A DNA stretch of 64,000 nucleotides from Neomegalonema perideroedes DSM 15528. GTDB lineage: Bacteria > Pseudomonadota > Alphaproteobacteria > Rhodobacterales > Rhodobacteraceae. Both the position numbers and the translations under genes were made by a program. The stretch spans positions 443,495 to 507,494 of the forward strand of contig NZ_KB893653.1 of assembly GCF_000374145.1 (NCBI RefSeq). The letters are read 5' to 3'. How positions within the stretch are numbered: the first letter of the stretch is position 1; each line of letters starts with the position of its first letter. Under the pieces are notes generated by a model. It was not told the origin of the DNA and did not search any database. It was given only the letters and a program-made list of their open reading frames with translations. Of this stretch, positions 1-64,000 are shown one piece after another.

Positions 1-300
1 GACCCGCGCCAGAGCGAAGACCAGAGCCAGAATCGCCAGAAGCCAATTGGCCGAGCCGACGGCGAAGGCGATTCCCACCCCCGCGAAGAACAGCACCGGC
101 AATTCATATTGATTGGCGAGATTGGCCTGAGCCTGACGCGCCGGAGCGGGCCAGAGGCTCGAATCCAGAGCGGTGTCCTGAAGCTTCACGCCCGCTTTGA
201 TCGCCGCGCTGCGGCGGCGCATGAGGATGACGTAGACCGCGAAGGTCAGCGCGACCTGCAAAGCCGCGGCGAGCAGCAGAATCTTGGCGGAGAGGATCAC
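1..300 (-). CDS. MAPEG-family membrane protein (3' end cut by window)
   Basis: The minus strand reads from a GTG at 300 through the window edge without a stop, giving 100 residues. There is an N-terminal hydrophobic helix, a basic RRR turn, then the NQYELPVLFF segment followed by further hydrophobic stretches. That segment is typical of the MAPEG superfamily (membrane-associated proteins in eicosanoid and glutathione metabolism), whose bacterial members are small four-helix inner-membrane proteins of about 130 residues, mostly of unknown substrate. The C-terminal part lies outside the window. It is divergent from purB, with about 165 bases between the starts. The family call rests on this motif and the membrane layout; no enzymatic role can be assigned. 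Confidence 0.7.
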   Translation of the reverse strand, partial: MILSAKILLLAAALQVALTFAVYVILMRRRSAAIKAGVKLQDTALDSSLWPAPARQAQANLANQYELPVLFFAGVGIAFAVGSANWLLAILALVFALARV

Positions 301-466
301 GGAAGGCGCCTTTCAAAGCGGGATGCGAAGGAGCGGGAGGATGCCGCCTCCCCCTCCGAAAGGCAAGAAGCCGCAGGAGAGGGGCGGTCTGGCGGCGGTT
401 GCGGCGGGCTTTCGGCTCTGCTATCGCGGCGGCGTCTCCGCGCTCTGCTGATTGAAAGGCCTCGTC

Positions 467-1771
467 ATGGTTCCGCGCTATTCCCGCCCCGCAATGACCG
501 CGCTCTGGGAGCCGGCGACGAAATTCCGCATCTGGTTCGAGATCGAAGCCTACGCCACCGAGGCTCTGGCGAAGATCGGCGTGGTGCCGCAATCGGCGGC
601 GGATGCGGTCTGGAAGGCGAAGGACGTCGAATTCGACGTGGCCCGCATCGACGAGATCGAACGCGAGGTCAAACATGACGTCATCGCCTTTCTGACCCAT
701 CTTTCCGAGCATGTCGGGCCGGAGGCGCGCTTCGTCCATCAGGGCCTGACCAGCTCCGACGTGCTGGACACCTGCCTCAACGTGCAGCTCGTGCGCGCCA
801 GCGACATTCTGCTGGCCGATCTCGACGCGCTGCTGGCCGCGATCAAGCGCCGGGCCTATGAGCATAAAGACACGCCCACCATGGGCCGCAGCCATGGAAT
901 CCACGCCGAGCCGGTGACCTTCGGCCTCAAGCTCGCGGGCTATTACGCCGAATTCTCCCGCGCGAAGGCCCGCCTTCTGGCGGCGCGGGCGGAAGTCGCC
1001 ACCTGCGCCATCTCCGGCGCCGTGGGCACCTTCGCCAACGTCGATCCCAGCGTGGAGGCCTATGTGGCCGAAAAGCTCGGGCTGGAGATCGAGCCGGTTT
1101 CGACTCAGGTCATCCCGCGCGACCGCCACGCCATGTTCTTCGCGACTCTGGGCGTGATCGCCTCCTCCGTCGAGCGGCTGGCCATCGAGATCCGCCACCT
1201 CCAGCGCACCGAGGTTCTGGAGGCCGAGGAATATTTCTCGCCCGGCCAGAAGGGCAGCTCGGCCATGCCCCATAAGCGCAATCCGGTGCTGACCGAGAAT
1301 CTGACGGGCCTCGCCCGCGTGGTGCGCGGCGCCGTGGTCCCCGCCATGGAGAACGTGGCGCTCTGGCATGAGCGCGACATCTCCCACAGCTCCGTCGAGC
1401 GCTTCATCGGGCCGGACGCGACCATCACCCTCGATTTCGCCCTCGCGCGGCTGACCGGCGTGATCGACAAGCTCATCGTCTATCCCGAGCGGATGATGGA
1501 GAACCTCAATAAGTTCAGGGGCCTCGTGCATTCGCAGCGGATTCTTCTCGCGCTCACCCAAAAGGGCGTCAGCCGCGAAGATTCCTATCGCCTCGTGCAG
1601 CGCAACGCCATGAAGGTCTGGGAGCAGGGCAAGGACTTCCTGACCGAACTCAAGGCTGACGCCGATGTGACGAAGGCCCTCAGCCCCGCCGAACTCGAAG
1701 GCCTCTTCGATCTCGGCCACCACACTCGCCATGTGAAGACCATCTTCGCCCGGGTCTTCGGCGAGGCCTGA
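467..1771 (+). CDS. purB: Adenylosuccinate lyase
   Basis: Adenylosuccinate lyase acts twice in purine synthesis: it releases fumarate from SAICAR and from adenylosuccinate. The 434-residue protein has the usual family length. Visible signatures are the LTSSDVLDT segment near residue 94, GRSHGIHAEP near 139 (catalytic His region) and the fumarase/aspartase signature SSAMPHKRNP near 264. The ATG at 467 is chosen because MVPRYSRPAM matches the conserved PurB N terminus and AAAGG (455-459) sits seven bases upstream; an upstream TTG at 452 would add five unconserved residues. It stands alone, with an inverted repeat and the aqpZ terminator downstream. purH of the same pathway lies 14 kb away. Confidence 0.96.
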   Translation: MVPRYSRPAMTALWEPATKFRIWFEIEAYATEALAKIGVVPQSAADAVWKAKDVEFDVARIDEIEREVKHDVIAFLTHLSEHVGPEARFVHQGLTSSDVLDTCLNVQLVRASDILLADLDALLAAIKRRAYEHKDTPTMGRSHGIHAEPVTFGLKLAGYYAEFSRAKARLLAARAEVATCAISGAVGTFANVDPSVEAYVAEKLGLEIEPVSTQVIPRDRHAMFFATLGVIASSVERLAIEIRHLQRTEVLEAEEYFSPGQKGSSAMPHKRNPVLTENLTGLARVVRGAVVPAMENVALWHERDISHSSVERFIGPDATITLDFALARLTGVIDKLIVYPERMMENLNKFRGLVHSQRILLALTQKGVSREDSYRLVQRNAMKVWEQGKDFLTELKADADVTKALSPAELEGLFDLGHHTRHVKTIFARVFGEA

Positions 1772-1783
1772 GCCGAGCGCGAT

Positions 1784-1808
1784 CCGAAAACTGGGAACCG
1801 GTTTTCGG
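1784..1808. repeat. Inverted repeat downstream of purB
   Basis: CCGAAAAC (1784-1791) and GTTTTCGG (1801-1808) form a perfect 8-bp inverted repeat around a 9-base loop. The outer GCGCGAT / ATCGCGC sequences also pair roughly. It lies 12 bases after the purB stop and may be a stem terminator or one copy of a dispersed palindrome; motifs of this style are common between genes in alphaproteobacteria. Confidence 0.5.
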
Positions 1809-1834
1809 AGAAATCGCGCGCCCCTTAAAACAGC

Positions 1835-1863
1835 AAAAAGCCCGCTCCCTTTCGGGAGCGGGC
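1835..1863 (-). terminator. Rho-independent terminator of aqpZ
   Basis: A perfect 10-bp stem (1840-1849 with 1854-1863) closes a four-base loop that reads GAAA on the minus strand. On that strand it is followed by five T residues (1835-1839). It starts 26 bases past the aqpZ stop. It may also stop purB transcripts from the other side. Confidence 0.85.
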
Positions 1864-1889
1864 CATGTTTCCTGCGAGAGGTCCGAAGC

Positions 1890-2603
1890 TTACTTCGGCA
1901 GATCGCGATGGAAGAGCAGCTCGGCGCGGAACAGGAAGCCCGCGACCGCCGCGCCGACCAGCGGAGCGGCGATGAAGAGCCAAAGCTGGCTCAGAGCCGC
2001 GCCATTGCCGCGGATGGCGTCGATCAGCGCCGGGCCGAGGCTGCGCGCCGGGTTGACCGAGGTGCCGGTGATCCCGATGCCCACCAGATGGATCGCCACC
2101 AGCACGACGCCGATGGCCAGACCCGCGATCGCGCCATGCGAAGCGCGATGGGTCGAGCCGAGGATCACCACGAGGAAGATGAAGGTCGCGACGGCTTCGA
2201 AGATGAAGGCCGAAACCATGTTGTAGCCGCCCGGGCCGCCCCAGCCGTTGGTGGCGAAGCCGCCCGTATAGCCGCCGTCCTTACCCTGCACGATGAGGTA
2301 GAGCACGAAGGCCGCCGCGATGGCGCCCAAGCATTGCGCGATCACATATTGAATGAACTCGGCCACGGAGAGGCGGCCGGCGATCAGGGCGCCGAAGCTC
2401 ACGGCCGGGTTGATGTGGCAGCCCGAGATGGCGCCGATGCCGTAAGCCGCGCCGATCAGGGCGAAGCCGAAGGCGAGGGCGACGCCCGGCAGACCGATGC
2501 CCGCCTGACCCAGCCCGGAGAAGCCCGTGCCGATGATCGCCGCGCCGCAGGCGAGGAAGACGAGCGTGAAGGTGCCGATGAACTCGGCGAGAGATTTTTG
2601 CAT
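1890..2603 (-). CDS. aqpZ: Aquaporin Z-type water channel
   Basis: A 237-residue inner-membrane channel of the MIP family, close to E. coli AqpZ in length, with six hydrophobic segments. Both NPA boxes are intact: HINPAVSF (NPA at 65-67) and TSVNPARS (NPA at 184-186). His172, Thr181 and Arg187 match the narrow aromatic/arginine filter of water-selective aquaporins rather than glycerol facilitators. The start at 2603 (MQKSLAEF) is preferred over an upstream ATG that adds 11 residues, because it matches the family and AAGG lies about ten bases before it. Monocistronic, with its own terminator at 1835-1863. Confidence 0.93.
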   Translation of the reverse strand: MQKSLAEFIGTFTLVFLACGAAIIGTGFSGLGQAGIGLPGVALAFGFALIGAAYGIGAISGCHINPAVSFGALIAGRLSVAEFIQYVIAQCLGAIAAAFVLYLIVQGKDGGYTGGFATNGWGGPGGYNMVSAFIFEAVATFIFLVVILGSTHRASHGAIAGLAIGVVLVAIHLVGIGITGTSVNPARSLGPALIDAIRGNGAALSQLWLFIAAPLVGAAVAGFLFRAELLFHRDLPK

Positions 2604-2984
2604 ATCCGCAAACCTTAAAGATGGCGCCCTCATCAAGGTTCTGTGAAGGCTTGGTCTTCAGCGGCGCGGAGTATCGCCGAATCGGCCCGGCGCAGGAAGC
2701 TTGAAAATGCCGCCTCGCCCGCCGCCTCCGAGGCGCGGGACAAGCGGAGTTCGCGCATGCTTATGAAAATACGTTTTAAATCAGGAGGTTATTTTTAAAA
2801 GGCCGGAAACGGCTCCTCCGGCGGCTGCGCGCCTGCTTCGGAAGAGCGTCTCCGCCTGAGGAGAGGCGGCTAAGGGCGCGTCGCGCCGGGCGCGAGTCTC
2901 CGGGGCGGGCGGATGAGGAAAAGCCCCGAAGTCGAAGACTCCGGGGCGAATCACGTCTCGTTTCGGGGCGGCCCGAATCGGGCC
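2604..2984. other. Intergenic region, no gene seen
   Basis: About 380 bases between aqpZ and the next minus-strand gene. An AT-rich patch at 2764-2800, unlike its surroundings, may hold the aqpZ promoter, although no convincing -35/-10 pair was identified. The only clear structure is the terminator at 2919-2947. Short open frames here show no coding character. Confidence 0.5.
2919..2947 (-). terminator. Rho-independent terminator of the 2985-3776 gene
   Basis: The stem pairs 2923-2933 with 2937-2947 (ten pairs, one A/C mismatch) around a three-base loop. On the minus strand four T residues follow (2919-2922). It lies 38 bases past the stop of the hypothetical gene. Confidence 0.75.
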
Positions 2985-3776
2985 TCAGCCGCGACGGCGG
3001 CCGAAGGCGCGTTTGGGCGTCGCGTCTTGATCGTTCTCGCCGCTGAGGGCGGGGTCTCCTCCGGCCTCTTCGAATTCGGGGCCGCCGAGCCCGCCCCAGA
3101 GCTGTTCGGTGGAGAGCAGCGTGACGGGCGGCGCGCCCGCGGGGCGATAGGCGAGATCCTCTTCAAGGGCCTCTTCGATCTGAGGAGCCCAGCGCAGAGC
3201 CGCCGCCATGGCCTCCAGCCCGACCATCGCCGCGGCGGTCAAAGGCATGCTGGCGCGGGCGCGCAGAATGCCCGCCACCAAAGCGCCGTTCAGGGCGAAC
3301 ATGGCCTCATGCCGCTTGAGCCCGTGGCTCGCCATGACGGCGTGCGCGTTGCGGCGCAGGCGCGGTCCGGCGTTGAGCGGCCAGAAGCGCGGCCAATGGG
3401 CGGGATCGGGCGGCAGAGGCGGAAAAGGCTTCGCCCCGACCGAAGCCACCACCCGCCGCAAAGCATGCACCGGATCCGGCGCCGCCGCGGGCGGCATGCC
3501 CATGCCCTGAATCATCGCCTGACGCAGATAACCCGAGAGGGTGGCCGGCGATTCGGTCTCGTCGTAAAACAGCGCGTTCGCCTTCTGGCTCAGCACCGGC
3601 CCCTGAACGGGCAATTCGCGCTCGCAGGCGATGAGGGCGGCCTCGCCCGTTAAGACGCCGAGCGCCGCCACGACCGAGGGCCAATGCGTGTCCCCCGCGT
3701 CGTCTCGGCAGGCCTTGACCGCCATATCCGCCACGGCGGCGCTCGCCGCTCGCCAGGCCTCCGCCCTTTCGCTCAT
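2985..3776 (-). CDS. Hypothetical protein of unknown function
   Basis: A 263-residue protein that I do not recognise. It is rich in alanine and proline, has no obvious signal peptide or transmembrane helix, and its C-terminal 40 residues are acidic and probably disordered before a basic RRR tail. Two moderately conserved-looking helical blocks (residues about 1-70 and 120-200) suggest an all-helical cytoplasmic protein. Coding character is supported by a GC-rich third position, a clean ATG at 3776 and a terminator immediately downstream. It lies 152 bases beyond ssb on the same strand, so it may share the ssb transcript; no function follows from that. Confidence 0.65.
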   Translation of the reverse strand: MSERAEAWRAASAAVADMAVKACRDDAGDTHWPSVVAALGVLTGEAALIACERELPVQGPVLSQKANALFYDETESPATLSGYLRQAMIQGMGMPPAAAPDPVHALRRVVASVGAKPFPPLPPDPAHWPRFWPLNAGPRLRRNAHAVMASHGLKRHEAMFALNGALVAGILRARASMPLTAAAMVGLEAMAAALRWAPQIEEALEEDLAYRPAGAPPVTLLSTEQLWGGLGGPEFEEAGGDPALSGENDQDATPKRAFGRRRG

Positions 3777-3928
3777 GAATTCTGCTCCGTCCCGCTCGCG
3801 TTTTTCTGCGAATCCTCGGACGGAGTTTGGGGCGAGAAAGGCGGATAAATGTCTAACGCGGGCGCCGGACGTCGTATTTTTAATTTCGGCCGTCTCGCCG
3901 CCCCGCGCCCGGATTCCCGCGCTTGCGG

Positions 3929-4495
3929 TCAGAAGGGGATTTCGTCGTCGAGGCCGCCGCCGCCCGAACGTCCGCCGCCCGAACCGCTCCCCGAGCCGCC
4001 GCGTCCGCCTTCGCGGACTCCGCCGCCGCCCGAGCCTCCGCCGTAGCCGCCGAAGTCGTCGCCGCCCGAACCGCCGCCATAGCCGCCGAAATCGTCGCCG
4101 CCCGAGCCGCCGCCCGAAGCGCCGCGTCCGCCGCCGCCGCCGGGGGCTCCGTCGAGCATGGTCAGAGTGGAGTTGAAGCCGTCCAGAACGACCTCGGTGC
4201 TATAGCGCTCGGCGCCGGATTGATCCTGCCATTTGCGGGTGCGCAGCTGGCCCTCGACGTAGACCTTGCTGCCCTTGCGCAGATATTGCGCGGCCACCCG
4301 CGCCAGCCCCTCCGAGAAGATCACCACGCGATGCCATTCGGTGCGTTCGCGTTTTTCGCCGGTGGCCCGGTCGTTCCAGCTTTCGGAGGTGGCGAGGCGC
4401 AGATTGGCGATCTGCTTGCCGTTTTGAGTCTGGCGCACCTCCGGATCGGCGCCGAGATTGCCGATGAGGATGACTTTATTGACGCTGCCGGCCAT
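3929..4495 (-). CDS. ssb: Single-stranded DNA-binding protein
   Basis: SSB coats single-stranded DNA in replication, repair and recombination. The 188-residue protein starts with [15 protein letters not shown], has the OB-fold domain over residues 1 to about 112, then a Gly/Ser-rich linker, and ends in the acidic tip DDEIPF that recruits partner proteins. The linker contains an exact tandem duplication of the 12-residue unit [12 protein letters not shown]. The ATG at 4495 fits the family start; the frame stays open another 46 codons upstream but that extension has no family resemblance. It is divergent from petA. Confidence 0.96.
4044..4115. repeat. Two 36-bp tandem repeats in the ssb linker
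   Basis: Two adjacent 36-bp units (4044-4079 and 4080-4115) differ at only a few bases and encode [12 protein letters not shown] twice. A typical place for slippage-driven length change in an SSB linker. Confidence 0.8.
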
Positions 4496-4792
4496 GGTGC
4501 CTGTTCTTTCGTGCTGGAAATGTTCTTGAAGAAAACATAGCCGCCCCCGCGCGCGGAAGCCAGAAGAAAGGCGTCCGGACGCGCAGCCGGAGCCCCGGAG
4601 CTTGCGGCGGCAAGCCGCGCCCGGCGCGACCATTTCATTCCCGCGCCCCCTAGACCCGCCCTCCGCTTCTGGTTATGAACGCGAAAGGAAGCGGGCCGCC
4701 GTCTCCGCGCGCGAGCGCATGCGCAAGCCGTGGAGCTACGGGGGAGGGACCCGAGGCCGATTGGATGGGCCAAGGAAGGGAGCCGGCTGAAT

Positions 4793-5371
4793 ATGGCGAA
4801 CGTTCATGGGGCGAAAGCGCATGAGGGGGCGGAGCCCACCCGGCGCGACGTCATCTATGTGGCTACGGTGGCGACGGGCGTCGTCGGCGCCGCGGCCGTG
4901 GCTTGGCCGGTCGTAGATCAGATGAATCCCGCCGCCTCGGTGCTGGCGCTCGCCTCGATCGAGGTGGACGTGGGCTCCGTCGAGCCGGGTCAGCAGATCA
5001 CCGTGAAATGGCGCGGCAAGCCGGTGTTCATCCGCCGCCGCACCGAAGAGGAGATCGCCGCCGCGCGCGAAACGCCGGTGGCCGATCTGCCCGACGGTCT
5101 GGCGCGCAATGAGAATCTGCCGCCCGATTCTCCCGCCAACGACGTGAACCGCTCTCTGGGCGGCCGCGAGGAATGGCTGGTGATGCTCGGCGTCTGCACC
5201 CATCTGGGCTGCGTGCCGCTGGGCGAGGCGGGCGATTTCGGCGGGTGGTTCTGCCCCTGCCACGGCTCGCATTACGACACCGCCGGACGCATCCGCAAAG
5301 GTCCCGCTCCCCGCAATCTCGACGTGCCGCCCGCGATTTTCGTGAGCGACACCGTGATCAAGCTCGGCTGA
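4793..5371 (+). CDS. petA: Ubiquinol-cytochrome c reductase Rieske iron-sulfur subunit
   Basis: This is the Rieske subunit of the cytochrome bc1 complex, taking an electron from ubiquinol to cytochrome c1 on the periplasmic side. Of 192 residues, 20-40 form the membrane anchor, preceded by a twin-arginine-like [10 protein letters not shown]. The 2Fe-2S ligands are visible as CTHLGC (Cys135, His137, Cys140) and CPCHGSH (Cys154, His157). The ATG at 4793 is chosen over an upstream in-frame ATG at 4730 because of the GGAAGGGAG ribosome site just before it and the family length. It is followed 13 bases later by petB, in the usual petABC order. Confidence 0.96.
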
Positions 5372-5384
5372 GGGGGACGGCGAG

Positions 5385-6695
5385 ATGGGAACGATTCCGC
5401 AAGAGCATTATAAAGCCGCGCCCGGTTCGGCCGCCGGCTGGTTCGAGCAGCGCCTGCCGATCATCGGCTTCGCGCGCGACTTCATGGCCTTTCCGACGCC
5501 CAAGAATCTGAACTGGGCTTGGATCTTCGGCGTGGCGCTGGTGGTGATGCTGGTCAACCAGATCGTCACGGGCGTGGTCCTCGCCATGCATTACACGCCG
5601 CATGTCGACAAGGCCTTCGCCTCCATCGAGCACATCATGCGCGACGTGAACGGCGGATGGCTGCTCCGTTACGCCCATGCGAACGGCGCCTCCTTCTTCT
5701 TCATCGCGGTCTACGCCCATATCTTCCGCGGGCTTTACTACGGGTCTTATAAGGCCCCCCGCGAATTGGTGTGGATCATCGGCGTGGTGATCTACCTCAT
5801 CATGATGGCCACGGCCTTCATGGGCTACGTGCTGCCTTGGGGCCAGATGAGCTTCTGGGGCGCCACCGTGATCACCAACATCGTCGGCGCGATTCCGGTG
5901 GTGGGCGATTACGCGCGCACGCTGCTCTGGGGCGGCTTCTCGGTCGACAACCCGACCCTCAACCGCTTCTTCGCGCTGCATTACCTGCTGCCCTTCGTGC
6001 TGGCCGGCCTGATCGTGCTGCATATCTGGGCCTTCCACCATGTCGGCAACGGCAACCCGACCGGCGTCGAGGTCCGCAAGGACAGCCTTGAGAACGTCAA
6101 GAAGGACACCGTTCCCTTCCACCCCTATTACACGGTGAAGGATCTCTTCGCGGTCATGGTCTTCCTGACCGTCTTCGCGGCCTTCGTCTTCTTCGCGCCG
6201 AACTACCTCGGCCACCCCGACAACTACATCGAAGCCAATCCGCTGGTCACGCCCGCGCATATCGTGCCGGAATGGTACTTCCTGCCCTTCTACGCTATCC
6301 TGCGCGCGATCCCCTCTCAGGTCGGCGGCGTGCTGGCCATGTTCGGCGCCATCGCGGTTCTGGCCTTCATTCCTTGGCTCGACACCTCGCGGGTGCGCTC
6401 CACGCGCTATCGTCCGATCTACCGCTGGTTCTTCTGGATCCTCGCGCTGGACTTCTTCCTGCTGATGTGGGTCGGCGGCAAACCGGCCGAACCGCCCTAT
6501 ATCCTGATCGGCCAATTCGCGACCGCCTATTGGTTCATCCACTTCCTCATCGTCATGCCGGTCGTCGGGATGATCGAGAAGGCGAAGCCCTTGCCCGAGT
6601 CCATCGAGGCGGATTTCGCGGCCAAGCATCCGCCGACCCATCAGCCGGAAGCTCCGGCCGCGGCCGCCGTCGGCGGCTCCAGCCACAGCCACTAA
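5385..6695 (+). CDS. petB: Cytochrome b of the bc1 complex
   Basis: The membrane core of the bc1 complex, carrying both b hemes and the quinol oxidation and quinone reduction sites. The 436-residue protein has eight hydrophobic helices. The four heme ligands are at the expected spacing: His98, His112, His199 and His213. The PEWY motif of the quinol oxidation site is at 295-298. A short Ala/His-rich C-terminal tail ends in SHSH. It lies between petA and petC with 13- and 19-base gaps, consistent with one transcript. Confidence 0.97.
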
Positions 6696-6714
6696 GCGCC
6701 AGAGGGACAGGACC

Positions 6715-7494
6715 ATGACGAAATCGTCGATCTCCATGGCGGCTCTGGGCCTCGCGCTCGGTCTGGGCGCCGCCTCCTCCGCCTTCGCCGCCGGCGGCGG
6801 CGGAGAGATGAAAGACCATAGCTTCTCCTTCGAGGGGGCTCTGGGCCATTATGATCAGGCCGAACTCCAGCGCGGCTTCCAAGTCTACGATACGGTCTGC
6901 AAGGCCTGCCACGGCCTGCAATATCTGCCGATCCGCGACATCATGGCCTATGAGCGCCAGACCGGCCTCGGCAACGCCGAGGGCCCGCGCTTCTCGCGCG
7001 GTCAGGCTCAGGCCATGGCGGCGCATTACGAAGTGCCGGATCCTGAAGGCGAGCCGGGCGATCTGCGCACGGCGCTGCTCTCGGACAACTTCCCGGCGGT
7101 GACCTCGGCGGGAGCGCCCGATCTGACGCTCATGGCCAAGGCCCGCGTGGGCGGCCCGCTCTACATCTACTCGCTCCTCACCAGCTACACCGGCGAGGAG
7201 ATCGAGCAGGCGGGCTCCATCCTTTATGAGAACCACGCCTTCGAGAGCGGCGCCCTGAGCATGGCCCCGCCGCTGTCGGACGATCTGGTCGAATACGCCG
7301 ACGAGAGCGTGCCGCGCACGGTCGAGCAATACGCCAACGACGTGGCGGTCTTCCTCGCCTGGGCGGCCGAGCCCGACATGGTCGCCCGCAAGAGCGCGGG
7401 CCTGCGGAACGTGATCTTCCTCGCCTTCTTCAGCCTCCTGCTCTGGCTGACCAATAAGAAGCTCTGGAAGAAGATCAAACACCCGGAGGCGTGA
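6715..7494 (+). CDS. petC: Cytochrome c1 of the bc1 complex
   Basis: Cytochrome c1 passes electrons from the Rieske subunit to soluble or membrane cytochrome c. The 259-residue precursor begins with a signal peptide (about residues 1-26, cleavage after AFA). The heme c site CKACH is at 62-66, the sixth ligand is probably Met183 in LSMAPPL, and a C-terminal anchor spans about 228-246 before a lysine-rich tail. AGAGGGACAGG precedes the ATG. Last gene of the petABC operon; a UUCG-loop hairpin follows immediately. Confidence 0.96.
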   Translation: MTKSSISMAALGLALGLGAASSAFAAGGGGEMKDHSFSFEGALGHYDQAELQRGFQVYDTVCKACHGLQYLPIRDIMAYERQTGLGNAEGPRFSRGQAQAMAAHYEVPDPEGEPGDLRTALLSDNFPAVTSAGAPDLTLMAKARVGGPLYIYSLLTSYTGEEIEQAGSILYENHAFESGALSMAPPLSDDLVEYADESVPRTVEQYANDVAVFLAWAAEPDMVARKSAGLRNVIFLAFFSLLLWLTNKKLWKKIKHPEA

Positions 7495-7496
7495 CG

Positions 7497-7512
7497 TCCG
7501 CCTTCGGGCGGA
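7497..7512 (+). terminator. Short UUCG hairpin after petC
   Basis: TCCGCC (7497-7502) pairs with GGCGGA (7507-7512) around a TTCG tetraloop, two bases after the petC stop. No T tract follows, so it may be a 3'-end stabiliser rather than an efficient terminator. Confidence 0.4.
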
Positions 7513-7620
7513 GCGCACGCCGCGCTTTCGGTTCGCCGGGAGCGGTCGGAATTCTGGAACAGGGGGGCGCGGGAGGCTGAAAAGCCGTCCCGGGCCTCTT
7601 TGGTTTGATGGGGAGGCGGA

Positions 7621-8724
7621 ATGTCCGTCAACAGCTTCGGCCGCTTTCTGCGCGTGACGACTTGGGGCGAAAGCCATGGCCCGGCCCTCGGCGCGGTGGT
7701 GGACGGCTGTCCGCCCGGCCTGCCGCTGAGCGAGGCCGATCTTCAGCCTTGGCTCGACAAGCGCAAGCCCGGCACCAGCAAATACGTGACTCAGCGCCGC
7801 GAGGAGGATCAGGTCGACATCCTCTCCGGCGTCTTCGAGGGAAGAACCACCGGAACGCCGATCAGCCTGATGATCCGCAACGGGGATCAGCGCTCGAAGG
7901 ATTACGGCGAGATCGCCGCGAGCTTCCGGCCCGGCCATGCCGATTACGCTTATTTCGCCAAATACGGAATCCGCGATTATCGCGGCGGCGGGCGCAGCTC
8001 GGCCCGCGAGACGGCGGCCCGCGTGGCGGCGGGCGGGGTGGCGCGCGTCATCCTCGCGGCTCTGGCGCCTCAGGTGCGGATTCGCGGGGCCATGGTCGCC
8101 ATGGGCGCCGACGAAGTGGACCGCGCCGCTTGGGATTGGGCTGAGACCGAGCGCAATCCCTTCTGGTCTCCGGACGCCGCCGCCGCCGCGCGTTGGGCGA
8201 CCAAGCTGGAGGCTCTGCGCAAATCCGGCGATTCCATCGGCGCCGTGCTGGAGGTCGTCGCGGAGGGCGTTCCGGCGGGCTGGGGCGCCCCGATCTACGG
8301 CAAGCTGGATCAGGATCTCGCTTCGGCGCTGATGTCGATCAATGCGGTGAAGGGCGTCGAGATCGGCGCGGGCTTCGCCGCCGCCGCGCTGACGGGCTCC
8401 GAAAACGCCGATGAAATGCGCATGGGGAACGAAGGCCCCGTCTTCCTCTCGAACAAAGCCGGGGGAATCCTCGGCGGAATCAGCACCGGACAAGAGGTGG
8501 TCGCGCGCTTCGCGGTCAAGCCGACCTCCTCGATCCTCACGCCCCGGCGCACCATCGACAAGGCCGGAAACGAGGTGGAGCTGATCACCAAAGGCCGTCA
8601 TGATCCCTGCGTGGGAATCCGGGCCGTGCCGGTGGGCGAGGCCATGATGGCCCTGACTCTGGCCGATCATCTTCTGCTCCATCGCGGACAGGTCGGCGAA
8701 AACGGCGGAGGGCGGATCGGATGA
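7621..8724 (+). CDS. aroC: Chorismate synthase
   Basis: Catalyses the last shikimate-pathway step, converting EPSP to chorismate with reduced FMN. The 367-residue protein begins [20 protein letters not shown], a classic AroC N terminus (signature GESHGPALG), and carries [14 protein letters not shown] near 103 and [18 protein letters not shown] near 121, both FMN/substrate-binding blocks. The conserved [16 protein letters not shown] segment is near the C terminus. GGGGAGG lies just before the ATG. The stop overlaps the start of the DUF1007 gene by four bases, so the metal-transport pair downstream is translationally coupled. Confidence 0.97.
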
Positions 8725-9389
8725 GTAGGCGGACGGGGGCGGCTGCGGCTTTGGCGGCGGTTTTGGCGGGGGGGCCTCTGGCGGCCCATCCGCATGTCTT
8801 CGCGGACGCCCAGACGGAGCTTCTCCTCGACGATCAGCGCCGTCTGACGGGCGTGCGGCTGCATCTGGTCTTCGATGAGATCTACACCGCCTATATGGCC
8901 GAGGCTCTGGAGCTGGACGCCGACAAAGACGGCGTCTGGACCGACGAGGAGCAGATCTTCGCCGCCGAGCAGAATCTCAACGGCCTCGACATGTGGAATT
9001 GGTATGTGCATGTCCGTCCGGCGGGGGGCGGCGGGAAGCTGGCTCTGAAGCCCGCCGAAGAGGCCCACGCCATGCAGATCGGCGACCGCTTCGCGCTCTC
9101 CTACGTCGCGCCTCTGGCCGAGCCCGCCGCTCTGGAGGGCGAGGGCGTCGAGCTGCGGATCTACGATCCTTATTTCTACGCCTCCATCAAGCTGCTCGAC
9201 GCCGAGGACGGCGCGACTCTCGAACCCGAAGCGGTCGAGGGCTGCTTGCTGACCCGCGCCCCCGCCCATGTCGACCGCGCTTTGCAAAAGCGCCTGCTGG
9301 AGTTCGCCGCCGAGGAGACTCCCGAGATCGAGGGCGTGGAGGAGCCGGGCTTCGTCTTCGCCGACCGGATCGGCCTCTCATGCGGATGA
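8721..9389 (+). CDS. DUF1007 family periplasmic protein
   Basis: A 222-residue exported protein with a signal peptide ending near [13 protein letters not shown] directly after the signal is the hallmark of DUF1007. This family is usually found beside, or fused to, NicO/RcnA-type nickel-cobalt transporters, and the next gene here is one. The body has acidic segments ([15 protein letters not shown] near 69-83, resembling an EF-hand-like loop), which could bind divalent metal; that is inference. The ATG overlaps the aroC stop by four bases and its own stop overlaps the next start, indicating a coupled operon. Confidence 0.83.
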
Positions 9390-10462
9390 GGGCGCTCTGC
9401 GCTCTGGGCGCGTCGGGCGCGCTGATTCTCGCGCCTGCGGCGGCATCGGCCTTCGGCTGGAGCGACGCCGCCTTTTGGCTTCAGCAGCGCCAGCAGGAGG
9501 CCCATCGGAGCCTCACGGCGGGGCTGCGGCTGATGCGCGAGGATCCTTGGGGCGGCCGCGCGGCGCTGGTCGGCGCGAGTTTTCTCTATGGCGTGCTGCA
9601 TGCGCTCGGGCCGGGACATGGCAAAGCCTTGGTCGCGGCCTACGCCGTCGCCGCCCGCGCCCCGGCCCGACGCGCGGCGGGGCTGGCGCTGACGGCGGCT
9701 TTGGCTCAGGCGGTCTTCGCGGTGGTTCTGGTCTATGGGCTGCTGCTGATCCTCGACCGGGGCGGGCGAAGGGCCGTCGGGCTGGCGGAGGGAGTCTTCA
9801 CGCCGCTCTCCGCCGCCCTGATGATCGGCCTCGGGCTTTGGCTGGCTTGGCGGGGCCTCGGAATCTGGCGGAGCCGCCCCCTCGCCGCGCCTCTCTCCGT
9901 TCCCGCCTCCGCGCCGGTTTTTCAGCTGGCCTCGCCGGGCGGCGGCGCGGCTTCGGGACGGGCGCTCGCTCTGGCTTTCGCGCCGGAGGCTCCCCATATG
10001 GCGGCTCAGGCCCTTCCCGCCCCCTCCGCCGCTCATGAGCATGGCCCGCAGTGCGGTTGCGCCCATGGGCCGGATCCCGCCGCTCTGGCCGCCGCCGATT
10101 CCTGGCGGGCGCGTCTGGCGGTGGTCGCGGCGACGGCCGTCCGGCCCTGCACGGGGGCGCTGATGCTCCTGACCGCCGCCTGGGCCATGGGCTGGCCCTG
10201 GACGGGCGTCCTCGCGGCTTTGGCCATGGGCCTCGGCGTCGGGGCCGCGACGGGCGGCGTGGCGCTCGGCTTCGCGGGGGCGCTCGGACTGGCCGAGAGG
10301 CTCGGCGCCGGACGCGCCGCCGGAGCCCGCCGCTGGGCGGGCGGACTCGCGGTCGCCTTCGGGCTGGCTCTGGCGCTGATGGGCGGGCTTTCGCTCGCCG
10401 CCGCCCTGACGGCGCCGCCTTCGGGGCCCGCCCTGCTGGGCGCGGCCCGCCAAACGACTTGA
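9380..10462 (+). CDS. NicO/RcnA-like nickel-cobalt transporter
   Basis: A 360-residue integral membrane protein of the NicO family (nickel/cobalt transporters, including the RcnA efflux proteins). A signal-like first helix is followed by LHALGPGHGKALVAAY near residue 73, the family metal-site motif, and six or more hydrophobic helices. A cytoplasmic or periplasmic loop near 213-225 contains HEHGPQCGCAHG, likely metal binding. The second conserved half (ATAVRPCTGALMLL) is near 255. The start at 9380 overlaps the DUF1007 stop; a longer in-frame reading from 8993 merely crosses the DUF1007 gene. Direction (uptake or efflux) cannot be told from sequence. Confidence 0.83.
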   Translation: MRMRALCALGASGALILAPAAASAFGWSDAAFWLQQRQQEAHRSLTAGLRLMREDPWGGRAALVGASFLYGVLHALGPGHGKALVAAYAVAARAPARRAAGLALTAALAQAVFAVVLVYGLLLILDRGGRRAVGLAEGVFTPLSAALMIGLGLWLAWRGLGIWRSRPLAAPLSVPASAPVFQLASPGGGAASGRALALAFAPEAPHMAAQALPAPSAAHEHGPQCGCAHGPDPAALAAADSWRARLAVVAATAVRPCTGALMLLTAAWAMGWPWTGVLAALAMGLGVGAATGGVALGFAGALGLAERLGAGRAAGARRWAGGLAVAFGLALALMGGLSLAAALTAPPSGPALLGAARQTT

Positions 10463-10504
10463 TCGTCCGCCGGATCTGGCTCAAACTTCCGGAGATGAGG
10501 GAGA

Positions 10505-11326
10505 ATGCGAAAACCGATGAAGACTGAAGCCGCTCGTTCGCCGGATGGCGTCCGCATCTACGCGCCCGAGGATTTCGAGGGCATGCGCCGCGCCGGACGC
10601 GTCGTCGCCGAGGTTCTCGACATGATCGAGGATCATGTGCGCCCCGGCGCGACCACCGCCGCTCTCGACAAGCTCTGTCAGGATTTCGTCGAAGCCTCCG
10701 GCGCGACCTCGGCCACCATCGGCTATCGCGGCTATCAGCATGCGAGCTGCATTTCGATCAATCATGTGGTCTGCCACGGCATCCCCGGCGAGCGGGCGCT
10801 CAAGGACGGCGACATCCTCAACATCGACGTGACGGTGATCGTCGACGGCTGGTATGGCGATTCCTCGCGCATGTACGTCGCGGGCGAGCCGAGCGTGAAG
10901 GCGAAGCGCCTGATCGAAACCACCTATCACGGGCTCATGCTCGGCATCGAGGCCGTGAAGCCCGGCGGGCATTTCGGCGACATCGGCGCGGCCATCCAGC
11001 ATTACGCCGAGGGACGGCGCTGCTCGGTGGTGCGCGAATTCTGCGGCCATGGGCTGGGGCGGGTCTTCCATGATTCCCCCAACGTGCTCCATTACGGCCG
11101 ACAGGGCGGACGCGAGGCGATCCATTCCGGGATGTTCTTCACCATCGAGCCCATGCTCAACCTCGGCCGCCCCGAGACCAAGATCCTCGCCGACGGCTGG
11201 ACCGCCGTCACGCGCGACATGTCGCTCTCGGCGCAATACGAGCATAGCGTCGGGGTGACGGATCAGGGCGTGGAGATCTTCACCCTCTCCCCCGCCGGGC
11301 GATTCGCGCCCCCATGGCTGCGCTGA
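10505..11326 (+). CDS. map: Type I methionine aminopeptidase
   Basis: Removes the initiator methionine from new proteins. The 273-residue length fits the single-domain bacterial enzyme. All five metal ligands are visible: Asp108 (NIDVT), Asp119 (YGDSSR), His182 (CGHGLG), Glu215 (TIEPM) and Glu246 (YEHSVG); His91 is in the substrate pocket. The ATG at 10505 follows GGAG by ten bases; a second ATG four codons on is possible. radC starts five bases after the stop. Confidence 0.96.
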   Translation: MRKPMKTEAARSPDGVRIYAPEDFEGMRRAGRVVAEVLDMIEDHVRPGATTAALDKLCQDFVEASGATSATIGYRGYQHASCISINHVVCHGIPGERALKDGDILNIDVTVIVDGWYGDSSRMYVAGEPSVKAKRLIETTYHGLMLGIEAVKPGGHFGDIGAAIQHYAEGRRCSVVREFCGHGLGRVFHDSPNVLHYGRQGGREAIHSGMFFTIEPMLNLGRPETKILADGWTAVTRDMSLSAQYEHSVGVTDQGVEIFTLSPAGRFAPPWLR

Positions 11327-11330
11327 ACGC

Positions 11331-12245
11331 ATGACGGGAGCGGGGGGGCGAAGGGGCGCGCCGAAAAGCTCAGGGAAAGGGGCGGGGCAAGAGCCTGACG
11401 AACCTTCCCTTTTCGGCTTCGCCGACGCCGCGCCCGCCCGATCCGTCGCGCCCGCCTCCGCTTCCGCCCCCGCCCGCAGAAAAAAGGCCGGGGCCGCCGA
11501 AGCCTCCCCCGAGGAATCGGCGGAGGAGCCTCTTGAAGACGAAGCTCCGCAACGCTCGACGAAATCCTCGGAGATCCCGCTCCACGCCGGACATCGCGAC
11601 CGGCTGCGCGCCCGCTTTCTGAAAGGCGGGCTGGATGCGGTGCATGATTATGAATTGCTTGAGCTTTTGCTCTTTCGCGCCATTCCCCGCCGCGACGTGA
11701 AGCCTCTGGCCAAGGCTCTGCTCGGGCGCTTCCACGACGTGGAGGGCGTCCTCTCGGCGGAGCCCGCCCGTCTGCGCGAGGTGGCGGGCTTAGGTGATTC
11801 GGCCATCGTCGAATTCAAGATCGTGGAGGCCGCCGCGCATCGTCTGGCGCAGGCGAAAGTCCTCAATCGCCCCGCTTTCAAGCAATGGTCGGAGATCGTG
11901 GCCTATTGCCGCACCCGCATGGCGCATCTGCCTGTCGAGGAGGTGCGGCTCCTGTTTCTCGATAAGAAAAACACCCTTATGGCCGACGAAGCCCGCAACC
12001 GGGGAACGGTGGATCATGCGCCGGTCTATCCCCGGGAGGTGGCCAAACGCGCGGTGGAGTTGCGGGCTTCGGGCGTGGTCATGGCCCATAATCACCCGAC
12101 AGGCGATCCCACCCCCTCCGCCGCAGACGTCCGGACGACGAAAGACGTAAAAAAAGCGCTTGAAGCGGTCGGAGTTCAACTGATCGATCATCTTATTGTG
12201 GGAAAAAAGGCGGAGGTCAGCCTGAGGGCGCGGGATTTGCTTTAA
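11331..12245 (+). CDS. radC: RadC family DNA repair protein (JAB1/MPN domain)
   Basis: A 304-residue RadC homologue. Residues 1 to about 80 are a low-complexity Ala/Pro/Glu-rich extension. An HhH-like UPF0758 N-terminal region follows (HDYELLELLL, GLGDSAI), then a JAMM metallo-hydrolase-like domain with HNHPTGDPTPSAAD near 253-266. Despite the name, the role of RadC in repair is unsettled; phage- and plasmid-borne relatives exist, but this copy has host-like composition and sits directly after map (4-base gap), which suggests co-transcription. Confidence 0.92.
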   Translation: MTGAGGRRGAPKSSGKGAGQEPDEPSLFGFADAAPARSVAPASASAPARRKKAGAAEASPEESAEEPLEDEAPQRSTKSSEIPLHAGHRDRLRARFLKGGLDAVHDYELLELLLFRAIPRRDVKPLAKALLGRFHDVEGVLSAEPARLREVAGLGDSAIVEFKIVEAAAHRLAQAKVLNRPAFKQWSEIVAYCRTRMAHLPVEEVRLLFLDKKNTLMADEARNRGTVDHAPVYPREVAKRAVELRASGVVMAHNHPTGDPTPSAADVRTTKDVKKALEAVGVQLIDHLIVGKKAEVSLRARDLL

Positions 12246-12383
12246 AAGCCGGAAATCTTCGGCTTGGTACGGAGTAAAGCGCGCCCTTTGGATGGGCTTG
12301 ACGGGTCGGAAAGACTTCGCCACAAGGGCGGAGGGACGGGAGCCAAACGAAGTCAAGGACTTCGGATTAAAATAGGCACAGTG

Positions 12384-14021
12384 ATGCAGAAAAGAGTCAT
12401 CTTCTCTATGACCTGCGGCTCTCTTGGGATGGCCGGCGGCGCGACGGCGGCTTTGACGCTGGCGTGCCTCCTGACCGCTCCGGCGCAGGCGGACCCGCTG
12501 CTTTGGTCCAAGACGGTTTCGCTGACCGCCGCCGAAGCCGCGAGCTTCGCGCCTCCGCCGCGCGATGCGGCGAATTTCGAGGCCCGCATGGTCGAGGAGG
12601 TGATGGCCGCCGCCAATCAGGCGCGCGCTCAGCAGGGCCTCGGACCGCTCAGCCGCGACGCGGCGCTCGATTCCATCGCGGCGGGCTATAGCCGCAAAAT
12701 GCTGGCGGAAAGCTTTTTCGGCCATGTCTCCCCGGACGGCTCGACCCTGAAAAGCCGTCTTGGCGGACATATGCAGCGCCTCGGCCGCGCCGCTGAAAAT
12801 CTCTGGACCGCCCGCGGCAAGATCGACTGGCGTCCCTCGGGCGTCTCGCAGCAGACCGTCGACAACTGGCTCGACAGCCCCGGCCATCGGCGCAATCTGC
12901 TGGAGGGCGAATTCACCACCGCAGGCGTGGGCGTGGCCCAGCGCGGCGAAACGATCTACGTCACCATGCTTTACGGCGCCTCCGGCGGCGGCGTGGCGGG
13001 CGAGACGCTCATGGCGGCGGCTCCGGCGCCCGCGCCGGTCGCTCCGGCGGGCTTCGGCTCCTCCATGGAGGCCTCGGCCCTCAGCGCGATCAACGCCGTG
13101 CGGGCCCGCAACGGCCTCGCGGCGCTTCGGGTGGATCAGCGCCTCGCCGGCTTCGCCCGCGACCGCAGCCGCGAAATGGGCCGCGCCGGGCATATGAACG
13201 CCGACGGCGGCCTTCTGGGCCGCGCCAGCGCCGCCACCGGCGCGCGCCGCGTGGCCGCCACGGTCTGGAAGGGCGACAACGTCGCCTGGTCCGCCGAGAA
13301 CCTCGCGCAGACCATGCTCGACACCTGGGCCCGCGAGCCCAGCAACATGCAGGCTCTGCTGGACGGCTCTTACGCCAGCGTCGGGCTGGGGGTCGAGGTG
13401 GTCGAGGGCGGCGTGCGCCTCGCCGCGATCTTCACCGACGCCGTGGGCGACTTCTCCGGCGCGCCCGCCACGGGCTTCGCCGCGGCCGCTCCGGCCTACG
13501 CCCCGGTTCAGGTCGCTCAGGCGCCGGTCGCGCCGGTTTACGAGGCGGCCTTCAACGGCTTCTCCGAATTGCAGACCGGCTCCATCGGCGGCTTGGCCGT
13601 TCCGACGCAGCAGACGGCTTCTCTGCCGGTCTACGAGCGGGGAGACGCGGGCGTCGGCGGAAGCCGCGGCTTCGTCGCGGCGCCGGTCTACGACCCGGCT
13701 CCGGTCCTGCTGGCCCGGGCCCCGACCTATGATCCCGCGCCCACGCATCTCGCTCAGGCGCCTTTGAGCTCTCCGGCTCCGCGTCCGGCGCCGCTCTACG
13801 ACCCGGCTCCGGTCCTGCTGGCTCAGGCGACGCCCTCCGTCACGACCACGACGACCCGCGTCGTCACGCCGGTCTACGACGGCTCGGCGGTGCAGATCGC
13901 CGTCGAGCGGCGGCTTGAGGCTCCGGTGGCGGGCGGACGCAGCGGCTGGGTGACGCGCAGCGTCACCACCGTCGTGGCCGGCGAGCAAGTCGGCGGACGG
14001 CTGCTCAGCTTCCTGAACTGA
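12384..14021 (+). CDS. Secreted protein with two CAP/SCP domains
   Basis: A 545-residue exported protein. The signal peptide runs to about residue 37 (PAQA|DP). Two CAP/SCP (PR-1-like) domains follow, about 70-185 and 225-350. The first has the usual elements: ANQARAQQGLGPL, FGHVSPDG, AENLW and NWLDSPGHRRNLL. The second has NAVRARNGLAALRVD, GHMNADGG and SAENLAQTM but a weaker end. The last 190 residues are a Pro/Ala-rich tail with repeated YDPAPVLLA-type units. Bacterial CAP proteins are extracytoplasmic and mostly of unknown activity. The start at 12384 is chosen for its signal peptide; open frame exists upstream to 12264. Confidence 0.84.
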   Translation: MQKRVIFSMTCGSLGMAGGATAALTLACLLTAPAQADPLLWSKTVSLTAAEAASFAPPPRDAANFEARMVEEVMAAANQARAQQGLGPLSRDAALDSIAAGYSRKMLAESFFGHVSPDGSTLKSRLGGHMQRLGRAAENLWTARGKIDWRPSGVSQQTVDNWLDSPGHRRNLLEGEFTTAGVGVAQRGETIYVTMLYGASGGGVAGETLMAAAPAPAPVAPAGFGSSMEASALSAINAVRARNGLAALRVDQRLAGFARDRSREMGRAGHMNADGGLLGRASAATGARRVAATVWKGDNVAWSAENLAQTMLDTWAREPSNMQALLDGSYASVGLGVEVVEGGVRLAAIFTDAVGDFSGAPATGFAAAAPAYAPVQVAQAPVAPVYEAAFNGFSELQTGSIGGLAVPTQQTASLPVYERGDAGVGGSRGFVAAPVYDPAPVLLARAPTYDPAPTHLAQAPLSSPAPRPAPLYDPAPVLLAQATPSVTTTTTRVVTPVYDGSAVQIAVERRLEAPVAGGRSGWVTRSVTTVVAGEQVGGRLLSFLN

Positions 14022-14163
14022 CCAAAAGAGCGAGGGCGCTTCAGGGCGCTTCTCCCTCCGCGCGAGCCTGATCCGGGCGCAGGGCCGAATTGCGGTCTTG
14101 CGCCCGACGCGCGTTCAATGCCATGACGCGGCCCATTCTTCATAGAACAAGGGTCGCAGCGCC

Positions 14164-14886
14164 ATGACCGAGCCTTCGCCTCAGGGGACGCCTTTCGAAC
14201 GCAGGCGCGCCCTCGCCATCCACATCTTCACGGCCACGGGAACGGTCTGGGGCTTCATGGCGCTTCTGGCGGCCTCGGAGCGGGATTGGCGGGCGATGTT
14301 CCTCTGGCTGGCCCTCGCGCTCTTCGTGGACGGCGTGGACGGGTCGCTCGCCCGGCGCTACGACGTGAAGCGCTTCGCGCCCCGCTTCTCGGGCGAGGCC
14401 ATCGACTGCCTCGTGGATTACTTCACCTACGCCATCATTCCGGTCTTCGCGCTGATGCAGACCGATTATCTCGCGCCGGGCTGGAACGCCGTCGCCGCCG
14501 CCATGATCCTGCTCACCAGCGCCTTTTATATGGCCGATCAGGAGATGAAGACCGAAGACGGATGGTTTCAGGGCTTTCCGATGGTCTGGAATCTGGTGGT
14601 CTTCTACATCTTCCTTCTGGATCCGCCCGCATGGGCGAATTTCATCGTCATCGCCTTCCTGAGCGTCTTCACCTTCTCGCGCTATATGTTCGTGCATCTG
14701 TTCCGGGTGAAGATGCTGCGCTCGGCGACGCTGAGCCTCATGGCGGTCTGGTCGGTTCTGGCGCTTTACGCCATCTGGGAGAACATGGATCCGGCGCCTT
14801 GGGCGATTTGGGTTCTCTGCCTGATCGGGGTTTATTTTCTGGGGCTCGGCTATTTCCGCGTGAAGCCTAAAGGCGCGGCGCGCTGA
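14164..14886 (+). CDS. pcs: Phosphatidylcholine synthase
   Basis: Phosphatidylcholine synthase condenses choline with CDP-diacylglycerol in the inner membrane, a pathway typical of alphaproteobacteria. The 240-residue protein has about six to eight hydrophobic helices and the CDP-alcohol phosphotransferase motif: DGVDGSLARR near 57-66, then Gly75 and two Asp residues in GEAIDCLVD. The Pcs subgroup has this layout and size. The next gene starts three bases after its stop. A synthase of the same superfamily using another alcohol is the main alternative. Confidence 0.88.
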   Translation: MTEPSPQGTPFERRRALAIHIFTATGTVWGFMALLAASERDWRAMFLWLALALFVDGVDGSLARRYDVKRFAPRFSGEAIDCLVDYFTYAIIPVFALMQTDYLAPGWNAVAAAMILLTSAFYMADQEMKTEDGWFQGFPMVWNLVVFYIFLLDPPAWANFIVIAFLSVFTFSRYMFVHLFRVKMLRSATLSLMAVWSVLALYAIWENMDPAPWAIWVLCLIGVYFLGLGYFRVKPKGAAR

Positions 14887-14889
14887 GCC

Positions 14890-15513
14890 ATGGAGACTCG
14901 GCGCGAGGCTTGGGGCGGTCCATGGCGCGAGGAGGGCGGCTTCAGGCTGCGTCTCGCCATAGGCGCGCTGACGGCTCTGGCGGGCGCCGCCCTCGGAGCT
15001 TTGACGGGCGTGGCGGCGGAATCCGGGCCCGAGGACTTGCGGAGATTGGCGCTGGTCTGCGGTTTGGCGGGCTTCGCCTCTGGAATCGCGCTCTCCGGCG
15101 GCTTTGGGCGCGAGGGGCAGCGGGGCTGGCTGCGCGCGCTTTTGAGCTTTCCGCTGGCGATTCTTTTCGGCGCTCAATTCGTCGGCGTGGGATTCGCGGG
15201 CCTGCTCGGCCTCGGATTTTACGGGGGCCTGCCGGGTCTGAGCGGAGGCTTGCCGTTGGCGCTTGGGATGTTCTCCGTGGCGCTGATCTTCGGTCCGGCC
15301 TCCGCATGGCCTTTGCTCAAAGGCTTGGGCGCGGAGGGCGCGGCCATCGCTTTGGGGATCTGGCTGATCCTTCAGATTCTGGCGATCCGCGCGCGGAGAA
15401 GCCTCGGGCCTCCCGCGCGCGGCTCAGGATTCAGTGTCGGAAATGCCGCATTCCCGAAAAGGCCATGGCGAGACCGGCCTCGTCCGCCGCCGCGATCACC
15501 TCGGCGTCCTTGA
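14890..15513 (+). CDS. Small multi-pass membrane protein of unknown function
   Basis: A 207-residue protein with about five hydrophobic, glycine-rich helices between residues 20 and 165, which marks it as an inner-membrane protein; I do not recognise the family. It begins three bases after pcs, so the two are probably co-transcribed and perhaps function together in the membrane. The last 28 residues are basic and proline-rich and are encoded by sequence that overlaps the 3' end of convergent purH by 83 bases, so the true C terminus may carry little constraint. Confidence 0.6.
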
Positions 15514-17026
15514 TCGAGCCGCCGGGCTGAATCGCCGCCGTGGCGCCCGCCGCCGCCGCCGTCAACAACCCGTCGGGGAAGGGGAAGAAGGCGTCCGAAG
15601 CCACCACCGAGCCCCGGGTCGGCGATTCGCTCAGGCCCAGAACCTCGGCCATGTCCTCGGCCTTGCGGGCGGCGATGCGGGTGGAGTCCACGCGGCTCAT
15701 CTGGCCCGCGCCCACGCCCACCGTGGCCTCGTTCCTGGCGTAGACGATGGCGTTGGACTTCACATGCTTCGCCACGCGCCAGGCGAAGAGCATGTCGCGC
15801 AATTCGGCTTCGGTCGGGGCGCGCTTGGTGACGATCTTCAGATCCGAGAGCAGCAAGCGGCCTGAATCGCGATTCTGACGCAGGAAGCCCCCCGCGATGG
15901 GCTTATAGACCCAGCCCGGCGCGGTCGGGTCGGGCAGGCTCCCGGCGATGAGCAGGCGCAGGTTCTTCTTGGCCGCGAAGACGGCGCGGGCCTCCGCATC
16001 GGCCTCGGGGGCGATGACGACCTCGGTGAAGATCCGCGTGATGGCCTCGGCGGCGGCGCGGTCGAGGGGGCGGTTCACCGCCACCACCCCGCCGAAAGCC
16101 GAAGTCCGGTCGCAGTCATGGGCGCGTTCATAGGCCTCGACGAGGCTGCCGCCCAAGGCCACGCCGCAGGGATTGGCGTGTTTGACGATCACGCAGGCCG
16201 GAGCGCCTCCGGCGAATTCCGCGACCAGCTCATAAGCGGCGTCGGCGTCGTTGAGGTTGTTATAGGAGAGTTCCTTCCCCTGAATCAGCTTGGCCCGCGC
16301 CGCGCCGGGGCGCGCGTCGGCGGTGAGGTAAAGCGCCGCCCGCTGATGCGGATTCTCGCCATAGCGCAGGCTCTGCGCCAGACGCCCGCCCAAGGCCGCG
16401 AAGCGCGGGGCCGGATCTTCGGGCCGAGCCGTCTCGGCTTCGAGCCAACCGGCGATGGCCGCGTCATAGCTCGCGGTGCGGGCGAAGGCTTTGGCGGCCA
16501 GACGTCGCCGCAGAACCGTCGAGGTGCCGCCCAAAGCCTCCAGATCGGCGAGGATGGCGGCGTAGTCTTCGGGCTCCACGGCCACGGCGACATGCGCATG
16601 GTTCTTGGCCGCGCCGCGGATCATCGCGGGGCCGCCCACGTCGATGTTCTCGACGCAATCCTCGAAGTCCGCGCCGCGCTCAAGGGTGGCCTCGAAGGGG
16701 TAGAGGTTCACCGCCAGCAGGTCGATGGGGCCGATCTCATGAGCCGCCATGCTGGCCTCGTGATCGGCGTTCCCGCGCAGAGCCAGCAGGCCGCCATGGA
16801 CCTTGGGATGCAGCGTCTTGACGCGGCCGTCCATCATTTCGGGGAAGCCCGTGACCTCCGAGACGTCCCGCACGGAGAGTCCGGCGGCGGCGAGCGCCTT
16901 GGCCGTGCCGCCCGTCGAGAGGATTTCGACGCCTTGGGCGACGAGGGCGCGGGCGAAGTCCTCCAGCCCGGTCTTGTCGGAAACGGAGATCAGCGCGCGA
17001 CGCAAAGGCGCGACGGAATCGGTCAT
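15431..17026 (-). CDS. purH: Bifunctional AICAR transformylase / IMP cyclohydrolase
   Basis: Catalyses the last two steps to IMP. The 531-residue protein has an N-terminal IMP cyclohydrolase domain ([18 protein letters not shown], then STGGTAKAL and [20 protein letters not shown], residues about 8-85) and a C-terminal transformylase domain with the KHANPCGVA motif and ending GMRHFRH. The ATG at 17026 is used because [14 protein letters not shown] matches the family; the frame is open 14 codons further. It is the last gene of a minus-strand run headed by the 22348 gene, 112 bases downstream of the heparinase-like gene. Confidence 0.96.
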
Positions 17027-17138
17027 GGAAGGCCCCCCGGCGAGAATGAATCCGGGGGCTTGAACCATGGCGAGGCGCTTTTGGCTAGGGGGCGCGGCGC
17101 CGCGCCCGGGCTTTTTCGCGCGGTTTCAGCCGCCGAAC

Positions 17139-18947
17139 TCACCCTCTGAAGGGCGGCGGCGGCAAAGCCAGAGCCTCCTCCGAGGGATCCGTCGCCCAGC
17201 GCATGTCCACCGGAGCGAAGTCGCGCGGCGAGGCGCCGCCCTCCAGAGCGCGCCGGAAGCTCCATTTCACCTGAGAGGAGGGCCCGCGCGCTTCGGCGTA
17301 GACCGCGAGCTGGCGCGTCGGACGGGGCGCGGCGGCGCGTCCGATATAAACGCTGTCCTCGATCTCCAGCCGCCCGCCGAGCTGGCGCATCACCCAAGCG
17401 TCGCCGCCCGGCAGAGCCAGCAGCGCGAAGCGCCGCTCCGGATCGAGCTCCGTCTCCACATCGGGATGCAGATGGAAGCGGATCACGAAGGGGATCTTCT
17501 CGCGGCGAGAGACGTGGCGGGAATCGTCGGGACGCAAAAGCGTGTCCTCGCCGCGCAGATCGTCGCCGTTCGCCCCGAGGAAAAGCCGCCGATAATAGAG
17601 ATAGCCGAAGCGGTCCAGATAGCCGTCATGGCCCCCCAGCGCCCATGAACCCTCGGATTCGTCGCGGCGCTCGTTCTCCATGCGGTTGGGGCCGGAGAGG
17701 ATCAGCCGATGCGGCTCGTTCTCGCCGGGCGAGAAGGTCACGGGAGAAGCCTCGTCGAGGCAGAGCGTGGAATGGGCCGCCGCGCCGCGACAGGCGATCT
17801 CCCATTGGGGGTCCATATGGGAGCCGGCGCCGCAATTCACCACCATCCGCCGACGCCCCACGCCGATCTCGACGGAGAGCGTCCCGCCATGGGCCTCGCC
17901 GGAGGAGGGGCCGCGCGGCGGCGCGCCGGTGTCGAAGAGGATGACCGTGCGTCCGCGCGAGAGCCTCTGAAAGCCGCTTTCGATGGCGCGGGGCGGGGCG
18001 GGAGAGTTCACGCCCGAAGCCGCCAGCACCCGCTCGACGCGGCCGTCGGTCTCCTCGCGGGCGCCGTTGAACAGCCCGAGGCCGCCGTCCGCCTGACGAT
18101 AGAGCCGCAGAATGGGCGTCATGCGCTGGATGGCGTCCACGAGGGCGGGGGGAATCTCGCGGCGGGCGGTCAGCAGATTGGCGCGCAGCTGAACCAGCTT
18201 CTCCAGCAGATCCAGCGCCTCGCCGGGATTGCGCGAGACCGGGCCGCCGTCCGGGAGCAGGGCGTGATCCAGCGCCTCCTCCAGATGGGCGAGCCCGTCG
18301 GCGTAAAGCTCGCCGTGGCTCTCCAGCCCGAGCCCCGCCGTGGCCAGACCTATGGCCGCCCGCGCCCGGCGCGCGGGAATCCTTTCGTCGCGGAGGGCCC
18401 GCCGCAGAAAACGCGCCTGAGCCGCCAGACTCCGGAAGACCGCGCTGCGATAGACCATTTCCGCGTTTTCGGTGAGGAGCGCGCCATGCAGAATCCAGGC
18501 GGCCACCCGGTCGCCCAAGACGGCGGGCCGCCAGCCCACCGCGTCCCAGGATCCCGCCTCCCGCAGCCAGCTCTCGACGAGCCGCCGCGCCGCCGCGCGG
18601 GCCGGTCCGCCGTCCACGGCGCGGAAGTTGTTGAGCCAGCCGAAGCCGTGCATGGCCTCGGCCCAAAGCTCGCTCGGCGGGGATTGCGCCCAAGGATCGG
18701 CGTCGAGGGCCTTCACGGAATGGCCTTCGGCGTGGAAGATTCCCTCAGCCATGCGCTCGGCGCGTTCGGGCCATCCGGCGAGGATCGGCTCGAAGCGATG
18801 GAGGAAATGATCCGGCAGAGGGCCGCTGTCGGCCAGACGCCGCGCGGAGACTCCGCGCCACCAGCCGCGCGCGTCGTCGAAGCTGCGGGTGAGGCGGCGC
18901 GTCACGGCTCCGGGAGTCCGCGCGCCCTTGTTCTTCGGGCTGTTCAT
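17139..18947 (-). CDS. Heparinase II/III family protein
   Basis: A 602-residue protein with an alpha-helical toroid-like N-terminal half (WWRGVSARRLADSGPLPDH; GWLNNFRAVDGGPARAAARRLV) and a beta-rich C-terminal half typical of the heparinase II/III-like fold (VNCGAGSHMDPQWEIACRGAAAHSTL, GGHDGYLDRFGYLYYRRL). No signal peptide is evident. Members in alphaproteobacteria commonly sit between an RsmB-like gene and purH, as here, but their substrate is not established; polysaccharide lyase activity is assumed from the family only. It starts 99 bases after the methyltransferase stop. Confidence 0.82.
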   Translation of the reverse strand: MNSPKNKGARTPGAVTRRLTRSFDDARGWWRGVSARRLADSGPLPDHFLHRFEPILAGWPERAERMAEGIFHAEGHSVKALDADPWAQSPPSELWAEAMHGFGWLNNFRAVDGGPARAAARRLVESWLREAGSWDAVGWRPAVLGDRVAAWILHGALLTENAEMVYRSAVFRSLAAQARFLRRALRDERIPARRARAAIGLATAGLGLESHGELYADGLAHLEEALDHALLPDGGPVSRNPGEALDLLEKLVQLRANLLTARREIPPALVDAIQRMTPILRLYRQADGGLGLFNGAREETDGRVERVLAASGVNSPAPPRAIESGFQRLSRGRTVILFDTGAPPRGPSSGEAHGGTLSVEIGVGRRRMVVNCGAGSHMDPQWEIACRGAAAHSTLCLDEASPVTFSPGENEPHRLILSGPNRMENERRDESEGSWALGGHDGYLDRFGYLYYRRLFLGANGDDLRGEDTLLRPDDSRHVSRREKIPFVIRFHLHPDVETELDPERRFALLALPGGDAWVMRQLGGRLEIEDSVYIGRAAAPRPTRQLAVYAEARGPSSQVKWSFRRALEGGASPRDFAPVDMRWATDPSEEALALPPPPFRG

Positions 18948-19046
18948 GCGCCTGCGCTCCCCCCCATGCCGCCCCTCGCCTGATGGTTAAAGCCTTGGAA
19001 GATTTAGGCCAGAGCGCCGGGATTGTCACGCGGGGAATGGCTCTCC

Positions 19047-20354
19047 TCAGGCGGGCGCCTTGCGCAGCAGGCTCGCGTGGAAGCCGTCCATCCCCCCGGT
19101 CTCCGGCCAGAGGTCGGGCCGCGTGGAGAGCGCGCCGGAGGCGTCGAGAAGCTCCGGCGGGACCGCTCCGGCGGGCGGCGCCTCGCGGCGCAGCTCCGGG
19201 CGGGCCTTGAGCAGAGCCGTGACGCGCTGCGCCCCCTCCTCGGGCCAGAGCGAGCAGACCGCGTAGACCATCGCGCCCCCCGGCTTGAGCCAATCGGCGG
19301 CGCGGCGGAGCAGGCGATCCTGAATCAGCGAGAGGCCCTTCTCCGGCCCGCCCGACTTCGCGCCCCGCAGGTGCGGGAGATCCGGATGGCGGCGGATGGT
19401 GCCGCTGGCCGAGCAAGGCGCGTCGAGCAGGATGGCGTCGTAGCGCGATTCGGGGCGCCATTCGAGGGCGTCCGCCGCGACGATCTCCGCCTTGAGCCCG
19501 GTGCGGGCGAGGTTCTCGCTCAGGCGCTCTAAGCGGGAGTCCGAGACGTCCAGAGCCGTGACCTCGGCGCCCGCCGCCGCGAGCTGAAGCGTCTTGCCGC
19601 CCGGCGCCGCGCAGAGATCCAGAACCCGCAGGCCCTTCACGTCGCCGAGCATCCGCGCAGGAAAGGCGGCGGCGGCGTCCTGAGCCCACCAAGCGCCCTC
19701 GGCGAAGCCCGGCAGAGCCGTCACGGCGCCCTGAGGCTGAAGCCGCAGAGAAGCTCCGCCCGGCGTCAGGCGCGCGCCGAGCTTCTCGGCCCAAAGCGCC
19801 GCTTCGGCGGGATCGCGCGGCGTGAGATCCAGAGGCGCCCCGGCCCGATGGGCCGCGAGGATCGCCAGAGTCCCGGCCTCGCCGAAATTCCCCTTCAGCC
19901 GCTTGAGCAGCCAGTCCGGGGCGTTGAGTTCGGGATCCAGCTCGCCGAAGGCCTCCGGCCCGACCTCGGAGATCCGCCGCAGGACCGCGTTGACCAAAGG
20001 CGCGAGCCGCCGCGCCGAGCCGCCTTTGGCCAGACGCACCGCGCAATCCACGGCGGCGTGGGGCGCGCCCTTCAGAACCAGAAGCTCCGCCGCGCCGCAG
20101 AGCAGAATCGCGCCCGCGCGGCCTTCGGGCGGCTTGGGCAGGAAGCTCGCGAGGGCGAATTGCAGCCGTCCGAATTCGCGCAGGGCGGCGTAGGTCAGGG
20201 CGCGGGCGAATCCGGCGTCGCGCGGCGGCAGGCCCTCGGCGCGGGCCCAAAGCTCGTCGAGGCGGCGGCCGTCGGCCAGCACGCCCTCAAGGATCTCCAC
20301 GGCGGCGGCGCGGGCCGCCAGACCCGCCTGAAATTCGACGTCGGTTTTCGTCAT
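19047..20354 (-). CDS. rsmB: RsmB-like rRNA (cytosine-C5) methyltransferase
   Basis: A 435-residue SAM-dependent RNA m5C methyltransferase with an N-terminal NusB-like helical domain (residues about 10-135) and a Rossmann domain. The SAM loop DLCAAPGGKT is at 246-255, motif IV DAPCSASGTIRRHPD holds Cys314, and the catalytic nucleophile is Cys367 in YAVCSLWPEE. The RsmB family methylates 16S rRNA C967. The ATG at 20354 overlaps the stop of the M50 protease gene by four bases, so translation is coupled. RsmF-like paralogues are an alternative, but the NusB-like domain favours RsmB. Confidence 0.88.
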   Translation of the reverse strand: MTKTDVEFQAGLAARAAAVEILEGVLADGRRLDELWARAEGLPPRDAGFARALTYAALREFGRLQFALASFLPKPPEGRAGAILLCGAAELLVLKGAPHAAVDCAVRLAKGGSARRLAPLVNAVLRRISEVGPEAFGELDPELNAPDWLLKRLKGNFGEAGTLAILAAHRAGAPLDLTPRDPAEAALWAEKLGARLTPGGASLRLQPQGAVTALPGFAEGAWWAQDAAAAFPARMLGDVKGLRVLDLCAAPGGKTLQLAAAGAEVTALDVSDSRLERLSENLARTGLKAEIVAADALEWRPESRYDAILLDAPCSASGTIRRHPDLPHLRGAKSGGPEKGLSLIQDRLLRRAADWLKPGGAMVYAVCSLWPEEGAQRVTALLKARPELRREAPPAGAVPPELLDASGALSTRPDLWPETGGMDGFHASLLRKAPA

Positions 20355-21073
20355 AGGAAGGCGTCCAGACCTGTGAAGCTGGCGATGAAGGGCCAGCCCG
20401 CCAGACCATGCGCGCCCAGCGTCGCGAAATAGGCCACGGCGCCGAGGCGGCGCTCCTGAGGCGTCAGCAGACGCACGGCGGCTTCGTCGGCTTCGGATTC
20501 GAAGCGGATCAGCGCCATGATCTGCAGGCTCGCGAAGATGCTGATGACGAAAAGCCCCTTGATCGCCGCCAGAATCACCAGAAGTCCGCCGCTGGCGATC
20601 AGGATGCTCCGCGCCAGACCCGGCGGCGCCCATCCGGCCAGCATGGCCCGCAGCACATGCGAGCCGTCCAGAGGCCAGAGCGGCAGCAGGTTCACCGCGT
20701 TGAGCATGCCGATGGTCAAAACGGCGTAGCTGAGGAGCCAGCTTTCCTGACTCCCGACCGGGACCATCTCCCGCGCGAGCAGGCAGAGGACGAGAAGGAC
20801 CAGACTAAAGCCCGGCCCCATCAGCGCGATGTACAGCCGCTCGACCTGACTGCGCGTCGGGGCGCCGGACCAGGCCACCGCGCCGAGAAAGGGGATGAAG
20901 CGCCAGCGCACGCGCTTATGCCCCGCCTGCCGGAAGGCCAGCACATGCCCATATTCATGCCAGCCGAGGGCGAACATGAACAGAAGGGCCAGAATCCAGC
21001 TTCCCGTCAACATCGTGACGACGGCGAAGAACAGGACGGCGAGGATGAGGTCGTTGCGGGTTTCTTGGCGCAT
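20351..21073 (-). CDS. M50-family site-2 protease-like membrane metalloprotease
   Basis: A 240-residue membrane protein with about six hydrophobic helices. The zinc motif HEYGH (His39, Glu40, His43) lies in the second helix, and the third ligand is Asp136 in LLPLWPLDGSH, the LDG motif of site-2 proteases. There is no PDZ domain, so it belongs to the compact M50B-type group. Substrate is unknown; regulated intramembrane proteolysis is the family role. It starts nine bases after the preceding membrane-protein gene and overlaps the methyltransferase gene. Confidence 0.86.
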   Translation of the reverse strand: MRQETRNDLILAVLFFAVVTMLTGSWILALLFMFALGWHEYGHVLAFRQAGHKRVRWRFIPFLGAVAWSGAPTRSQVERLYIALMGPGFSLVLLVLCLLAREMVPVGSQESWLLSYAVLTIGMLNAVNLLPLWPLDGSHVLRAMLAGWAPPGLARSILIASGGLLVILAAIKGLFVISIFASLQIMALIRFESEADEAAVRLLTPQERRLGAVAYFATLGAHGLAGWPFIASFTGLDAFL

Positions 21074-21082
21074 AAGGGCCGC

Positions 21083-22348
21083 TCATAGCGCCTTTTCACG
21101 CAAGGCGCCATGGGGAGCATGGGGGGGAGCATGGGGGAGCGCGCGACGCGGCGGCGGAAGCTCCAGCGGCGCGTCGAGCCGCGGAGGCGCGGCCGCCGTC
21201 GGGCGAGGGGCTTGCGGCGGAGCGGCGGAGCGCGGCCGAGGCCGGATTCCGGCGCGGAAGGCCTTGAAGAAGCTTTTCAGCGTCCACCAGCCCAGCCGCA
21301 GACTCCCCCGGAGCAGATCCCGCGCCACGAGCAGGATCTGGAAGATCCCCGCGATCACCGCGAAAATGGCGCTGGCGACCTTCCATGCGCCCCGCACGAC
21401 GATCTTCGTCCCCCGCAAGGCGCCTTTGCCCAGCACCCGCATCACCGGCGCCGAATCGGCCTTGAGCGCCCGCGCCGCGCGGGCGGCGTCGGCGACGTCG
21501 TCGGCGCTGTCGCTGATCTTGAGGACTTGCCGCGTCGCGCGCCAGCCCCCGGCGTCGTAGACGGTCTTCAGGTCGCCCATCGGGCGGGTCAGGCGGGTCA
21601 GCCCCTGCGCGCGGACCAATTCGCCCGCCTCCTCGGCGCGGCCCGTCCGGCGCAGACGGTTGAGGTCCACCGCCTCGCCCACCGCGCCCCGCAGCTCGCG
21701 CGCCAGAGGCCCCGAGAGCAGGCCCGAGCGCGCCGCCGACTTCGCCACCGAGACCCCGGTCTTGGCGGGCGCCGTGGCCCCGAGGCTGACGAGCATCCCC
21801 GCCTCCAGAGCCAGACCCACCGCCGCCAGACCCACGATCAGATCATTGGGGTTTTCTTTCGGGAGTTCGCGCGCCAGATCCCGCAGGTCGCCGACCACCG
21901 AGAAATCCGAGACCACCGCGCAGCCGATCCCCGCCGCGCCGTCTCCCGAACCGAGGATGAAGCCGCGTCCGCAATCATAGGCCGTGCGGCGGGCCTGAGC
22001 GAAGCCGGTGGTTTCGGCGGCGAGGCGGTCGAGCTGGCGCTGAGGCAGCGCGATCCCGGCCAGATCCGCCGCCTCCTTGAGCAGAACCGCGTCGTCGATC
22101 TCTCCGGCGGCGAGGGCCGCGTCCATGTCGAGCGTCAGCTTTTCGGGCGTGGCCTCGGCCTGAAAGGCCTCCATCAGCCCCTGACGCAGCAGATGCTCAG
22201 GCGAGCGCTCCGAGAGCAGGATGGGCGCCCCCCAGTTCACCAGACTCAGGGCGACGAGGAATTGTCCGCTCCGCCAGAGGAGGGCGGGGAGCAGGCGCGA
22301 GGTCCGCGCGGCGGCTGAGGGGGTCGTCTGACGCGTCATCAGGCTCAC
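21083..22348 (-). CDS. Membrane-associated hypothetical protein
   Basis: A 421-residue protein of unknown function. An N-terminal hydrophobic segment (about 20-45, ALLWRSGQFLVALSLVNWG) acts as signal anchor; a second hydrophobic stretch is near 185-200 (GLAAVGLALEAGMLVSLGA) and a third near 335-355 (ASAIFAVIAGIFQILLVA). The C-terminal 60 residues are Pro/Arg/Ala-rich. This layout recalls conserved hypothetical membrane proteins of alphaproteobacteria, but I cannot name a domain. It is the first gene of the run that continues with the M50 protease and ends at purH, beginning just downstream of the recG terminator. Confidence 0.65.
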   Translation of the reverse strand: MSLMTRQTTPSAAARTSRLLPALLWRSGQFLVALSLVNWGAPILLSERSPEHLLRQGLMEAFQAEATPEKLTLDMDAALAAGEIDDAVLLKEAADLAGIALPQRQLDRLAAETTGFAQARRTAYDCGRGFILGSGDGAAGIGCAVVSDFSVVGDLRDLARELPKENPNDLIVGLAAVGLALEAGMLVSLGATAPAKTGVSVAKSAARSGLLSGPLARELRGAVGEAVDLNRLRRTGRAEEAGELVRAQGLTRLTRPMGDLKTVYDAGGWRATRQVLKISDSADDVADAARAARALKADSAPVMRVLGKGALRGTKIVVRGAWKVASAIFAVIAGIFQILLVARDLLRGSLRLGWWTLKSFFKAFRAGIRPRPRSAAPPQAPRPTAAAPPRLDAPLELPPPRRALPHAPPHAPHGALREKAL

Positions 22349-22400
22349 ATGGCGCCCGCCTCGACGGGGCGCAAGATCGCGCCGCAGACGGAGGGCGTCG

Positions 22401-22427
22401 AAAAAAAGCCGCAGCGAAAGCTGCGGC
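22401..22427 (-). terminator. Strong Rho-independent terminator of recG
   Basis: A perfect 8-bp stem (22408-22415 with 22420-22427) closes a four-base loop and is followed on the minus strand by seven T residues (22401-22407). It separates recG from the next minus-strand operon. Confidence 0.92.
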
Positions 22428-22568
22428 TTGTAAGTCTTTCGGCCTTTCCGGAGATGATGGGACGAATCCCGAAGCGGCGGCGGGCCGCTTGTCTGCGTCT
22501 CCTGAGGGGCGCAGACCTCCGGATGGTGAAGAATCGGAAAGGATTCGTCAAGGCATTCCTGCCTTTCC

Positions 22569-24662
22569 TTACGCGGAAGAGAGGTATTTCACGGCTTCGT
22601 CACGTCTCATCAGATGCAGAAGAATGCGCAGAGCCCGGCCCCGTTCCGAGGCGAGATCCGGCGTACGCGTCATGATCAGCCGGGCGTCGTCGCGGGCGAT
22701 GGCGAGCAGCTCGTCATGGGCCTCCGAATCGGCGTAGCGGAAGGCCGGAAGCCCCGCCTGCTTCACCCCGAGCAGATCCCCCGCGCCGCGCAGCTTCAGG
22801 TCGGTTTCGGCGATGAGGAAGCCGTCCTCGCTTTCGCGCATGGTCTCCAGCCGCTTGCGCGCCGTCTCGCCGAGCGCCCCCGGCGCATGGAGCAGCAGAC
22901 AGGCCGAGCTCTCCGCGCCGCGTCCGACGCGCCCCCGCAATTGGTGCAGCTGCGCGAGGCCGAAGCGCTCCGCCTGCTCGATCACCATGACGCTGGCTTC
23001 GGGCACGTCCACCCCGACCTCGACCACGGTGGTGGCGACGAGGATCTGCGTCTCGCCGCGCTGAAAGCGGGACATGGCCTCGTCCTTCTCGGCGCCCGAC
23101 ATGCGCCCATGGACCAGCCCCACGCGCTCCGCCCCGAAGAGCCCCGCCAAAGCCCGATGACGCGCCTCGGCGGCGGGCAGATCGGAGGCGGCGGATTCCT
23201 CCACCAGAGGGCAGATCCAATAGGCCCGCCGCCCCGAAGCCAAAGCCCGCCCGAGGCCGTCGGTCACTTCGTCGTAGCGCGCCATGGAGATCAGCCGCGT
23301 GACGATGGGCTTGCGGCCCGGCGGCTTCTCGTCGAGCACGGAGAAATCCATGTCGCCATGGGACATCAGCGCGAGGCTGCGCGGAATGGGCGTGGCGGTC
23401 ATGGTGAGGATGTCGACGCCATGGCCTTTGGCGGCCAGCTCCATGCGCTGGTTCACGCCGAAACGATGTTGTTCGTCCACCACCGCGAGGCGCAGATCCT
23501 TGAAGCCCACCTCGCCCTGAAACAGCGCATGGGTGCCCACGAGCAGATGAATCTCGCCCGCCGCCAGCTCTTCGAGCAATTTCGCGCGGGCCTTGCCCTT
23601 GTCGCGCCCGGTGAGGACCTCCAGCCGCAGGCCCGCCTTGGCCGCCAAGGGCGCGAGCCTCTCGGCGTGCTGGCGCGCGAGGATCTCGGTGGGGGCCATG
23701 AGCGCGGCTTGTCCGCCGGATTCCACCGCGATGAGCATCGCCATCAGCGCCACGAGGGTCTTGCCCGCGCCGACGTCGCCTTGCAGCAGCCGCAGCATGC
23801 GGTTCTCTGAAGCCATATCGGCCTCGATCTCGGCGATGGCGCGGGTCTGGGCTCCGGTCGGGCCGAAGGGCAGAGCCGCCCAGACTTTCGCCCTCAGGCT
23901 GCCGTCGCCCGGATTGGAATAGCCCCGCCGCTTCTGTCGCATCTGCGCCCGCATCAGCGCGAGGGCCAGTTGATGCGAGAGCATTTCATCATAGGCGAGG
24001 CGTCGCCGGGCGGGGGAGAGCGGATCGAGATCGGCGCGGCTTTTGGGCTGATGCAGGCTTGTGACCGCCTCCAGCCAGCCGGGCCAGTTCTCGCGGGCTT
24101 TGAGCGGGCCGTCGAGCCATTCCGGCAGGTCGGGCGCTTGGGCGAGGGCCTTGGCCACGGCGTTGGCGATGGTGCGCGGCGCGAGGCCCCCCGCCGTGGG
24201 ATAAGTCGGTTCGAAGGCCGGAAGCTTCTCCGCCTCTTCGGGCGGGAGCATATGCTCCGGGTGGATGATTTGAATCGTTCCGTCGAAATCCTCGCGCTTG
24301 CCGGAGATGATCCGCGTCGCGGCGACGGGAAGCTGCTTCTGGATATGCTGCGGATTGGGATGGAAGAAGACGAGGCTCACCGGAGTCCCCGCCATATCCT
24401 CCGTCTCGACGCGCCAGGGCATGTTTTGCCGGACGGGATTGCGGTGACGCAGGATCTTCAGCTCCAGCGTCATGACCGCGCCGGGAAGGGAGGCGCCCGC
24501 GTCGGGCGCAAGGCGGCGATCCACGCCGCCGGTCGGCAGAATCCCCAGCATGTCGCCGACGCTGCGCGCGCCGAGCTTTTCGAGTCCGGCGGCGGTCTTG
24601 GGGCCGACGCCCTCAAGGCTTTGAGGTTCGGCGAAGAGCGGATAGAGGATTTCAGGGCGCAT
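22569..24662 (-). CDS. recG: ATP-dependent DNA helicase RecG
   Basis: RecG remodels stalled forks and recombination branches. The 697-residue protein has the N-terminal wedge/OB region (VGPKTAAGLEKLG near 19; OB fold to about 200), then helicase motifs: Walker A GDVGAGKT, the DEQHRFGV box typical of RecG, motif III TATPIPRSLAL and the QLRGRVGRG motif VI. The ATG is at 24662, overlapping the flavoprotein stop by 11 bases, so the two genes are coupled. A strong terminator follows. Confidence 0.95.
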   Translation of the reverse strand: MRPEILYPLFAEPQSLEGVGPKTAAGLEKLGARSVGDMLGILPTGGVDRRLAPDAGASLPGAVMTLELKILRHRNPVRQNMPWRVETEDMAGTPVSLVFFHPNPQHIQKQLPVAATRIISGKREDFDGTIQIIHPEHMLPPEEAEKLPAFEPTYPTAGGLAPRTIANAVAKALAQAPDLPEWLDGPLKARENWPGWLEAVTSLHQPKSRADLDPLSPARRRLAYDEMLSHQLALALMRAQMRQKRRGYSNPGDGSLRAKVWAALPFGPTGAQTRAIAEIEADMASENRMLRLLQGDVGAGKTLVALMAMLIAVESGGQAALMAPTEILARQHAERLAPLAAKAGLRLEVLTGRDKGKARAKLLEELAAGEIHLLVGTHALFQGEVGFKDLRLAVVDEQHRFGVNQRMELAAKGHGVDILTMTATPIPRSLALMSHGDMDFSVLDEKPPGRKPIVTRLISMARYDEVTDGLGRALASGRRAYWICPLVEESAASDLPAAEARHRALAGLFGAERVGLVHGRMSGAEKDEAMSRFQRGETQILVATTVVEVGVDVPEASVMVIEQAERFGLAQLHQLRGRVGRGAESSACLLLHAPGALGETARKRLETMRESEDGFLIAETDLKLRGAGDLLGVKQAGLPAFRYADSEAHDELLAIARDDARLIMTRTPDLASERGRALRILLHLMRRDEAVKYLSSA

Positions 24663-25938
24663 GATCTTGAGAATCTAAGGAATTCGGCGGGCTTGCAAGA
24701 TCTTCCGGCGGCGTGAGCCCGAGGCGCTTCGCCGCCGCCCGTCCCGCCGCCGCTCCGGTGGCGAAGCAGGCTTGCAGCAGATAGCCGCCCGTCGGCGCCT
24801 CCCAATCGAGCATTTCGCCCGCGAAGAAGACTCCCGGCAGACGGCGCGTTTCGAAATCCGGCGTCAGCTCCGACCAGCGCAGGCCCCCCGCGCTGGAGAT
24901 GGCGCGCTCCAGAGGAAAAGCCGCGCCAAGGGTCAAAGGGACGTCTTTGATCCGCGCCGCCAAAGCTTTTGGATTGTTGGCGGGGTCTTCGCCCTCGAAA
25001 GGCCCCGCCAGACGCGCCAGAGCGCGCGCCACGGGCGCGAGCCCTCCGGCTTTCTCCAGATGGGTCGAGAGCGAGCGTTTGCCGCGCGGCGCCGCGAGGC
25101 GCTCCGCCAAAGCCCCCAGACTCAGATCCGGGCGCAAGTCGAGGCGGATCTCCGCCGTCTCGCGCAGAGCCAGCTCCGCGCGGATGGCCGGGCCGAGCGC
25201 GTAGATCGCGCCGCCTTCGATCCCGCGACGGTCGATCATGGCCTCGCCCATGACCCGCGCCGCGCCGCAGGCTATGGCGACGCGCTTCAGAGGCGTCCCG
25301 GCGAAGCGGGCGGCGAAATCCTCCGGCCAAGCGACGTGGAAGCCGCTGTTGGCGGCGCTGAAAGGCGTGATCGCCGCGCCTTTGGCGGCCAGAAGCTCGG
25401 TCCATGCGCCGTCCGGGCCGAGATGGGGCCAGCTCGCGCCGCCAAGCGCCAGAACCGCCGCCTCCGCCGCGATCTCCTCCGGTCCCTCGGGAGTCTCGAA
25501 GAGCCATGCGCCTTCGGGCGTCCAGCCGGTCCAGCGGCGGCGGAGACGCAGCTCCACGCCGAGATCTCCGAGCCGCTTCAGCCAGGCCCGCAGCAAAGGC
25601 GAAGCCTTCATTTCTTCGGGGAAGACCCGCCCGCTGCTGCCGACGAACAGCTTTTGTCCCAGACCTTCGGCCCATTCGGTCAGAGCCTCGGGCGGGAAGG
25701 CCCGCACCGCCGGGGCCAGAGCCTTCGCCGCCGCGCCGTAGCGGCTGAGGAAGCGCTCCTCAGGATCGGTGTGGGTGAGGTTCAGACCGCCGCGCCCCGC
25801 GATGAGCAGCTTGCGTCCCGGACTCGCCATGCGCTCGGCGACGAGGACGCGGGCTCCGGCGCGGGCGAGGATCTCGGCGGCCATGAGTCCGGCGGGTCCG
25901 GCGCCGATCACGAGGGCGAGGGGAGCGGAGGAGGTCAT
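24652..25938 (-). CDS. HI0933/BaiN-like NAD(P)/FAD-dependent oxidoreductase
   Basis: A 428-residue flavoprotein. The N terminus has a Rossmann dinucleotide site (VIGAGPAGLMAAEILARAGARV, GxGxxG at about 12-17), then GRKLLIAGRGGLNLTHTD, the signature of the HI0933 family, and a C-terminal FAD segment (GVFFAGEMLDWEAPTGGYLLQACFATG). The family is annotated as aminoacetone-oxidase or reductase-like with uncertain substrates. It is co-transcribed with and overlaps recG, though no functional link is known. Confidence 0.86.
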   Translation of the reverse strand: MTSSAPLALVIGAGPAGLMAAEILARAGARVLVAERMASPGRKLLIAGRGGLNLTHTDPEERFLSRYGAAAKALAPAVRAFPPEALTEWAEGLGQKLFVGSSGRVFPEEMKASPLLRAWLKRLGDLGVELRLRRRWTGWTPEGAWLFETPEGPEEIAAEAAVLALGGASWPHLGPDGAWTELLAAKGAAITPFSAANSGFHVAWPEDFAARFAGTPLKRVAIACGAARVMGEAMIDRRGIEGGAIYALGPAIRAELALRETAEIRLDLRPDLSLGALAERLAAPRGKRSLSTHLEKAGGLAPVARALARLAGPFEGEDPANNPKALAARIKDVPLTLGAAFPLERAISSAGGLRWSELTPDFETRRLPGVFFAGEMLDWEAPTGGYLLQACFATGAAAGRAAAKRLGLTPPEDLASPPNSLDSQDHAP

Positions 25939-26013
25939 GCGCGGGCGGGGCCTTCACAAAGATCGGGAGGCCTTGGGGATAAGCCGCGCCGGACGGAAAA
26001 GCCAGAGCGCAAA

Positions 26014-26048
26014 GAGCCTCCCCCGATCCGGCGGATCAGGGGAGGCTC
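26014..26048 (-). terminator. Terminator-like hairpin after the SIMPL gene
   Basis: A long stem pairs 26014-26029 with 26033-26048 with a single mismatch and a three-base loop. The minus strand continues TTTG, so the U tract is short, but stem stability and position 31 bases past the stop support termination. Confidence 0.7.
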
Positions 26049-26079
26049 CAAAGAAAAGCGGCGGAGTTTCAGAGGCGGA

Positions 26080-26811
26080 TCAATCCGCGATCTGCCAGGT
26101 TCCGGTCACGGTGACGCTGATGCTCTGCTCGCCGCCCGCGATGGGGGTCGGCGGCGCGGCCATCGGCGCGGCGGCGGCGCGGGCGAAGGCCACCACCGGG
26201 AAGCTCGGGCCGGAGACCTGTTCGCTCAGGCCGTTGAGCTTGCCGAGCGTCACGCCGAGGGTCTCGGCGTATTCCTGCGCCTTGGCGCGGGCGTTGAGCG
26301 CGGCCTCGCGGCGGGCGGCCTTGAGCAGCTCGTCGCGGTTCTCGATGTCGAAATTCACGCCCGCCGACTGATTGGCGCCCGCGCCGACCAGAGCGTCGAG
26401 GGTGGGGCCGACCTTGGAGAGATCCGTCAGACGGACGTTGACCGTGTTGGTCGCCTCATAGCCGCGCAGCACCTGACGTCCGCCGCCGCCCTGACCCTCC
26501 TGCACCCATTCATAGCGGGGGCCGAGGCTGAAATTGGAGGTCTGGACGTTCTTATCCTCGATTCCGGCGGCTTTGAGCGCCTCGAAGACGGCGGTCATGC
26601 GGGTCGCGTTCTGCGCGACGGCCTCCTGAGCGCTCTCGGCCTGCACCTGAACGCCGACCGAGACGGTCGCGAGATCGGGGGCCGCCGTGGCCGAGCCCTC
26701 GCCCGAAACCGAGATCAGGCGGTCGTCGGCGAAAGCCGCGGGGGCGGCCAGAAGGCCCGAGAAGGCCAGAGCGGCGGCCAGAGCGGCGGGGCGGAAAACG
26801 AAACGCGACAT
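26080..26811 (-). CDS. SIMPL (DUF541) domain periplasmic protein
   Basis: A 243-residue exported protein: signal peptide to about residue 27 (AAFADD), then RLISVSGEGSATAAPDLATVSVGVQ, which opens the SIMPL/DUF541 domain, and the closing segment SISVTVTGTWQIAD. SIMPL proteins form oligomeric periplasmic or outer-membrane-associated structures in some bacteria and are linked to oxidative-stress protection, but the molecular role is unsettled. AAGGGAG lies six bases before the ATG at 26811. Monocistronic. Confidence 0.88.
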   Translation of the reverse strand: MSRFVFRPAALAAALAFSGLLAAPAAFADDRLISVSGEGSATAAPDLATVSVGVQVQAESAQEAVAQNATRMTAVFEALKAAGIEDKNVQTSNFSLGPRYEWVQEGQGGGGRQVLRGYEATNTVNVRLTDLSKVGPTLDALVGAGANQSAGVNFDIENRDELLKAARREAALNARAKAQEYAETLGVTLGKLNGLSEQVSGPSFPVVAFARAAAAPMAAPPTPIAGGEQSISVTVTGTWQIAD

Positions 26812-26954
26812 GAAAAGCTCCCTTGGAAGGATGGACGTCCTGCGGCGCATATAGGCCGTCCATCATGGCGGAAAAAGAGCCTTCCGGGCGCGGATTGGGG
26901 CGAAAACGTGGAATTTCGCCCCGCGTTCGGAACCGCGTTCAAAAAAGCGGCGGA

Positions 26955-27554
26955 TCACGCGACGGGCGGGGCGCCTTCTCCGGTCATGCGCGCGAGGGTC
27001 GCGTCCCTCCAGAAGACCTGATGCAGGACCACCATGAGGATATGGCCGAAGATCAGCGCGAAGAGCGTCCAGCCGAGCGGGCCGTGGAGCAGGTCGCCGA
27101 TCGACCGCAGGGCCTCGTTGGGGGCCGGGCCTTGCGGCAGGATCTCGAAGCCGAAGGCGTTCAGCGGCGCGCGGGCCATGGCGTGAAAGCGCAGGACGGC
27201 GATGCTCGGGACGAGGATCATCAGGGCGTAAAGCGCCAGATGTCCGAGCCAGGCCGCCCGCCCGAGAACGGAGTCCTCATGCGGCGGACGGCGGCGGGCG
27301 TTGAGCAGGCCCCAGGAGCCTCGCAGAAGCGCGCAGCCGAGGATCAGGACGCCCACCTGATGATGAGTCCGCCACATGGCGCGGGCGGCGGCCTGAGCCT
27401 CGCCGCCGCTCTCCCAGAAGAAGACGCGCAGCAGCACGCTGGTCAATTGCCAGACGAAAAGCCCGACCATCCCCCAATGCAGGAATTTGCTGATCAGGCC
27501 GTAGGCGGCGGGCGAATCCGTCAGGCGAAGAGCGGAGGATTTGGCGGCGGGCAT
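26955..27554 (-). CDS. Cytochrome b561 family protein
   Basis: A 199-residue four-helix membrane protein. SKFLHWGMVGLF (His26), WRTHHQVGVLIL (His64/65) and FGHILMVVLHQVFW provide the paired histidines that bind two b-type hemes in bacterial cytochrome b561 (YodB/CybB family). These proteins shuttle electrons between quinol and periplasmic acceptors, including superoxide in the E. coli homologue. It stands alone between the SIMPL gene and the tad operon. Confidence 0.9.
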   Translation of the reverse strand: MPAAKSSALRLTDSPAAYGLISKFLHWGMVGLFVWQLTSVLLRVFFWESGGEAQAAARAMWRTHHQVGVLILGCALLRGSWGLLNARRRPPHEDSVLGRAAWLGHLALYALMILVPSIAVLRFHAMARAPLNAFGFEILPQGPAPNEALRSIGDLLHGPLGWTLFALIFGHILMVVLHQVFWRDATLARMTGEGAPPVA

Positions 27555-27765
27555 GGGCGGGCGGACTCCGGAAGCGAGGCGGGGGAGCGAGGCGGGACAG
27601 GCGGACTCAGGCTTGGCTGGCCTTCTGCGGGAGAGAGGCGGGTCTGGCTGGGCTGGGATCCGGCGCGGCGAGATTGGCCCGCTCCGCCCGCCGAGGCAAG
27701 GGAGCCCGCGCGCCGATCCGCTCGCTTTCGCGTGAGGGCGCCTTCATGCGCGGCCTTCATGCGCG

Positions 27766-27819
27766 GAGGGCGCGCCCGTTCCGGACGCGCCCTCTGCGGA
27801 GCTTCTTGGAGGAGGGCGC
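27766..27819 (-). terminator. Alternative hairpins at the end of the tad operon
   Basis: Two mutually exclusive stems share the CGCGCCCTC strand: GAGGGCGCG (27766-27774) with CGCGCCCTC (27786-27794), or GCGCCCTC (27787-27794) with GAGGGCGC (27812-27819). They lie just past the tadC stop. No T tract follows, so termination is likely but not certain. The remaining sequence to 27554 holds only short G-rich direct repeats and no gene. Confidence 0.5.
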
Positions 27820-27825
27820 GGCGCC

Positions 27826-28800
27826 TCACATCAGATCGCGCACCTGCAGGATGGCCGGGCCGATGATCACGATGAACAGCACCGGCAGGAAGAAGACGAT
27901 CATCGGAACGGTCAGCTTGGCGGGCAGGGCCGCCGCTTTGCGCTCGGCGAAGGACATGCGCTCGGCGCGGCTTTCCTCCGAGAGCACGCGCAGGGCCTGT
28001 CCGACGGGCGTGCCGTATTTCTCGGCCTGCACCAGAGCGCCCATCAGCGCCTTGACCGGCTGAAGGCCCGTGCGGTTGGCGAAATTCTCATAGGCGAGGC
28101 CGCGGTCCCCGAGGAAGGAGAGCTCGGCGGTCAGCAGGCCGATCTCCTCGCTCAGCGCCTTGGATTGCGGCGAGATCTCATGCATGACCTTGTGGAAGGC
28201 CTTTTCGATGGACATGCCGGACTCCACGCAGATGACCATGAGGTCCAGCGCGTCCGGATAGGCGCGGAGCATCTCCTTCTGACGCTTCTGCGTCAGATTG
28301 CTGAGAAAGACCGTCGGCGCGTAATAGCCCGCCGCCGCCGCCACCAGCATCGCCGCCGAGGTCCGGAACAGGTCGAAGTCGCCCGCCCGGAACATCCACA
28401 TGTAGACCAGCGCCATGGAGGCCGCCACGATGGGCAGCATGGCGCAGAAGAACACGTAGACGATGGCCGCGTTGCGGTTGCGGAAGCCCGCCCGCGCCAG
28501 TTTCTGACGCAGGCCGGTGTCGTTGATCATCTCCTGAAGGCGGAATTTCTCCACCGTGTTCCGCATGGCGCGGATCTTCTTATCCGCGGTCGGACCCTGC
28601 TGCCGGCCGGCGACCGAGTCCATGCGATGGAGGCCGCGCAGGCTCTCGCGGCGCCTGCGGACCGCTTCGAGCCGTTCGGTCAGGGAGCTCGCTTCGGAGC
28701 TCTTCATGCCGATCAGCGCGTAGAGGGCTCCGCCCACCGCGAAGCCGGCGAGCAGCGGCGCGATGAAAGGCGTGAGCGTAAGGATCAGATCGGGGTTCAT
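27826..28800 (-). CDS. tadC: Tad pilus assembly protein TadC
   Basis: A 324-residue inner-membrane platform protein of the type IVc (Tad/Flp) pilus secretion system, with a T2SSF domain (RAYPDALDLMVICVESGMSIEKAFHKV near 170-200) and hydrophobic helices at about 10-30, 110-155 and 300-320. TadB and TadC together form the platform on which TadA acts. The ATG at 28800 has GGGAG seven bases before it; the open frame continues upstream through tadB but out of its reading frame. Last gene of the operon. Confidence 0.93.
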   Translation of the reverse strand: MNPDLILTLTPFIAPLLAGFAVGGALYALIGMKSSEASSLTERLEAVRRRRESLRGLHRMDSVAGRQQGPTADKKIRAMRNTVEKFRLQEMINDTGLRQKLARAGFRNRNAAIVYVFFCAMLPIVAASMALVYMWMFRAGDFDLFRTSAAMLVAAAAGYYAPTVFLSNLTQKRQKEMLRAYPDALDLMVICVESGMSIEKAFHKVMHEISPQSKALSEEIGLLTAELSFLGDRGLAYENFANRTGLQPVKALMGALVQAEKYGTPVGQALRVLSEESRAERMSFAERKAAALPAKLTVPMIVFFLPVLFIVIIGPAILQVRDLM

Positions 28801-28838
28801 GAGGAATCTCCCAGACGGGCCTTCAGATCGGAGGGGCC

Positions 28839-29861
28839 TTAGATGTCGATGGCGATCATCTGCTGCATGACGAAGACGCCCAGCCCCATCCAGAAGAGGC
28901 CGATGCCGAGCAGGATGTTGCCGAGCTCCTCGGTGAAGAGCAGTCCGATGTAGTCCGGCGACATGAAGTAAAGCACCAGACCCAGCAGGAAGGGCAGAGA
29001 GCCGATGATGCTCGCCGAGGCCTTGGCCTCGGAGGAGAGGGCCTTGATCTTGTTCTTCAGCTTCTTGCGGTCGCGCAGAACCGTGCTGAGGTTGGTCAGG
29101 GCCTCGGCGAGGTTGCCGCCCGTCTGCTTCTGGATGATCAGCACGATGGAGAAGAAGTTGACCTCGGCCAGCGGCAGACGGTCGTACATGCGCTTGAGCC
29201 CGTCCTCCATCGAGACGCCCACCGTGAAGCTGTCGACGAGGCGCTGGAATTCGCCGGCGACCGGCTCCTGCATCTCGCGGCCGATGAGCTTGAGCCCGTC
29301 GTTCACCGGCAGGCCGGTGCGCACGCCGCGCACCAGAACGTCGATGGCGTTGGGGAACTCCTCGATGAATTTCTTCTCGCGCTTGCCGATCTTGCGCTTG
29401 AGCCACCAGCGCGGCAGGAAATAGAGCGTCACCGGCAGCGAGAGCAGGGCCACCATCGGCGAGACCTTCACCGCCAGAATCAGCGCCGCCACCACGAAGA
29501 GCGCGATCCCGAGGAAGACGCTCATATAGCTGAAGACGGTCTGATGGACGCCCGCGCGCTCCAGCAGGAGGCCGAGATTATTCGGGCTGGTCTGGGTCAG
29601 GCGGCGGCGTTCGCTTTTCTTGACCTGATCCTGAATGCTTTTTTTGCGGTCGGCGGCGGTGGAGGCCGCCATCGAGGTCGCGGCGCCTTTGCGCGCCATG
29701 GCGCCGGTCAGGCGCCGGCGGGAGAACTTGCCGCCGCCGTCGGCGGGCAGGCCCACCAGAGCCGTCAGAAGCCCGGCCACCGCGATGAAGGTGGTCGCGC
29801 CCGTCAGATAGACCACATGCTGCGACGGCAGATGCGCGACGATAGTGCTGAAGACGTCCAT
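28839..29861 (-). CDS. tadB: Tad pilus assembly protein TadB
   Basis: A 340-residue T2SSF-domain platform protein. Hydrophobic segments are near residues 17-38, 112-150, 290-310 and 318-335; the conserved cytoplasmic part reads EEFPNAIDVLVRGVRTGLPVNDGLKLI and KQTGGNLAEALTNLSTVLRDRKK. It lies between tadA (143-base gap with a hairpin) and tadC (38-base gap). The Lys/Arg-rich region near 70-92 is probably cytoplasmic. Confidence 0.93.
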   Translation of the reverse strand: MDVFSTIVAHLPSQHVVYLTGATTFIAVAGLLTALVGLPADGGGKFSRRRLTGAMARKGAATSMAASTAADRKKSIQDQVKKSERRRLTQTSPNNLGLLLERAGVHQTVFSYMSVFLGIALFVVAALILAVKVSPMVALLSLPVTLYFLPRWWLKRKIGKREKKFIEEFPNAIDVLVRGVRTGLPVNDGLKLIGREMQEPVAGEFQRLVDSFTVGVSMEDGLKRMYDRLPLAEVNFFSIVLIIQKQTGGNLAEALTNLSTVLRDRKKLKNKIKALSSEAKASASIIGSLPFLLGLVLYFMSPDYIGLLFTEELGNILLGIGLFWMGLGVFVMQQMIAIDI

Positions 29862-29942
29862 GGGAGGCCCTTTCCTGAAGCCGGCCCGATCCGATCCTGT
29901 GGGGGATCATAGGGCGACGAAGCCTCATAAATCCTTGCGCGA

Positions 29943-29994
29943 CGCCGCCCCCGGCTCTGGAATCCGCGAAGGAATCCGCAGCGAGGGGGCGGCG
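29943..29994 (-). terminator. Intra-operon hairpin between tadA and tadB
   Basis: CGCCGCCCCC (29943-29952) can pair perfectly with GGGGGCGGCG (29985-29994) across a 32-base loop. It sits just after the tadA stop on the minus strand and has no T tract; it could partly attenuate transcription or stabilise the upstream mRNA. Confidence 0.35.
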
Positions 29995-30003
29995 CGCCGT
30001 TCG

Positions 30004-31875
30004 TCAGCTCAAATCCTCGTCCATGCTGGTCAGGGCGCCCTGAAGCTCCACCTCGCGGTTATAGCTCTGAGCGCGCTCCCAGAAGGCGGGCTGACCCACG
30101 CCGGTCGAGAGATGCTTGCCCACCAGCTTGCCCTGAGCGTTCTCGCCCGTGACCTTGAAGCGCACGAGATCCTGCGTGATGATCGTCTCGCCCTCCATGC
30201 CGAGCACCTCGGTGATGTGGGTGATGCGGCGCGAGCCGTCGCGCAGGCGCTGGGCCTGCACGATGACGTTCACCGCCGAACAGACCATCTCGCGGATCGT
30301 CTTCGAGGGCAGCGAGAAGCCGCCCATGGTGATCATCGATTCGAGGCGGCTCAGACATTCGCGCGGGCTGTTCGCGTGGAGCGTGCCCATCGAGCCGTCA
30401 TGGCCGGTGTTCATGGCCTGGAGGAGATCGAAGGCCTCCGGGCCGCGCACCTCGCCGACGATGATGCGTTCGGGGCGCATACGCAGACAGTTCTTCACAA
30501 GGTCGCGCATGGTGACCTCGCCCTTGCCTTCGAGGTTCGAGGGCCTCGTCTCCAGACGCACCACATGGGGCTGCTGGAGCTGAAGCTCCGCCGAGTCTTC
30601 GCAGGTGATGATGCGCTCGTCGTCGGCCGAGAAGCCCGAAAGACAGTTCAGCAGAGTCGTTTTACCGGAGCCCGTGCCGCCCGAGATCAGGATGTTGCAG
30701 CGCGAGGCCGAAGCGATCTCCAAAACCTTCGCGCCTTCCGGCGTGATGGCGCCGAAGCGGACCAGATCGGCCATCTTCAGCTTGTCTTTCTTGAACTTAC
30801 GAATCGTCAGCGTGGGGCCGTCGATGGCGAGCGGCGGCGCGATCACGTTGACGCGCGAGCCGTCCAGAAGGCGCGCGTCGCAGATGGGGCTCGATTCGTC
30901 GACGCGGCGGCCGACCTTCGACACGATCCGCTGACAAATCTCCAGAAGCTGGCGATTGTCGCGGAAGCGGATGTTGGTCAGCTCGATCTTGCCCTTGGTT
31001 TCGATATAGACCTGATCGGCGCCGTTCACCATGATGTCGGCGATGTCGTCGCGTTCGAGCAGAGGCTCCAGAGGGCCGTAGCCGAGCACGTCGTCGCAGA
31101 TGTCGTCCACGAGGCGGCGCTGCTCGGCCACGCTGAGGACGAAGCCCTTCACCGCCACGATCTCGTTGATGATCGTCGAGATCTCGTTTTCGGCGTCCTC
31201 GCGCGAGAGCGCGACCACGCGCGACAGATCCATCGCGTCGATCAGGGCCGAGAAGATGTCGGTCTTGAGCGAGTAATATTCCTGCGTATGGATCGGATCG
31301 CCGCGCGAGCGCTCGGTGGAGGCGGCTTTCGCCTCCTCGTCGGCGGGCGTGGCGGCCTTGGCCTTATTGGCGCGCGCCTTGGCGCGCAGCGCGCCGAAGC
31401 CGCCGGGACTGGGAGTCGTGTCCGAGGCGAGCGAGACGCCGGTCGCCTTGCCGACGGGCACGACCTCGCCGCTCTCCTCCGCCGCATGGGCGGAGGGATC
31501 GGGCCGGGGATCGGACGCGCCGGGACGCGGAGCCCCGGGGCCCCCGGGCCCTCCCGGGCCCCCAAGGCCGCCCGGACGCGGCGGAGGGCCGGAAGGGCCC
31601 CCGAAGCCCGGAGGCGGGCGCGAGCGCGAGAGATCGACGTTGAGCGCGTCGGTGGGCTTGGGCTTGATCCTCGGGCCGAGGCCGCCCAAACCGCCCGCGC
31701 CCGCCGGACCCGGCGGCGGCGGCGCCTTCATGCCGGGACGCGGAGGCGGAGGAGGCGGAGAACGGCGCGGAGGGGGCGGGGGGGCGCCCGTAGGAAGCCC
31801 AAGGCCGCCGAAGCCGGCGGGCGCCTCGCCCTGAGGGCGGCGTCCGAAGATTTTGGGGGGCGTCGGGTTGCTCAT
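30004..31875 (-). CDS. tadA: Tad pilus secretion ATPase TadA/CpaF
   Basis: The cytoplasmic ATPase that drives Flp pilus assembly. Residues 200-623 form the CpaF/VirB11-like ATPase: Walker A GGTGSGKT at 399-406, Asp box ITCEDSAELQL, Walker B RIIVGEVRG near 470-478 and the His box TGHDGSMGTLHANS. Residues 1 to about 190 are an unusually long Pro/Gly/Ala-rich, probably disordered extension with runs such as PPPPPRRSPPPPPPRP; typical CpaF proteins are 450-500 residues. It follows tadZ with an 85-base gap. Confidence 0.95.
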   Translation of the reverse strand: MSNPTPPKIFGRRPQGEAPAGFGGLGLPTGAPPPPPRRSPPPPPPRPGMKAPPPPGPAGAGGLGGLGPRIKPKPTDALNVDLSRSRPPPGFGGPSGPPPRPGGLGGPGGPGGPGAPRPGASDPRPDPSAHAAEESGEVVPVGKATGVSLASDTTPSPGGFGALRAKARANKAKAATPADEEAKAASTERSRGDPIHTQEYYSLKTDIFSALIDAMDLSRVVALSREDAENEISTIINEIVAVKGFVLSVAEQRRLVDDICDDVLGYGPLEPLLERDDIADIMVNGADQVYIETKGKIELTNIRFRDNRQLLEICQRIVSKVGRRVDESSPICDARLLDGSRVNVIAPPLAIDGPTLTIRKFKKDKLKMADLVRFGAITPEGAKVLEIASASRCNILISGGTGSGKTTLLNCLSGFSADDERIITCEDSAELQLQQPHVVRLETRPSNLEGKGEVTMRDLVKNCLRMRPERIIVGEVRGPEAFDLLQAMNTGHDGSMGTLHANSPRECLSRLESMITMGGFSLPSKTIREMVCSAVNVIVQAQRLRDGSRRITHITEVLGMEGETIITQDLVRFKVTGENAQGKLVGKHLSTGVGQPAFWERAQSYNREVELQGALTSMDEDLS

Positions 31876-31960
31876 GTCTCGTCACTCTCGGGGCTGACGG
31901 AAGCGGGCTGAGCCCGTCCTGATCGCGGCTCCGCGCCGGGCGCGGAGCCGTCTCGAGCGG

Positions 31961-33355
31961 TCACTTGCGGTCGTCGTCTTCGTCGTCTTCGTCGTCTTCG
32001 GGCTCTTCGTCCTTGCGGCGGGCGCGGAGCTTGTCCATGAAGCCCTTGACCGCGCTTAAAGGATTCAAGCCGCCTTTCTTGGCGCCGCCGACCGGGCCCC
32101 CGCCGGAGGAGCTGCCGGAGCGCAGAATCCGCCGCCCGTTGCGGGTGGTGGAGAAGAAGCTGTCCGAGAAGGCGTCCAGATCGGTGGTGACCTTGTGGCG
32201 CGGGGCGCTGTCGAAGAGCATCTGCCCGCCGTTGGAGGCCGCGCCGAAGATCGCCGCGTCATAGGGCAGCACGAGGTCGGGATGGGCGCCGAGCACGCTG
32301 ACGTAGTCCTTCAGCGGAATCTCGGGGCGCTTCTCCACGCCGACCTGATTGAGCACGATGCGCGGCGGCGGATCGTTCGGGCGCCGCGCCTTGAGCGAAT
32401 CGTAAAGGCCCTTGACGTTGCGCAGCGAAGCGAGGTCCGGCGCGCCGACCAGCACGATGTCGTCGGCCAGCAGCAGCGCCTGACGCACCCAGGGCGTCCA
32501 GCCGTGCGGGGCGTCGATCACCACATAGTCGCCGCTCTTGCGCAGAACGTCGAGCAGGGAGGTGATCGAGGCCTCGTCGATCTCGACCTTCACGTCCAGA
32601 GAGCTGGGCGCCGCGAGGATGCGCAGATGCTGGTTCTCCTCGATCAGCAGGCGCTTGAGCTTCACGTCGTCGAGCTTGTCGCCGTCGGCGAGGGCGTCGA
32701 GGATGCTGCGCGTGGGATCCTGATTGAAGTCGAGCCCGGCGGTGCCGAATTCGATGTCCAGATCGAGGATGATCGTCTCCTTCTGACGCCGCCGCGCGAT
32801 GGCCGCGGCCACGTTATGCGCCAGAGTGCTGGAGCCCACGCCGCCTTTGGAGCCCACGAAGGCGAGGATCTTGCCCATGGGCGCGGTGGCGGGTCCGGCG
32901 TAGATCGCCGAAATCGCGTCGATCACCTGCATCGGCGAGGAGGGGGTGACGATGTATTCGTCCACGCCCTGACGCTTCAGCTCGCGATAGAGCGTCACGT
33001 CGTTGGAGGGCGCGGCCACCACCACCTTGGTCGAGGCGTCGCAGACCTCGGCGAGCATCTCCAGCTCGCTGAAGATGCCGAAGCCGCCCTCCGAGCTTTC
33101 GACGATCAGCAGATTGGGCGTGCTGGCGTCGCTGTAGGATTTGGCCGCCCGCGCCACGCCGCCCATCGAGACGGCGAGGCTGGTTTTGACCATGCGGCGG
33201 TCGGCGGCGGCGCCGCGCAGAGCGTCTGCGAAGCTCTCCGTCTCGCAATAGGCTTCGATGCTGACGCGAGGGATCACGCCCTCGATCGGCGCGAAGGCCT
33301 CTTCGGAGGTCTCGGCCGGACGGGAGGCGGATTTAGCTGTGGCGGAGCGGGCCAT
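31961..33355 (-). CDS. tadZ: Tad pilus localisation protein TadZ/CpaE
   Basis: A 464-residue ParA/MinD-superfamily protein that positions the Tad machine at the pole. An N-terminal receiver-like domain (residues about 60-155, NLLIVESSEGG to VDEYIVTP) is followed by the ATPase domain with a deviant Walker A, VGSKGGVGSST near 167-177, and DLDIEFGTAGLDFNQDP. The C-terminal 35 residues are Lys/Arg then Asp/Glu-rich (DEEPEDDEDDEDDD). AGGAGA lies eight bases before the ATG. Confidence 0.93.
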   Translation of the reverse strand: MARSATAKSASRPAETSEEAFAPIEGVIPRVSIEAYCETESFADALRGAAADRRMVKTSLAVSMGGVARAAKSYSDASTPNLLIVESSEGGFGIFSELEMLAEVCDASTKVVVAAPSNDVTLYRELKRQGVDEYIVTPSSPMQVIDAISAIYAGPATAPMGKILAFVGSKGGVGSSTLAHNVAAAIARRRQKETIILDLDIEFGTAGLDFNQDPTRSILDALADGDKLDDVKLKRLLIEENQHLRILAAPSSLDVKVEIDEASITSLLDVLRKSGDYVVIDAPHGWTPWVRQALLLADDIVLVGAPDLASLRNVKGLYDSLKARRPNDPPPRIVLNQVGVEKRPEIPLKDYVSVLGAHPDLVLPYDAAIFGAASNGGQMLFDSAPRHKVTTDLDAFSDSFFSTTRNGRRILRSGSSSGGGPVGGAKKGGLNPLSAVKGFMDKLRARRKDEEPEDDEDDEDDDRK

Positions 33356-33379
33356 GAAAGTCTTCTCCTGAAGCGACCG

Positions 33380-33763
33380 TTAATTGCCGATCATCGAGGG
33401 GGCGCCGGTCTGGCCGCGGGCGCTTTGCGTCGTCTCGCCCTTGCGCCAGTCGTCGAGCACGCGCTCTTCGCGGGCCCAGTCCGGCGCGGTCATGGGCTGG
33501 GGCCCGGTCAGATCGGAGGGATAGGCGACTTGCGCCGCGATGTTCACCGAGGTCGCGCAGCCGAAGCTGGAGGGAGGGCGGTTCGTGCGGTCGAGGCGGA
33601 TGTCCTCGGAATCCGGCGGACAATGCGCGGTCGCGCCGAGCGGGTAGGTCTCCCAGGGCTGGAGGGCCTGCTCCGGCCCGTTGGGGACGGAGCCGCCGAC
33701 GCAGCCGGCGAGGAGGAGGGCGAGCGCGCTTGCGAGCGCCGCGGGTTTCAGGCGTTCAGACAT
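33380..33763 (-). CDS. cpaD: CpaD-like pilus lipoprotein (short)
   Basis: A 127-residue lipoprotein: signal peptide with lipobox LLAGC (Cys21) and the segment SSFGCATSVNIAAQVAYPSDLTGP, which is the conserved core of CpaD/RcpB-type outer-membrane pilus proteins. Typical CpaD is about 200-240 residues, so the N-terminal half of the domain seems to be missing or very diverged. The ATG at 33763 is preferred over the GTG one codon upstream because GGAGAG is then at normal distance. It sits where cpaD is expected, between rcpA and tadZ. Confidence 0.8.
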   Translation of the reverse strand: MSERLKPAALASALALLLAGCVGGSVPNGPEQALQPWETYPLGATAHCPPDSEDIRLDRTNRPPSSFGCATSVNIAAQVAYPSDLTGPQPMTAPDWAREERVLDDWRKGETTQSARGQTGAPSMIGN

Positions 33764-33774
33764 CACGCTCTCCG

Positions 33775-35451
33775 TCAGTTCATGATGAAGCCGAGCGGCG
33801 CGCGCAGGGCGGCGCGGGCGGCGGCTGGGTCGTAGGGCCCGGCGCCGTAAGTCGCCTGAACGCGTCCGAGCAGATAAAGATCGGCGTCGCTCGGCGGCGC
33901 GTAGCCGTCGGTGGGCAGGGCGAAGGCTTCGGGAGCGTTGGGGCGCACCAGATAGGGCGTCACGAGGATCACCAGCTCCGTCTCAGAGCGTTTGAAGTCG
34001 CTGGAGGAGAAGAGGCGGCCGATGATCGGCAGGCTTTTGATGCCCGGCAATCCGGCGTGGTCGCCCGCGTCGCGCTGCTGAATCAGGCCCGCGATGGCGA
34101 TGGCGCCGCCCGAGGGCGCTTCGATGACCGTGTTGGCGCGCCGGATGGCCATGCCGGGGATGGTCACGGAGCCGACGATCAGGGCGCCCTCGTTGGTCAG
34201 CTCGCTGACTTCGGTGGCGATCTTCAGGCTGATGCGGCCGTTGTCCAGCACCACGGGGGTGAAGTCCAGAGCCACGCCGAATTTGCGGTAGTCGTAGCCG
34301 ACGTTCCCGCGCTCGTCGAGGGAGACGGGATAGGGGAATTCGCCGCCCGCGAAGAAGCTGGCGCTCTCGCCCGAAACGGCGGTCAGGTTCGGCTCGGCCA
34401 GAAGCCGCGCCACGCCATGGCGCTCGAAGGCGCGCACGAGGCTGGAGAGGGTGAAGTCCGCCACGGTCGCGCTGAGGCTCGCGGCGAGGCCGCCGCCCAC
34501 CAGGCTGTTGACGTTGAAGGGATTCTCCAGGGTGATGCTCTGGGCGGGGCCGCCGATTCCGCCGCTGCCGCCCAGATTCACGCCGAACTGCTTGACCACT
34601 TCGCGGCGCATCTCGGCCACGCGCACCTTGAGCGTGACCTGATTCTCGCCGGCCACGGCCATGCGGTCGATGAGCTCCACGTCGTCGCTGGAGATCTGGA
34701 CGCCGCCGGCCGCGTTGACCGCCGCGACGCCCTGACGGACGAAGCGCCGGATCTCCTGAGCCTCGCGCAGGCTGGAGGCCTGTCCGCGCAGGATCACCTG
34801 CCCGAGCATGGATTCCAGCCGCAGATTCGAGCCGGGGAAATTGGCGCGCAGCGAGGCCTCCAGCGTGCGCAGATCGGCCTCGACGCGCAGCTCCAGATTC
34901 AGGATCTGGGCGCCCTCGTCGTCGAAGACGAAGATGTTGGTCTGGCCGACCTTCAGCCCGTAGAGCAGAATCTGCCGGTTGGTGCGCAGCGTGGCCGAGG
35001 CGATGCCGGGATCCGCCACCACCACCTCGCGCGCCGGAGCCGGAAGCTTGAGCAGCGCCGTCTTCGAGACGTGAACCACGCCGCCCTGAGAGGCCGCGCC
35101 TTCGCCGCCGATCTCGATCAGGGAGGGGCCGTAGACCCCATCCTGAACCATGTCGGCGCCGTAGCCGGTCATGCGCGAGAAAAGTTCGGCGCCGGGGCGG
35201 GTCTCGGCCCGGTCGAGGTAGTAGTCGGGCGCGACGAGCGAACCCGTCTCCAGAGCCCCGGCCGGCTGGGCCGGGCCCGACTGGAAAGCGGACTGGCCGG
35301 GATCCCAGACCGGGCCGCTCAGGCCGGAGGAGAAGCCCACCGGCGCGGAGGAGCCTTTGAAGGCGTCGGCCAGAGCGGGCGCGCAGGCCAGAGCGCAGGC
35401 GGAGAGGACGGCCGCCGGACTCAGGCGGAGGATGCGGACGCGAAGCGTCAT
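33775..35451 (-). CDS. rcpA: Tad pilus secretin RcpA/CpaC
   Basis: The outer-membrane secretin through which the Flp pilus passes. The 558-residue precursor has a signal peptide (to about residue 29), a BON/T2SS-like N region (VVVADPGIASATLRTNRQILLYGLKVGQTNIFVFD) and the secretin domain (VTLKVRVAEMRREVVKQFGVNL; RLLAEPNLTAVSGESASFFAGGEFPYPV; VPI-like GLPGIKSLPIIGRLFSSSDFKRSETELVILVTPYLVRP). It starts at 35451, overlapping the cpaB stop by four bases; the open frame upstream is a shadow of cpaB. Confidence 0.95.
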   Translation of the reverse strand: MTLRVRILRLSPAAVLSACALACAPALADAFKGSSAPVGFSSGLSGPVWDPGQSAFQSGPAQPAGALETGSLVAPDYYLDRAETRPGAELFSRMTGYGADMVQDGVYGPSLIEIGGEGAASQGGVVHVSKTALLKLPAPAREVVVADPGIASATLRTNRQILLYGLKVGQTNIFVFDDEGAQILNLELRVEADLRTLEASLRANFPGSNLRLESMLGQVILRGQASSLREAQEIRRFVRQGVAAVNAAGGVQISSDDVELIDRMAVAGENQVTLKVRVAEMRREVVKQFGVNLGGSGGIGGPAQSITLENPFNVNSLVGGGLAASLSATVADFTLSSLVRAFERHGVARLLAEPNLTAVSGESASFFAGGEFPYPVSLDERGNVGYDYRKFGVALDFTPVVLDNGRISLKIATEVSELTNEGALIVGSVTIPGMAIRRANTVIEAPSGGAIAIAGLIQQRDAGDHAGLPGIKSLPIIGRLFSSSDFKRSETELVILVTPYLVRPNAPEAFALPTDGYAPPSDADLYLLGRVQATYGAGPYDPAAARAALRAPLGFIMN

Positions 35452-36536
35452 TTCGAGGTCTCCTCGGTCGCGGGGGAGGCGGCGGGCATGGTCGGCACGG
35501 CGGCGGCGGCGCCGCTGCGCACCACGAGCAGGCGCGGCGGCGGAAGCGCGAGGGGCGCGGCGGCGGGAGCGGGCGACGCCGCGGACGCCTCCTCCTTGGG
35601 CGGCGCGGCGCCGAAGCGGGCGCGCATGGCCTCCTGAGTCTGACGGCGCACCTCTTCGAACTGAGCGCGCTTCTCCTCGGCCTCGGCGATGAGGCGCGCG
35701 GCCTCCTGACGCAGGTCGAGATGGGTGCTCGGCATGATCTTGTCGACGTCGCCGCCGAAAGCCGTGCTCAGCTCTTCGAAGCTGAGCAGGCTCAGGGTGA
35801 TGAAGCCGCGCGACTGCTGGGCGATCTGACGCGCCAGAGCCATCAGCTCCGCCTGATCGGGGGTCACCTCGATGGTGGCGGTGGCGCCGACCACCGAAGG
35901 CTGACGCACGCCCTCGCCGAGGACCTGGTCGATGGCGAGGATGCGCACATGGCGCATGATGGTGTCGGTGCGGTTCTCGGAGATCTGGCGGTTCACCACG
36001 CCGGTCTCTTCGTTCACCATGTCGATGGTGAAGGCGCGGGTCAGCAGAATGTCCACGTAGTCGCCCGGCAGAATGAAGCCGCCGGCGCCCGTCACGTCGG
36101 AGATGGGAAGGCTGATCGCGCGCATGCCTTCGCGCACGATGCCCGACATCAGGCCGCCGCCCTGAAGATCGAGGATCTTCGACTGGGTCAGCGGCTCGCC
36201 TTGCGTCAGGCGGGTGCGGGTGACTTTGGCGGTCACTTCGTCCAGAGCCTGAGGCCGCGCGCTGCGGGTCACGAAGGAGCCGGCCAAAGCGTCGGTGGGC
36301 CAAGGCTGCCAGCGGACGTCGCCGGGACGCAGGGTCTCGCCGATGCGCACGTCGCGCGACACGACCAGCACGTCTTCGGTCCGGGGGACCGGCGGAGCCT
36401 CCGGCGTCGCGGGGCCCGCCATGACGGGTTGCCGCGGCAGGGCCGCTCTGCTGTCCATCGCGCTCCGCACCAGCCACATCGTCGCCATGGCCGCCAGACA
36501 GGCGCAGAGTAAAATGAAAATCCTGACGCCACGCAC
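35448..36536 (-). CDS. cpaB: Flp pilus assembly protein CpaB/RcpC
   Basis: A 362-residue periplasmic protein anchored by an N-terminal helix (residues 4-24). It has an SAF domain (DVLVVSRDVRIGETLRPGDVRWQPWP, about 55-120) and the RcpC-type second domain (GMRAISLPISDVTGAGGFILPGDYVDILLT, VRILAIDQVLGEG). The C-terminal 90 residues contain a coiled-coil-like charged stretch and a Pro/Ala-rich tail. The start is a GTG at 36536 preceded by AGGAG at seven bases. First gene of the tad operon in the window; no flp pilin or prepilin peptidase lies upstream. Confidence 0.92.
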   Translation of the reverse strand: MRGVRIFILLCACLAAMATMWLVRSAMDSRAALPRQPVMAGPATPEAPPVPRTEDVLVVSRDVRIGETLRPGDVRWQPWPTDALAGSFVTRSARPQALDEVTAKVTRTRLTQGEPLTQSKILDLQGGGLMSGIVREGMRAISLPISDVTGAGGFILPGDYVDILLTRAFTIDMVNEETGVVNRQISENRTDTIMRHVRILAIDQVLGEGVRQPSVVGATATIEVTPDQAELMALARQIAQQSRGFITLSLLSFEELSTAFGGDVDKIMPSTHLDLRQEAARLIAEAEEKRAQFEEVRRQTQEAMRARFGAAPPKEEASAASPAPAAAPLALPPPRLLVVRSGAAAAVPTMPAASPATEETSK

Positions 36537-36912
36537 GCTGCGTCTCCTCTTGCTGACGAGAGGCCTGTGTGGCCCGCCGCATGACTTCGCCGGTTATTGG
36601 AGTCCGAATCCGGACTTCCGATCGGTCCAAGGACTATGCGCGTCTTGTCCTAAAATTGTTTTAGGAGGCGCCGCGAAGGGATGGTTTCGCGCAAGAGGGT
36701 TGGAATTCCGGCGCGAATCAGGGAAAACGACGGCGGAGGTTCTTTTCTGGACCTCGTCCGAGCATCGCCGTCGTCTTCGGCGCTCCCCTCCTTCCGCGCG
36801 GGCCTCCGGCCGGGCGCAAAGGGAGAGCGTCCGCGGCGCGGCCTCAATTCGGACGGATTTCGCCGCGATCTCCGGTCGTTCATGGACCGGAACAACCTAA
36901 TGAGGTCACCCT
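36537..36912. other. Divergent control region between cpaB and the IalB-like gene
   Basis: A 376-base region with no gene. It should hold the tad operon promoter (minus strand) and the promoter of the IalB-like gene (plus strand). Two palindromes stand out: AGTCCG-aatc-CGGACT at 36601-36616 and TCCTAAAA-ttg-TTTTAGGA at 36648-36666. No Flp pilin-like frame was found on either strand. Confidence 0.55.
36648..36666. promoter_or_regulatory. Perfect palindrome, candidate operator of the tad operon
   Basis: TCCTAAAA (36648-36655) and TTTTAGGA (36659-36666) form a perfect 8-bp inverted repeat with a 3-base centre, AT-rich within GC-rich sequence, 112 bases upstream of cpaB. This size and symmetry suit a dimeric regulator. 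Confidence 0.45.
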
Positions 36913-37434
36913 GTGAGGATCGTCGCCCTGTTCGTCGTCGGCGCCGCCTTTGTCGCGACGGCCGCCGCCACAACCGCGGTCGCCCAGGACGCCAGGACGC
37001 GTCTGATGGAGTCGCGCTTCTGGAGCGCCTTCAAAATGCAGCCGGCCGAAGGCTCGGTCTGCTGGGCCGCCACCACGCCCACCCAGTCCAACTACTCCCA
37101 GAATCCGGGAACGGTCGGCGAGACCTTCCTGATGGCCTCCTATCGGCCGCGCGCCGGAGTCTCGGGCGAGATCAGCATCATCTCGGGCGTGCCCTTCGAC
37201 GAATCGCGTCCCGTGACGGTGCAGATCGGCCGTTCGAGCTTCACCCTCTTCGCCGTGGGCGACGGCGCTTGGGTCGAAGGCGAACAGGAGGAGCGCCGCC
37301 TCTTCAGCGCCATGCGCGGCGGCGCCTCCGCCATCGTGACCGCGGGCGTGACGGGCGGCTCGCGGGTCGAGCACACCTTCTCTCTGGCGGGCTTCACGGC
37401 CGCCTCCAACGCGGCGCAGGCCGCCTGCCGCTGA
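36913..37434 (+). CDS. Invasion-associated locus B (IalB)-like secreted protein
   Basis: A 173-residue exported protein: signal peptide to about residue 25 (VAQD), then a domain with SVCWAATTPT near 47 and the C-terminal FSLAGFTAASNAAQAAC, matching the end of the IalB family, which in Bartonella is tied to erythrocyte invasion but is widespread and of unknown function in free-living alphaproteobacteria. The start is the GTG at 36913 with GAGG seven bases upstream. It lies near asparaginase and rlmN, an arrangement seen in related genomes as far as I recall. Confidence 0.75.
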   Translation: MRIVALFVVGAAFVATAAATTAVAQDARTRLMESRFWSAFKMQPAEGSVCWAATTPTQSNYSQNPGTVGETFLMASYRPRAGVSGEISIISGVPFDESRPVTVQIGRSSFTLFAVGDGAWVEGEQEERRLFSAMRGGASAIVTAGVTGGSRVEHTFSLAGFTAASNAAQAACR

Positions 37435-37559
37435 AGGCTTCCCGCCTCCCGGCGCATGGGTGGGCGCCGGAGGACGCGGAAGCGGAAGGATCGCGGAGCG
37501 GCGGCGCGCGAAAAGGGCGTCGCCGCTGATTCGCTCTTGAAACGGGCCTTAAACGGGCC

Positions 37560-38606
37560 TCAGGCGCGCCGGAGTCCGGAGAGGCTTCCGGAGAAGCTCC
37601 CGGCGGGGCGGATCGCGCCCACGACCTCCGAACGGCTGTTGCGAATCGGCGGCTCACGGAGGGATTCCGTCAGAGCTTCGGCGCCCTTCGTCGCGCCGAG
37701 CGCGGTCAGGATCGCCGCCAGAGCCGATTCCGCCGCCCGATTCGCGCCGTCGTCGATCTTCAGCGCCAGACCTACGCCGCGTCCCGGCAGAATCGCCGTG
37801 AAGACGCCGTCCGCCCCGACCTTCACCACAGCCTCCTCCGGCAGAGCCTCGGTCAGCCGCGTGCAGGCCCGGCCCTCGCCCGCGATGAGGAAGGGATGGG
37901 CCTTCATCGCCCGCCTCAGACGCAGCTGGGCGGCGTCATGGGAATCGCCGTCTCCGGCGGCGGCGAATCCGGCCATGGCCCGGGCCACTCCCGCCAGAGA
38001 AGCCGTGAAGTTCGGCGCCGCGCAGCCGTCCACGCCATAGGCGGGAACCGCGTCCTGACCCGTGGCCTCGGCGAAGGCCGCGCCCACGGCGCGCTGAGTC
38101 GGGGCTTCGGGATCGAGGTAATCCGCCGGAGCCGCCTTCAGATGGCGCGTGAGGGTCAGGAAGCCGCCATGCTTGCCCGAGCAATTATGATGCAGTCGGC
38201 AAGGCTTCTCGCCGGTTCCGCGCAGACGCTCGGCTTCGGCCTTGTCGCTCGGATCCTGCGGGCCGCAGCCGAGATCGGATTCGCCGAGGCCCAGACGCTC
38301 CAGCCATGCGGAGACCCGCCGCACATGCTCATGCGAGCCCTCATGCGAGGCGCAGGAGAGCGCCAGATGCTCCGAAGTCAGGCCATAGGCTTCGGCGGCG
38401 CCTGAGGAGACGAGCGGAATCGCCTGAATCATCTTCACCGCCGAGCGCGGGAAGATCCGGCGCTCGACGTCGCCGAGGGCGAAGATCAGCTCTCCGTCCG
38501 GCCCGGCCACGGCGACCGCGCCGCGATGGAGGTTCTCCGTGATCTCGCCGCCTTTGCGGTCGCGGCGGGTGGTTTCGACGAGGATGGGGTTGACGGAATC
38601 GGACAT
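37560..38606 (-). CDS. Asparaginase (class 3, Rhizobium etli-like)
   Basis: Hydrolyses asparagine to aspartate and ammonia. The 348-residue protein belongs to the PF06089 family, unrelated to E. coli AnsA/AnsB. Key features: [10 protein letters not shown] (Ser-x-x-Lys catalytic pair near 54-57), [11 protein letters not shown] near 85, [10 protein letters not shown] (metal/active-site Cys and Lys near 140) and [11 protein letters not shown] near 191. GGGAGG precedes the ATG at 38606. It diverges from rlmN, with 133 bases between the two starts. Confidence 0.88.
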
Positions 38607-38641
38607 ATGGAGGCGCCTCCCTGAAAGTCGCGCGCGATGTT

Positions 38642-38670
38642 TTGCGCAAGGAGCGCAGGCGCGCTATATT
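38642..38670 (+). promoter_or_regulatory. Candidate promoter of rlmN
   Basis: TTGCGC (38642-38647) and TATATT (38665-38670) are separated by 17 bases, about 70 bases upstream of the rlmN start in an otherwise GC-rich gap. The -10 is good, the -35 weak. Confidence 0.35.
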
Positions 38671-38739
38671 AAGCCTTCAGACGGCGGGGGCCAGAGGCTC
38701 CGCGCCCTTTTCGTCTTTCGCATTCCGGAGATTCCGCCC

Positions 38740-39969
38740 ATGACGCCCGCTCAGGCCGTCGCCCTTCCCTCGACCGCGCCGCAAGCCGAGGCTCTGGCGC
38801 CTGATTTCCGCGTCGCGCCGCGCAAGGTCTCGGATTCGGCGAACAACCTCATCGGCATGACCCGCGAGCGCATGCTTGAGGCCCTGATGGCCTTCGGCAT
38901 GGACGTCAAAGCCGCCAAAATGCGCCGCGCGCAGATCTGGTCCTGGCTTTATCAGCGCGGGGCCCGGAATTTCGACGAGATGACCAATCTCGGCAAGGGC
39001 CTGCGGACGGAGCTCGCTCAGGCCTTCCAGATCGCGCGCCCCGAGATCACCACGCGTCAGATCAGCTCCGACGGGACGCGCAAATATCTCCTGCGCATCG
39101 AGGGCGGCCATGAGGTCGAGGCGGTTTACATCCCCGAAGAGGATCGCGGCACGCTTTGCGTCTCTTCTCAGGTGGGCTGCACCCTGACCTGCACCTTCTG
39201 CCACACCGGCACGCAGAAGCTGGTCCGCAACCTCACCCCGGCGGAGATCGTGGGTCAGGCTCTGGTCTGCCGCGACGATCTTGAAGAATGGCCGCGCCCC
39301 GGCGAGAAGATCGACGACCGTCGCCGCATCACGAACATCGTGCTGATGGGCATGGGCGAGCCGCTTTACAACCTCGACGCCGTGCGCGACGCCATGGCCA
39401 TCGTCATGGACGGCGAGGGCTTCAGCCTCAGCCGCCGCCGCGTGACGCTCTCGACCTCGGGCGTGGCCCCGGAGATCTTGCGCGCGGGCGAAGAAATCGG
39501 GTGCTTGCTGGCGATCTCGCTGCATGCGACGACGGATGAAGTCCGCGATAAGCTGGTTCCGATCAATAAGAAATGGAACATCGAGACTCTGCTGAACGCG
39601 GTGCGGGCCTATCCGCGCCTCTCGAACTCCGAGCGCGTGACCTTTGAGTATGTCATGCTCAAGGACGTGAACGATTCCGACGCCGACGCCCGACGGCTGG
39701 TGCGGCTGATCGCGGGGATCCCCGCCAAGATCAACCTCATTCCCTTCAACCCTTGGCCGGGCACGATCTACGAATGCTCCAGCTGGGAGCGGATCGAATC
39801 CTTCGCCGAGATCGTCAATCGCGCGGGCTACGCAAGCCCGATCCGCACGCCGCGCGGCCGCGACATCCTCGCCGCCTGCGGACAGCTGAAGTCGGCCACC
39901 GAGCGGGCGCGCAATCCGCGCCGGGCGGGGGCCGCTCCGGAGGCCGCCCAAGAGGCCGAAGCCTCCTGA
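38740..39969 (+). CDS. rlmN: Dual-specificity 23S rRNA/tRNA methyltransferase RlmN
   Basis: A radical-SAM enzyme that methylates C2 of A2503 in 23S rRNA and A37 in some tRNAs. Of 409 residues, the radical-SAM cluster motif CTLTCTFC has Cys147, Cys151 and Cys154; Cys380 (ILAACGQL) matches the second catalytic cysteine, and the first is in the SDGTRKYLL[10 protein letters not shown] region. The ATG at 38740 is selected for GGAG nine bases upstream and family fit; the frame is open upstream to 38539 across the asparaginase start. Residues past 385 form a short Ala/Glu tail. Confidence 0.95.
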
Positions 39970-39984
39970 GCGGCGGAGGGCTTG

Positions 39985-40086
39985 AGAGCGCTTTCCAGCG
40001 AAGCTGACCAAGCTTCGCGTCGCGAAAGCGCGATGAAATAAAGACTTGGAGCGTTTGAACGACCCAATTGGGTCGGAAAGCGCTCT
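39985..40086. repeat. Nested palindromic element downstream of rlmN
   Basis: Outer arms AGAGCGCTTTCC (39985-39996) and GGAAAGCGCTCT (40075-40086) are a perfect 12-bp inverted repeat. Inside are GCGAAGCT (39998-40005) with AGCTTCGC (40011-40018), and a perfect 16-bp palindrome at 40060-40075 centred on AATT. It lies between convergent rlmN and the EthD-like gene and overlaps the last codon of the latter. It looks like a dispersed intergenic repeat or a two-way terminator. Confidence 0.6.
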
Positions 40087-40393
40087 AAGCCGGCTTCGAG
40101 TCGAAGACCACGAGATCCACGCCGCCGGTGGCGAAATTCGGAATGTCGCCGGCGGCGGCTTGTCCGTCCGGCGTGGCGAGGCCCGCCTGCAAGGCGGCCA
40201 GCGAGTCGAATTCCAGCACGGCCACCTTATAGACGTCCTGCGCTCCGGCGACGGCGGTCACGGGGCCGTCGCTGACCGTATAGCCGCGCAGGCCGGGGAT
40301 CTTGCGGGCGAGAGGCGCGTGAGTCGCCGTATAATAGGCGTCGAACGCGGCCTTATCCTTAGGCGTCTTATAGAAAGCGACCAGACGAGCCAT
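40085..40393 (-). CDS. EthD-like small protein
   Basis: A 102-residue protein with the EthD/dimeric alpha-beta barrel pattern: MARLVAFYKTPKDKAAFDAYYTATHAPLARKIPGLRGYTV, where YYxxTHxPL and the following PGL are the family marks. EthD-like proteins are ferredoxin-fold dimers; EthD itself is needed for ether degradation, but most members have no known role. AGGAGG lies well placed before the ATG at 40393. Monocistronic. Confidence 0.82.
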   Translation of the reverse strand: MARLVAFYKTPKDKAAFDAYYTATHAPLARKIPGLRGYTVSDGPVTAVAGAQDVYKVAVLEFDSLAALQAGLATPDGQAAAGDIPNFATGGVDLVVFDSKPA

Positions 40394-40507
40394 AGGGTTT
40401 CCTCCTGATTTATCTTCATTGAAGCTCTCCGGAATGGTGAGGGGGCGGCTCCGAAGGGTCAAGCGCTCCCGGCCCCGACCAAGGTCCGCCGCAGACCAAA
40501 GCATGAG

Positions 40508-40538
40508 GCGCCGCCGAAGCCTTGAGCCTTGGCGGCGC
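40508..40538 (-). terminator. Hairpin after the YjhX-like gene
   Basis: GCGCCGCC (40508-40515) pairs with GGCGGCGC (40531-40538) across a 15-base loop, nine bases past the YjhX-like stop. No T tract on the minus strand, so efficiency is uncertain. Confidence 0.45.
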
Positions 40539-40546
40539 TTTGGGGT

Positions 40547-40801
40547 TCAGCGGTTGTCGAGCTGCGCCCGCACGGCCTTCAGCCCCTCCGGCGAGATGCG
40601 GTAGGGGCCGCCGTTCCGCGAGGCGATCAGCCTGCGGCGGCGCAGTTTCCGAAACACCGCCAGCGTGCAGTCGGCGAGGGTCCAGCCTTCGCGCGTGACG
40701 CATTCCGCCGCGAAGACGCGGCCTTTCTCTTGTTCATGGCGGATGACGCCGCCTTGCGCGAGCGCATGGAGCGTCCGTTGTTCGAGCTTTGAGATATTCA
40801 T
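40547..40801 (-). CDS. YjhX/TopAI (UPF0386) family protein
   Basis: An 84-residue protein that reads as a full-length UPF0386 member: [23 protein letters not shown], then [19 protein letters not shown] and a C terminus AVRAQLDNR. The E. coli relative YjhX (TopAI) inhibits topoisomerase I and is neutralised by the acetyltransferase-like YjhQ. Here no YjhQ-like gene is adjacent: the neighbours are the EthD-like and lipoprotein genes. The winged-helix-like layout suggests nucleic-acid binding. Whether it acts as a toxin in this organism is unknown. Confidence 0.85.
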
Positions 40802-40966
40802 GGAGAGGTCCGGGATTCGGCATGCCGAAATTCTCCGAAGCGCGAGGCTCCGGAGGCGAATCAGGCCGACGGCGCGAAAGACGCGGCGTCAGCGGCGGAT
40901 CGCAATCCCCGACATCTATGCTCCTCTGGCGCGGCGGGCCCCGATGGGGCGGCCGTGAGGATGAAA

Positions 40967-40997
40967 GAAGGCGCGAAGGATGATCCTCCGCGCCTTC
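40967..40997 (-). terminator. Terminator of the lipoprotein gene
   Basis: GAAGGCGCG (40967-40975) pairs with CGCGCCTTC (40989-40997), with further pairing inside (AGGAT/ATCCT). On the minus strand TTTC follows. It starts 29 bases past the lipoprotein stop. Confidence 0.7.
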
Positions 40998-41026
40998 GGG
41001 GTCAAGTCCGGATCTGCCGGAGCCTC

Positions 41027-42520
41027 TTAGCCGGGGCCTTTGCGGGCGGCGGCGATGAGCTGCTTCACGCCGTCGAGGGCGCCTTCGGCGGCGTATCCGG
41101 CGTCTTCGCCCCAGGCGCCGTCGAGGGCGCCGCGCGGGACTTCGTTCTCTTGCAGCACCTGCCCGACGCCGCCGCCGAGCGCGTCTTCAAGCCGCCAAGT
41201 GATGCTGATCACGTCGCCGCCGGAGCCGGGCTTCTTCTCGACCTGTCCCGCGAGGACCATGGCGCCGGGGGTGCCCTCGGGGACGATGCGCTCGCCCGCG
41301 CTGATGAGCAATTGGCGCAAAGCCGCGCTCAGGCTGCGGTCGCCGTCGCCGGGGGCGCCGAAGACGCCCCGGAAGGCGATGGGCGCGTTGGCCGTCGAGG
41401 CGATGGGCGTCGGCGCGCCGAAGCCTCCGCCCGCGGAAGGCGCCGGAGCCGGGGGAGGGGGCGCGGCGGGCGCCGGAGTCGGAGGCGCATAGGTCGGGGC
41501 GGGCGCGGGGGGCGGCGCCGGCTGCGCGACGGGCTGGGGTTGGGGCTGGAGGATCGGCGGCGCGGCCGGTTCGGGCCGGACCGCGACGAGGGCCGTCGGC
41601 GGGCGCGTGGCCGGGGACGGCGCGGAGACGGGAGGCGCCCCGACCGGCCCGAGCGAGAATCCGCCGCTCTGCGCCAGAACCGGAGCCGCAGGCGGCCGGG
41701 CGGGCGTCGGCGCAGGCGCCGCGAAGCTCGGGGCGACGGCGGCGGGCGGCGGCGGCGGACGGGAGACCGGCGCGGCGGGCGCAGGCGTCGGAAGGGAGGG
41801 CGCGAAGACGAGAGGCGCGGAGGCGGGCGCGGACGCCGGGCCTGAAGCGGGGCCCGGGCCGAAGGAGACGGCGCCGCTGCGGATCGGGGCGGGGGCGGGC
41901 GTCGGGGCGATTCCGCCCGAAACGCCGCCCGAGAGTCCGCGCGCCAGACGCTCGGCGCTGCGGCGGCCCACGGCGACCAGAGATTCGTCGCTCAAAGCGG
42001 ACCAAGGGTCGATTCCCGGCTGAGCGACGAAGGCCTGACGCTCGAAGGCCTGATCCAGCGTGCGCCCGACGGAATCCATCAGCCGCCATTCCAGCAGCAG
42101 CGCGCCGCCTTCCAGAAAGGCGCGGCATTCCAGCCGATAGCTCTGGGGCGCGGCGGAGAAGGCCGCCTGATCCACCCGCAGCCCCAAGGCCGAGGACATC
42201 GCCTCGCGGATGACGTAGCCGCGATCCTGCGGCGCGCCCTCGACGGGCAGCACCGCGATATGGCGTCCGGCGGGCGTGACGAGCAATTCCGCTCCGAGCG
42301 GCGGGGCGCTGAGCTGCGGCGTCGCCACGATGGAGGGCGGCTTGACGAGCGTCGCCGGGCCTCCGGCGAAGGGATGGACCGGCGCCTCGGGAATGGCGGA
42401 GCGGCCCCGGAAGAGCGATTGCGTGAATTCGCATCCGGTCAGCGTGGTCGCGGTCAGCAGCGCCAGCGCCAGAGGGCGAAGACGGACAGGGCGCGAAGCG
42501 GAAGACGAAGGACGGTTCAT
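41027..42520 (-). CDS. Lipoprotein with two related domains and a Pro/Ala linker
   Basis: A 497-residue lipoprotein: signal peptide with lipobox TLTGC (Cys30). Residues about 85-195 and 385-492 look like two copies of one domain; compare SYRLECRAFLEGGALLLEWRL with AMVLAGQVEKKPG...ISITWRL, each followed by a Glu-containing strand and a C-terminal helix (RRSAERLARGL / ALDGVKQLIAAA). Between them lies about 190 residues of Pro/Ala-rich linker. I know no function; similar lipoproteins near pgeF occur in Rhodobacterales as far as I recall. The ATG is at 42520. Confidence 0.7.
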   Translation of the reverse strand: MNRPSSSASRPVRLRPLALALLTATTLTGCEFTQSLFRGRSAIPEAPVHPFAGGPATLVKPPSIVATPQLSAPPLGAELLVTPAGRHIAVLPVEGAPQDRGYVIREAMSSALGLRVDQAAFSAAPQSYRLECRAFLEGGALLLEWRLMDSVGRTLDQAFERQAFVAQPGIDPWSALSDESLVAVGRRSAERLARGLSGGVSGGIAPTPAPAPIRSGAVSFGPGPASGPASAPASAPLVFAPSLPTPAPAAPVSRPPPPPAAVAPSFAAPAPTPARPPAAPVLAQSGGFSLGPVGAPPVSAPSPATRPPTALVAVRPEPAAPPILQPQPQPVAQPAPPPAPAPTYAPPTPAPAAPPPPAPAPSAGGGFGAPTPIASTANAPIAFRGVFGAPGDGDRSLSAALRQLLISAGERIVPEGTPGAMVLAGQVEKKPGSGGDVISITWRLEDALGGGVGQVLQENEVPRGALDGAWGEDAGYAAEGALDGVKQLIAAARKGPG

Positions 42521-42692
42521 GGCGGCGCCTATCCTCGAAAATGCGGTCGGAGCGCCGCGAAGATAGGCTCAAGAGCGTTAACCGGTCGTTGACCGGACTT
42601 GCGCGGATTTTCATCCGAAAACCGCGCGGAGCGCGCCAAGATCCGCCCCCGGCGAAGGATTCCGCCGCCGGAGCGGCCTCGGAGCCTCGCCT

Positions 42693-43481
42693 TCAGGCGG
42701 GGTTCAGCGCGATGGCCGACAGCTGGCGCCCATAATCGGGCTCGCCCCAATGGAGCGCGCGGCGATTGCTGAAATAGGTCATGGCCCCGCCGTAGGTGCA
42801 GAGCCCGAGCGCCTGCGCCTGCCCGACTCCCGCCCTCTTCAGCCGCGCGAGGACGTAGCCCGGCAGATCGAAGCGCCAGCGTTCGGGATCGGCGTGGTCT
42901 TCGGCGAAGAAGGCCGCCGCCTCCGCCCCGCTTTCGAGAAACTGGGCGCGGAACTCCCCGGAGACCTGATAATTGCGCTGCGAGATGCAAGGCCCCACCA
43001 CGGCGCGGATGCGTCCCCGCTCGGCGCCGAGCTCGGCCATGGCCTCCACCGTCGCCTCCAGCACGCCGCCGAGCGCGCCTTTCCAGCCCGCATGCGCCGC
43101 CCCCACCACCCGCGCCTGACGATCGGCGAAGAGGATGGGCGCGCAATCGGCGGTCAGGATTCCCAAGGCGATCCCCGGAACGCGCGTGACGAGGGCGTCG
43201 GCCTCCGGCGCCTGATCGGGCGCCCAAGGCGCCTCGACGACCACGGCGGCCGCGCTGTGGATCTGAAAGGCGGAGACGAGGGCTTCGGGCGGCGCGTTCA
43301 GGGCTTGGGCGACCCGGGCGCGGTTTTCGGCCACTTGTTCGGGGCGGTCGGCCTTGGCGCCGCGTCCGCATTGCAGAGAAGCGTAGATTCCTGAGGAGAC
43401 GCCGCCCTCTCGCCCGAAGAAGCCATGGCGGATCTCGGGGCGCTCCAAAGGGGCGGCGCGCTGGAAGGGCGGATGAAGCAT
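42693..43481 (-). CDS. pgeF: PgeF/YfiH family multicopper-oxidase-like (laccase domain) protein
   Basis: A 262-residue member of the YfiH/PgeF family (PF02578). Metal-site residues are visible: QIHSAAAV (His74), LTADCAPIL (Cys near 112) and AAHAGWKGALGG (His near 129), with GPCISQRNYQV further on. The family was described as polyphenol oxidase and later as purine nucleoside-acting enzymes and, in E. coli, as an editing factor for peptidoglycan peptides (PgeF). It lies 172 bases upstream of the lipoprotein gene on the same strand. Confidence 0.9.
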   Translation of the reverse strand: MLHPPFQRAAPLERPEIRHGFFGREGGVSSGIYASLQCGRGAKADRPEQVAENRARVAQALNAPPEALVSAFQIHSAAAVVVEAPWAPDQAPEADALVTRVPGIALGILTADCAPILFADRQARVVGAAHAGWKGALGGVLEATVEAMAELGAERGRIRAVVGPCISQRNYQVSGEFRAQFLESGAEAAAFFAEDHADPERWRFDLPGYVLARLKRAGVGQAQALGLCTYGGAMTYFSNRRALHWGEPDYGRQLSAIALNPA

Positions 43482-43706
43482 AGGACGCTCCTCTTGCGGC
43501 GAATCGTCTTTCTCTAGACCTTCCGTCGGGAGGGCGTCCAGCCTCGCAGGGGCGCTGAGGGCTCAGGAGGGGTCCGAAAGGCGGAGGAGGCCCCCGAAAC
43601 GCAGAAAATCCGTTTCTTTTTCGCCGCGAATCTGTAATTTTCTTTCAAAGATCAGGTCCAAACCGCTCTGGAGGGCGGCGGAGCCCAAGAAAATCACAAG
43701 AGGCGT

Positions 43707-43726
43707 CCCGATCCGCGCGGATCGGG
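43707..43726. promoter_or_regulatory. 20-bp perfect palindrome upstream of the Lrp-family gene
   Basis: CCCGATCCGCGCGGATCGGG is its own reverse complement over 20 bases. It ends 16 bases before the ATG, just upstream of the AACGGAG ribosome site, and is a good candidate for an autoregulatory operator or an mRNA hairpin that affects initiation. Confidence 0.5.
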
Positions 43727-43742
43727 CGCGAACGGAGCCGAT

Positions 43743-44237
43743 ATGCCGGGCGTCAAACTCGATCCCATCGACCGCAAGATTCTCGCCGAGCTTCAGGCCG
43801 ACGGGCGCATGACCAACGTCGACCTCTCCCAGCGCGTGGGGATCTCCGCGCCGCCTTGTCTCCGGCGCATGAGGGCGCTGGAGGAGGAGGGGCTGATCCG
43901 CGGCTATCACGCCGACGTGGACGAGCGCGCTCTCGGCTTCGACGTGATGGTCTTCGCGATGATCGGGCTGAAAAGCCAGGCGGAGGAGGATCTCGAAGCC
44001 TTCGAGGCGTTGGCGCAAAGCTGGCCGCTCGTGCGCGACTGCCATATGCTCAACGGCGAGATCGACTTCATCCTGCGCTGCGTGGCGCCCAATCTCTCGA
44101 CCTTCCAGAAATTCCTGACCGATCATCTGACCTCGGCGCCCAACGTGGCGAGCGTCAAGACGCGCCTCGTGATCCGCACCGCCAAGCGCGAGCCCGGCGT
44201 GCCTTTCGAGCTGCTCGATCAGACCACCTCCGTCTGA
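43743..44237 (+). CDS. Lrp/AsnC family transcriptional regulator
   Basis: A 164-residue regulator. The N-terminal helix-turn-helix (LDPIDRKILAELQADGRMTNVDLSQRVGISAPPCLRRMRALEEEGLI, residues 6-52) is followed by the RAM effector domain (residues about 65-145, DCHMLNGEIDFILRC). Members sense amino acids and often autoregulate. The target is unknown; the upstream 260-base gap holds an AT-rich stretch near 43600-43660 and the 20-bp palindrome. It converges with the dienelactone hydrolase gene. Confidence 0.93.
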   Translation: MPGVKLDPIDRKILAELQADGRMTNVDLSQRVGISAPPCLRRMRALEEEGLIRGYHADVDERALGFDVMVFAMIGLKSQAEEDLEAFEALAQSWPLVRDCHMLNGEIDFILRCVAPNLSTFQKFLTDHLTSAPNVASVKTRLVIRTAKREPGVPFELLDQTTSV

Positions 44238-44283
44238 CGAAGAGGGTCGGGGAGCCCACGAGGCCCCACGAAGCCCCCCCCGG

Positions 44284-44320
44284 GGCCCCCGAACCGCGCG
44301 CCGCCGCGAGGCCGGGGGCC
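44284..44320. terminator. GC-rich hairpin between convergent genes
   Basis: GGCCCCCG (44284-44291) pairs with CGGGGGCC (44313-44320) across 21 bases, between the Lrp-family and dienelactone hydrolase stops. No T tract on either side. Confidence 0.35.
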
Positions 44321-44328
44321 TCCCGTCC

Positions 44329-45243
44329 TCAGGCGAGATGCTTGCGGAACCAATCCAGCGTGCGGGACCACGCCAATTCGGCCGCCGCCTCGTCGTAACG
44401 GGGCGTGGAGTCGTTATGGAAGCCGTGGTTCGTCCCCGGATAGACGTAGCCCTCGTAGATCTTGCCCTCCGCCTTGAGCGCCGCCTCATAGGCGGGCCAT
44501 CCGGCGTTAACGTTGGGGTCGGTCTCGGCGAAATGCAGCAGGAGCGGGGCCTTGATCTTCGGGACGTCCGCCGCCGGCGCCTGACGCCCGTAAAAGGGAA
44601 CCGCCGCCGCCAGTTCGGGATAGGCGACCGCCGCCGCGTTGGAGACTCCGCCGCCATAGCAGAAGCCCGTGATTCCGATCTTATCGGTGGTCAGGTCGCT
44701 GGCGAGCAGGAATTCAACGGCGGCGAAGAAGTCGTTCATCAGCTTGGCCGGATCGACCTGCTGCTGAAGCTCGCGGCCTTTGTCGTCATTGCCGGGATAG
44801 CCGCCGACGGAGGTCAGGCCGTCGGGGGCGAGGGCGACGAATCCGGCCTTGGCGAGGCGCCGGGCCACATCCTCGATATAGGGATTGAGGCCGCGATTCT
44901 CATGGACCACCACCACGCCCGGAACCGGCCCCGTCGCGCCGGTCGGGCGCACGAGATAGCCCCGGACTTCGCCATGTCCGTTCGGCGAGGGATAGCTGAT
45001 ATATTCGGGCAGGATCGCGGGATCGGTGAACTCGACCTGCTGGGCGAGGGCGTAATCCGGCGAGAGGCTGCTCAATAAAGCGGCGGCGGTGAGGCCGCCG
45101 AGGGCGAATTTCCCCGCGCGGTCGAGGAACTCGCGCTTGGTGATGCGGCCATGGACGTAGAAATCATAGAGTTCGAGCAGTTCGGGCGGGAAGTCCTGAG
45201 CCGTGAGGCGGGTCGCGGCGGCTTGGGGGACCGGAGCTGTCAT
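44329..45243 (-). CDS. Dienelactone hydrolase family protein
   Basis: A 304-residue alpha/beta hydrolase. The catalytic triad is Cys in GFCYGGG (near 197), Asp in FAETDPNVN (near 242) and His in GTNHGFHND (near 274). Residues 1 to about 70 form an N-terminal extension with ITKREFLDRAGKFALGGLTAAALLSSLSP, a signal-like segment seen in YghX-type members, so it may be exported. The usual substrates are dienelactones or other small esters; the real one is unknown. GGGAG lies ten bases before the ATG. Confidence 0.88.
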   Translation of the reverse strand: MTAPVPQAAATRLTAQDFPPELLELYDFYVHGRITKREFLDRAGKFALGGLTAAALLSSLSPDYALAQQVEFTDPAILPEYISYPSPNGHGEVRGYLVRPTGATGPVPGVVVVHENRGLNPYIEDVARRLAKAGFVALAPDGLTSVGGYPGNDDKGRELQQQVDPAKLMNDFFAAVEFLLASDLTTDKIGITGFCYGGGVSNAAAVAYPELAAAVPFYGRQAPAADVPKIKAPLLLHFAETDPNVNAGWPAYEAALKAEGKIYEGYVYPGTNHGFHNDSTPRYDEAAAELAWSRTLDWFRKHLA

Positions 45244-45428
45244 GAGGCGTCGTCTCCCTGATCTCTGATCTGAGCGGACAGCCTACAGGCGGGCGCGGCC
45301 CGGCGCCCTTCAAGAAAAGGAGAGCGGAGGATTCCGCGCATCCCGTCCGATCGTTCCCGACTGGTTCCTTGGTGGACATTCGCGCCGGTTCCCCCGATAG
45401 TGCGGACCGGACGACAGGAGCAGCGATC

Positions 45429-46139
45429 ATGGCAGAGTTGACCGGCGCGAGCGCCGATTTAAGCGCTTTTTTGGACGATCAAAAATTTGGCTGCGTGATG
45501 GCGGATCCTCCCTGGAGGTTCACCAACCGGACGGGCAAGGTGGCGCCGGAGCATAAGCGGCTCGCCCGCTATCCGACCATGGAGCTGGACGAGATCTGCG
45601 CTCTGCCCATCGCCAAGCATCTTGAGGCGCGGGCTCATTGCTATCTTTGGGTGCCGAACGCCCTTCTGCCCGACGGCCTTCAAGTTCTGAAGGCTTGGGG
45701 CTTCGAATATAAATCCCACATCGTTTGGGAGAAGATCCGCAAGGACGGCGGTCCCGACGGGCGCGGCGTCGGGTTTTATTTCCGGAACGTCACGGAGATC
45801 CTCTTGTTCGGCGTGCGGGGCAAAGACGTGCGCACGCTCGCCCCGGGCCGCTCTCAGGTGAATTTCATCTCGGCCGAGGAGCCCGGAGCCGAGGAAGGCC
45901 GCGTCGGGCCTGACGGCGATCTTGTGAAGACCCGGAAGCGCGAGCATAGCCGGAAGCCCGATGAGCAATATCAAATCATCGAAAGCTGCTCTTGGGGGCC
46001 CTATCTTGAGCTCTTCGGCCGCGGGCGGCGGGAAGGCTGGACCGTCTGGGGCAATCAGGCCGACGATGATTATAAGCCCACGTGGAAGACCTATTCGCAT
46101 AACTCGGCGACCGATAACCTCACGACTCCCGCCGAATGA
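45429..46139 (+). CDS. MT-A70 family DNA adenine methyltransferase (type II modification)
   Basis: A 236-residue N6-adenine methyltransferase. The catalytic motif ADPPWRF is at about 25-31; HCYLWVPNALLPDGLQVLKAWGF and GVGFYFRNVTEILLFGVRG follow the MT-A70 pattern. MT-A70 proteins include m6A methylases of RNA and, in bacteria, DNA modification enzymes. The convergent neighbour resembles a BglII/BstYI-type endonuclease, so this is most likely the protective methylase of a type II system. The ATG at 45429 has AGGAG nine bases upstream; an earlier GTG at 45369 lacks one. Confidence 0.85.
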   Translation: MAELTGASADLSAFLDDQKFGCVMADPPWRFTNRTGKVAPEHKRLARYPTMELDEICALPIAKHLEARAHCYLWVPNALLPDGLQVLKAWGFEYKSHIVWEKIRKDGGPDGRGVGFYFRNVTEILLFGVRGKDVRTLAPGRSQVNFISAEEPGAEEGRVGPDGDLVKTRKREHSRKPDEQYQIIESCSWGPYLELFGRGRREGWTVWGNQADDDYKPTWKTYSHNSATDNLTTPAE

Positions 46140-46190
46140 GCTTGGTCCGAGCGGTCGGGGCTTCCCGGCCGCTCGTCCGGAGTTTTGAGC

Positions 46191-46223
46191 GAGGGCGGGG
46201 AGAACCGGCGCCCCTCCGCCCTC
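46191..46223. terminator. Two-way hairpin between methylase and endonuclease
   Basis: GAGGGCGG (46191-46198) pairs with CCGCCCTC (46216-46223) in the 97-base gap between the convergent genes. A second, weaker GAGCGG/CCGCTC pairing lies at 46149-46174. No T tract. Confidence 0.45.
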
Positions 46224-46236
46224 GGCTGAGGCCGAT

Positions 46237-46971
46237 CTATTCGAGGATCGCCGACGAGGGCAGGCCGATCAGCAAAAGCGGACATGGATTGCCGACGCCC
46301 CGATTGACGCGCTCCACCAATTTGCTCCAATGCGTCGTGGCTTGGCCGAATTTATCCTGCACGAATTGTCGGGCGAAGGCTTGGGGATAGGGCGTTTGAC
46401 GCTCGACGAAATACTGCACGGCCTCGCGTTGACGGGCGGTGCGCTCCTTCATCTTGAACAGCTTGACCATTTGGTCTTCGTCGAGGACGCCGTGCTTCTT
46501 GAGGCATCGCTCCACCATATCGGTCATGCCGGCCTGAAGGCTGGAGCCGCGCGTGATGATGACGCCGATGCTGATGGCGCTCTGCGCGTGAAGCCGCTGG
46601 AAATTCTCAAGGTCGCGGTCGAAGAACGGATCCTTGTTGTTCCATTCGATTTCAAGAGCGATGCGGCCGGCCCCGGCCTGACGGACATGGTCGATTTCGT
46701 GGCTCTGGGAGACGGTTTCGTCGCCGTCGACGCTCAAAGTGAACCGAAAATTATGTTTCGGCCACCCCGCTTCGTAAAGGTGCTTGCGCAGGCGCTGCGT
46801 GGATTGGGCCTCGCCGCCCCCGGATCCGATCAGCTCCTCGACGGGGATGGACAGCTCTAGAAGAGCTTCCTCCAGTTCATGGACTTGGTCCGGAAAATCG
46901 ACGCTGAAGATGGCGCCTGCGTGATTGCGGATCGCGATATCGAAACCGCGGTCGCGAAGCTTGTCGAACAT
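46237..46971 (-). CDS. BglII/BstYI-like type II restriction endonuclease
   Basis: A 244-residue protein that I assign to the BglII/BstYI endonuclease family. The likely active site is in HEIDHVRQAGAGRIALEIEWNNKDPFFDRDLENF (residues 92-125): an Asp followed by Glu-x-Glu/Gln on the next strand, as in BglII-type PD-(D/E)XK enzymes, then IGVIITRGSSL. The C terminus PLLLIGLPS matches the family's closing strand. BglII and BstYI cut around GATC cores, but the target here cannot be read from sequence. Convergent with the methylase, and divergent from hsdM with 165 bases between the starts. Confidence 0.75.
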   Translation of the reverse strand: MFDKLRDRGFDIAIRNHAGAIFSVDFPDQVHELEEALLELSIPVEELIGSGGGEAQSTQRLRKHLYEAGWPKHNFRFTLSVDGDETVSQSHEIDHVRQAGAGRIALEIEWNNKDPFFDRDLENFQRLHAQSAISIGVIITRGSSLQAGMTDMVERCLKKHGVLDEDQMVKLFKMKERTARQREAVQYFVERQTPYPQAFARQFVQDKFGQATTHWSKLVERVNRGVGNPCPLLLIGLPSSAILE

Positions 46972-47136
46972 GCCGGATTCCTCATTGCGCGGCGGGAGGA
47001 TAGCAGCCGGATCCGCCCGGATCCAGCTGGAAGGGGGGGCATGGAGGGCTTGGATCCCGCGGTCGCCGAGGATTGCCCCGCGCCTCCCGACCCCCTAAGC
47101 AGGGCGGAGAATTTTCTCCTGCCTTACGGATGCGCG

Positions 47137-48675
47137 ATGCTGACAGGAATGATCCGCACTCAAGTCGATCAGATTTGGAACGCCTTCTGGTCGGGAGGCG
47201 TCTCTAATCCGCTCTCCGTCATCGAGCAGCTGACCTTTCTGATGTTCGTCAAGCGTCTGGACGATCTCCAGACGGTCGAGGAGAGCAAGGCCGAAGCTCT
47301 GGGCCGCCCTCTGGAGCGGCGGATCTTCCCGGAAGGCGCCGATCCCAAAAACGAGCCTTATGAGAATCTCCGCTGGTCGCGCTTCAAGAATTTCGAGGCC
47401 CGCGAGATGATGCGCGTCGTGGACGAGCATGTCTTTCCCTTCCTGCGGGCTCTGGGCGAAGAAGGCTCCTCCTACGGGCGGCATATGAAGGACGCGCGGC
47501 TGGGCTTCTCCAACGCGAATCTGCTGGCCAAGGTCGTGCAGATGCTCGACGAGCTGCCGATGGAGGGCCGCGACGTCAAAGGCGACGTCTATGAATATAT
47601 GCTCGGCAAGATCGCCAGCGCGGGGCAAAATGGGCAATTCCGCACGCCGCGCCACATCATTCAGCTGATGGTCCGCCTGACGAAGCCCACCCCCGCAGAC
47701 ATGATCTGCGATCCTGCGGCGGGCAGCTGCGGCTTTCTGATGGAGGCGGGGGAATATCTGCGCGAGGCCCATCCCGAGATGCTGCGCAATCCCGAACAGC
47801 GGCGCCATTTCCATGAGGCCATGTTCCACGGCTTCGACTTCGACGCCACCATGCTGCGCATCGGGGCGATGAACATGATTCTGCACGGCGTCGAGAACGC
47901 CGAGGTGGCTTATCGCGACAGCCTCGCCGAACCGCAGGACTCCGACGCCGGGCGTTATTCTCTGATTTTGGCGAATCCGCCTTTCGCGGGCTCGCTGGAT
48001 TATGAGACGACGGCCAAGGATCTGCAGAAGCTCGTCAAGACGAAGAAGACCGAGCTTCTCTTCGTGGCGCTGTTCCTGCGGCTGCTGCGGATGGGCGGCA
48101 GGGCTGCGGCCATCGTGCCGGACGGCGTTTTGTTCGGCTCCTCCAAGGCGCATAAGGATTTGCGCCGCGCCCTGACCGAGCATCATAAGCTGGAGGCGGT
48201 GATCAAGCTGCCTTCGGGCGTCTTCCGGCCCTATGCGGGAGTCTCCTGCGCGATTTTGCTCTTCACGAAGACGGGCGTGGGCGGCACGGATCAGGTGTGG
48301 TTCTACGACATGGCGGCGGACGGCTTCAGCCTCGACGACAAGCGCGCGCCGCTGCTGGACCCGGAGAAGCTGGGGCCTTCTCCGCGGACGCCTCTGAGCG
48401 AGGAGGAGCGGGCGAAGAACGATCTGCCGGATATTCTGGCGCGCTGGGGGGATCTGGCTGCGGAGGCGGCGCGTCCGCGGACGGCGCGGAGCTTCATGGT
48501 TCCTCTGGCGGAGATCGTGGCGACGGGGAGTTGGGACTTATCTTTGAACCGCTATCGCGAGATCGAGCAGGCGGAGGTCGCGCACGCCTCTCCCGCCGAG
48601 ATCATCGCCGAGCTTCGCGTATTGGAGGCCGAAATCTCCGAGGGCTTGGAAAAGCTTGAGGAGATGCTGAAGTGA
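47137..48675 (+). CDS. hsdM: Type I restriction-modification methylase subunit HsdM
   Basis: Adenine methyltransferase subunit of a type I system. The 512-residue protein begins MLTGMIRTQVDQIWNAFWSGG, matching the HsdM N-terminal helical domain, with the SAM motif DPAAGSCGF at 192-200 and catalytic NPPF at 280-283. The frame is open back to 46879, across the divergent endonuclease start, but the family N terminus and length favour 47137. The stop overlaps hsdS by four bases. Confidence 0.95.
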   Translation: MLTGMIRTQVDQIWNAFWSGGVSNPLSVIEQLTFLMFVKRLDDLQTVEESKAEALGRPLERRIFPEGADPKNEPYENLRWSRFKNFEAREMMRVVDEHVFPFLRALGEEGSSYGRHMKDARLGFSNANLLAKVVQMLDELPMEGRDVKGDVYEYMLGKIASAGQNGQFRTPRHIIQLMVRLTKPTPADMICDPAAGSCGFLMEAGEYLREAHPEMLRNPEQRRHFHEAMFHGFDFDATMLRIGAMNMILHGVENAEVAYRDSLAEPQDSDAGRYSLILANPPFAGSLDYETTAKDLQKLVKTKKTELLFVALFLRLLRMGGRAAAIVPDGVLFGSSKAHKDLRRALTEHHKLEAVIKLPSGVFRPYAGVSCAILLFTKTGVGGTDQVWFYDMAADGFSLDDKRAPLLDPEKLGPSPRTPLSEEERAKNDLPDILARWGDLAAEAARPRTARSFMVPLAEIVATGSWDLSLNRYREIEQAEVAHASPAEIIAELRVLEAEISEGLEKLEEMLK

Positions 48676-49865
48676 AATGGCCTGTCGTCGCTTTGGGGGA
48701 GGTGGTGGAGATCAACCCTGCGGGGCCTCGCGCGGGCGAGATGAGCGAGGAGGAGTTGGCGGATTTCGTGCCCATGGCGTCCGTGTCGGAAACTGGAGCT
48801 ATGTCCGTTCATGAGCGTCGTTCCTATGCGGAGGTGCGCAAGGGCTTCACCATTTTCAGGAATGGGGATGTTCTCCTCGCCAAGATCACCCCTTGTTATG
48901 AAAACAACAAGATCGCCAAGGCGGTCGTGACGACGGCTTATGCTTTCGGCTCCACTGAGTTTCACGTCTTGCGGCCGCACGCCTCAAAACTTGATGCGGA
49001 TTATCTGACCTATTTTCTGCGGCAGGATCATATCCGCGCCGCTGGCGAGCGCCGCATGACGGGCAGTGGGGGGCAGCGCCGAGTTCCCAAGGCTTTTCTG
49101 GAGGACTTGGAAATCCCCCTTGCGCCCCTTTCCGAGCAGAAGCGGATCGCGGGGATTTTGGATCAGGCGGACGCTTTGCGTCGTCTGCGCGCCCGCGCTC
49201 TCGACAGGCTCAACGCCCTCGGACAAGCCATTTTTCAGGAAATGTTCGGGGAGGCGTTGGCCCGAGATTTCATTGCGTTCGGCGATGTCGTTGAGGAGTT
49301 CCGCTATGGAACCTCGAATAAATCTGGAAATACAGGTTTGCCGACACTTCGCATCCCAAATGTGATTGGTGGCGGCATTGATACAACTGAGATCAAGACG
49401 GTTGATATAAATGACGCCGAATTGAAGCGGCTGCGCTTAAGAGATGGGGACATGCTTTTTGTACGTACAAATGGGAATCTTGAACATGTCGGGAGGTGCG
49501 CTGTGTTTACAAAAAATGCAGTTTCAGAGTTTGATCAGAAAGATGATTGGATATTTGCCTCTTACCTAATTCGTGTTCGTCTTTTATATTGCGCTAATTC
49601 TATGTTCGCAGCGATCTATTTTGCTTCGAGGGCTGGACGCGCCGCAATTCGTGAGCGTTCTAAAACCTCTGCGGGTCAATTCAATATAAACACCGAAGGA
49701 TTAGCCTCGCTTCCCTTTCCTAACATACCGCGGGCGCAGCAAGATCGCTTCGCCAATGCGCTCGCTTCCCTTGAACACACTAGATCACCTCTGAAAATTT
49801 CGGCTGCAAAGATGGCTGAAAATTTCTCCTCCCTTCAGCATCGGGCTTTTCGGGGCGAGCTCTGA
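48672..49865 (+). CDS. hsdS: Type I specificity subunit HsdS
   Basis: Determines the DNA target of the type I complex. The 397-residue protein starts at a GTG (48672) overlapping hsdM. It has two target-recognition domains (residues about 1-150 and 200-375), each followed by a helical spacer: PLSEQKRIAGILDQADALRRLR near 152 and PRAQQDRFANALASLEHTR near 360. The first domain has host-like composition, the second (about 49270-49800) is clearly AT-richer with many AAT/ATA codons, suggesting that half was acquired by recombination. Confidence 0.93.
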   Translation: MKWPVVALGEVVEINPAGPRAGEMSEEELADFVPMASVSETGAMSVHERRSYAEVRKGFTIFRNGDVLLAKITPCYENNKIAKAVVTTAYAFGSTEFHVLRPHASKLDADYLTYFLRQDHIRAAGERRMTGSGGQRRVPKAFLEDLEIPLAPLSEQKRIAGILDQADALRRLRARALDRLNALGQAIFQEMFGEALARDFIAFGDVVEEFRYGTSNKSGNTGLPTLRIPNVIGGGIDTTEIKTVDINDAELKRLRLRDGDMLFVRTNGNLEHVGRCAVFTKNAVSEFDQKDDWIFASYLIRVRLLYCANSMFAAIYFASRAGRAAIRERSKTSAGQFNINTEGLASLPFPNIPRAQQDRFANALASLEHTRSPLKISAAKMAENFSSLQHRAFRGEL

Positions 49866-49994
49866 TTCCGAAATCCCCCGTCGGCGCCGCAGAGCCCTCT
49901 TGCAAGCTCCGCCTGCGGCCGCAAGAATGTTCGCGGGCGAGGAGCGCCCTCGACGCCTCCGCCCTTCTCAGCCTTCCAGCCTCAGGAGCGGCGC

Positions 49995-52900
49995 GTGAGC
50001 CAGTTCGCTTTTCTCTCCGCCGATTTCCCCGACCTCCTGAGCCACGCCGCCAAAGCCGAGGCCCTCGCGCTTTCGGATCCGCGCGGCGCCTGTTTCTGGG
50101 CGCGCCTGACGCTGGAGACCGCCCTCAAATGGCTCTATCGCAGCGAGCCCGCCCTGAGCCATCCCTATGGCCGGGAATTGGCCGTCCTCATCGCCGAGCC
50201 GAGCCTGACCAAACTCGCCGGGGTCGCCGTCGTGGCCAAGGCGCGCTATGTCAAGGATCAGGGCAACCGCGCCGCTCATGACGGCTCGCGCCCCCCCGAC
50301 GCGCAGGACGCCGCAACCGCGCTCCGCGAGCTGTTCCATATCTGTTATTGGCTCGCCCATACCTACGCCGTGAAGCTCCGCCCCGATCCGGCTCAGGTCT
50401 TCGATCCGGCGAAGCTGGAGAAATCCCTCACCATCTCCGCCTCGACCGTCGCCCAGATCCTCAAGCTGCGCGAGGAGCATGATCAGGCCGCCCGAAAGCT
50501 GGAGGAGGCCGAGAAGGCCCGCCGCGCCTCCGAAGAGGGCCGCAAGGCGCTGGAGGCGGAGCTCGCGGCGCTGCGCGCGCAGATCGCCGAATTCCGCCAG
50601 CTCAACACGAAGGCCGCCGACGTCCATGATTATAACGAGGCGGCCACCCGCGACGCCTTCATAGATCTGCTTCTGGCCGAAGCCGGATGGGCGCTGGATC
50701 AGCCGCGCGACCGCGAATTTCCGGTCAGGGACATGCCGAACGCCTCGGGCGCGGGCTTCGTCGATTACGTCCTCTGGGGCGCCGACGGCAAGCCTCTGGC
50801 GGTCGTCGAGGCCAAGCGCACGAAAAAAGACGCCCGCGTCGGACAGAGACAGGCCAAGCTCTACGCCGACGCTCTGGAGAAGGCTTACGGGCGCCGTCCG
50901 CTGATCTTCTACACCAACGGACATGAGCATTGGTTCTGGGACGACGCGCTTTATCCGCCGCGCGCCGTCTCGGGCTTCCTCAAGCGCGACGAGATGGAGC
51001 TGCTGATTCAGCGCCGCGCCTCGCGCAAGCCTCTGGCCGAAACCTCCGTCGATCCGCAGATCGCCGGGCGTTATTATCAGGCCCGCGCCATCCACCGCGT
51101 CGGAGAGGCTTTCGAGAAGGACCGTCGCCGCAAGGCTCTGCTCGTCATGGCGACGGGCTCGGGCAAGACGCGGACCGTCATCGCGCTGATCGACCAGTTG
51201 ATGCGGGCGAATTGGGTCCGGCGGGCGCTGTTCCTCGCCGACCGGGTGGCGCTGGTGCGTCAGGCGCATAACGCCTTCAAGACGCATCTGCCTTCGGCGC
51301 CGGCGGCCAATCTGCTCGACGGCCATGATCCGGCGAAGAACGATCAGAAGAGCGCGCGCGTCCTCTTCTCGACCTATCCGACGATGATGGGCCGCATCGA
51401 GGAGATGGACGAGAGCCGAAAACGCTTCGGGCCGGGACATTTCGACCTTATCGTGATCGACGAGGCCCATAGGTCGATCTATCGGAAATATCGGGCGATC
51501 TTCGAATATTTCGACGGGCTTCTGGTCGGCCTGACCGCCACGCCCCGCGACGAGATCGACCGCGACACCTATGGGCTCTTCGAGCTTGAGCGCGGCGTCC
51601 CGACGGACGCCTATGACCTCGAAGACGCGGTGAAGGACGGCTATCTCGTTCCGCCGAAAGGGATCTCCGTGCCGCTGAAGTTCCAGCGCGAAGGGGTCGC
51701 CTATGATCAGCTCTCCGAGGAGGAGAAAGCCGAATGGGACGCCCTCGACTGGGATGAGGAGGGCGTCGTGCCTGACCGCGTGGAGGCGGGCGAACTCAAC
51801 AGCTGGCTGTTCAACAAAGACACCGTGGATAAAGTCCTGCTCCAGCTGATGACGGAGGGGATCAAAGTCGACGGCGGCGACAAGCTCGGCAAGACCATCG
51901 TCTTCGCGAAGAACAGCCGCCACGCGCATTTCATCGTCGAGCGCTTCGACGCCAATTATCCGCATCTGAAGGGCGAATTCGCGCAGGTGGTCGATTACTC
52001 CATCCCCTACGCCCAGAGTCTGATCGATGATTTCTCGGACTCCGAGAAAACGCCGCAGATCACGGTTTCCGTGGATATGCTCGACACCGGAATCGACGCG
52101 CCGGACGTGGTGAACCTCGTGTTCTTCAAAGCGGTCCGCTCGAAGACGAAATTCTGGCAGATGGTCGGGCGCGGAACGCGTCTGCGCCCCGGCCTCTTCG
52201 GCCCCGGAGAAGATAAAACCGAATTCCTCATTTTCGACTATTGCCAGAATCTCGAATTCTTCCGCGCCGAGCCGCAAAGGATCGCGTCTTCCGCCGCGCC
52301 TTCCGTCAAAGAGCGGCTGTTCCGGAGCCGCCTCGATCTGCTCGGCGCGCTGGAGACGGCGGAGACGGAGCCCAGCCTCGCCGAGGAGATCCGGACGCGG
52401 CTTTTCGATGAAACGGCGGGGATCAACCCCGAAAATTTCGTCGCTCGCCCTCATCGGCGCCTGATTGAGCGCTATCAGGACCGGGGGGCGTGGAGGAGGC
52501 TCGACGCCGAGGCCCGGAGCGCCCTCGCGCGGGATCTGGCGGGCTTGCCGACCTCCTTCCGCGACGAGAGCCCGCCCGCCAAAGCTTTTGATCTGCTGAT
52601 CCTCACAGCCCAGCTCGCCCTTTTGCGCGAGGATCCGGCTCTGGCGCGGCTGCAGCTCCGCATTCAGGGCTTCGCCGCGACTCTGGAGACGCTCGCCAAT
52701 GTGCCCCTCGTCGCCAAAGAGCTGACGCTGATTCAGGAGATCCAAAACGCGCCTTATTGGGAGAGCGTCACGCCGAGCCTGCTGGAGGAGGCCCGGCGGC
52801 GCCTGCGCAAGCTGGCGGAGCTGATCGAGCCTCAGGCCCGCAAGATCGTCGTCACCGATTTCGAGGATGAGATCGGCGCGGGCGCGACGGTCGATCTGCC

Positions 52901-53387
52901 TCAGCTCGGGAGCGGGATCGACAAGGCCAAATTCAAAACGAAGGTCCGGAGCTTCCTCGACGCGCATCAGGACCACATCACGATTCTGAAGGTCCGCAGA
53001 GGCGAGCAACTGACCGCTCAGGATCTCGCCGAACTGGAGCGCATTCTGATCGAGAACGGCGCCGCCGACGCGGGGACCATCGCCAAGATCAAGGCGGAGG
53101 GCGGCGTCGGGCGTTTTTTCCGATCGCTCGTCAAACTGGACCGCGCGGCGGCGAAGGCGGCCTTCAGCGACTTCGCCGCGAAGCGCCAGTTGACGGCGAC
53201 TCAGCTTGAGTTTTTGGATCTGACGATCGACAGCCTGACGGAGAACGGCGTGGTCGATCCGGGGGCTTTTTACGCCAGCCCCTTCACGGATCTGGACGAT
53301 CAGGGCGTCAGCGGCGTCTTCGACAAAGAGGCCGCTCAGGAAGTCATCTCCATCGTGCGGCGGTTGAACGAAGCCGTGGCGGCGTGA
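49995..53387 (+). CDS. hsdR: Type I restriction endonuclease subunit HsdR
   Basis: The motor and nuclease subunit, 1130 residues. An N-terminal DUF4145-like helical region (residues 1-150) and a charged coiled coil (about 155-205) precede the PD-(D/E)XK nuclease (FVDYVLWGADGKPLAVVEAKR, Glu272 and Lys274). The SF2 motor follows: Walker A MATGSGKT near 385-392, VIDEAH near 487-492, LTATP and VGRGTRLRPG. The C terminus is EcoEI_R_C-like. GTG start at 49995 with AGGAG six bases upstream, 129 bases after hsdS. All key residues are intact, so the system looks functional. Confidence 0.95.
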   Translation: MSQFAFLSADFPDLLSHAAKAEALALSDPRGACFWARLTLETALKWLYRSEPALSHPYGRELAVLIAEPSLTKLAGVAVVAKARYVKDQGNRAAHDGSRPPDAQDAATALRELFHICYWLAHTYAVKLRPDPAQVFDPAKLEKSLTISASTVAQILKLREEHDQAARKLEEAEKARRASEEGRKALEAELAALRAQIAEFRQLNTKAADVHDYNEAATRDAFIDLLLAEAGWALDQPRDREFPVRDMPNASGAGFVDYVLWGADGKPLAVVEAKRTKKDARVGQRQAKLYADALEKAYGRRPLIFYTNGHEHWFWDDALYPPRAVSGFLKRDEMELLIQRRASRKPLAETSVDPQIAGRYYQARAIHRVGEAFEKDRRRKALLVMATGSGKTRTVIALIDQLMRANWVRRALFLADRVALVRQAHNAFKTHLPSAPAANLLDGHDPAKNDQKSARVLFSTYPTMMGRIEEMDESRKRFGPGHFDLIVIDEAHRSIYRKYRAIFEYFDGLLVGLTATPRDEIDRDTYGLFELERGVPTDAYDLEDAVKDGYLVPPKGISVPLKFQREGVAYDQLSEEEKAEWDALDWDEEGVVPDRVEAGELNSWLFNKDTVDKVLLQLMTEGIKVDGGDKLGKTIVFAKNSRHAHFIVERFDANYPHLKGEFAQVVDYSIPYAQSLIDDFSDSEKTPQITVSVDMLDTGIDAPDVVNLVFFKAVRSKTKFWQMVGRGTRLRPGLFGPGEDKTEFLIFDYCQNLEFFRAEPQRIASSAAPSVKERLFRSRLDLLGALETAETEPSLAEEIRTRLFDETAGINPENFVARPHRRLIERYQDRGAWRRLDAEARSALARDLAGLPTSFRDESPPAKAFDLLILTAQLALLREDPALARLQLRIQGFAATLETLANVPLVAKELTLIQEIQNAPYWESVTPSLLEEARRRLRKLAELIEPQARKIVVTDFEDEIGAGATVDLPQLGSGIDKAKFKTKVRSFLDAHQDHITILKVRRGEQLTAQDLAELERILIENGAADAGTIAKIKAEGGVGRFFRSLVKLDRAAAKAAFSDFAAKRQLTATQLEFLDLTIDSLTENGVVDPGAFYASPFTDLDDQGVSGVFDKEAAQEVISIVRRLNEAVAA

Positions 53388-53976
53388 GCGGATGAGGGCT
53401 CGGATCCGACAGACGCGATTCTCCGGAGGGGATCGCGCAAAAGCGCGTTGATGTTCCAGAGCCCTCTGTTCAGGGCGCGCATTGCGGGGAAGGGCCGCTG
53501 AAAATCCCTCGCCGGAGGCGGGGGGTCTGGAGCGATTCTAATACATAAATAAAAACAGTGTTTTATTGAGATATGTGGCGGGCCGAAGCCGAAGAAACCG
53601 AGAACTACACCTACGCTATACCCCCCCTAAGTGACTAATGAAATGCGGTCCCGGCGCTTGTGCGCCGGGGCTTTGTCACTGGCCGCCCTCCGGCTCACTA
53701 CAACGAAATGTGGAAGCGCGTTCCCTCCGGGCCGACGCGGCTGCCGCCGCGACCCTGCCCGAAAGCCACAAAGGGCGTTGCCCTCGCGCCAGCAAGGTAA
53801 GTGGAACCGTCCGGGGCGGTATCCCCGGCCTTCCGCGCCCCGAGGGGCTTGTGCAGGCCGGGTGATCCCCCTCCACCCCGGCCGCCCTTGCTCGTTGCTA
53901 CCCCAGTCTCGGCGACGGCCAGAAGGTCAGGCGCGGCGTTCCGCTTCGCTGACCTTCAGACCCGAGGATCAGAGAC
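53388..53976. other. Element boundary and structured ardA leader
   Basis: A 589-base stretch without a credible gene. The first part resembles host DNA; at 53540-53570 there is an AT-rich inverted repeat (AATAAAA 53548-53554 with TTTTATT 53561-53567), after which composition shifts to that of the conjugative element. From 53630 the sequence is full of GC-rich hairpins up to ardA. A 135-codon frame here (53631-54038) has no coding character and runs into ardA in another frame. Confidence 0.55.
53630..53680 (+). promoter_or_regulatory. Nested hairpin in the ardA leader
   Basis: CCCGGCGC (53650-53657) and GCGCCGGG (53662-53669) form a perfect stem with a TTGT loop, flanked by the outer inverted pair AGTGAC (53630-53635) and GTCACT (53675-53680). 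It could be a folded single-strand promoter, as known for ardA leading regions of some plasmids, or an RNA leader. Confidence 0.45.
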
Positions 53977-54504
53977 ATGACCAACGTATCCGACAGCAGC
54001 CCCCGCATCTATGTTGCCTGCCTTGCAGCTTACAATAGCGGCTTTCTGCATGAAGTTTGGATCGACGCGGATCAGGACGCCGACCAGATCAGGGACGAGA
54101 TTGCCGCGATGCTTGCCCGTTCCCCTGTCGAGGACGCAGAGGAATACGCCATTCACGACTATGAGGGTTTCGAGGGCGTCAGCATCTCCGAATATGCTGG
54201 CATCGACAGCGTGGCGCGGATGGCCGCTTTCATCGCAGAGCATGGCGCACTCGGCGCGGGCCTGCTGGAGCAGTTCGGCGGCGACACGGACCAAGCCGAA
54301 ACCACCTTGCAGGACTGCTATCATGGTCAGTTCGCCAGCCTCGCCGATTACATCGAGGAATTGACCACAGAGAGCGTCACCATCCCCGAGGCGCTGCATT
54401 ACTACGTCGATTGGGCGGCGATGGCGCGCGACGCTGAAATGAGCGGCGATCTTTTCACTATCGAGACCGCGCACGGCGAGGTGCATGTGTTTTCCAGTAG
54501 GTGA
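53977..54504 (+). CDS. ardA: ArdA-type antirestriction protein
   Basis: ArdA is a DNA-mimic that inhibits type I restriction enzymes during conjugative entry. The 175-residue protein is strongly acidic and has the family blocks RIYVACLAAYNSGFLHEVWIDA (10-31), EEYAIHDYEGFEG (55-67) and YYVDWAAMARDAEMSGDLFTIE (near 143-164). The ATG at 53977 follows GAGGATCAGAGAC. A GC-rich hairpin lies downstream at 54521-54540. Its position 0.6 kb from a complete type I system is notable, although the two seem to belong to different DNA segments. Confidence 0.93.
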   Translation: MTNVSDSSPRIYVACLAAYNSGFLHEVWIDADQDADQIRDEIAAMLARSPVEDAEEYAIHDYEGFEGVSISEYAGIDSVARMAAFIAEHGALGAGLLEQFGGDTDQAETTLQDCYHGQFASLADYIEELTTESVTIPEALHYYVDWAAMARDAEMSGDLFTIETAHGEVHVFSSR

Positions 54505-54520
54505 AAGCCGCATCGCCTTC

Positions 54521-54540
54521 CCCGCCCGATTGCGGGCGGG
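54521..54540 (+). terminator. Hairpin after ardA
   Basis: CCCGCCCG (54521-54528) pairs with CGGGCGGG (54533-54540) around ATTG, 17 bases past the ardA stop. No T tract follows. Confidence 0.5.
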
Positions 54541-54705
54541 CGTCTCGCGGAGTCATTGAAATAGTGTTGAGCGAAGAATAACCAACAATGATCGTGTTTG
54601 CCGCTCAAGGTATCGGCCTTGAGCGGGTTCTATTACTTCCCCAAATCCTTGACCCTCTCCAGTCCGGGCGTTGCTCTGCGCGCCTCGGTTTTGGGAGGTG
54701 ACGCC

Positions 54706-55494
54706 ATGCTGTTAAGCATCGACTGGCGGTCGTCGGCGGCATACAGGCACGCGAAGCACATACCGGCCGCCGGTTTCGCTCGGGAATATCTTCGCCGAAA
54801 TGACGAGTATCGTCATGATTTCCAGACCATCGCACTGACCGGACAACCCGGCAGCCGCGAGCTTGAAGCGTTCGCGCAACGCTGGGGGTGCGATTTCCCA
54901 AACGACCCCAACGTGCCGCATGATAGGCAACCGCAGTTCTGGAATCCGAGCCTGCAACCGCAGGCCGTGATGCTGTCGCCGGTCGATCACAAGGACGACG
55001 ACACCGAACCGATATTGACGTTGGCGCATCTTGACGGCCTCGACCTGCGCCGCGCTGCCGATGGCTGGCACGGCATCTGGCAGGTGGATAGCGTCGCGCA
55101 TCAATTCTGGCTGCCCGAGGCGGTGCCCGACGCTGCCGCGTTTTATGCCGTCATGCTGCCGATGGATTCGTTTCTGGAGCTACGCACGCACGCGGCACGC
55201 CGCTTCTGGCGATCCCTCAACGGCCGCGCGCCCGGTCCCGACTTTCGGGCGATCCCCGCCCAGCTACGGCAGTGGCATATCCTGTCCCTGCGCGCGCTCG
55301 ACGCCCGGTTGCGCGGCGAAAGCTATCGCACCATTGCCGAAGTGCTGCTCGGCTTTTATGGCTCAAAGGAGGATTTCGAGAACGACCCTTGCAAGAACAA
55401 GGCCCGACGCCTGGTCGCGCATGGGATCAAGATGATGCGCGGCGGATATCGCCTGCTGCTCCACTATCCGATAAAGATCGGAACGAATAGATAA
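54706..55494 (+). CDS. DUF2285 family putative transcription factor of a conjugative element
   Basis: A 262-residue protein. The N terminus (SIDWRSSAAYRHAKHIPAAGFAREYLRRNDEYRHDF) is the DUF6499-like part and the C terminus (LRQWHILSLRALDARLRGESYRTIAEVLLGFYGSKEDFENDP...ARRLVAHGIKMMRGGYRLLLHYP) is a DUF2285 domain, a DNA-binding-like module found on alphaproteobacterial integrative elements. GGGAGGTG sits six bases before the ATG at 54706; open frame exists further upstream but lacks these features. It probably regulates element genes. It is separated from a second DUF2285 gene by the DUF262-HEPN cassette. Confidence 0.8.
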   Translation: MLLSIDWRSSAAYRHAKHIPAAGFAREYLRRNDEYRHDFQTIALTGQPGSRELEAFAQRWGCDFPNDPNVPHDRQPQFWNPSLQPQAVMLSPVDHKDDDTEPILTLAHLDGLDLRRAADGWHGIWQVDSVAHQFWLPEAVPDAAAFYAVMLPMDSFLELRTHAARRFWRSLNGRAPGPDFRAIPAQLRQWHILSLRALDARLRGESYRTIAEVLLGFYGSKEDFENDPCKNKARRLVAHGIKMMRGGYRLLLHYPIKIGTNR

Positions 55495-55606
55495 TGATGC
55501 AATGCCAAGCGCTTCAGCTAAACACGACGGTCGTGTAGCAGGCGCTCAATTGGAAAGTCGGCACCTCGATTTCCGACACTCATAAAACGCGGCACGTTTA
55601 GAAGCT

Positions 55607-56341
55607 CTACCCCACAGCTTGCTCCGCAGGCAAACTATCAGCAAGTCGCTCCGCAAGTGCCACAGCAACCGCTTGGAATGTCGAAACATAACTATAAAAT
55701 ATCTCGGGTCCAGCGGAACTTCCTGCATTCAATGAGTGCGCAATATCGTTCCTCATCTCCATGAAATCATTTACTGAAGTAAGGAAACGACTGTGAACCT
55801 TTCCTTTATCTTCTTCCCCAAAATGATCTTTCATTTTCTCGTGGTCACATATCTTTAAGCATACGTCTGAAAGATCACATATAGAGAAAACAGCATTAAT
55901 TTCTGATGGTCGCATGTTGTTCTCATTATGAATCAGAGAATCGTAAATATCCTGCGAAACGTCACCTCCTAAAAAGGCCCATACTGAATCAAATTTAGCC
56001 CGAGATTCTGCCGATATGTGCTCTAGGGAAAGTGGCGTTCCTCCGGTGTCTATTTTCGCGCGAGCCAAATTCTCAAGCGTCCGCTTCCAAGCGGTTGCTG
56101 TCAACTTCTTAGGAAGCTTCTTTGGATCACTGGTGCGAGAAACAACGTCCCTAGCAAATTGCCGGCCCAACTGCCGAACAAATTCCTCAAAGGTGGCAGC
56201 TAGAAGCAGGGTAGCCGAATTCACCGACGCGACGCGGGCCTTTGCGGAGGAACCGCTACTGTGCGCAGCCTGAACGAGATTTGACAATGCAGCCAAATCA
56301 GACAGAAAGTCTTCTGCTATGAGATCATATGAGGTCGCCAC
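55607..56341 (-). CDS. HEPN-domain putative ribonuclease (MAE_28990/MAE_18760-like)
   Basis: A 244-residue all-helical protein that I assign to the MAE_28990/MAE_18760-like HEPN group. The hallmark R-x4-H motif is RNDIAH (Arg197-His202) late in the protein, as in RNA-cleaving HEPN toxins, preceded by ATFEEFVRQLGRQFARD (50-66) with conserved acidic residues. The start is a GTG at 56341; its GAGGA ribosome site overlaps the stop of the DUF262 gene, so translation is coupled. The DNA is AT-rich compared with the element around it. Predicted role: effector RNase of a two-gene defence or toxin module with the DUF262 protein. Confidence 0.75.
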   Translation of the reverse strand: MATSYDLIAEDFLSDLAALSNLVQAAHSSGSSAKARVASVNSATLLLAATFEEFVRQLGRQFARDVVSRTSDPKKLPKKLTATAWKRTLENLARAKIDTGGTPLSLEHISAESRAKFDSVWAFLGGDVSQDIYDSLIHNENNMRPSEINAVFSICDLSDVCLKICDHEKMKDHFGEEDKGKVHSRFLTSVNDFMEMRNDIAHSLNAGSSAGPEIFYSYVSTFQAVAVALAERLADSLPAEQAVG

Positions 56342-56348
56342 GGCTTCC

Positions 56349-57539
56349 TCACGCAGGATGATGAAGAATATCTTGAAGTAGCTCTATCCTATCCCTAACC
56401 GATTCAGCAGTATTGCCACGACCAACAAGTATTTCATATTTATCGTCATCAGCGATAGCTGACTGTATCCTGCCTGCAATTGCAGCTTTCTCCGACTTAA
56501 TCAAATCCCTCTTTGCCCACAGTCGATTGATCGCTACCATTGCAGCATCATAAACCGCAGCAGATACGCGCTCCCGACCATCGGTTCTGGACGCAACAGA
56601 GAACGGCCTTCCATCAAAAATTTCATAAAGGAACTTGAATTGCTCTTTGTATTCCTCTCGGGCGATTGCGGCTTCTTCAGGAGTCATGCGAACCTCCATT
56701 GCGCGGTCAAGCATGGATTTCATTGACCCTCGAATGTTGGCATCGTCTTTCAGTGCAAAGTAACGAAGGACAAGTTCGCAATCCTTCATCGTGCTATATA
56801 GACTATTCTTTTGTCGTTCTGGATTGATATAATAGTCCTCCGGGTCTTTCTCCGTATAAGGAGGAATGCCAAATACATCAGTAAATAGACTGTATCGACT
56901 TAGTTCAATAATTGCCTCATTTAGAGGGCCAGGATTTTGAGCGTTCCTTAGCTCTTGCGCGTTGAGTTTCATACCCCCGGTGTTGAGCCTGTCAAAAACT
57001 AAGCGCCTGATATCTGTGAGGCCGAGTGACCCCTGCCCGGAAATTTCAGATTCACTCTCCATCAGGAGAACGATGGCAGAAATACTTGCTCGGTCTAAGG
57101 TTCTTTTTACCCGAGGTGGAGCCTTCGGATAGCGAATTCCGTTAAGTGGAGAAAGGACTTTCAATCCTGAAAGAGCAAATGACCCCGAGAAAAATTCTCG
57201 GATAGTATTTAATCGTTGCTGCCCATCCATAACCTCATACCGGGCCGCATCGCTTTCGTAAAAAAACACCGGAGGTATTGGAATGTTGAGAAGAAGGGAC
57301 TCTATAAGCCTTGATTTCTGTGCGGTCGTCCATCGAAGCCGCCGTTGATATTCTGGGTGAAGGTTGATTGCTTCCCGCCTATCAATCATATCCCTGATCT
57401 GTGGAAGCAGAAAATTATTGGTCTGATAAACAACGCGAAATGCGTTCTTTGCCAAGAAGTCATCAGGGTCGCGGGAGTCGATTGCAACCGGAGCGTCATC
57501 CGGTTCTTCTGTCTCGCCGAGATCAACATCAACGCTCAT
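56349..57539 (-). CDS. DUF262 (GmrS/ParB-like) protein, first gene of the DUF262-HEPN cassette
   Basis: A 396-residue DUF262 protein. Motifs: HPEYQRRLRW (61-70), LIESLLLNIPIPPVFF (79-94) and YEVMDGQQRLNTI (101-113), the DGQQR nucleotide-binding box of this ParB-superfamily group. In GmrSD-type restriction enzymes DUF262 is joined to a DUF1524 HNH nuclease; here the C-terminal half has no HNH residues, and the nuclease role seems to be supplied by the HEPN protein encoded seven bases downstream. ATG at 57539 with AAGGG seven bases upstream; an upstream ATG at 57617 would read through the inverted repeat. Confidence 0.8.
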   Translation of the reverse strand: MSVDVDLGETEEPDDAPVAIDSRDPDDFLAKNAFRVVYQTNNFLLPQIRDMIDRREAINLHPEYQRRLRWTTAQKSRLIESLLLNIPIPPVFFYESDAARYEVMDGQQRLNTIREFFSGSFALSGLKVLSPLNGIRYPKAPPRVKRTLDRASISAIVLLMESESEISGQGSLGLTDIRRLVFDRLNTGGMKLNAQELRNAQNPGPLNEAIIELSRYSLFTDVFGIPPYTEKDPEDYYINPERQKNSLYSTMKDCELVLRYFALKDDANIRGSMKSMLDRAMEVRMTPEEAAIAREEYKEQFKFLYEIFDGRPFSVASRTDGRERVSAAVYDAAMVAINRLWAKRDLIKSEKAAIAGRIQSAIADDDKYEILVGRGNTAESVRDRIELLQDILHHPA

Positions 57540-57571
57540 GTTCAGGCCCTTGCAAGCTATTTTTTTCTTGT

Positions 57572-57599
57572 CTAGACGATCTTTTTCAGGCCCGTCTAG
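57572..57599 (-). promoter_or_regulatory. Inverted repeat upstream of the DUF262 gene
   Basis: CTAGACG (57572-57578) and CGTCTAG (57593-57599) form a perfect 7-bp inverted repeat with a 14-base centre, 33 bases before the start codon in AT-rich sequence. Candidate operator or promoter-overlapping site for the cassette. Confidence 0.45.
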
Positions 57600-57701
57600 C
57601 GTGTTGTGCTCCCACATAGCCGAAACGCCGCCTCATGGTAAGCGTAGGCCCTCGTTTCTTGCAGCCGAAGCCGTCCGCGGCGGCACGTATTGGCGTCATG
57701 C

Positions 57702-57989
57702 TCAGGGGCTGTTGCCTGCCGCCTGCTCCAGAATCTTCCGATAGCCCTCACGCGACAGCCATTGCGCGCGTTGGAGATGGCTTTGCCAGCAACGGCGGGT
57801 GCGAAGTTCATCGGCGACCGGATCACGGTGCAGCACGATCTGCGCGACTTCCTTCCAGTCCGCGCGCTCGGCCTTCGCGTCGAGAAGGCGCAGATAGGTC
57901 ACGTAATGCCGTTCGTCATAGACGGTTATCGTGTCGCCGGTTGGCGCTTCGTCATCCACATCGGGATCGAGTTCGACGGGAACCCGCAT
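57702..57989 (-). CDS. Short DUF2285-like protein
   Basis: A 95-residue protein with YDERHYVTYLRLLDAKAERADWKEVAQIVLHRDP and SHLQRAQWLSREGYRKILEQ, the pattern of short DUF2285 proteins from alphaproteobacterial integrative elements. GGGGA lies six bases before the ATG at 57989; an ATG two codons upstream leaves no room for a ribosome site. It is on the minus strand, whereas the following HTH-repA genes are on the plus strand. Probably a DNA-binding regulator. Confidence 0.72.
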   Translation of the reverse strand: MRVPVELDPDVDDEAPTGDTITVYDERHYVTYLRLLDAKAERADWKEVAQIVLHRDPVADELRTRRCWQSHLQRAQWLSREGYRKILEQAAGNSP

Positions 57990-58451
57990 AGTCATTCCCC
58001 GTATCCGAGAGAGCTTTGTCTGCGGTGCGCCCCCGCAAACGATTCTCTCTGACTCTTGGTGATCGGGGAGTTCGAAACCGTCACGAAACGGCCCCATGGC
58101 CTTTAGCTCGGAAAGCCTGTTGTATACGCCACAGGCTCCCCGACCATAAGGTCAAGGAGTTGGTGCCGTTCTGGCCAGCACCAGCCATTCGTGAGGGGTT
58201 TCGACGCCCCAGAGCAGCGCGTCTGCTCCGCTGCGATTCTTCACTGAACCGCGTGGGAATGTCTCTGGCTTTTCAGCGGAACAGGCAATGAGCCGCTGAA
58301 ATCCCTCACCTATTGGCCCCGCGACGCTCGGTAGGGGGTGCCGCCAGCGCATAGGCGCAAATGCGGCACGCTACGCGCCGCCGATCCCTCGCCATGGTTC
58401 GCCACAGTCCGCTGCCGCCCCCGGCAGCCCAATTCCGACTGGAGGTGTTCC
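57990..58451. other. Control region upstream of the HTH-repA operon
   Basis: A 460-base gap with no gene. It should contain the divergent promoters of the DUF2285-like gene and the HTH-repA operon. The clearest structure is a perfect 9-bp inverted repeat, TTTCAGCGG (58271-58279) and CCGCTGAAA (58293-58301) with a 13-base centre. No DnaA-box cluster was recognised. Confidence 0.5.
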
Positions 58452-58721
58452 ATGCCCAACCCGCTTGCGGGCCTGCCGCCGCGCCTGCTGCGCACCAAAG
58501 AAGCCGCGCGCTTCCTCGGCATATCCATCAGAACCCTTGAGAAGCATCGCACCTACGGCACCGGGCCGACCTATCGCAAGGTCGGCGGTCGCGTCCTCTA
58601 CACCGTCCGCGATCTGGAAGACTGGAGCGCGGCAGGCGAGCGCAAATCCACCCGCGACAAGACCGCCGGCACTGTCTTTCCGGCGCGTCCGCTCACGCCC
58701 GAAGAACGGGGCGAATGCTAG
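58452..58721 (+). CDS. Small helix-turn-helix (excisionase-like) protein
   Basis: An 89-residue protein with a MerR/HTH_17-type winged helix: LLRTKEAARFLGISIRTLEKHRTYGTGPTYRKVGGRVLYTVRDLEDW (residues 12-58). Such proteins serve as excisionases or regulators on mobile elements. GGAGGTG at 58441-58447 precedes the ATG at 58452. Its TAG stop abuts the ATG of repA directly, so the two are translationally linked and it may control replication of the element. Confidence 0.85.
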   Translation: MPNPLAGLPPRLLRTKEAARFLGISIRTLEKHRTYGTGPTYRKVGGRVLYTVRDLEDWSAAGERKSTRDKTAGTVFPARPLTPEERGEC

Positions 58722-59798
58722 ATGCTGCGCGAGGACGACCACGATCCCGCGCAGCCGACCGAGGACAGTGAGCGCAGCCGTCTAGACCCTTTCGTGGTCG
58801 CAACGGGCGATGCGCCGCCGCGCGACCAGCGCGATTTGATGGAACGGCCGTTTTTCTCGCTGGCGAAGACTCCGCGCACCAAGCCGATTCTCTACAAGGC
58901 CGCCGACATAGAGGTGCAGGTGTTCGGGATGCCCGAGCACGGGATGGCGACCATTTGGGACGCCGATGTGCTGATATGGGCGGCCTTGCAGATCGTTGCG
59001 GGCGAGAACAACGGCCTCACCACGTCGCGCTTTGTCCGGTTTACGCCTTACCATCTGTTGCGCGCCATCGGGCGGCCGACCGGCAATCACCAATACCGGC
59101 TTCTGAAAGCCGCGCTGGCGCGGCTGCAATCGACCGTCATCGCCACGACGATCCGCAACGGCCCGCATTGGCGTCGCCGGCAATTCTCATGGATCAACGA
59201 ATGGGAGGAAATGACAATGCGCGCCGGCCGCGTCGAGGGCATGGAGTTCGTCCTGCCCGAATGGTTCTACAACAGCGTCATCGACCGTTCGCTGGTCCTG
59301 ACCATCGACCCGGCCTATTTCCGGCTGACTGGCGGCATCGAGCGATGGCTTTACCGCGTCGCCAGAAAGCACGCCGGGCACCAGCGCCACGGTTGGATTT
59401 TCGAGGTCGCGCACCTTCATCAGAAGTCCGGCAGTCTCGCGCGGCCGTCCGACTTCGCGCTCGACCTGCGCCGGATCGCGGCCCGCCAGCAGCTCCCCGG
59501 CTACCTGCTCCAGATCGAGCGGGAAGACGGCCGCGGGCTGCTCCGCATCCGCCCCGAAAACCTGTCAACAGGCACTGTTGATAACCCTGTTAATGCCATC
59601 GGCAGATCAGGCGCACGGGGTATCGGCACATCAGGCGCATCACTATCGGCACATCAGGCGCACGAACCGCAGCTAACGCTTTGGCCTGAAAAGCGGAAGC
59701 CGACCGCTAACTTATCTAACAGAGAATCTAACTCTTTTTCTTTGACGCGCGCGCACGGGAAGCGTGGTGCCGGTTCTGCCCGAAGGGGCGAGCCATGA
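58722..59798 (+). CDS. repA: Replication initiator protein A (RPA family)
   Basis: A 358-residue plasmid/ICE replication initiator of the RPA family (PF10134). Conserved blocks: ERPFFSLAKTPRTKPILY (41-58), MATIWDADVLIWAALQI (76-91), TPYHLLRAIGRPTGNHQYRLLKAAL (108-131) and RWLYRVARKHAGHQRHGWIFEVAHLHQKSG (211-239). The last 80 residues are poorly conserved and are encoded by iteron-like repeats. Starts immediately after the HTH gene. On related elements a ParA ATPase gene often follows, but here DUF2840 comes 58 bases later. Confidence 0.88.
   Translation: MLREDDHDPAQPTEDSERSRLDPFVVATGDAPPRDQRDLMERPFFSLAKTPRTKPILYKAADIEVQVFGMPEHGMATIWDADVLIWAALQIVAGENNGLTTSRFVRFTPYHLLRAIGRPTGNHQYRLLKAALARLQSTVIATTIRNGPHWRRRQFSWINEWEEMTMRAGRVEGMEFVLPEWFYNSVIDRSLVLTIDPAYFRLTGGIERWLYRVARKHAGHQRHGWIFEVAHLHQKSGSLARPSDFALDLRRIAARQQLPGYLLQIEREDGRGLLRIRPENLSTGTVDNPVNAIGRSGARGIGTSGASLSAHQAHEPQLTLWPEKRKPTANLSNRESNSFSLTRAHGKRGAGSARRGEP
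59598..59662 (+). repeat. Three iteron-like direct repeats in the 3' part of repA
   Basis: ATCGGCASATCAGGCGCA (18 bp) occurs at 59598-59615, 59622-59639 and 59645-59662, with one variable base and a period of 23-24 bp. Just upstream is TGTTGATAACCCTGTTAAT and downstream an AT-rich run near 59703-59740. The layout resembles a replication origin with iterons. Confidence 0.65.
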
Positions 59799-59856
59799 CG
59801 GCCGCGTGCGACGCGCTGCGCCCGCGCAGCCCCCGGCACATCACCGGAGACGAACA

Positions 59857-60375
59857 ATGACCCGTCGCGCTCACCGCAGCGCGTACGGCCGTCCGCTGCC
59901 GGACGGGCCTGCGCCCTTCACCACATTGGTCGAGCTGACCTTCGAGAAACACAAGGTCGAGCACTGGATACGCTTCGGCCGCAAGAGCTACGAGCAGATC
60001 ATCGACCGCCGCCGCAGCGTCGTCGGCTTCGCGCCGGGCAGCGTCTTCGCCTTCGTGCGATGGGCGAAGGGCGAGCACGGCACTGTCGTTTCGCGCATCG
60101 ACATTGTGCGGGCCATAGGCAGGGGCGAGCCGTTCCAGACATTGCCCTTCGTCCGGCCGGGCGGCGAAATCCTCTTGCGCCTCGATAGCTGGCCCAAGGT
60201 GCAGCGCGGGCTTGCCGCCATCGACGCCGTGGAATCACTCGGCCTCGATCCGGCCGATGCCTCGCCGGATCATTGGCGGCACATCCACAACCGTTTGACC
60301 GCCAATCTGGAGCCGCACGCCTACACCCCCGAGCGACATGCCGCATGGCTGCATCGCCGGAGGATCGACCCATGA
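59857..60375 (+). CDS. DUF2840 family protein
   Basis: A 172-residue DUF2840 protein (TTLVELTFEKHKVEHWIRFGRKSYEQIIDRRRSVVGFAPGSVFAFVRWA near 20-70), regularly encoded upstream of traF on alphaproteobacterial integrative elements and plasmids; function unknown. ATG at 59857 follows CGGAGACGAACA. The stop overlaps the traF start by four bases, indicating translational coupling. Confidence 0.83.
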   Translation: MTRRAHRSAYGRPLPDGPAPFTTLVELTFEKHKVEHWIRFGRKSYEQIIDRRRSVVGFAPGSVFAFVRWAKGEHGTVVSRIDIVRAIGRGEPFQTLPFVRPGGEILLRLDSWPKVQRGLAAIDAVESLGLDPADASPDHWRHIHNRLTANLEPHAYTPERHAAWLHRRRIDP

Positions 60376-60875
60376 CGAGCCGCCGCATCCTCACGGTGAC
60401 GGCGCTGGCGGTGCTCGGCATCGCCGCTGCAAGCGCGGTCAAGACGCCGACGAAACTCATATGGAACACCACGGCCAGCGCGCCGGTCGGGTTCTACACC
60501 GTCGAGTCGGCCGACCGGATCGACGTGCCCGAGCTGGTCGCCATCACGCCGCCCGAACCGCTCACCGCCTTCATGGTCGAGCGCGGCTATATCGCACGAG
60601 GCGTCCCGCTCTTGAAGCGCGTCCTGGGCCTGCCCGGACAGCGGGTTTGCCGCACCGGTCGCACGATCACGGTGGACGAGATCGAGATGGGCGAGGCGCT
60701 GGAGCGCGACAGCCTCGGCCGCGATCTGCCCGTCTGGCAGGGCTGCCGTGTCATCGGCGACGACCAGCTTTTCCTCATGAATTGGGAAGTCCGCGACAGC
60801 CTCGACGGCCGGTATTTCGGACCCATCCCCGCAGCTTCCGTCATCGGCCGAGCGGTCCCGCTCTGGACCGATTAG
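60372..60875 (+). CDS. traF: TraF-like S26 family signal peptidase
   Basis: A 167-residue membrane-anchored peptidase (helix at residues 5-22). The catalytic pair is Ser36 (TTASAPVGFY) and Lys82 (LLKRVLGLPGQ), followed by DQLFLMNWEVRDSLDGRYFGP, the typical TraF end. TraF matures the conjugative pilin TrbC by cyclisation in RP4-like systems. Coupled to DUF2840 by a 4-base overlap. Confidence 0.9.
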   Translation: MTSRRILTVTALAVLGIAAASAVKTPTKLIWNTTASAPVGFYTVESADRIDVPELVAITPPEPLTAFMVERGYIARGVPLLKRVLGLPGQRVCRTGRTITVDEIEMGEALERDSLGRDLPVWQGCRVIGDDQLFLMNWEVRDSLDGRYFGPIPAASVIGRAVPLWTD

Positions 60876-60952
60876 GAAGGCGTCGGCCGCTACGAGTGGC
60901 GCGCGCCGACGCACTGAAACCACCCCCCGAGAACCAACCGCAGGAGATTCCC

Positions 60953-61288
60953 ATGGCAGAGATAGGCACCTTCGCCCGCACCGAAACCGGCTATGCGGGG
61001 GAGCTTCATTCGTTCGGCATCCACGAAAAGCTGTTCATCGTCCCGGCCAAGCCGAGCGACGTGAAAAACGCGCTCGATTATCGCGTGCGCCTCGATAGCG
61101 AGGACGGCCCGGACGCCGGCCCCGCATGGAAAGACTCCAGCAAGAACGCTGGCGAGTTCGTGTCGATGCGATTGGAGGGGCCAATCTTCCCGTTCCCGAT
61201 CCGCGCCAAACTGTTCCAGTCCAACGACGATCCTTCGGTCTGGACCTTGCGTTGGAAGCACGCCTCGAAGATCGAGGATGAGGAATGA
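60953..61288 (+). CDS. DUF736 family protein
   Basis: A 111-residue DUF736 protein: AEIGTFARTETGYAGELHSFGIHEKLFIVPAKPS and the C-terminal W-x(4)-K-x(3)-EDEE ending. DUF736 genes accompany transfer regions of alphaproteobacterial elements; function unknown. CAGGAG lies six bases before the ATG at 60953. The stop overlaps the transglycosylase start by four bases. Confidence 0.88.
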   Translation: MAEIGTFARTETGYAGELHSFGIHEKLFIVPAKPSDVKNALDYRVRLDSEDGPDAGPAWKDSSKNAGEFVSMRLEGPIFPFPIRAKLFQSNDDPSVWTLRWKHASKIEDEE

Positions 61289-62217
61289 CGGTCGCGCGCG
61301 TCCGGCCCGCCATTCGGTCAAAGATCGGCATCCCTTTGTTCGCGGAAAAGCCGTCTCATCCCTTCGTCCCGCTCGGCGACCAGACGGCCGGCGCGCGCAG
61401 CGAAGGTCAGGGGCGGCCATCGGCCGGCGCTTGCGCCTTGCCCTTGACCGCAGCGAACACGCTGGCAGGCTGGCGGCGAAGCGGAGACAGGACTGCATGG
61501 CATTATGCCGTCCTGATACTGGCCGGCGCGCTTTCCGTCTGCGTCGGATCGGGCGTCGCGGTCGCGCAATCCGCGCCCGTCGAGCGCCCGGCCGCCGCCC
61601 ATCCCTATGCGGCCCACATCGCCGAGGCGTCGCAGCGTTTCGGCATCCCCGAGCACTGGATTCGCGCCGTGCTGCGCGCCGAAAGCGCGGGCGACGTGCG
61701 CGCGGTCTCAACGGCCGGTGCGATGGGATTGATGCAGGTGATGCCCGACACATGGGCGGGCCTGCGCGTCCGTTATGGCCTCGGCCGCGATCCCTACGAC
61801 CCACGCGACAACATCCTCGCCGGCACCGCCTATCTGCGCGAGATGTTCGACCGCTACGGCAATGTCGGCGCGATGCTCGCGGCTTACAACGCCGGCCCCG
61901 GTCGCTATGACGAGCATCGTGCGACGGGCCGCCCGCTGCCCGCCGAAACCCGCGCCTATGTCGCCGCGCTCGCCCCGATCCTTGGCGGCGCGGCTCCATC
62001 GGATGCGCCGTCGCAACCACCGGCACCGCCGCCCGATTGGCGCGAGGCACCGCTGTTCGTCATGCGCCCGGCCGACACGCAAGTTGTCGCCGCGCCGCCG
62101 TCCGAGGCGCAATCCGGCGAAGCCCGCGCGACCGTTCCGGCGCGCGATCCCGCCAATGCGGAGCCGCAGGACGGCAGCATTTTCGTGGCAAGCGCCAGCG
62201 ACGGCGGAAGGCCATGA
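61285..62217 (+). CDS. Lytic transglycosylase of the conjugation region
   Basis: A 310-residue exported lytic transglycosylase. An N-terminal basic region precedes a hydrophobic segment (about 73-93, ending AVAQSA), then the SLT domain: HPYAAHIAEASQRFGIPEHWIRAVLRAESAGD with catalytic Glu133, GAMGLMQVMPDTW and AAYNAGPGRYD. The C-terminal 90 residues are Pro/Ala-rich. It opens the peptidoglycan for the mating channel (VirB1-like). ATG overlaps the DUF736 stop. The start could be further in, as the first 70 residues look unconserved. Confidence 0.88.
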   Translation: MTVARVRPAIRSKIGIPLFAEKPSHPFVPLGDQTAGARSEGQGRPSAGACALPLTAANTLAGWRRSGDRTAWHYAVLILAGALSVCVGSGVAVAQSAPVERPAAAHPYAAHIAEASQRFGIPEHWIRAVLRAESAGDVRAVSTAGAMGLMQVMPDTWAGLRVRYGLGRDPYDPRDNILAGTAYLREMFDRYGNVGAMLAAYNAGPGRYDEHRATGRPLPAETRAYVAALAPILGGAAPSDAPSQPPAPPPDWREAPLFVMRPADTQVVAAPPSEAQSGEARATVPARDPANAEPQDGSIFVASASDGGRP

Positions 62218-62512
62218 GGCTGGCGTTCCCGCGCTCAGCGGCGCTCATTCCGTTGTCCAGTCATGCAGGTTTTTGCCCGGCTGGATTCCCGGCAGGAGGG
62301 GCAGAAAAGGCAGAAAGGGCGGAGGGCAAGATTAAAGAAGACGGCACCATATGGAGCCGCTTCTGGAAATTGTTGTTGTCTGCACACTGGTTAGGTGGCT
62401 GGTTCCGGCACCATGGTTTTGAGGGGCCGCGTGCCGCGATTTCGCGCAAAGCCATGGCTTCGCAGGGTTTCGAGCGGCACCATAGGCCCATATCGGCCTG
62501 TTTTCGGCGGCT
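62218..62512. other. Junction between the transfer region and the serine recombinase
   Basis: About 295 bases without a convincing gene. The beginning resembles the 3' region after lytic transglycosylase genes of such elements. GGCACCAT occurs three times (62343-62350, 62407-62414, 62476-62483), and AAGCCATGGCTT is a palindrome near 62450. Homology to serine recombinase begins abruptly at about 62513, without its catalytic N terminus. Confidence 0.45.
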
Positions 62513-62731
62513 TTGGCTGGCGTCAAGCTGTTGTCCATCACGCAGGAAATGGGCGACGACCCCATGCACGTCATGATGCGGCAGATCATGGCGCTATTCG
62601 ATGAATATCAGTCGAAGGAGAACGGCAAGCACGTCATGCGGGCCTTGAAGGAGAATGCGCGGCAAGGCTTCTGGAACGGCTCCCTTCCTCCCATCGGCTA
62701 CCGTGTTGTCGATGCCGAGCAGCGCGGCGCG

Positions 62732-62794
62732 AAGAAGAAGAAGAAGAAGAAGAAGAAGAAGAAGAAGAAGAAGAAGAAGAAGAAGAAGAAGAAG
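62732..62794. repeat. (AAG)21 trinucleotide microsatellite
   Basis: Twenty-one uninterrupted AAG triplets encode 21 lysines in the serine recombinase frame. The flanks (GA and LEID) match ordinary members of the family, which have only a few lysines here. Confidence 0.95.
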
Positions 62795-63856
62795 CTGGAG
62801 ATCGACCCACTCCATGCCGATACCGTGCGGCTGATCTTCCGCCTTGCATCGGAAGGAGACGGCAATTCCGGCCCGATGGGCGTCAAGAGCATCGTCAATC
62901 ACCTGAACAAGCACCGCATGTTCACCCGCAACGGCGGGCGTTGGGGCATCGGCCAGCTTCACCGTGTCCTAACCCGGCTTACCTATATCGGCGAGCATCG
63001 CTTCAATCGCCGCTCCAACAAGGGTGTGGTGAAGCCCGAGGACGAAATCGTCACCGTCCCGGTGCCGCCGCTGATCGACCTTGAGATATTCGAGGCCGTT
63101 CAGAATCGCTTGAAGGTCAACAATCCGAAGGTGACGCCGCCGCGCGTCGTCAGCGGCCCGAACCTGCTGACCGGCATTTGCTATTGCGGCAATTGCGGAG
63201 GCGCGATGACGCTGCGCACGGGCAAGAACGGCCGCTATCGCTATTATGCCTGCTCGATCCGGGCGCGGCAGGGCGAAACCGGCTGCAAGGGCCGCGCGAT
63301 CCCCATGGACAAGCTCGACCGCATGGTTGTGACGCATATCGAGGAAAGGCTACTCGACCCCGAGCGGATCGAAGACGTTCTCGCCTCGCTTCTGGATCGC
63401 CGGCAGGAAGGCGTCGAGCGGCGCAGCCAGCATATCGCCGAGTTGAACCATCGCGCGGCCGAGGCCGACAACCGCCTCAAGCGCCTCTACGATGCCATTG
63501 AAGCCGGTTCGCTCGATCCGGCCGAATCCGCCCTTGGCGAGCGCATCGCGGGACTCACGGCGCTTCGGGATCAGGCGCGGGCCGACGCCGCGCGGACCGA
63601 AGCCATGCTCGCAAGCTCCACCCACCAGCGCCTCACCGGGGCGGCCGTGCGGGAACTGGCGAGCGAAGCACGAAGCAGGCTCCGGCTCGGAATGGGCGGC
63701 TATCGGCGGGAGCACGTCCGGGCCTTTGCACAGCGTGTCGAGGTCGCAGACGACGCAATTCGCATCATGGGATCGAAAACGGAGCTGCTGAAGACGCTTA
63801 TTGCTGGCCAAGGGCGGCAATCGGCGGCGATTGGCGTGCCCAGAGGCGGTCTGAAA

Positions 63857-63870
63857 TGGCGGAGAGGGTG
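63857..63870 (-). other. tRNA-Ser 3'-end-like sequence, candidate attachment core
   Basis: On the minus strand the 14 bases CACCCTCTCCGCCA match the usual 3' end of alphaproteobacterial serine tRNAs. No tRNA body is attached, so if real it is a displaced att core. It also forms part of a small inverted repeat (TGGCGG 63857-63862, CCGCCA 63872-63877), so chance similarity is possible. Confidence 0.3.
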
Positions 63871-64000
63871 TCCGCCATACTGGTATTCGCTCATGTTCGC
63901 GGCAATTCCATATCATACTGTTTTCAATGTGATAAATCATCCGTATTTTTCATAATGGTTCTTGTTCGTTCTCTATCGTTCGTCTAAAACCGCGTTCAAG

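Follow-up and report, generated by a model that had tools for sequence, protein, structure and literature searches.

A convergent MT-A70 methylase and BglII/BstYI-family endonuclease in Neomegalonema perideroedes: a probable RGATCY restriction-modification system related to Nph3I

Introduction

The cognate methylases of BglII and BstYI are m4C enzymes, as are those of BamHI and OkrAI, both of which have GGATCC as their target. Neither BglII nor BstYI is sensitive to Dam methylation according to REBASE (cited in the available sections of PMC10287943), and adenine protection therefore does not follow from the fold by itself; in the same vein, MflI is described as 6mA-sensitive and BstYI as not (PMC10734518). 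Inference from the fold alone is unsafe, yet it holds for systems of the kind considered here, because homologues show adenine protection.

The closest described system is Nph3I of the Nitratiruptor phage NrS-3, published in mSystems in 2023 (PMC10734518). In the available sections of that paper, the endonuclease R.Nph3I (NRS3_08, also written NrS3_08; BCD83124.1) is reported to contain a PF09195 domain, to cut all four forms of RGATCY and to be completely inhibited by 6mA, whereas the product of the methylase M.Nph3I (NRS3_07, NrS3_07; BCD83123.1) is RG6mATCY, with GGATCC strongly preferred in vitro. The name MT-A70 has 0 occurrences in these sections. The class was identified here: in our Pfam search of the proteins of LC545444.1, BCD83123.1 matched MT-A70 (4.6e-32) and BCD83124.1 matched PF09195 (2.5e-47), and this sequence match assigns M.Nph3I to the MT-A70 class. 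The MT-A70/BglII-family pairing has thus already been described, with Nph3I as an instance, and for that reason we do not present it as new. Among the matches listed for literature joining MT-A70, BglII and restriction-modification, the EcoP15I paper stood alone.

A second comparable system is the RMC of Acinetobacter baumannii A118 (H0N27_10820-30), in which, according to the available sections of PMC10287943, a BglII/BstYI-family nuclease is accompanied by an adenine methylase yielding RG6mATCY, and Dam protects the DNA. It differs in that the methylase is annotated as 'DNA adenine methylase' and an HTH gene lies between the two genes; the likeness is one of description. Plasmid loci of Acinetobacter and Dyadobacter that resemble this system carry an E-x-E-type nuclease beside a methylase of the D12 adenine class instead of MT-A70.

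RGATCY has been reported as a target in Methylococcus capsulatus (MCA0246, 651 bp; PMC13390346) and, with m6A, in Gemmatirosa (PMC3974934) and Sinorhizobium meliloti (PMC11711589), in each case in the available part of the source. The same sequence is marked in other ways elsewhere, because M.CsaI of C. salexigens, which yields RGm6ATCY, is described in the accessible text as resembling GATC methylases (PMC3526280), and R. blasticus 28/5 marks RGATCY with m4C (PMC6256690).

The locus and its two genes

We analyzed a stretch of 64,000 nucleotides from Neomegalonema perideroedes DSM 15528 (contig NZ_KB893653.1), hereafter the window. The following features, in window coordinates, are relevant here.

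45429..46139, plus strand: MT-A70-class adenine methyltransferase, 236 aa, predicted RG6mATCY product (PF05063, E 2.4e-27, 96.4 bits, cut-off 23.9)
45504-45515, plus strand: DPPW motif, residues 26-29
45864..45932, plus strand: stretch with an insert of ~19 residues ahead of the RKREHSRKP motif (approximate limits)
46140..46236, no strand: intergenic gap of 97 bp between the convergent stop codons
46237..46971, minus strand: BglII/BstYI-family type II restriction endonuclease, 244 aa, predicted RGATCY cutter (Endonuc-BglII, PF09195, E 1e-24, 87.5 bits, cut-off 26)
46360..46506, minus strand: predicted helical insert, about residues 156-204 (approximate limits)
46645..46692, minus strand: presumed active-site codons D94, E107 and E109 (D...E-x-E), by homology to D...E-x-Q of BstYI
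47137, right of the nuclease gene: hsdM of a type I system
48672: hsdS of the type I system
49995: hsdR of the type I system
53977-54504, ~590 bp past hsdR: ArdA antirestriction gene (PF07275, 6.5e-40)

An initial annotation had proposed an MT-A70 methylase gene convergent to a BglII/BstYI-like endonuclease gene, and this description is borne out: the positions coincide with open reading frames 45429-46139 (+) and 46237-46971 (-), the genes face each other across 97 bp, and Pfam assigns the products to the two families named.

The methylase frame begins with ATG at 45429 and stops at 46139, with a longer in-frame TTG start at 45369. PADLOC identified the product as a type II methyltransferase (5.7e-87) and had no model matching the nuclease; NCBIfam gave no match for either protein. 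D26-P27-P28-W29 is invariant among 17 aligned methylase sequences, and the ~19-residue insert is absent or shorter in the relatives compared.

The nuclease frame runs from 46971 to 46237 on the minus strand. A PDB sequence search with the single protein returned no relevant chain, and a search with a nuclease profile yielded BstYI as the sole relevant match (E 0.003); BamHI and OkrAI had no sequence match to the nuclease at E up to 10. The AlphaFold2 model, for which 17 aligned sequences were the input, reached a mean pLDDT of 93.0 and pTM of 0.89. When the model was compared with solved structures by VIA-align, the best matches were BstYI (RGATCY; Z 18.4), BglII (AGATCT; 17.1), BamHI (16.0) and OkrAI (14.3), the matches to these four enzymes spanning Z 13.8-18.4 and the next entry standing at 5.7, and BstYI was also the top Foldseek match (E 5e-6). 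A BglII-like fold, set beforehand as a check on the annotation, is therefore what structure prediction gives.

D94 and E109-W110-N111 are invariant among 17 aligned nuclease sequences, which have either E or D at position 107, whereas the BstYI residues at D94, E107 and E109 align as D...E-x-Q; the branch to which the window nuclease belongs is thus D...E-x-E. The EWNNKDPFFDRDL motif begins at E109 and extends below 46645. D94, E107 and E109 are presumed to be the catalytic residues. The E-x-Q active site of BglII and BstYI proper is not present in the window nuclease, which has E107-x-E109, and in this respect the protein is closer to BamHI: according to the available sections of a review (PMC4081073), BglII has Q, and BamHI has E, in place of the active-site lysine. 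The helical insert of ~50 residues is missing from R.Nph3I and the shorter relatives.

Surroundings of the pair

The nuclease gene is divergent from hsdM, and the initial annotation suggested a control region shared by the two systems at 46972-47136. We found nothing in favor of this suggestion: an HsdM like that of the window was found beside 0 of the 115 other loci compared (flanks of 1.5-4 kb), and no promoter-like site was found in the interval. When the window HsdM, HsdS and HsdR were searched against loci L001-L116 (same flanks, E 1e-5, so that a highly diverged or more remotely placed HsdM would escape), the sole match was the window's own locus, L004. A scan of 45250-47300 for sigma-70-like promoters identified two sites, with 0 within 46972-47136. 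Three copies of GGATCC lie at 47009-47052.

The sister genome G001 (L241, G001:C27) aligns at the corresponding chromosomal locus as far as window position 45326, and past that point it has another type I restriction-modification system, with an HsdR containing an EcoR124_C domain and an HsdS (Pfam). Because a different type I system occupies the same site, the neighborhood looks like a site of defense-gene turnover, an apparent hotspot beside a dienelactone hydrolase gene.

The ArdA gene borders a run of genes for a RovC-like regulator, RPA, DUF2840, an S26 peptidase and a transglycosylase, and this run looks like a mobile element. Adjoining genes for HEPN_RiboL-PSP and GmrSD_N proteins on the minus strand (55607-57617) are a possible further defense pair. 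At about 62730-62795, ~20 AAG (lysine) codons occur in a row within a recombinase-like frame that matches PF07508 and PF13408, with no resolvase-domain match; the run may reflect either expansion of a repeat or an error in the assembly.

Relationship to Nph3I

The window methylase is 64% identical to that of Nph3I and the window nuclease 31% identical to R.Nph3I. In both systems an MT-A70 methylase adjoins a PF09195 nuclease with the EIEWNNKDPFFDRDL motif. The Nph3I genes differ in being phage-borne and in tandem, with the nuclease gene leading and an HTH gene immediately downstream, and R.Nph3I lacks the insert of the window nuclease.

In a tree of 36 methylases, the window enzyme, M.Nph3I and an enzyme of Azospirillum thiophilum grouped in a clade of 33 rows (support 98/96), three other MT-A70 rows falling outside; the tree was rooted at the midpoint, the outgroup branches are long, branching within the clade is mostly unresolved, and the bootstrap had not fully settled. 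The window methylase belongs to the M.Nph3I clade, and the adjacent nuclease to the E/D-x-E-W-N branch. One protein of the clade (L029, 606-1457) carries a C-terminal HTH_58 domain and is perhaps a self-regulating methylase.

Two nuclease branches with different methylase partners

PF09195 was detected in 8 of 61 relatives, in 7 of them over the cut-off; the fetched stretch contained an MT-A70 motif protein in 5 of the 8, a TSPPY protein in 2 and neither in 1. A survey of the class found PF09195 in 29 of 385 genomes, with 37 match rows, of which 30 loci were typed by motif and the other seven are extra copies or fragments in genomes already typed. The methylase partner tracks the active-site type of the nuclease in all typed loci except L025, which places the MT-A70/nuclease pairing beyond chance.

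The E/D-x-E-W-N motif characterizes 16 typed loci, in 13 of which an MT-A70 motif was found nearby. The remaining three are L030, with broken MT-A70 pieces, L012, an Azospirillum locus with the methylase elsewhere, and L026, with no methylase in the stretch and a stop within the nuclease match. The E-x-Q-F nucleases are accompanied by a TSPPY methylase in 11 of 11 loci and by MT-A70 in 0 of 11. Among the other typed loci, L034 combines a short-form nuclease with TSPPY, and L035 a broken nuclease with MT-A70. The TSPPY proteins of L018, L025, L031 and L034 belong to N6_N4_Mtase (Pfam); the MT-A70 partner of the window nuclease is unlike the N6_N4-type partner of BglII and BstYI proper. In L025 (G297:C1, locus 824-3146), a BstYI-type nuclease with E-V-R replacing E-V-Q is flanked by two methylase classes, a TSPPY N6_N4 enzyme and an MT-A70 of the window's clade.

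The remark in the initial annotation that other methylase classes are the familiar partners of BglII-type enzymes therefore needs to be divided between the branches: it agrees with the E-x-Q-F relatives beside TSPPY methylases, but not with the E-x-E branch, where MT-A70 is the usual partner among the loci typed and Nph3I is already in print.

Spread, linkage and decay of the pair

When genome contigs were searched with the aligned methylases, at least 575 relatives were returned, of which the best 80 were kept. For 66 of these 80, a nuclease gene lies within the fetched flanks (up to 4 kb). The other 14, some of them near contig ends, have none in the flanks, and in 5 of 5 genomes searched, four of them drawn from those 14, a PF09195 gene was found elsewhere in the genome. 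Both genes are present in 82 of the loci L001-L116, being convergent in 43, ordered methylase then nuclease in 30 and nuclease then methylase in 9. Of 13 nuclease-bearing plasmid records, 11 also have the clade methylase, and the proteins are annotated as 'MT-A70 family methyltransferase' and 'BglII/BstYI family type II restriction endonuclease'. The pairing of MT-A70 with BglII-family nucleases is common.

This recurrence bears on whether the two window genes belong together at all. They could be unrelated neighbors, the MT-A70 enzyme modifying RNA or serving the type I system, and the solved MT-A70 structures matched by sequence are indeed annotated as mRNA m6A methyltransferases, METTL3 included. 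However, the pair recurs without the type I genes of the window, and M.Nph3I, from the same clade, methylates DNA, as stated in the available sections of PMC10734518. On these two grounds, the recurrence of the pair and the DNA substrate of M.Nph3I, we reject chance neighborhood and an RNA methylase, which we consider extremely improbable.

Other copies of the pair have decayed. In L035 the nuclease gene is broken and the MT-A70 gene next to it intact, both genes are broken in L030, stops occur inside some PF09195 matches, and the 14 of the best 80 methylase loci without a flanking nuclease could be counted on the same side. By analogy, the window locus might itself be decaying, with a solitary methylase and a silent or inactive nuclease; we think this improbable, as neither window frame is interrupted and the residues presumed to be catalytic are intact.

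Co-occurrence in Azospirillum

In A. thiophilum BV-S, RGATCY is adenine-methylated by an enzyme denoted 'M.Ath2165II', for which the text gives no locus (PMC4706337). The A. thiophilum genome (G469) encodes an MT-A70 of the clade, 67-69% identical to that of the window. The other methylases detected are one distant MT-A70, two PF01555 proteins, one of which appears CcrM-like by motif, and a single D12 match, 24.0 bits against a cut-off of 22, which spans 51 of 253 positions inside a much longer frame. By elimination, the clade MT-A70 is likely to be M.Ath2165II; the elimination is incomplete, because the D12 match exceeds the curated cut-off and the search covered the MT-A70, PF01555 and D12 families only. 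A difference from the window is that the A. thiophilum nuclease gene lies 1.27 Mb from the methylase gene along the replicon (G469:C1:262689 and 1534378).

Among 45 genomes of the Azospirillum genus group, 26 have PF09195, 28 have the clade methylase (at least 67% identity) and 25 have both. The methylase is present in 25 of 26 genomes with the nuclease vs 3 of 19 without it (Fisher p 2.3e-8, kinship ignored), and the sole genome with a nuclease but no methylase, G454, is in 1140 contigs and 93% complete. In the 25 genomes with both genes, these are side by side in 4, 36 kb apart in 1, >100 kb apart on the same contig in 11 and on different contigs in 9. Given that only 4 of 25 pairs are side by side and the others are distant or on different contigs, the co-occurrence is not simply linkage. 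With 11 of 25 pairs >100 kb apart on one contig, Azospirillum offers the case of an unlinked type II restriction-modification pair.

Predicted function and target

By analogy with Nph3I, we interpret the window pair as making up a full type II restriction-modification system that is homologous to Nph3I, with RGATCY as target and RG6mATCY as the protected form, and assign this reading a probability of roughly 0.82. The MT-A70 enzyme would methylate the adenine of the GATC core of RGATCY on both strands; the BglII/BstYI-fold endonuclease, through its D...E-x-E site, would cut unmethylated RGATCY in entering DNA; and the adenine methyl group of RG6mATCY would block cutting. The exact target, the activity and the role in defense are all projected from the Nph3I homologue. 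The proposal of the initial annotation that a GATC core is protected on adenine is well supported in the form of RG6mATCY through homology to Nph3I, and more weakly through the A. thiophilum methylome.

Because the nuclease is 31% identical to R.Nph3I and longer by an insert of ~50 residues, its target may be narrower or shifted. Under such a scheme the restriction-modification system would be the same and the methylase would keep RGATCY, but the nuclease with its helical insert would recognize a GATC-core site more restricted than RGATCY or distinct from it, such as AGATCT alone or GGATCC alone. Several observations could be taken this way: in pairwise comparisons over the 82 two-gene loci, the methylases average 0.71 identity and the nucleases 0.40, a figure that incomplete rows pull down (minimum 0); the insert is absent from R.Nph3I; and two of the fold matches, BglII (AGATCT) and BamHI (GGATCC), read single sites. 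Against it, the identity matrices of the two proteins co-vary (Mantel r 0.395, a value that none of 999 permutations attained), a pattern that common descent by itself could produce, and the nearest tested relative, R.Nph3I, cuts all four RGATCY sites according to the available sections of PMC10734518. We consider a narrowed target unlikely in the window. Equally doubtful is its generalization to the family, namely, that the fast-changing nucleases of the large E-x-E family have shifted or narrowed their GATC-core targets behind a slow-changing RGATCY methylase, the insert branch of the window being one such case; if true, a conserved methylase would license specificity change in the nuclease.

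Site frequencies were compared in genome samples. In a 400-kb sample of the host (G000), the RGATCY class has an observed/expected ratio of 0.91 and is not specially depleted; the ratio is 0.63 in G035, which has the system, and 0.73 in G014, which is PF09195-free but of different G+C and represented by only 240 kb. In the same host sample, AGATCT was observed 123 times vs 235.9 expected (rank 14 of 64 palindromes from the most depleted) and GGATCC 166 times vs 274.7 (rank 16 of 64), and many palindromes are as depleted.

The RGATCY reading of the window pair brings together scattered facts, namely, the biochemistry of Nph3I, the methylome of A. thiophilum and the recurrent MT-A70/BglII neighbors in genomes and plasmids: the E-x-E BglII-fold nucleases go with adenine methylation, and the E-x-Q branch stands beside TSPPY methylases. 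As biology, the window pair is ordinary, a type II restriction-modification system of the Nph3I kind, probably with RGATCY as its target. The restriction-modification locus thereby gains a concrete candidate target, RG6mATCY, and, to judge from what the available sections report on A118 and Nph3I, DNA from dam+ E. coli should resist this nuclease on transfer to such hosts.
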